From the IMG/VR virus record IMGVR_UViG_3300037488_000719, positions 1 through 20,180 of that record: a stretch of 20,180 nucleotides of DNA, one strand, 5' to 3'. The position numbers were made by a program, and so were the translations under genes. Origin of the DNA: a virus. Below the pieces are notes generated by a model. It was not told the origin of the DNA. It saw nothing but the letters and a program-made list of their open reading frames with translations, and did not search any database. Shown in pieces: positions 1 to 20,180 of this stretch; position 1 is the stretch's first letter, and every line of letters starts with the position of its first letter.

Positions 1-1034
1 ACGGCGTCAAGAGTGGCAAGATCCTTCGCACCGTGGATTGGAATGGCCCAGCCTGCGGCCCGTATCACGTTCTTGGTTTCTCCGACGTTCCTGGCAACCT
101 GTTTCCACTTCCCCCGGTGGCGCTATGGCGAGATTTGCATGAACTCGGTAACAACCTGTTTCGGAAGCTCGGCCGGCAGGCTGATAGCAAAAAGACCGTG
201 GCGGCGTTCCAGGGTGGCAACGACGACGACGCCAACGCACTCAAGAATGCCTCCGATGGTGAAGGCATAAAGTACAGCGGGCAGAAACCGGAAAGCATCA
301 CGGTAGGCGGAATTGACGCCCCCACGCTGGCCTTCTACATGCAGGTGCGCGACCTGTTCTCATACTTCGCCGGAAACCTGGACACCCTTGGCGGTCTGGC
401 CCCCCAGTCGTCCACTGTCGGCCAAGACAAGCTGCTAGCACAGTCTGCCTCGGCGCGGCTCAAGACCATGAGCGAACAGACGGTTGACTTTGCCAAGGGG
501 ATCTTCAAGTCGCTGGCGTTCTACGAGTGGGAAGATCCAATCAAAGAACGGACTATCGAAAAGGTTGTACCCGGCACGGACGTATCCATTCGCAAGAAGT
601 GGACGGTGGCTGATCGCAAGGGTAAGTTCGATGATTACAACTTCGACATTGACGTTTACTCCATGCAGGACGATTCTCCCTCTGAGAAGCTGCAAAAGAT
701 CGGCGCGGCCATGGAGCGATTCGTTTTCCCGGCCCTTCCGCTGTTACAGGCGCAGGGTGGTCAGATTGACTTCAAGGAGCTGCTATCACTGATCGGTCGC
801 CTCGGAAACATCCCGGAGTTGTCGGATCTGGTCAAGTTTCAGAACTCGGACACGATGAATGAGAACCAAGCCGAAGCGCAAGGAGGGGAGCAGGAGCCCC
901 CTGGGATGCCGGCCAACACTACCCGCACCTATGAGCGGGTGGGACGGTCGGGAGCCACGCAAACCGGAAAAACAGCAAACATGATGCAAGCCCTGATGAC
1001 CGGCAAGGACGCCGGCGGAAACTCGAAGGTATAG
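1..1034 (+). CDS. Phage portal protein, C-terminal part (5' end outside window)
   Basis: The frame is open from the first bases of the window to the TAG at 1032-1034, so about 343 C-terminal residues are present. The GTG at 33 is probably internal, because the coding pattern continues upstream of it. Near the visible start is the stretch GPYHVLGFSDVPGNLFPLPP, followed by LWRDLHELGNNLFRK, a pattern I associate with portal proteins of short-tailed and marine-type phages. The portal is a dodecameric ring at one capsid vertex that docks the terminase, lets DNA pass and anchors the tail. The last 70 residues are Gln/Glu/Gly/Thr-rich and look flexible. The gene order portal, small protein, scaffold, capsid supports the call. 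Two TGATAGCA-family octamers (182, 781) lie inside it. Family portals are usually 600-750 residues, so roughly half is missing. Confidence 0.8.
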   Translation, partial: GVKSGKILRTVDWNGPACGPYHVLGFSDVPGNLFPLPPVALWRDLHELGNNLFRKLGRQADSKKTVAAFQGGNDDDANALKNASDGEGIKYSGQKPESITVGGIDAPTLAFYMQVRDLFSYFAGNLDTLGGLAPQSSTVGQDKLLAQSASARLKTMSEQTVDFAKGIFKSLAFYEWEDPIKERTIEKVVPGTDVSIRKKWTVADRKGKFDDYNFDIDVYSMQDDSPSEKLQKIGAAMERFVFPALPLLQAQGGQIDFKELLSLIGRLGNIPELSDLVKFQNSDTMNENQAEAQGGEQEPPGMPANTTRTYERVGRSGATQTGKTANMMQALMTGKDAGGNSKV

Positions 1035-1035
1035 T

Positions 1036-1371
1036 ATGCCGATCTACTGCTACGAGGATAAAGACGGAACCACGCATGAAGAGGCTTTCCCGTGGGGAAA
1101 GGCCCCCAAGACTCTCATGCTTGACGGTGTGAAGTTCTTCCGGTCTTACGCTGCCGAAAGGAAGAGCGTGCCGGCCACCGCCGGCTGGCCAATGGAGTGT
1201 GTTGCCTCCGGGGTGAATGCTGCCCAAGCCGGCGAGTTGCGGTCCCACCTGGCCAGCAAGGGAGTGCCAACGGATATCAGCCGCGACGGCAATCCGATCT
1301 ACCGGGACGCCAAGCACCGAAAACAGGCATTGAAGGTAAGGGGAATGTTTGACAGGCAATCTTTTTTGTGA
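1036..1371 (+). CDS. Small portal-adjacent phage protein, FmdB-like N-terminus without its zinc site
   Basis: This 111-residue protein starts one base after the portal stop, with GAAGG upstream of the ATG, so it is probably translationally coupled. It begins MPIYCYEDKDGTTHE, which resembles the start of FmdB-type zinc-ribbon proteins. The CxxC pairs that would bind zinc are absent, and only two Cys are visible (near residues 5 and 55). The second half, with WPMECVASGV and then GVPTDISRDGNPIYRDAKHRKQALKVRGMFDR, resembles a short region I associate with small phage proteins encoded between portal and scaffold genes. Its role is unknown. Position suggests head assembly. Confidence is good that it is a gene and low for any function. 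Confidence 0.65.
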   Translation: MPIYCYEDKDGTTHEEAFPWGKAPKTLMLDGVKFFRSYAAERKSVPATAGWPMECVASGVNAAQAGELRSHLASKGVPTDISRDGNPIYRDAKHRKQALKVRGMFDRQSFL

Positions 1372-1383
1372 AACAGTGTTGTC

Positions 1384-2355
1384 ATGAAAGCAGAAGCACC
1401 CAAACCCGAAGAGGCTCCCGCCGCGAAACCCGAAGACAAGGTTCGCGCTCCTGTCGTTTCCGATTCTCTTGCTGCGGAACTTTCCAGCGGCGTTGACGAG
1501 GCTGTTGTGGAGCTTGAAAAAAAGCGCCCCGCCAAAGAGAAGAAGGCCAAGAAAGAACTTCCGGAAGTGGACGGCCAAGCCGCTTCCGATGAATCCGGCA
1601 AGGCAAAGCCTGCCGCTGGCAAAGATGAATCCGCCGACCTCGACAAGGCCAAGCCTGTTGAAATCGGAGATTCGCACATCGAGCGTGCTATCAAGGCCGG
1701 CATGAGCATTGCAGATGCTAAGGAGTTCAAGAGCCCCGCGGCCCTCGAACGCTTTTGCTCCATGCTCGAAGCCAAGAAGGCCGACAAGCCCGATGGGAAG
1801 GATGCAAAACCTGTTGCCCACGACGAGTTGCTTAATGATATCAACGCGATTCCCGATCTTGATCCGGCCGAATACGACGAGAAGGTTGTAGCGGTGTTCA
1901 AGGCCCTGAAAGGGATCGTGCTCAGGCAGCACTCGACAATCGGCGACATGCGGGACAATCAGACGCGGGGAGAAGGTAACTGGTTTGACAACCAGATCGC
2001 CGCTCTCGGCGATGGTGTTGTTGACGCAGTTGGCAAGGGCACCAAGGAAAAGTTGGACCCGAAGAGTTCCCAAGCAGCCAAACGTAACGAGATCGAGGAC
2101 AAGTTCAGCGTGCTATCAGCAGGCTATAAAGCCGCCGGCAAGCCCGTCGAACGTGAAGCAGTCTTCTCCGAAGCCGTTAAGCTGGTCTTGGGTGACGTTG
2201 CCGCGAAGCAGTCTGAAACCGAAAAGGCGGCGGTTTTGGCAAAGCGAGCAACCCAGCACATCAGCCGCCCTAACGGATCTCGTAACGCGCCGTCTAGCGA
2301 TCCCCTCGCGGACGTAGCCGGCGCTCTTGATCGAAAGTTCTTCGACAAGAAGTAA
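1384..2355 (+). CDS. Putative capsid scaffolding/assembly protein
   Basis: The 323-residue product is strongly charged. The first 100 residues are dominated by Lys, Glu, Ala and Pro, and the rest looks largely helical. I see no enzyme motif. It sits directly upstream of the likely major capsid gene, the usual place of a scaffold, which fills the prohead during assembly and then leaves. The ATG at 1384 is the first possible start after the in-frame TGA at 1369-1371. Its Shine-Dalgarno is poor, so expression may depend on coupling to the gene before it. The composition fits scaffold proteins, whose sequences diverge quickly, so the assignment rests mainly on position and charge. Two octamer sites (1686, 2111) fall inside. 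An A7-G run at 1517-1524 is treated as a rejected frameshift candidate. Confidence 0.6.
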   Translation: MKAEAPKPEEAPAAKPEDKVRAPVVSDSLAAELSSGVDEAVVELEKKRPAKEKKAKKELPEVDGQAASDESGKAKPAAGKDESADLDKAKPVEIGDSHIERAIKAGMSIADAKEFKSPAALERFCSMLEAKKADKPDGKDAKPVAHDELLNDINAIPDLDPAEYDEKVVAVFKALKGIVLRQHSTIGDMRDNQTRGEGNWFDNQIAALGDGVVDAVGKGTKEKLDPKSSQAAKRNEIEDKFSVLSAGYKAAGKPVEREAVFSEAVKLVLGDVAAKQSETEKAAVLAKRATQHISRPNGSRNAPSSDPLADVAGALDRKFFDKK

Positions 2356-2364
2356 GGGAATACC

Positions 2365-3399
2365 ATGAGCCTTCAATTCAAGGACATTGATGATGCAGTG
2401 CTTCTGACCCAGAACATGCTTGTTGAGCGTGGCGCCTTCTTGGACCTGCAAACGGATCTGACCGATCACGTCGCGGTGCGGGAAATGTGGCAGGGCCGGC
2501 AGAAGAAGTTCACCGGCGGGATGAACTGGGAGTTCGAGGCGCAGATGGATCACAACCATTCGGCGCGGGCGGTTGGTCTGTTCGAGACCGACGGTTCCAG
2601 CTTTGGCGATTCGTTCGCCAAGGGCGAGACCGGCATTCGCCACATCAACGCCCATTACATCTACGATCAGCGCGAGCAGGCGTTCCAGCGCGGCGGGACG
2701 GCTATCGTTGACATGGTGCGCTCGCGCTACGTCGGCATGATGGTCTCGTTCTATGAGCTCCTGGAGGCCTACCTGTGGAGCAAGCCGGTTGACTCCAGCG
2801 ACGACAAGACCCCGTTTGGTATCCCGTATTGGATCACCAAGAATGCCACCGAAGGTTTCAACGGCGGCAATCCTGCTGGCTTCACCGCCGGCCGCGCCGG
2901 CCTGTCTTCGCTGACCTACCCGCGCTGGGCCAACTACACCGCGCAGTATGCGACGATCAGCAAGGAAGACCTGATCCGCAAGATGCGCCGCGCCCACCGC
3001 GTGAGCCAGTTCCGCTCCCCGGTGTCCCACACGCAGCCGTCCCTCGGCGGCACGTCCAACGGCATCTACGCCAACGACGAGACGATTGGCCTGCTGGAAG
3101 AGCTTTGCGAGGCTCAGAACATGGACCTCGGCAACGACCTGGCGTCCCGCGATGGTCGCGTGATGTTCAAGTCCAGCCCGCTGACGTACGCCCCTAAGCT
3201 GGACGACGATTCCACCGATCCGGTTTACATGATCGACTGGAAGTGGATGGCCATTGGCGTGATGGATGGCTGGGAAAACAACCTCTCGGCGCCTTACATG
3301 GTTCCGGGCAAGCATCTGGTCCGCCGCGTGGACTTGGATGCGTCCCTGAACACGGTCTGCACGAACCTGCGTCGTCAGGCCGTCATCAGCAAGGCGTAG
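2365..3399 (+). CDS. Putative major capsid protein
   Basis: The 344-residue protein starts nine bases after the scaffold stop, with an AAGGGA ribosome site. Its size, its place after portal and scaffold, and features such as MVSFYELLEAYLWSKP, followed by FGIPYWITKN and the late segment YMIDWKWMAIGVMDGWENN, match a capsid-protein group I associate with uncultured tailed phages. An HK97-type fold is inferred from family position and cannot be shown from sequence alone. The protein would form the icosahedral shell. Codon use is strongly GC-ended and uniform, as expected for an abundant protein. A 9-base-pair GC hairpin lies seven bases after the stop. The gene contains no TGATAGCA octamer and sits in the longest octamer-free stretch (2119-4608). 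Confidence 0.78.
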   Translation: MSLQFKDIDDAVLLTQNMLVERGAFLDLQTDLTDHVAVREMWQGRQKKFTGGMNWEFEAQMDHNHSARAVGLFETDGSSFGDSFAKGETGIRHINAHYIYDQREQAFQRGGTAIVDMVRSRYVGMMVSFYELLEAYLWSKPVDSSDDKTPFGIPYWITKNATEGFNGGNPAGFTAGRAGLSSLTYPRWANYTAQYATISKEDLIRKMRRAHRVSQFRSPVSHTQPSLGGTSNGIYANDETIGLLEELCEAQNMDLGNDLASRDGRVMFKSSPLTYAPKLDDDSTDPVYMIDWKWMAIGVMDGWENNLSAPYMVPGKHLVRRVDLDASLNTVCTNLRRQAVISKA

Positions 3400-3406
3400 A
3401 CTGTGA

Positions 3407-3430
3407 GGGGGCCGGTTGGTGCCGGCCCCC
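3407..3430 (+). terminator. GC-rich hairpin after the capsid gene
   Basis: GGGGGCCGG at 3407-3415 pairs perfectly with CCGGCCCCC at 3422-3430 across the six-base loop TTGGTG. It lies seven bases after the capsid stop. No T-run follows, so it may act as a partial or attenuating terminator, or protect the 3' end of the capsid mRNA, rather than as a classical rho-independent terminator. Confidence 0.5.
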
Positions 3431-3496
3431 GCTCTCAAACTGGCTGAGGGTTAGCGCCCTTGCCGGGAAACGACCAAAGAAGAAAGAAGGCATCAA

Positions 3497-4564
3497 ATGG
3501 ACAGATCCACGAATGGCTACACGAAGTGCGCCAATGCCATTGTTGAATGGACTTGGTTCGAGAACTCCAGCGCCCTGCTTGAAGGTGAAGCGGTGTGCTA
3601 CAACACGAATTACGGCACGGCGACCGCCCGTGACGGCCGGCGCTGCAATCGCGTCGAACTCCCCTCTTCGGCAAACAAGATGGCGTTTGCTGGCGTGGCG
3701 GCTCGTAACTATCCGGCCGTCAGCGGCGGGCAGTTCATCGAGATCTACTGCCCCGGCTCCAAGGGCGTGAACGTGGCCCTCGGCGTTGATACCGTGATTG
3801 ACACGGGCAGGTTGACCTTCACGGTGGCGAATGCCGGCGGTTTAGGGACCGAGGCGGGCCGCTTCGTTAAGGTTGGGTTCTGTGGTCGCGGCACGATTGT
3901 CCCGCGGCAGACTGTGACGGCCGTAGTCGAATCCAGCATGACCGGCGCGTGGTCGCTGGCCACGAATGGCCTGACGCTCACGATGTCCGACACCACGGGC
4001 CTTGCCATTGGCGATACCGTTGTCCTGTTGGCCGGAGCCAACAATGGCAGCAGCGTCATCAAGGCAGGCAAGTACACCATTGCCGGTATACCTGGCACAA
4101 CCAGCGTCACGCTGGCGGCAGTCGCTTCGACTGTCCAGAGCACGGGAGCCTTGACCTGCACGGGATACGCCTACACGGGCAATCCGGTGTGCCAAGCCGA
4201 CTTGGAAGACGGCATGGAGTCCGGCGGCGTTGACTTCGTGTGTCCTCCGACGACGGGCGGCGCCGCGGTCATGGGCACGTTCATGGCAGGCGGGTTCACC
4301 TACATCTGCGGCGGGATCACCGTCGGCAGTGCGGTGGCCAACGGTGCGTTGGCGGAAGCCACCTACCCCGGCGCTCGCAAGGGCTTCGGCGGTCTTGGCA
4401 CGCTGACCACGAACGGCGTCACGATCACCCCGGCCGCAACCGGGTATCTCATTACGGGCGCAACTCTGACGACCGTGACGATTGACGCCGCCGCCGAAAT
4501 CTGGACCGGCGAATGGGCCGGCTGCTGGGCGACGACCGGCATTAAGGGTGCCACCGGGGCGTAA
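3497..4564 (+). CDS. Capsid-associated (decoration-type) protein, Cys-rich
   Basis: The 355-residue protein follows the capsid gene after a 97-base gap, with GAAGG ahead of the ATG. Residues 1-85 include CYNTNYGTATARDGRRCNRVELPSS, split here as CYNTNYGTA and RRCNRVELPSS, then FAGVAARNYPAVSGGQFIEIYCPG. This pattern is common in proteins encoded after the capsid gene and usually called head-decoration or DUF2190-like. The middle (about residues 145-225) is rich in Thr, Val and Gly and looks like an additional beta-sandwich. The C-terminal part returns to the Gly/Val/Thr-rich decoration style. At least ten Cys are present, which is high for a virion protein of this size. The likely role is to bind the outside of the shell. 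It could instead be a head-completion protein. Strong hairpins lie on both sides of the gene. Confidence 0.6.
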   Translation: MDRSTNGYTKCANAIVEWTWFENSSALLEGEAVCYNTNYGTATARDGRRCNRVELPSSANKMAFAGVAARNYPAVSGGQFIEIYCPGSKGVNVALGVDTVIDTGRLTFTVANAGGLGTEAGRFVKVGFCGRGTIVPRQTVTAVVESSMTGAWSLATNGLTLTMSDTTGLAIGDTVVLLAGANNGSSVIKAGKYTIAGIPGTTSVTLAAVASTVQSTGALTCTGYAYTGNPVCQADLEDGMESGGVDFVCPPTTGGAAVMGTFMAGGFTYICGGITVGSAVANGALAEATYPGARKGFGGLGTLTTNGVTITPAATGYLITGATLTTVTIDAAAEIWTGEWAGCWATTGIKGATGA

Positions 4565-4584
4565 GCCTGTCTGTCTGAACCGCG

Positions 4585-4610
4585 CACGGGGGCCTGACAC
4601 GGCCCCCGTG
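4585..4610 (+). terminator. GC-rich hairpin after the decoration-type gene
   Basis: CACGGGGGCC at 4585-4594 pairs perfectly with GGCCCCCGTG at 4601-4610 across the loop TGACAC, giving a 10-base-pair stem. It begins about 20 bases after the stop of the preceding gene. The 3' arm runs directly into an octamer TGCTATCA (4609-4616). There is no T-run, so strong rho-independent termination is uncertain, and mRNA 3'-end protection is an alternative. Confidence 0.5.
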
Positions 4611-4636
4611 CTATCACCTACTGAAAGGTACGTGTC

Positions 4637-4894
4637 ATGGCCAAGAAAGCAGAAGCCGCATCCACCCCCGAGGCCGCAACCGTAGTCGCTCCCCAAGTTG
4701 ACGCCTTTGCTGCGGACATGTTTACCGCGATGGGGTTCCCGTCGCCGCTCCCCGATTCTCTCGTCACCCTCTACAAAGCAGCCAAGCTCCGCAAGGACAA
4801 GCTGCAACCCGGCCGCATGACCATTGACGGCCTGGCTGTCATTGCCGCCCTGAGTGAGCTTGTGGACGGCAAGATTTGCGTCAAGAAGGAGTAG
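4637..4894 (+). CDS. Small hypothetical phage protein
   Basis: This is an 85-residue protein with AAAGG upstream of its ATG. The first 20 residues are Ala/Lys/Glu-rich and look disordered. The remainder looks helical, with PLPDSLVTLYKAAKLRKDKL and MTIDGLAVIAALSEL. There is no signal peptide, membrane segment or recognised motif. It lies between the decoration-type protein and the adaptor, and the adaptor's ribosome site overlaps its 3' end, so it is part of the head module and co-expressed with the next gene. It could be a head-completion or chaperone-like factor, but nothing in the sequence decides this. Confidence 0.6.
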   Translation: MAKKAEAASTPEAATVVAPQVDAFAADMFTAMGFPSPLPDSLVTLYKAAKLRKDKLQPGRMTIDGLAVIAALSELVDGKICVKKE

Positions 4895-4900
4895 TTTCCC

Positions 4901-5674
4901 ATGGCCGAGTCCGAACTATCAGTGTCTTACGACGAACTGCTTTCGGATGTCGGCCTTTTCCTTGGTTATGGTTCCGACGCCTCCGCGTGGACCTCTGCGC
5001 AGTTGGCGGAAGTTGACCGCTATATCCAGGCCGGCATTCGGCAGTTCTATTACCCGCCGGCCGTACAGGGCGCTGAATCCGGCTACGAATGGTCCTTCCT
5101 CAAGCCGAACGCGACAATAAGCACCGCTGACGGTGATGCGGCCCAAGACCTACCTGATGCCCTTGGCAGAATCGTGGGCGACCTGCACTTTGCAGCCTCC
5201 GAAAGGGCATGTCCAATCGTTCTGACCAGTGAAGCCAGAATCAGCGAAATGCTGTCGGTCTCGGTGGACGAAGGCAGGCCGACGCACGCCGCGGTGCGGT
5301 TCAAGGCCGGATCCGGCACGGATGGTCAACGGCAAGAGATCGTGTGGTACCCGATCCCGGACGCGACGTACGCGCTTTCATACCGCTACGAGGGGTACAA
5401 CGGCAAGCTGTCGCAAACCAACAAATACCCGCTCGGGGGCATGCGTTACTCCGAACTGATTACCGAGAGTTGCATGGCGATTGCTGAGCAGCGGGCCAAT
5501 GACGAGAAGGGCCTGCATACCCAGAGATTTGGAGAAATGCTTATCACGGCCATTGCCCAGGACCGCCGCAACGGGGCACGCTCCTACGGCCACATGGGCG
5601 GCGGTGAATTTAGCGATGTCGTCAACTCGCGGACGCCAAGTAGTGAAGTCACCTACAAAGGTGTGACTTGGTAG
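4901..5674 (+). CDS. Putative head-to-tail adaptor / connector protein
   Basis: The 257-residue protein starts six bases after the previous stop, with AAGGAG inside the end of the upstream gene. The N-terminus (SYDELLSDVGLFLGYG) is followed by WTSAQLAEVDRYIQAGIRQF and YEWSFLKP. This helix-rich opening is one I associate with phage adaptor proteins that sit under the portal ring and receive the tail. The second half carries short strand-like segments (IVWYPIPDATYALSYRYEG) and a helical stretch near residues 185-225 (ELITESCMAIAEQRANDEKG). In short-tailed phages such adaptors are small helical proteins forming 12-mers. Here the extra C-terminal part may contact the nozzle. The function is inferred from the N-terminal pattern and gene order. 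Confidence 0.6.
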   Translation: MAESELSVSYDELLSDVGLFLGYGSDASAWTSAQLAEVDRYIQAGIRQFYYPPAVQGAESGYEWSFLKPNATISTADGDAAQDLPDALGRIVGDLHFAASERACPIVLTSEARISEMLSVSVDEGRPTHAAVRFKAGSGTDGQRQEIVWYPIPDATYALSYRYEGYNGKLSQTNKYPLGGMRYSELITESCMAIAEQRANDEKGLHTQRFGEMLITAIAQDRRNGARSYGHMGGGEFSDVVNSRTPSSEVTYKGVTW

Positions 5675-5704
5675 GCACGGGTTGACCAAACGAGGAGATA
5701 CACA

Positions 5705-5929
5705 ATGATAGCACGCATCTGTAGACTGCTCCGCATTAGTCCGCCGTCTGCGACAACCGAAGGGCTGTTGCTGGCCAGCGGCGTCACCGTTCCCGCCGAC
5801 GGCACCGCCGGCTACCAGCCGGGTTGCCTGTTCCAGCACACGGACGGCACCACGAATGCCACGGTACTGTACTGCAACATTGGCACCGCGGCTTCCTGCG
5901 ACTTCAACGTTGTAACCGTCGCTTCGTAA
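5705..5929 (+). CDS. Small structural-type phage protein
   Basis: The 74-residue protein has a strong GAGGAGA ribosome site eight bases before the ATG at 5705. The core GYQPGCLFQHTDGTTNATVL followed by YCNIGTAASCDFNVVTVAS resembles short proteins that accompany decoration or connector genes in environmental phages. It looks all-beta. The role is unknown, and position suggests a minor head or neck component. Its start codon lies inside an exact octamer (TGATAGCA at 5706-5713), so codons 1-3 (Met-Ile-Ala) are spelled by the motif. It is in the same frame as the next gene, separated by TAA and one codon. Reading through the stop is possible but not supported by anything else. Confidence 0.6.
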   Translation: MIARICRLLRISPPSATTEGLLLASGVTVPADGTAGYQPGCLFQHTDGTTNATVLYCNIGTAASCDFNVVTVAS

Positions 5930-5932
5930 GGA

Positions 5933-7546
5933 ATGCCTAAAGCAGTACAGAAGACGCTCTCTTTCCCCCTGGCAGGCGTATCCCGCAGGGGGAATTATCG
6001 AGACCAGTCACGTCCGTACGCAACTCCTTGGGCAGTGAACGTGCGCGGCGAATGCGCCCTTGAAGACAGGGCGCGGGGTGGCTCGCGCCCTGGTATGGTC
6101 AAGGTCAGCGATCAGATATTTGCTGGTGGGATCACGGCAGTTGTCCCCGTCACCTACATGGATAGCACGCCTACCAGGCAGCGTGATATCATCGTGATTG
6201 CCGGCGGGAACTTCTATGTTCTGAGGGGCAACACGGCGGCTACGACTGCATCTGTTCCCATTCTGACCGAAACTGGTGTGGCAATTCTGGCAGAAGACGG
6301 GAGCGAGATCATCTTTCCGTCAACCGTATCCAGCACAAACCCTATTGGCGACTCTGGCGCTTTTGACGCCGTGGAGCGATACGGGCGACTGTATATGGCT
6401 GACTCGGTGCTGCGGGAATATAACCCGGCCACCGGCATTGTCGATGCTGTAGCGGCCTCAGCAGGCACAGTTCCTACGGCCTGCCCTCTTGTGACCCTTT
6501 ACCGCGACCGGCTGTTTCTTGCCGGCGCCGATCACGTCTGGTACGCCTCCCGGCAGGGAGATCCAACCGATTGGGATTTTGGTTGCGACATGAACGACGA
6601 CGGGCGAGCGGTGGCCAGCCAGGCTAGCCGCGCCGGCGTCATTGGCGACGTGATTCAGGCCATGATTCCGCACAATGACAACTCTCTGACTTTTGCCACT
6701 CGCAACGGCATGCACCTTCTGCGTGGAGATCCAACTGACGGATCAATGGTGGAGATCAGTAATGATATCGGCGTGCTTTCTCCGACGGCATGGGCTCGTA
6801 GTCCTGGTGGCCTCATTTGCTTCCTGTCATACGACGGAGTGTATGTTGCGAACGCAGGGAGCGCCGATCATCCTACTAGATGGAGCGCGGAACGCTGCCC
6901 TGACAAACTTAGAAATATCGACCCCTCAACCAATCGAATTTCCATGGCGTACGATGTTGACGCCCGTGGCTTCCACCTGTTCATCACCCCGGCCACCGGC
7001 CGCGGCGTGCATTGGTGGCTCGATATCGAGAATCGCTCATGTTGGCCCGTGGACGTGCCGGAATCAATGCAGCCTGTGGCTGTGGCGCGTTTGCAGGGGG
7101 CCTCCGGAATGGCAGAGGTCGTCATTGGGTGCGCCGATGGGTACTTGCGCAAATTCGACGCCACGGCCACCACCGATGACGGCGAAGATCTGTGGTCGCA
7201 TGTCGTTATTGGACCTTTCCCTACGGGGCGCGGAGAACTCGAAGACGCGATGATATCGGAGATCCACGGCATTCTGTCGAACAACTCTGGCGTGGTAAGC
7301 TGGAACGTCATTACCGGGCAGAGTGCCGAAGACGTTTCAGACAAGGCCGAAGCCGCCGTGATAGCAGACTTGGCAGGAGAAGAAGTCGTTGGCGTGTCAC
7401 ATCGTGGTTATTGGAGCGAAAAGAGGAACCGCGTCGAGCGTCCCAGGTCTCGCGGGCCGTGGGCGGCGGTATGGCTTGCTTCTACGGCGCAATGGGCGTA
7501 TGAAGGGGTTGCCGTGGCAATCAATCAGCTTGGGAGGGTGAGATAA
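5933..7546 (+). CDS. Virion structural protein, possible beta-propeller tail nozzle
   Basis: The 537-residue protein starts three bases after the previous stop, with AGGA placed unusually close to its ATG, so reinitiation after the previous gene is likely. The N-terminus (LSFPLAGVSRRGNYRDQSRP, then RARGGSRPGMVKV) matches a conserved start I associate with phage structural proteins at this locus. The body has repeated blade-like segments: GRLYMADSVLREYNP (about residue 150), RDRLFLAGADHVWYASR (190), GLICFLSYDGVYVANAG (293), GFHLFITPATGRGVHWWLDI (346) and EVVIGCADGYLRKFD (396). Repeated strand-turn-strand units with Asp-Gly turns suggest a beta-propeller, and nozzle proteins of short-tailed phages are propellers. 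The nozzle role is inference from fold impression and order. A propeller-type fibre or enzyme is the alternative. One octamer lies at 7359. Confidence 0.6.
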   Translation: MPKAVQKTLSFPLAGVSRRGNYRDQSRPYATPWAVNVRGECALEDRARGGSRPGMVKVSDQIFAGGITAVVPVTYMDSTPTRQRDIIVIAGGNFYVLRGNTAATTASVPILTETGVAILAEDGSEIIFPSTVSSTNPIGDSGAFDAVERYGRLYMADSVLREYNPATGIVDAVAASAGTVPTACPLVTLYRDRLFLAGADHVWYASRQGDPTDWDFGCDMNDDGRAVASQASRAGVIGDVIQAMIPHNDNSLTFATRNGMHLLRGDPTDGSMVEISNDIGVLSPTAWARSPGGLICFLSYDGVYVANAGSADHPTRWSAERCPDKLRNIDPSTNRISMAYDVDARGFHLFITPATGRGVHWWLDIENRSCWPVDVPESMQPVAVARLQGASGMAEVVIGCADGYLRKFDATATTDDGEDLWSHVVIGPFPTGRGELEDAMISEIHGILSNNSGVVSWNVITGQSAEDVSDKAEAAVIADLAGEEVVGVSHRGYWSEKRNRVERPRSRGPWAAVWLASTAQWAYEGVAVAINQLGRVR

Positions 7547-9363
7547 TGGCAGGTATCAAAATTTCCGATATGACTCCTGACGCGTCTATCAGTGGCGTAG
7601 AGTTGATCCCGGTTTCGGATACCGGGGTTAGCAAGAGCATGACCGTAACCACCCTGAAACAGTTCGTCATTGACTCCATCGAGGCCCTTGCCGTCGGCAC
7701 AACTACCACCACTGCCGACAGCCTGTTCTATCTCCAGGGCGGCGTAATGAAGTCGGTTGACATTGATATCATCGTGCAGTACGCGATTGACACGATCTGG
7801 GCCGGAACCGCGGCAACCGTCCCGGCTGACGCCGATAAGATCCCGCTGATGCAAACGGCGACTGGCAAGACGCTAACGTTAACTCTGCTGGCTGAATACG
7901 TCAGATCCAAGATCGAAGCCGCAATCCTCGACGCTTCCAGCCTTGGCACGGCTGGTGCCTTGGTTGATGCTGACTATTTCCACGTCACGCAAAGCGCCGT
8001 TGGCAAGAAGGTTGCGTTCAGCACCATCATCGCGGCGATTTACGCCGGACTAACGGCATGGATCACCGCCTTGGACGCTGTAACTAGCCCGTCCAGCGCC
8101 GACGTATTTTTACTGGTCCGTAGTGGTGTGTCTAAGAAGATCACATGGGCCAATCTGCTGGCCGTTGTCGGCAACACGTTCGCACCGGCCACCACGACGG
8201 AGAACTATGTTCCCCAGTGGGCATCTGCTCAGAAAACGCTCAAGGATGGCCTTTCTGTCGTCACGACGCTGCGTGCAACCGCTACGGCCGCGGATACCGC
8301 TCTTGCTACCGAGAAAGCGACAAGGACCGCCATTGATGCGGCTTCATACGACACCATCTGGACCGGCGCTGCGGCGGCGACGGTTCCGGCCGACGCCGAC
8401 AAGGTTCCGCTCCTGCAAACCGCTACGGGTAAAACCTTGACGCTTCCCCTCCTGGCGGAATATGTCCGCTCTAAGACCGAGGCCGCGATTCTTGACGCCT
8501 CCAATTTGACCACGGCTGACGCCTTAGTTGATGCCGACTACCTTCATGTTACGCAGACCGCCGTGGGCAAGAAGGTTACGTTCTCAACCGTCATGGCGGC
8601 TATTTACGCCGGCCTAGCAGCGTGGATTACCGCCTTGACTGGTATTACGAGTCCGTCAAGCTCTGACGTGTTTATGTTCCTCCGTAGTGGCGTGCCCAAG
8701 AAAATCACATGGGCCGAAATACTAGCCGTTGTGGGCAACACGTTCGCGCCGGCCACTACGACAGAAAACTACGTGCCACAGTGGTCCTCCGCTCAGAAGA
8801 CCCTCAAGGATGGCCTGCTGTTAAGGACCGCTGTCAGGGCGGCGGCGTCCGCCGACGATCTTTCTTTGCCGACAGAACTGGCCGTTCGCACCGCCCTTGA
8901 CGATCTGGCATACGACGCGGTAACGACGTTTACGGGAGGTTCTGCAGAAGGCTCCGCTGCCATGCGCATTGGCGCCACCGCAACAGAGGGCCTGACGACA
9001 ATGGTTGTTGATACGGTAGTAACGCTAGGAGCGGTGGCCGGTGTGGCCGTTTTCACCGTTCCTGACAATGCCTTGCTCAGGGCTGTCCAAGGCAACATCC
9101 AGGTTGCGGCAGTTGCCGGCGGCACCAGCGTAGCTGTTGGAATTGGAGTCACCGCCAATGTCGATGTTTATGGGCTGACGGCTAACCTTAACAAGAATAC
9201 CAAATCAGATACTGCCATGGCACCTACGCTGACAACTTCTACCGTAGCCATCGAAGCCTACCCTGTCACTGCTGCCGGGGCCATCGGCAATACGGCATTC
9301 AGCGCCGGCACGTTGCGCGTTCGCATCGTGTATGACGTTCTGGCTTCCCTCGACAACGTATAG
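7546..9363 (+). CDS. Repeat-built tail fibre / appendage-like protein
   Basis: The 605-residue protein overlaps the previous stop by one base (TAATG), with GGGAGGG upstream. Residues 1-457 are built from about eight copies of a 45-65-residue unit with the pattern Asp, hydrophobics, Gln/Arg-x-Gly-Val-x-Lys-Lys, then a short helix. Examples are VSDTGVSKSMTVTTLKQFV, LVRSGVSKKITWANLLAVV and FLRSGVPKKITWAEILAVV. Three consecutive units were duplicated as a 187-codon block (residues 82-268 and 269-457). Such units resemble those in fibre or spike N-terminal regions of short-tailed phages, where they may form a trimeric shaft or collar. Residues 458-605 are Ala/Thr/Val-rich and look like a compact beta domain ending in RVRIVYDVLAS. 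No catalytic motif is seen. The exact place in the virion is not shown, and a head fibre is an alternative. Confidence 0.6.
   Translation: MAGIKISDMTPDASISGVELIPVSDTGVSKSMTVTTLKQFVIDSIEALAVGTTTTTADSLFYLQGGVMKSVDIDIIVQYAIDTIWAGTAATVPADADKIPLMQTATGKTLTLTLLAEYVRSKIEAAILDASSLGTAGALVDADYFHVTQSAVGKKVAFSTIIAAIYAGLTAWITALDAVTSPSSADVFLLVRSGVSKKITWANLLAVVGNTFAPATTTENYVPQWASAQKTLKDGLSVVTTLRATATAADTALATEKATRTAIDAASYDTIWTGAAAATVPADADKVPLLQTATGKTLTLPLLAEYVRSKTEAAILDASNLTTADALVDADYLHVTQTAVGKKVTFSTVMAAIYAGLAAWITALTGITSPSSSDVFMFLRSGVPKKITWAEILAVVGNTFAPATTTENYVPQWSSAQKTLKDGLLLRTAVRAAASADDLSLPTELAVRTALDDLAYDAVTTFTGGSAEGSAAMRIGATATEGLTTMVVDTVVTLGAVAGVAVFTVPDNALLRAVQGNIQVAAVAGGTSVAVGIGVTANVDVYGLTANLNKNTKSDTAMAPTLTTSTVAIEAYPVTAAGAIGNTAFSAGTLRVRIVYDVLASLDNV
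7789..8916 (+). repeat. 561-base in-frame tandem duplication
   Basis: Copy 1 runs from about 7789 to 8349 and copy 2 from about 8350 to 8916. The TGG in DTIW lies at 7798 in copy 1 and 8359 in copy 2, an offset of 561 bases. Copy 2 has one extra Ala codon. By manual alignment the first 155 or so residues are about 80% identical, while the last 30 are much more diverged. Many differences are at third codon positions. Confidence 0.9.
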
Positions 9364-9371
9364 GTGAAAAC

Positions 9372-10325
9372 ATGCAACCCGTAGGCGCCCTGCAATATAT
9401 GTCCGATCTTTCTCCGGTCCCGGAGGATGTCCTGGACGCGTCCGGTTGGTTCGAGACGGAATACATGACTCTCGAATGGGAAGAGGGTAAAGAAACCGAC
9501 ATGACCAACTGGTTTATCGCCCAAGGATGGGTGGTGGAGTCGCGCACAAGGATTGCCAACCCTATATCGACAGATCCGGATTTGCAGACCGAGATAACAT
9601 ACAGGGCAAACGTGTCCATGCGCCGCCGGAAGATGCAGTCCGAGCGCGTGTTGAAGTCAATGCTTGAAGACTTCACCAAGGCCTACAACGAAGGCCGGGA
9701 CATAAACGACAAACGCTACGAGGATATCGTTAGCCTATACGATATCATGCTATCACGCTCGGAGACTGAACTTACGGCAGTCGAGACTTCCGCAGCCGGC
9801 TACGAATCCCTGATTGATGACGTGATTTCGTATCTGCCTTCCGATTGGTCCGCGCACAATGCCGAGGAACGGGCTCTAGTGGCCGCGTACGGCGCCAGCC
9901 AGCGAGCCCGTATCAATCTCCAGTTTGATAACGAACTGGCCAAGGCGCGGCAAGCCATTGTCTCCCGTGGGCTCTACAACTCTACCGTCTGGGTTACGAC
10001 CAGCAGCGGGATCGAGCGCAACCGTGCGCAGGGTTTGAACGACCTTGAAGACAAGATCATCGAGCGGCAGTTGTCCAGCCTGGACCGGCTTGCCCGCCTA
10101 AAGAACGAAATGCGCTCCAAGTTGGAGTCGGCTGCTCACCGGATGCTGGAGCAGCGCCGTACCGGGGCGTTTGGGGCCACCGAACTTCGCAACCGCGTGC
10201 TTGGCGCTATGCTATCATTCATGGAGCGCCGTACAGACGAGTATCCGGGCCTCAACAACCTATCCGAACTTGCCGCCAAACTTGGCTACAACGAAGGCGG
10301 GACGGTGTACGCGCCGGCTCAATAA
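9372..10325 (+). CDS. Hypothetical helical structural-type phage protein
   Basis: The 317-residue protein starts eight bases after the fibre-like gene with an AGGTG ribosome site. Residues 1-80 look like a mixed-fold start (SGWFETEYMTLEWEEGKETD). From about residue 85 to the end it is almost entirely helical and charged, with coiled-coil-like stretches such as LNDLEDKIIERQLSSLDRLA and NRVLGAMLSFMERRTDEYPG. The helical segment RGLYNSTVWVTTSSGIERNR and the ending LSELAAKLGYNEGG resemble unassigned proteins I associate with structural clusters of environmental phages. I do not recognise a function. A neck, tail-completion or internal role is possible. Two octamers (9748, 10210) lie inside, both read as Met-Leu-Ser with the uncommon CTA codon. 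Confidence 0.6.
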   Translation: MQPVGALQYMSDLSPVPEDVLDASGWFETEYMTLEWEEGKETDMTNWFIAQGWVVESRTRIANPISTDPDLQTEITYRANVSMRRRKMQSERVLKSMLEDFTKAYNEGRDINDKRYEDIVSLYDIMLSRSETELTAVETSAAGYESLIDDVISYLPSDWSAHNAEERALVAAYGASQRARINLQFDNELAKARQAIVSRGLYNSTVWVTTSSGIERNRAQGLNDLEDKIIERQLSSLDRLARLKNEMRSKLESAAHRMLEQRRTGAFGATELRNRVLGAMLSFMERRTDEYPGLNNLSELAAKLGYNEGGTVYAPAQ

Positions 10326-10328
10326 GTC

Positions 10329-11219
10329 ATGGGCATAAACGCCAGCTACTACGGCAACAGAAAACCGACCAGTGGGCAAAAGCCCCTGTCGTCGCAAGTG
10401 CTTGGCATTGACCCGATGAAGGATGCCCTTCCCTTTGGCAGGAAGAACCCCGTGGACGCCATGACGGGAAAGCATCTTTTCCGCCTTGAGAAACCGGACC
10501 CGGCGAGATTGGACAATTTTCCCGTAGCGCGGATATACCTTCGATCAACAGGGGATGGCGTCCCTGCGGTTGGTTTCCCGTATGCCATCGGCACGATAGA
10601 GGGAACGGACATAGACAGCAGCGACCTACTTACCAAGGTCACACACTACTGCCCGTTGACCACCGACAAGAAGGAGCCCGAACTAGCTCCGGTGTTTTCG
10701 ATTGGGACGCTGACCGACGGAGCGCCCTTTGTGATTGCCGTTGCCCACTCACCGGCGGCGGGATACAAGATTCCGGCTGTGGCCGTTGGTATGGCGCCGG
10801 CGCTGGTTAACATTGGGGACTCCAGCCATGAGTTTGCGGACATTTACGGTGGCGTCTTGGCCAGTGCTGCTACCGGATACGCGCGTATCATCTGGAAGGC
10901 CGGGACTTCTGGCAATCAATGGTGCCTGTTGTCGCTCCCGTCTTCCTACACGGTCAACGTCATAAACACGGCGGAAAATAACCCGGTTCAGGATGACGGA
11001 TTCTGCTATTTGTGTCCAAAGCGCTGGGATAGTGGCGTGCCAGTTGACGGCGATGGTGGCGTTTCTGACGGAAGCACCAACAACCAGGGGCACCCCGGCG
11101 GCGTGACACACCCGGCGGCTGGTGACGTGACCGTTAATGACGGCAGCGTGATAGCAGAAAACACCCTTCATCCGTACGTGTGCCCGCCGTGCCTGTACGG
11201 CAAAACATTACCACCGTAG
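10329..11219 (+). CDS. Hypothetical phage protein with CxxC pairs near the C-terminus
   Basis: The 296-residue product starts three bases after the previous stop. No good Shine-Dalgarno is visible, so it probably depends on translational coupling. The sequence is Gly/Pro/Ala/Val-rich and looks mostly beta. The first 60 residues are basic and Pro-rich. The last 80 residues hold CYLC (226-229) and CPPC (285-288), separated by a Gly/Asn/Asp-rich stretch. The two pairs could form a zinc site or disulfides. No signal peptide or membrane segment is visible. Position in the appendage cluster suggests a virion or tail component. I recognise no family. One octamer occurs at 11149 as Val-Ile-Ala. Confidence 0.55.
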   Translation: MGINASYYGNRKPTSGQKPLSSQVLGIDPMKDALPFGRKNPVDAMTGKHLFRLEKPDPARLDNFPVARIYLRSTGDGVPAVGFPYAIGTIEGTDIDSSDLLTKVTHYCPLTTDKKEPELAPVFSIGTLTDGAPFVIAVAHSPAAGYKIPAVAVGMAPALVNIGDSSHEFADIYGGVLASAATGYARIIWKAGTSGNQWCLLSLPSSYTVNVINTAENNPVQDDGFCYLCPKRWDSGVPVDGDGGVSDGSTNNQGHPGGVTHPAAGDVTVNDGSVIAENTLHPYVCPPCLYGKTLPP

Positions 11220-11229
11220 GAGATTCGCA

Positions 11230-12795
11230 ATGGCAGCTACATCTTATCTGGTTTCGGCAAATCGCTACGTCCGCCAAGCGCAGACGGCGAGCAGATATGC
11301 CATCAATGCCACGTCGGCCGCTGTGGCGGACGCCGCCGCAAGATTGAAGGCGGCTGCTGCGACATGGGTGCTGTCCGCCTTGGACAACGGCGGCGCCCCC
11401 AATCACACGGGGACGCTTACTGTGGCCAGCGAGCAGTACGACGCCTACGCTTTCTGCGGAGATCACGATGCTACTACGGGCGAGCACAAGGCATTCATGG
11501 GGGCGGTGGTGTATCGCGTGAAGCTCCCTGCCGCGGCGTTCGCTAGTGGCGTCAACATTCAGAGTGTGGCCGTGACGGTCAATGGCGACCCCTACCTAGT
11601 CGGCGGCGCCCGTGTGGCGGTGGTGAATAACTCGACAACTACGCCTGAACCCAACTGGGCCACGCATTTTGCTGGCACGGTAAATTCAGGAGCTATTGCC
11701 AAGCGCACTACGGCCACCGTTGGCGGGGTTACAAAGTGGCACCCTGCCGCTGAGGCCGCTACACTGGTTATATCGGCAGGCGGCACTCAGGCCTATGAAT
11801 ACGTGTGGATTTATTTGATGCTGGAGGACTACAACACCACGAGCCGGATTCCTTGGGTCGAGGGTGGTGCCGCGTTGTCGCCATCAATCACTGTCACGTT
11901 TGCCGATGCCATTGCAGGATTTACGGCTGGTGATAATATCGGCGGTTCTGTTACGACGCCCGCAACGTGGGATGATGTTGTATGTAGCACCGACAATACA
12001 CTGATTAATGAAACAGAAACACGCAGTTCTGCTTTCGGATATTACAGCGCTAAGTACATGACACCTAGTCATGCAACCCCCGATAAATTTAATGTGATGA
12101 TTGCCAATTTCACCCCGGCAACATTGATTCAGGCATCAGGGTCTAATTATTTTCCAGGGATTGCAGCCGGTATAAGTTTTGATCACTCTACCTATATACC
12201 ACCTTACATCGGTAACAACGCCGCCGTTGTAGCGTCTGTGTTTCCTGTTACAGCACATATCACGGCTGGAATGCCTGTCAAAAGCTTGGTGATCAGTCGT
12301 CCTCCGGAAATGGATGTTAGCGGGAGTAGCGCATGTTCATTGGTGTATTCTGCGTACTGGGTGGCTGGGGTGATTAATGATGAGGCAATACAGAATGTTC
12401 CTGCTGACGACCATGACTTTTGGATGGGGAAAACACAGTCTCCTACCATCGCTGGTAAGACCGGCCAACTACTCGGACGGGTTGTTGTGGCATCCAGACC
12501 TGCTGGAACGTTGGCTATCCCCGTTGACTGGACGCCAACCGACGCCGATGTTTTCGGGACAATATATATCATCGTAATGCCTGTTGATGTAACATCCTTT
12601 GTTCTCGCCATTGGTGGTTTGTCAGGTCACGCTTGCATCGGTGGACTTAAAAACATAGAGGCATACGGACTAAAGACTGGAGTGGATCCAAATTTTACTT
12701 ATACCCATAAAGCCTGGATTAATGTTGGCACTGGCGCCCTTACAGGCGTCGGCGTATGGCTCCCAACCGTGACGCTATCCGCCGACGAGCCGTAA
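11230..12795 (+). CDS. Hypothetical appendage / candidate receptor-binding protein
   Basis: The 521-residue protein has TAGGAGA before its ATG. Residues 1-230 are Ala/Val/Thr-rich and use the same GC-ended codons as the neighbours. From about base 11930 the composition falls to roughly 43% GC (several 60-base lines are 40%) until about 12720, and AT-ended codons become common. The protein is mostly beta-type with many Gly, Thr and Ser and no catalytic motif. A conserved GC-rich N-terminal part joined to a compositionally foreign C-terminal part is typical of tail proteins that exchange host-recognition domains, so a receptor-binding role is plausible but inferred. A tail-associated esterase or depolymerase is not supported by any visible motif. 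Confidence 0.55.
   Translation: MAATSYLVSANRYVRQAQTASRYAINATSAAVADAAARLKAAAATWVLSALDNGGAPNHTGTLTVASEQYDAYAFCGDHDATTGEHKAFMGAVVYRVKLPAAAFASGVNIQSVAVTVNGDPYLVGGARVAVVNNSTTTPEPNWATHFAGTVNSGAIAKRTTATVGGVTKWHPAAEAATLVISAGGTQAYEYVWIYLMLEDYNTTSRIPWVEGGAALSPSITVTFADAIAGFTAGDNIGGSVTTPATWDDVVCSTDNTLINETETRSSAFGYYSAKYMTPSHATPDKFNVMIANFTPATLIQASGSNYFPGIAAGISFDHSTYIPPYIGNNAAVVASVFPVTAHITAGMPVKSLVISRPPEMDVSGSSACSLVYSAYWVAGVINDEAIQNVPADDHDFWMGKTQSPTIAGKTGQLLGRVVVASRPAGTLAIPVDWTPTDADVFGTIYIIVMPVDVTSFVLAIGGLSGHACIGGLKNIEAYGLKTGVDPNFTYTHKAWINVGTGALTGVGVWLPTVTLSADEP
11930..12720 (+). other. GC-poor segment within the candidate receptor-binding gene
   Basis: Line-by-line counts give about 40-53% GC here against about 60% or more for nearby genes. 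The frame is uninterrupted. The shift begins around residue 235 and lasts almost to the stop, so it matches a protein-domain boundary and suggests domain exchange. Confidence 0.6.
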
Positions 12796-12854
12796 CCGTT
12801 GTTGAACTTCCCCCGTGATAGCAGTAGGATGGGGATTGTTGAAAGGAGCATGAT

Positions 12855-13898
12855 ATGCCAATTTTGATGAAACATAGCGGTAACGCCGCGGCGGCGGCGG
12901 CCGGGGAGTACGGCGCCGGCCAAGGCAAGCGGTCTTGGGAGGGCATGAATGCCGAGTTGGCCCAGCAGCGGCAGCAAGAAAACGCCGATCATGCCAACGC
13001 CATCCAGCAGAGTAACGAGTTAGACCGTCGTTCTTGGGAGCTTCGGAGCGCCAACATGGCGCAGGATCGCCAACAGGCCAACATTGACTACACCTATTCC
13101 GCTCAGCAGCGGGCCGAGTACAACAAGCTGGCCGAAGCCGGCGCGCAGGCCGAATCCTCCGGGCTATTTACACCTGATGAACTTATTGATGTAAGACGGG
13201 AGATCATAGCCAAGCAAGCCGGTATGAAGCCGTTGCCCCGCATGTCGAAAACGTCTGCCTTTCCGCCTGACCGTGGCATTGGAAAGTCGTGGACATCCGA
13301 TGATGGCGCCGTGGTGATGACGCGGGATGAAAAGGGACAAGAAAAGGTTCTCTACAAGACGGAAGCTGCCCCGACGATTAAGGACACCGCCGAGCTCTAC
13401 AAGCAGGCGCAAGCGGCGTTGACAAGAACTGTTGGCGCGGATACCGTTATGCCTAAACCAGAAGAGATTGAGGCGTACGTTACCAACGCCTTCGCCCTGC
13501 ACCAGAAGTTACGCGCCAAGGCGCTTGGCAAGGAAGCGCTAGCCGACCCCAACGCTCCCTTGAACGCGGCGCTCGCCACCCCCCAAGACGACCAGCTTGA
13601 CACCAAGGGCATGGCAGGGATACCGGGCGTTGGGTTGCCGGGGGCGTCCCCCGCCGGCCAGCCGGATCTTGCCGTAATCGAAGACCAGACGGCCAAGATC
13701 ATCGCCACGCTGCCGCCAGAGCAGGCCAAGATTGTTAGCGCCCTGGTGCCGAAGAACGCCGATCAGGCCAGGAATCAGGAACGGATGCTCGCCACCCTCG
13801 CCGCGGTTCATGCGGACTACCCCCTATGGCCCGCCGCCAAGAAGCGTGCCGAAGTGAAGAAGCGCATGGAAAAAGAGTTTGGCGTCACAGACCTGTAA
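12855..13898 (+). CDS. Helical, Gln/Ala-rich protein, candidate internal virion protein
   Basis: The 347-residue protein has AAAGGAG before the ATG at 12855. An ATG at 12850 in another frame leads to a stop after five codons. Residues 8-25 are Ala/Gly-rich. Residues 26-100 form a repetitive helical region rich in Gln, Asn, Arg and Ala, with SWEGMNAELAQQRQQENADH and RSWELRSANMAQDRQQANID as two similar turns of it. Residues 160-235 are helical and charged, 240-270 are Pro/Gly-rich, and the end is helical and basic (KKRAEVKKRMEKEFG). It directly precedes the giant ejection-type gene and has a composition like internal core proteins of short-tailed phages. No lysozyme or transglycosylase motif is seen. 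The internal-protein role is inference from position and composition. Confidence 0.55.
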   Translation: MPILMKHSGNAAAAAAGEYGAGQGKRSWEGMNAELAQQRQQENADHANAIQQSNELDRRSWELRSANMAQDRQQANIDYTYSAQQRAEYNKLAEAGAQAESSGLFTPDELIDVRREIIAKQAGMKPLPRMSKTSAFPPDRGIGKSWTSDDGAVVMTRDEKGQEKVLYKTEAAPTIKDTAELYKQAQAALTRTVGADTVMPKPEEIEAYVTNAFALHQKLRAKALGKEALADPNAPLNAALATPQDDQLDTKGMAGIPGVGLPGASPAGQPDLAVIEDQTAKIIATLPPEQAKIVSALVPKNADQARNQERMLATLAAVHADYPLWPAAKKRAEVKKRMEKEFGVTDL

Positions 13899-13910
13899 GG
13901 GAAATCAATC

Positions 13911-16900
13911 ATGTCCGAGAACTCAGATTTTCTTGACGCTGCCCTGGCCTCGCTCCCTCCCGCCAGGCCGGCGCCCGAGCCGGAGTACTCGAATAAGGCA
14001 TTTCTTGACGCTGCTATCAGCAGCCTGCCAAAGCCTGAAGGGGACACCAGCGTACCGAGCGTGACTGAGACCGCCGGTAGCGCGGTGCTGAACGAATTTG
14101 GCCCGTCCACCGCCGCCCTGGCCGCGGGCACAGTTGCCGCCAAGGCGCTATCCCCCTCCTTCTTCGGTGGGCCAATCGTTGGCGGTGCTGTTACCGGCAT
14201 CGGGTCGGCCTTGGCCGCGATTACCGCCTACGGCGTGTCCAAGTTTGCCGTCCGCAAGGGACGCGAGGCGCTGCTAGACAAGGGGCCGGCAGACGAGCTT
14301 GTTGCGCGTGAAGCTCGCGGCCAGAAGTACAACCCGGCAACCGCGCAGATCGCCAACATGGTTGGTCAAGTCCCCCTGATGGGAGTCGGCGCCGCGGCCC
14401 TTCCCGGAACGGCCACGCTTGGCCGCGCCGTGGCTCAGAATGCTATCACGGGTGCTGCCATGAGCGGCGCCGGTGTGGCCGGCCAGATGGCGGAAGGCAA
14501 CCCCGACGCCACGTTGGGCGCCATGGCTGCGGAAATGGTCAAGGGCGGGGCCGTCTTCGCCCCTATCTCCTTCATCCCTGCCGCAAGGTCGGTGTTTGGC
14601 GCCGTTGGCTGGAAGGCCCCCTCCGACGCCGCCGTACTGGCCCTTACGTCAGCCGTTTACGATCATGCCGTACGCGGCAAGGAGTTCGACCTTAGCGAGA
14701 TCGCCAAGGAAGGCGGCGGAAGCATTCCGGCCTTCGCCCTGATGAACTTGGCGACATCCCTTGGCAGGATGCCGTTGCGGCCGTCCCCCAACAATCCGCC
14801 TGCGCACGCCGGATCGGTACAGGACGCTATTGCCAAGGAAAAGGCCCACCGTGAGGCCGTCAGCCGACTTTCTACCGGGGAGGGTGTTAGTCAGTGGGCG
14901 GCGGCAAACCCCGACGCAGCCCGCGGTCTGGCCCTCCTGGAGGCCCCCAGCCGGTCACAGTTCGAGAGAGCTGGCCTGCCAAGGGTGTCCGCCGAGGAAC
15001 GCGCCCGGATCGCCGCGACGGTCAAGGGCCTTGGCTGGGGCGAAACCGGCAAGCCGGTGCAGTCGCCGGCCGACTTGGCGATGCAGCGCATGAATGAGTG
15101 GGCTGACCGTACGCCAGTCCCCGAAACGCCTTCCGGTGCCGCAACCGTGCCTGTCGTGGCTAGTGCGGAAAAGGCTTCGAGCCCCGTTGCCCCGGATGCA
15201 GGGACAGGAGCGGCGCCGGTCCCTGTCGTCAAGAACAAGGGCAAGAAGCCTACCCGAGTGGTAGTGCCGCCGGTCGAGCCGGTTGCGGAGCCGGTGAAGG
15301 CCCCGGAGCCCGCGCAGGGGGGCAAAGCAGAACCGTCTGCTGCCACGTTCCCGCCGAAACCCAAAAACCCTTCCCACTTTATTAGCAAGCCCTTGGCCGC
15401 ATATGGGCCTGTGATGTACCGGGAGATGTCGCAGAAGGAGCTAGAACAAATCCTATCAAGAAACGCTGCTGTAGAACGTAGGACTTTGATGATGTCTAAC
15501 GTTCCACATCTCGCCTTGTCACAGACAAAGGGTGCAAATGTCGTAGTCGAGTTTAATGCGGAAGGAATCAAAGGGACGCCTAACACAAGCAAACCTGTCT
15601 GGGAGTTTCTATATGACCAAAACGAGGGAGAATTCTTTGCTCACGCTTCGGACGACGTGCCAGTTAAATGGGTAGATCATGTTCAGAAAATTACCATCAA
15701 TCCGTTAGATTTGTCGGATGTTCCATCTGAATATAGGGCAACCGCGGCTCACAACCGGGGGCTTGGCCTATTAAACAGTTTGAGAAGATTGAAGGATTTT
15801 GAGGAGACTCGTAACGCAGACGGAAGCAGAACCCTAACCAAGAAAGTTTCTGCCACAGCGCCCGCCACCCCGGAGACCGCGCCGACGCCTGCCGCCAAGC
15901 CCGCCGACGAACTCTTTGCCCCGCCGTTCAACCTGGCCGGCCAGAAGGTTGAGGCAGCGCCCGAATCCTCCGCCGACGTTGCCGCCAAAGCTCGCAAGGC
16001 CGCGAAGGACAAGGAAGCTGCGCAAGGAAAACTGTTCGACCAGGAGCCGATGGCCAGGCCGAAAAACGGCATGCCCCCGAAGGACGCACCGAAGGAAGAA
16101 CAGGTTGCTTGGTTTGTGGAAGCCGGCATGTCTCCAGAAGCAGCGCAAAAGGCGTACGAAGGCCGACAAGGAGAATTGAAGACCAATGCCGAAGGCGTAC
16201 GCCCGAAACTGCCCGTGGAAGCAAACCCGACTTCCCGTCCTATGGGCGCCAAGAAGAAGGGCAAGCGCGGCGGCGTGCAGGAAGTCAACGCGGAGACCAA
16301 CCCCATCGGCGCCATTGTGCAAGCCGCAGGCGGCATCCGCCCGTACAAGCCGACAATCGGCAAGAAAGGCAAGAAGATCCCGCACCTTCCAGAGCATTAC
16401 GCCGGCGCTCCGTTACGTTATCGGGGCAGGGGAGATACCCCGGACGGAATGTTGAAGCAGGTTCAAGACGCTGGCCATCCCGAGATCGAGACCATTGACC
16501 AGATGAACGCGGCCCTTCACGGCAAAAAGGTCGAGTCGCCCGAAAAGGCGTACAACGACATGCAGGCCACGAAGGAATTGCAGGTGCAGAAGAAGAAGCC
16601 CCTGCCCGTGGTCGGCGGAACCATGAAGCCGGGAGACCTGTTTCACGGATCAATCGAGGGAAAACCCGCAGAGTGGTACAAGGTGATTTCCCGCGAATGG
16701 ACGGAAAAAGGCTCCGTTGACAAAACCGTTCTGCAGGACGGCGTTCGCGTTGAAATTGATGGCAGTCAAGACCTAAGCGGCCTGCACCTGTCGCGGGGCG
16801 CCTCCATCAAAGAACGCGACGCCCTCTACGACATTGCCACACAGGAATACCAGATCCAGGAGCGTGACGCCGGCCGGGGCAAGATCGAGGGCATGGGCGC

Positions 16901-19900
16901 CGCCGCTGCTGATAGCAGCAGGGACTTCCAGCCTTCCGGCGGCATGGTGCCCGCCGGCGACGCCTCTGGCCTACGGGAGTCCGTCAAACGGATCGAGCGC
17001 AAGGCCCTTGGCCTGTCGGAAGCCGTCCGGGACGAACCCCGCACCTTTGAAGCACTTGTGGCTGATGCCGAGGCCAATCGAAAAGAAGATCCAGGCTACG
17101 CGCAACGGCTGATTGACGAAATCAAGGGGGACGGCCGGCCACTGGAGGATTACGAGGTAGCTTCGTTGTCGGTCGAAAACAACGTCCGCTGGAACGAACG
17201 CAACGCCGCAGCCGCGGAAACCAGTCGCGTCGCCAACGGGACGGCCGCCGAGAAAGCCGCCGCCGAAGCTCGCCTAAAGATCGCGGAAGACAAGCTCGAA
17301 GAACTGTTTGAAGTAACCGCCGTGGGGATTGGCCAGTCAAAGACCGCCATGGGTCGCGGCCTGTCGGCATTGCGCCTCATGTTGGACGAGTTCATGAACC
17401 CCGTCAGAATGGCGCAGAAGTTGCGCGAGATCAAAAAGAGGCCGTTGACCCGAGAAGAACTGAACGAGCTAGAGGACCTGGCCAAGCGGCACAAGGAGAC
17501 GGCGGACAAGCTGCAAGTCGAGAAAGAACGACTCGAAAAGGAGCTTTCGGCAAAGGAGGCAGAGTCATCCCAGTTGAAGCTAGAGGCCGACTGGGGCCGA
17601 ATGGTCACTGAAGCCATTTCCGAGCCACAGAAGAAGAAGTTTTCCAGCAAAATGCTATCACTGGCTGACCGGCTGGAAGCCGAAGCGATTGCAGGTTTCA
17701 AGGCGCGTGTCGGCAAGGCAAACGCCCTTGGCGACCCTACGGTTTTGTTTGATATAACCAAGTACGGAGCCGCGCAGATCATCCGCCTCTCCGCCAAGGG
17801 TGGCGCCTCTATGGCCGAATGGTCAAAGAACTTCCCCGAATGGTCAAAGAAGATGCGCGAGCGTTTTGCAGAACTCACGGACAAGGATTTGCAGGACATT
17901 TTCAAGGCCGCATTCAAGATGCTTAACGTCGAGGGAGCAAAAGCCCCCGTTGGCGAGAAGAAGGAAGGCGGCGGAGAGAAGCCCCAGAGCGGTAAGCCCT
18001 CTGGCGACATGCCGACGATCAAAGAACTCTTCCGCATGCAGGCCGACGCCGGGGTGCGTGATAGCACCGAGGCTCTGAAGAACGTCCATGAGATCGTGAA
18101 CGATCAGTACAAGGAAATGTCCATCGAGGAGGTCCGCGACGAGTACAGCCAGTGGGGCAAGGCACGCCCCATGAATCGCACCGATGCCGAAAAACAGATG
18201 GCCGACTGGCGCCGGCAGTACCAGTTGATAGCATCCATCGACTACGTTAAGGAAACCGGCGAGGCCCCGCCGAAATCCGGGCTCCAGCGGGATAAACCCT
18301 CTCCGATCCAGCGCGAACTTGGCCGCGACCTTCGATCTCTTATGCGCGAACTGGGGATCTCCCCTGTCGATCCGACAACCCAGATGGCCAGCGCACTTAG
18401 CGCCACCAAGACGCGCCTCGAAAACGCTATCGTGGACTTGGAGAAGGCCCTTGCCGAGGGTAAGGCAATGGTGAAGTCTTCCAAGACGATAGAATACGAC
18501 CAGCAGGCCAAGGATTTAGAGGCTCGCCGGGACGCGCTACGGGCTCAATACGACAATATGTTTCCCAAGAAGCCCATGAGTGACGAGCAGCGTCTCGGGA
18601 TCGCTATTAAGGCGGCTGAGCGCAGTCTCGACGACTGGAACACGCGCTTGAAGGATGCAAAGTCAGGCAAGTTCCGTGGCAAGAAGGAGGCCAAGCCCCT
18701 GCCCATGAGCGAACGGCTTGACTCCATCCGGGCCAGCCGCGATGCAGCCAAGGCCGAAGTTGAAGCCCTGAAGGAGATTGCCTTCCCGAAGCGCACGCCC
18801 GAACAGATCGCCATTGACAACAAGCGCAAGGCCCTCGAACGGTCCATGAAGGCGCTGCAAAAGCAGATCGACACGAACAACTTTGCCCCGCGTGAAAAGA
18901 AGGACATCGACATTTCCGGCGACCCCATGGCGATGAAGGCAATGGCCGATCATGCGTTGGTTTTGCAGGAGCGCAATCAAAAGATGGAGAAGGCGCGATG
19001 GGAGAGCCTTACGAAAGCGCAACAAAATCTCGAACGTTTTGGGGCAGGTTGGAACTTAATCCGCAACGTTAAATTCTCCGGTGACGTTTCGTTTCTGCTT
19101 AAACAGGGCGCGTTCTTCCTGGCCTCGCATCCTAAATTGTGGAGCAAGGCCGTGGTGCCTTCTTTTAAGGCCTTTAAGCAGGAGAACAGCGCGATTTACG
19201 CGCAGCAGTTCGTTGAAAAGGAGAACTACAAAAACGGCCTTTACAAGAGGATGAAACTTGAATTTAACAAGGGAGACGGAGACGGCAAGTATTCCTCGGC
19301 CGAAGATTCTTTCAAATTGAAGATCAAGACGTTTATCCCCGGCTTGGACAAGCTAATCCAATCATCTGGCCAGTCTTTTGCCACGGCGGCTAACATCATT
19401 CGCGGTGAGTATGCCGACCTCTTGTTGGCAAGCACCGAAACAGGCAGAAAGATATTGGCAAACCCCAAGAATCTCACGCCTACTGATATCAGGTTTCTTG
19501 AAGACATAGGCTGGGGTGTCAACGCACTAACAGGGCGCAGCGCGTTGCCACATGCCGAAGGAGCGGCGTTGGTGTTTGGTGCCCCGCGGTTCACCATGGC
19601 CGTGTTTAATACGTCTCTGTTCCGTCCGGCACTCCGACCCAAAACCAATGAAGCAAAAATCGCATTCGCAAAAGAATACGCAAGGGCCATTGGCGCGGCG
19701 CTTACCATGTATGGGATATATTCTCTGTTCAGCGATGACGAAGTTGAATGGAATCCGACCTCTTCTAAATTCGGAGCCATGAAGTTGCTCAACAAATACG
19801 ACTTCAACCCGCTTGCGACGTGGAAACCGATGATCGTGTTTTTAGCCAGAACACTCACTGGCAAGAAAAAGGTTGATAACGAAATTATTGATATCATTGA

Positions 19901-20180
19901 TTGGAATGGATGGCTTACCACTCCAGACAAAAAGAGCACGATACCTTATGGTAAGGGATGGGTGGATGTGGCTGCAGACTTCGTTGGAAGCAAACTTCAT
20001 CCGGCATTGTCTACGGTGGTTCAGTTCTTGACGGGCAGAGACTATAACGAGAGAATGAAATCCAGGCTTGCGATTGCCGCAGGCACCATGTTTCCTCTTT
20101 CTATCCCGCAGGTTTACAAGGCGTACAAGACAACCGATCCCATTACGGCAACCGTGGTGTCGGCGGGCGCTGTGGCGGGT
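13911..20180 (+). CDS. Giant phage polyvalent / ejection-type protein (3' end outside window)
   Basis: The frame is open from the ATG at 13911 (AAGGGA upstream) to the last base, at least 2,090 codons. Residues 7-16 and 31-40 are twin peptides (FLDAALASLP, FLDAAISSLP). Residues 50-110 and 140-240 are Ala/Gly-rich and partly hydrophobic. Residues 400-485 and 645-700 are Pro/Ala linkers around a GC-poor domain (489-644). Residues 800-880 hold GAIVQAAGGIRPYKP and LPEHYAGAPLRYRGRGDTPD. A coiled coil follows near 1175-1240. Residues 1280-1330 carry KYGAAQIIRLSAKGGASMAE and WSKKMRERF. Next comes EVRDEYSQWGKARPMNR, then GEAPPKSGLQRDKPSP. Near the window end are VNALTGRSALP (about 1872), FGAPRF (1889) and SSKFGAMKLL (1951). 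These motifs in this order recall large polyvalent proteins of phages and conjugative elements, often packaged and injected. No lytic transglycosylase motif was seen. Confidence 0.7.
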   Translation, partial: MSENSDFLDAALASLPPARPAPEPEYSNKAFLDAAISSLPKPEGDTSVPSVTETAGSAVLNEFGPSTAALAAGTVAAKALSPSFFGGPIVGGAVTGIGSALAAITAYGVSKFAVRKGREALLDKGPADELVAREARGQKYNPATAQIANMVGQVPLMGVGAAALPGTATLGRAVAQNAITGAAMSGAGVAGQMAEGNPDATLGAMAAEMVKGGAVFAPISFIPAARSVFGAVGWKAPSDAAVLALTSAVYDHAVRGKEFDLSEIAKEGGGSIPAFALMNLATSLGRMPLRPSPNNPPAHAGSVQDAIAKEKAHREAVSRLSTGEGVSQWAAANPDAARGLALLEAPSRSQFERAGLPRVSAEERARIAATVKGLGWGETGKPVQSPADLAMQRMNEWADRTPVPETPSGAATVPVVASAEKASSPVAPDAGTGAAPVPVVKNKGKKPTRVVVPPVEPVAEPVKAPEPAQGGKAEPSAATFPPKPKNPSHFISKPLAAYGPVMYREMSQKELEQILSRNAAVERRTLMMSNVPHLALSQTKGANVVVEFNAEGIKGTPNTSKPVWEFLYDQNEGEFFAHASDDVPVKWVDHVQKITINPLDLSDVPSEYRATAAHNRGLGLLNSLRRLKDFEETRNADGSRTLTKKVSATAPATPETAPTPAAKPADELFAPPFNLAGQKVEAAPESSADVAAKARKAAKDKEAAQGKLFDQEPMARPKNGMPPKDAPKEEQVAWFVEAGMSPEAAQKAYEGRQGELKTNAEGVRPKLPVEANPTSRPMGAKKKGKRGGVQEVNAETNPIGAIVQAAGGIRPYKPTIGKKGKKIPHLPEHYAGAPLRYRGRGDTPDGMLKQVQDAGHPEIETIDQMNAALHGKKVESPEKAYNDMQATKELQVQKKKPLPVVGGTMKPGDLFHGSIEGKPAEWYKVISREWTEKGSVDKTVLQDGVRVEIDGSQDLSGLHLSRGASIKERDALYDIATQEYQIQERDAGRGKIEGMGAAAADSSRDFQPSGGMVPAGDASGLRESVKRIERKALGLSEAVRDEPRTFEALVADAEANRKEDPGYAQRLIDEIKGDGRPLEDYEVASLSVENNVRWNERNAAAAETSRVANGTAAEKAAAEARLKIAEDKLEELFEVTAVGIGQSKTAMGRGLSALRLMLDEFMNPVRMAQKLREIKKRPLTREELNELEDLAKRHKETADKLQVEKERLEKELSAKEAESSQLKLEADWGRMVTEAISEPQKKKFSSKMLSLADRLEAEAIAGFKARVGKANALGDPTVLFDITKYGAAQIIRLSAKGGASMAEWSKNFPEWSKKMRERFAELTDKDLQDIFKAAFKMLNVEGAKAPVGEKKEGGGEKPQSGKPSGDMPTIKELFRMQADAGVRDSTEALKNVHEIVNDQYKEMSIEEVRDEYSQWGKARPMNRTDAEKQMADWRRQYQLIASIDYVKETGEAPPKSGLQRDKPSPIQRELGRDLRSLMRELGISPVDPTTQMASALSATKTRLENAIVDLEKALAEGKAMVKSSKTIEYDQQAKDLEARRDALRAQYDNMFPKKPMSDEQRLGIAIKAAERSLDDWNTRLKDAKSGKFRGKKEAKPLPMSERLDSIRASRDAAKAEVEALKEIAFPKRTPEQIAIDNKRKALERSMKALQKQIDTNNFAPREKKDIDISGDPMAMKAMADHALVLQERNQKMEKARWESLTKAQQNLERFGAGWNLIRNVKFSGDVSFLLKQGAFFLASHPKLWSKAVVPSFKAFKQENSAIYAQQFVEKENYKNGLYKRMKLEFNKGDGDGKYSSAEDSFKLKIKTFIPGLDKLIQSSGQSFATAANIIRGEYADLLLASTETGRKILANPKNLTPTDIRFLEDIGWGVNALTGRSALPHAEGAALVFGAPRFTMAVFNTSLFRPALRPKTNEAKIAFAKEYARAIGAALTMYGIYSLFSDDEVEWNPTSSKFGAMKLLNKYDFNPLATWKPMIVFLARTLTGKKKVDNEIIDIIDWNGWLTTPDKKSTIPYGKGWVDVAADFVGSKLHPALSTVVQFLTGRDYNERMKSRLAIAAGTMFPLSIPQVYKAYKTTDPITATVVSAGAVAG
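13929..14030 (+). repeat. Twin N-terminal peptide motif in the giant protein
   Basis: FLDAALASLP (13929-13958) and FLDAAISSLP (14001-14030) are separated by a 14-residue Pro/Glu-rich spacer. The first 14 bases of the two copies are identical (TTTCTTGACGCTGC). Short repeated peptides of this kind sit at the N-terminus of many phage internal proteins and may serve as docking signals for packaging into the capsid, which is inference here. The second copy contains an exact octamer at 14012. Confidence 0.6.
14010..14024. repeat. 15-base palindromic form of the octamer, copy 1
   Basis: GCTGCT-ATC-AGCAGC has perfect inverted arms around a three-base centre and contains the octamer TGCTATCA. It is the exact reverse complement of the copy at 16905-16919. 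Both are in the giant gene. A shorter 11-base version (TGCT-ATC-AGCA) is at 2111-2121. Confidence 0.7.
15375..15842 (+). other. GC-poor domain in the giant protein, possibly ADP-ribosyltransferase-like
   Basis: This covers residues about 489-644. GC over 15421-15840 is 195 of 420 bases (46%), against 68-75% in sampled lines just upstream. AGA, CTA and TTA codons appear, and Pro/Ala/Lys linkers lie on both sides. The order VMYREMSQKELEQIL, then MMSNVPHLALSQ, a strand (ANVVVEFN), then EGEFFAHASDDVPVKWVDHV and ITINP resembles the R, S and E elements of ADP-ribosyltransferase folds found in some polyvalent proteins. The catalytic residues cannot be assigned firmly, so the domain call is tentative. 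Confidence 0.35.
16905..16919. repeat. 15-base palindromic form of the octamer, copy 2
   Basis: GCTGCT-GAT-AGCAGC, with perfect six-base arms, contains the octamer TGATAGCA and encodes Ala-Ala-Asp-Ser-Ser. It is the exact reverse complement of 14010-14024. Confidence 0.7.
19060..20180 (+). other. Conserved polyvalent-type C-terminal region, GC-poor
   Basis: Residues about 1715-2090 of the giant protein include SFLLKQGAFFLASHPKLWSK, ALTGRSALP, FGAPRFTMAVF and SSKFGAMKLL, with hydrophobic stretches near 1925-1940 and at the window end. This motif order resembles a C-terminal region shared by large phage and conjugative-element proteins and may be membrane-active. GC is lower here than in the rest of the gene (for example 20 of 60 bases in 19861-19920). 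Confidence 0.5.

Follow-up and report, generated by a model that had tools for sequence, protein, structure and literature searches.

In-frame duplication within fibre genes is already a known mode of phage evolution. In the Enterococcus phage EfV12-phi1, in-frame tandem duplications of the tail fibre were selected in the laboratory (PMC6365445). As presented in that report, the copies are 1.8 kb long, arose during coevolution and were days old and almost unchanged. The same report cites Tetart et al. (1996) on the T4 tail-fibre adhesin, a work which by its title deals with fibre-gene duplications affecting host range; the duplicated T4 unit is a small adhesin domain. Tail-associated repeat domains likewise grew by sequential duplication in one lineage of the crAss-like phages, where the source describes BACON domains (PMC6949934). 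HFTV1 was also considered as a precedent and set aside, since the duplications described for it lie in the host S-layer gene and not in a fibre. A structural reference is the trimeric fibre of the roseophage vB_DshS-R4C (8gtc). This siphophage fibre consists of a short rod and a knob, and its foot domain was described as lectin-like and able to bind carbohydrates (PMC10276861).

Here we analysed a virus record from IMG/VR, 20,180 bases long and probably a fragment (the window), which carries a doubled block in a fibre-like gene, g10. The likeness to EfV12-phi1 is one of duplication pattern. While the laboratory duplications were days old, the window holds one 564-nt copy that arose naturally and lasted to near-saturation of synonymous sites, and this persistence is unusual. 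The doubled unit is a candidate shaft block, in contrast to the small adhesin domain of T4. It combines three modules with a linker, whereas the crAss-like BACON arrays involve another domain in another lineage. The predicted tip of g10 has a fold like the C-terminal foot of the R4C fibre (PMC10276861); shaft modules like those of the window do not figure in the part of the R4C description considered here. One-block relatives that share both flanks form, together with the window, a clean before-and-after pair for the effect of an added shaft block.

Modular architecture of g10

The start codon of g10 overlaps the stop codon of the upstream tail-like gene g09 (TAATG). Profile comparison identified m1 to m5 as related repeats of about 40-43 residues each, with 8 of the 10 pairs reaching a probability of at least 80%. 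The best pair was m4-m5 (97.7%), and the weak ones were m2-m3 (27.6%) and m2-m4 (11.0%). The linker reached at most 0.8% against any module and is thus unrelated to them. Since each block joins three related modules to an unrelated linker, it is a higher-order repeat, m3-m4-m5-linker. Module and linker HMMs count eight modules and two linkers in the whole protein (Table 1).

Table 1. Positions of g10, its parts and the two upstream genes in the window
Feature	Position	Strand	Basis
g08, 74-aa stand-alone protein	5705..5929	+	homologues anchor a second fibre N-terminally in some relatives
g09, upstream, tail/connector-like	5933..7546	+	synteny in relatives, weak PHROG matches
g10, fibre-like gene, 605 aa	7546..9363	+	ORF list, sequence
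Module m1 (aa 8-48)	7567..7689	+	module HMM, iE 7e-16
Module m2 (aa 51-89)	7696..7812	+	module HMM, iE 1e-14
Block A (aa 82-268), m3, m4, m5 and linker	7789..8349	+	
Module m3, copy A (aa 88-127)	7807..7926	+	module HMM, iE 4e-16
Module m4, copy A (aa 132-174)	7939..8067	+	module HMM, iE 1e-13
Module m5, copy A (aa 175-212)	8068..8181	+	module HMM, iE 3e-14
Linker, copy A (aa 213-265)	8182..8340	+	linker HMM, iE 3e-27
Block B (aa 269-457), second m3-m4-m5-linker copy	8350..8916	+	sister of block A, support 99/98
Module m3, copy B (aa 274-315)	8365..8490	+	module HMM, iE 7e-14
Module m4, copy B (aa 321-362)	8506..8631	+	module HMM, iE 2e-14
Module m5, copy B (aa 363-400)	8632..8745	+	module HMM, iE 3e-12
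Linker, copy B (aa 401-452)	8746..8901	+	linker HMM, iE 2e-29
Predicted C-terminal beta-sandwich tip (aa 470-605)	8953..9360	+	AlphaFold2 model, structural match to R4C fibre 8gtc_T

The preliminary description had placed two adjacent in-frame blocks at 7789-8916, and we found them exactly there, with an Asp codon at each boundary: D82 (7789), D269 (8350) and D457 (8914-8916). Its period of 561 bases applies from D82 to D269 (187 aa) and does not apply to later residues, where the period becomes 564 nt (188 aa) because block B has an additional codon near its start. Self-comparison of the g10 protein gave a single dominant repeat, offset by 188 residues; its score was 710, whereas five shuffles did not exceed 50. 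At the DNA level, self-comparison returned one 300-nt pair with 75% identity. These are tandem in-frame copies inside a single fibre-like open reading frame.

Protein identity over the first 155 residues had been put at about 80%; the alignment gives 129 identical residues in 156 aligned columns of this range of block A, or 83%. Over the whole blocks, 144 of 189 columns are identical. In the ungapped core (aa 89-236 against 277-424) the identity is 124 of 148 residues, where 100 shuffles gave a maximum of 26. The block ends, as had been noticed before, diverge more. Their last 33 residues show 48% identity and a significant excess of non-synonymous changes (chi-square p ~1e-9).

Age of the duplication and selection on both copies

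The doubling had been taken for an old one, kept under protein-level selection and not produced by recent slippage, a reading at odds with equal divergence at all codon positions. The differences in the core fall on codon positions 1, 2 and 3 as 23, 8 and 72. A control in which the same number of changes was placed at random (2000 simulations) gave a mean of 34.6 and a maximum of 50 third-position differences, and a mean of 83 and a maximum of 98 identical residues. Synonymous sites in the core are near saturation (69.75 differences over 114.5 sites, pS 0.61). We obtained dN ~0.108 and dS ~1.25, hence dN/dS ~0.086; such a near-saturated dS has a wide error, and "old" is meant qualitatively only.

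The two copies also behave alike. Their end branches in the block tree are of similar length (0.13 for block A and 0.15 for block B). Of 41 columns conserved in the family, that is in at least 11 of 14 relatives, copy A keeps 31, copy B keeps 32 and both keep 30. Neither copy is decaying. With dN/dS ~0.09, near-saturation of synonymous sites, similar end branches and conserved columns retained, the earlier reading of age and selection is borne out.

The record is an IMG/VR fragment, and a repeat in a metagenome contig could be mis-assembled. This is very improbable here, as 103 of the 444 core nucleotides differ between the copies, far more than an assembler would introduce when duplicating one template, and the open frame and the codon-position bias indicate long selection. 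A chimera of the genes of two strains keeps a small probability. Recent slippage does not account for the doubling, and an assembly error is not a plausible source of it either.

Block number in relatives

Relatives were collected from four viral-contig scans and one genome-contig scan, which left 17 distinct contigs (L numbers) for the architecture count. Fourteen of them were counted as in-family, and the more distant L013, L014 and L038 were kept apart. Before counting, we dropped contigs that duplicated a counted one exactly or nearly so (L002, L004-L006, L031, L032, L039-L042). The other rows dropped were L015, with a 27-residue match, L016-L028, which match over the N-terminal 41-65 residues only, and L043-L046, which match in the tip only. 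L012 and L029 are truncated by their own contig ends.

All 14 in-family relatives have five shaft modules (module HMM, iE < 0.01), against eight in the window. They all carry one block where the window has two, and all of them are more distant from the window than a close strain would be. Among the relatives scanned, none carried three blocks. Twelve of the 14 have one linker, L036 has two and L037 four. Weak additional module matches (iE 0.01-0.4) occur in L003, L011, L030, L034 and L037. In L010 and L033, a single block is combined with the tip seen in the window (57% and 64% tip identity, respectively); the two flanks of the extra block therefore also occur where it is absent.

The distant relatives differ from this pattern. 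L013 shows seven modules (eight at iE < 1) together with a single linker. It also contains an internal repeat of its own (offset 133 residues, 36% identity) that clusters apart from the blocks of the window. In L014 there are four modules (seven at iE < 1) and a single linker, and a 93-residue stretch is duplicated at 67%. Three linkers and zero modules at iE < 0.01 were counted in L038.

It had been proposed that gains or losses of such blocks could serve to adjust the length of the fibre. This stands in part. Other gains on the scale of modules do exist (the linkers of L036 and L037, the extra modules of L013 and the duplication of L014), but the extra block itself is present in the window only. 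Since all 14 in-family relatives remain at five modules, it looks like a single gain and not like an active dial.

Between its linker copies, the L037 protein also carries 15/30-residue helical repeats (aa 329-389; 69% at offset 30 and 78% at offset 45). They are probably a more recent length change in the same zone.

Origin of the second block

In a tree of 16 blocks, A and B are sisters with support 99/98, and the three-module part alone gives 100/99. This means that the doubling arose, or was homogenised, in the lineage of the window itself. One duplication in that lineage would be the simplest reading.

The second block could instead have been acquired by recombination from the fibre gene of another phage. 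Recombination is active in this group, where tips are exchanged between fibre genes, and the near-saturated synonymous divergence between the blocks would also fit. However, A and B are 78% identical to each other while neither exceeds 54% to any of the 14 relatives, the Asp boundary has the same position in both copies, and an acquisition would require as donor a close relative that the sample does not include. We regard an acquisition as unlikely. Still less probable is a duplication much older than the A-B identity suggests, with the copies kept alike by gene conversion. Synonymous divergence is uneven across sub-segments (0.41 to 0.77), which is weakly significant (p 0.046). Against gene conversion, none of the 14 in-family relatives has two such blocks, so that an old duplication would require repeated losses, and the DNA comparison lacks a long near-identical tract.

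The joint between the blocks bears on the route of a duplication within the gene. It reads SYD-then-TIW and so puts a linker end (copy B: AYD) before an m3 start (copy A: D then TIW); the Asp codon is GAC at all three places. Read after such divergence, the joint would match the outcome expected from recombination at a shared codon.

We consider it likely that an attachment fibre was lengthened by one shaft block, doubled in frame through illegitimate recombination, and that both copies were then kept by purifying selection. In the proposed course of events, one m3-m4-m5-linker block would have been doubled in the lineage of the window. The exchange probably took place between the Asp (GAC) codon at the end of module 2 and a second such codon just past the linker. 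About 188 residues would thereby have been inserted between shaft and tip. The longer protein was retained, and the copies diverged synonymously to near-saturation while purifying selection held the protein sequence.

Probable fibre identity: gene context and tip fold

The product of g10 is probably a host-attachment fibre, with a tail-anchored N-terminal part, shaft modules of a strand-strand-helix type, a helix-bearing linker and a beta-sandwich tip. This reading is based on gene order, the modular shaft and the tip fold.

The gene lies within a cluster of tail and structural genes. It adjoins g09 in 17 of the 18 loci that hold both; in L037 the gap is ~740 nt. A locus was counted if it had g09 together with a match to the N-terminal or block part of g10, which leaves out L038, L043, L045 and L046 (tip or linker match only). 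The g09 product is probably a nozzle or head-closure type protein. Its weak PHROG matches were to head-closure, tail or virion families, each in at most 2 of 9 homologues, with a best E of 4.5e-8.

The window fibre itself matched nothing in Pfam at the cut-off, BACON included, and no PHROG family of known function; its only PHROG match was 33397, of unknown function (E 0.002). The fibre of the distant relative L014 does match tail and tail-fibre PHROGs. Searched as profiles, the fibre, g09, capsid-like and portal-like proteins had no sequence match to a solved structure.

The same four proteins gave zero tblastn matches in 50,697 phage records, and the architecture is therefore a new annotation for an uncultured tailed-phage lineage, which appears to be without a deposited isolate in that collection. 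With the L014 fibre as the query, 55 records were matched, none over 80% of its length, and those listed matched through short stretches. One relative, L039, sits in a metagenome bin labelled Verrucomicrobia.

The whole-protein structure model has a mean pLDDT of only 43.6. It places, with low confidence, two strands and a helix in most of the eight related modules of the candidate elongated shaft. At this pLDDT the shaft fold is tentative, and we judged the model too weak for a fold search. The C-terminal part was modelled separately with AlphaFold2 (window 8749-9360, six sequences). The overall pLDDT was 59.7, with ten-residue means mostly between 63 and 80 over aa 470-605, where the model forms a beta-sandwich. 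Its best structural match was the R4C fibre 8gtc_T (Z 13.3, rmsd 2.7 Å over 116 residues). We conclude with moderate confidence that the tip resembles the lectin-like foot of that fibre.

The next matches were the trimeric capsid cement proteins of KHP30/KHP40 and capsid proteins of Pam1 and GP4, at Z 8.6-10.0 and 13% sequence identity. They would suit a capsid head fibre or decoration protein. We find this rather unlikely for g10, since the top match is a tail fibre and the gene adjoins the tail-like g09.

If g10 encodes an attachment fibre, presumably trimeric, the most likely effect of the extra block would be a longer shaft that moves the tip outward. Alternatively, the second linker may provide a further hinge or trimerisation point. 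Length may be the trait under selection. Since the doubling is present in one lineage only, selection for length is inseparable from chance fixation followed by constraint.

The g08-type genes and exchange of tips

The relatives vary in the gene that corresponds to g08. L008, L010, L011, L034 and L035 have a g08-type open frame of 73-85 aa. In L001, L007, L012, L029, L033, L045 and L046 the g08-type N-terminal anchor heads a frame of 217-740 aa, a second fibre.

C-terminal tips have been swapped between neighbouring g08-type and g10-type fibre genes. The tips concerned are window 8923-9360, those of L010, L030 and L033, and those of the g08-type genes of L001, L007, L012, L029, L045 and L046. 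The g10 tip of L030 is 67% identical over 164 aa to the g08-type fibre of L029, and the g10 tip of the window is 37-41% identical to the tips of L045 and L046.

We also considered a more speculative idea, in which the five-module shaft is a conserved molecular ruler. The window would then be a natural "ruler mutant", with its tip moved outward by three modules plus a second linker, a state that was then retained. Shaft length would decide which of the two exchanging tips first touches the host, and an altered length could shift the order in which receptors are used once tips have been exchanged or the body of the g08 fibre has been lost. We think this improbable, as L008 and L010 also have g08 stubs and retain five modules. 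For the same reason, a link between the g08 stub and the longer g10 shaft is unsupported.

Two further observations can be added. A giant open frame (13911-20180, >2090 aa) runs off the contig end; it has no Pfam match at the cut-off and only short weak similarity in relatives. The N-terminal module of about 45 aa (MANIKISDMTAA-type) also begins proteins of about 200 aa with a different C-terminal half on other phage contigs (L016-L028).
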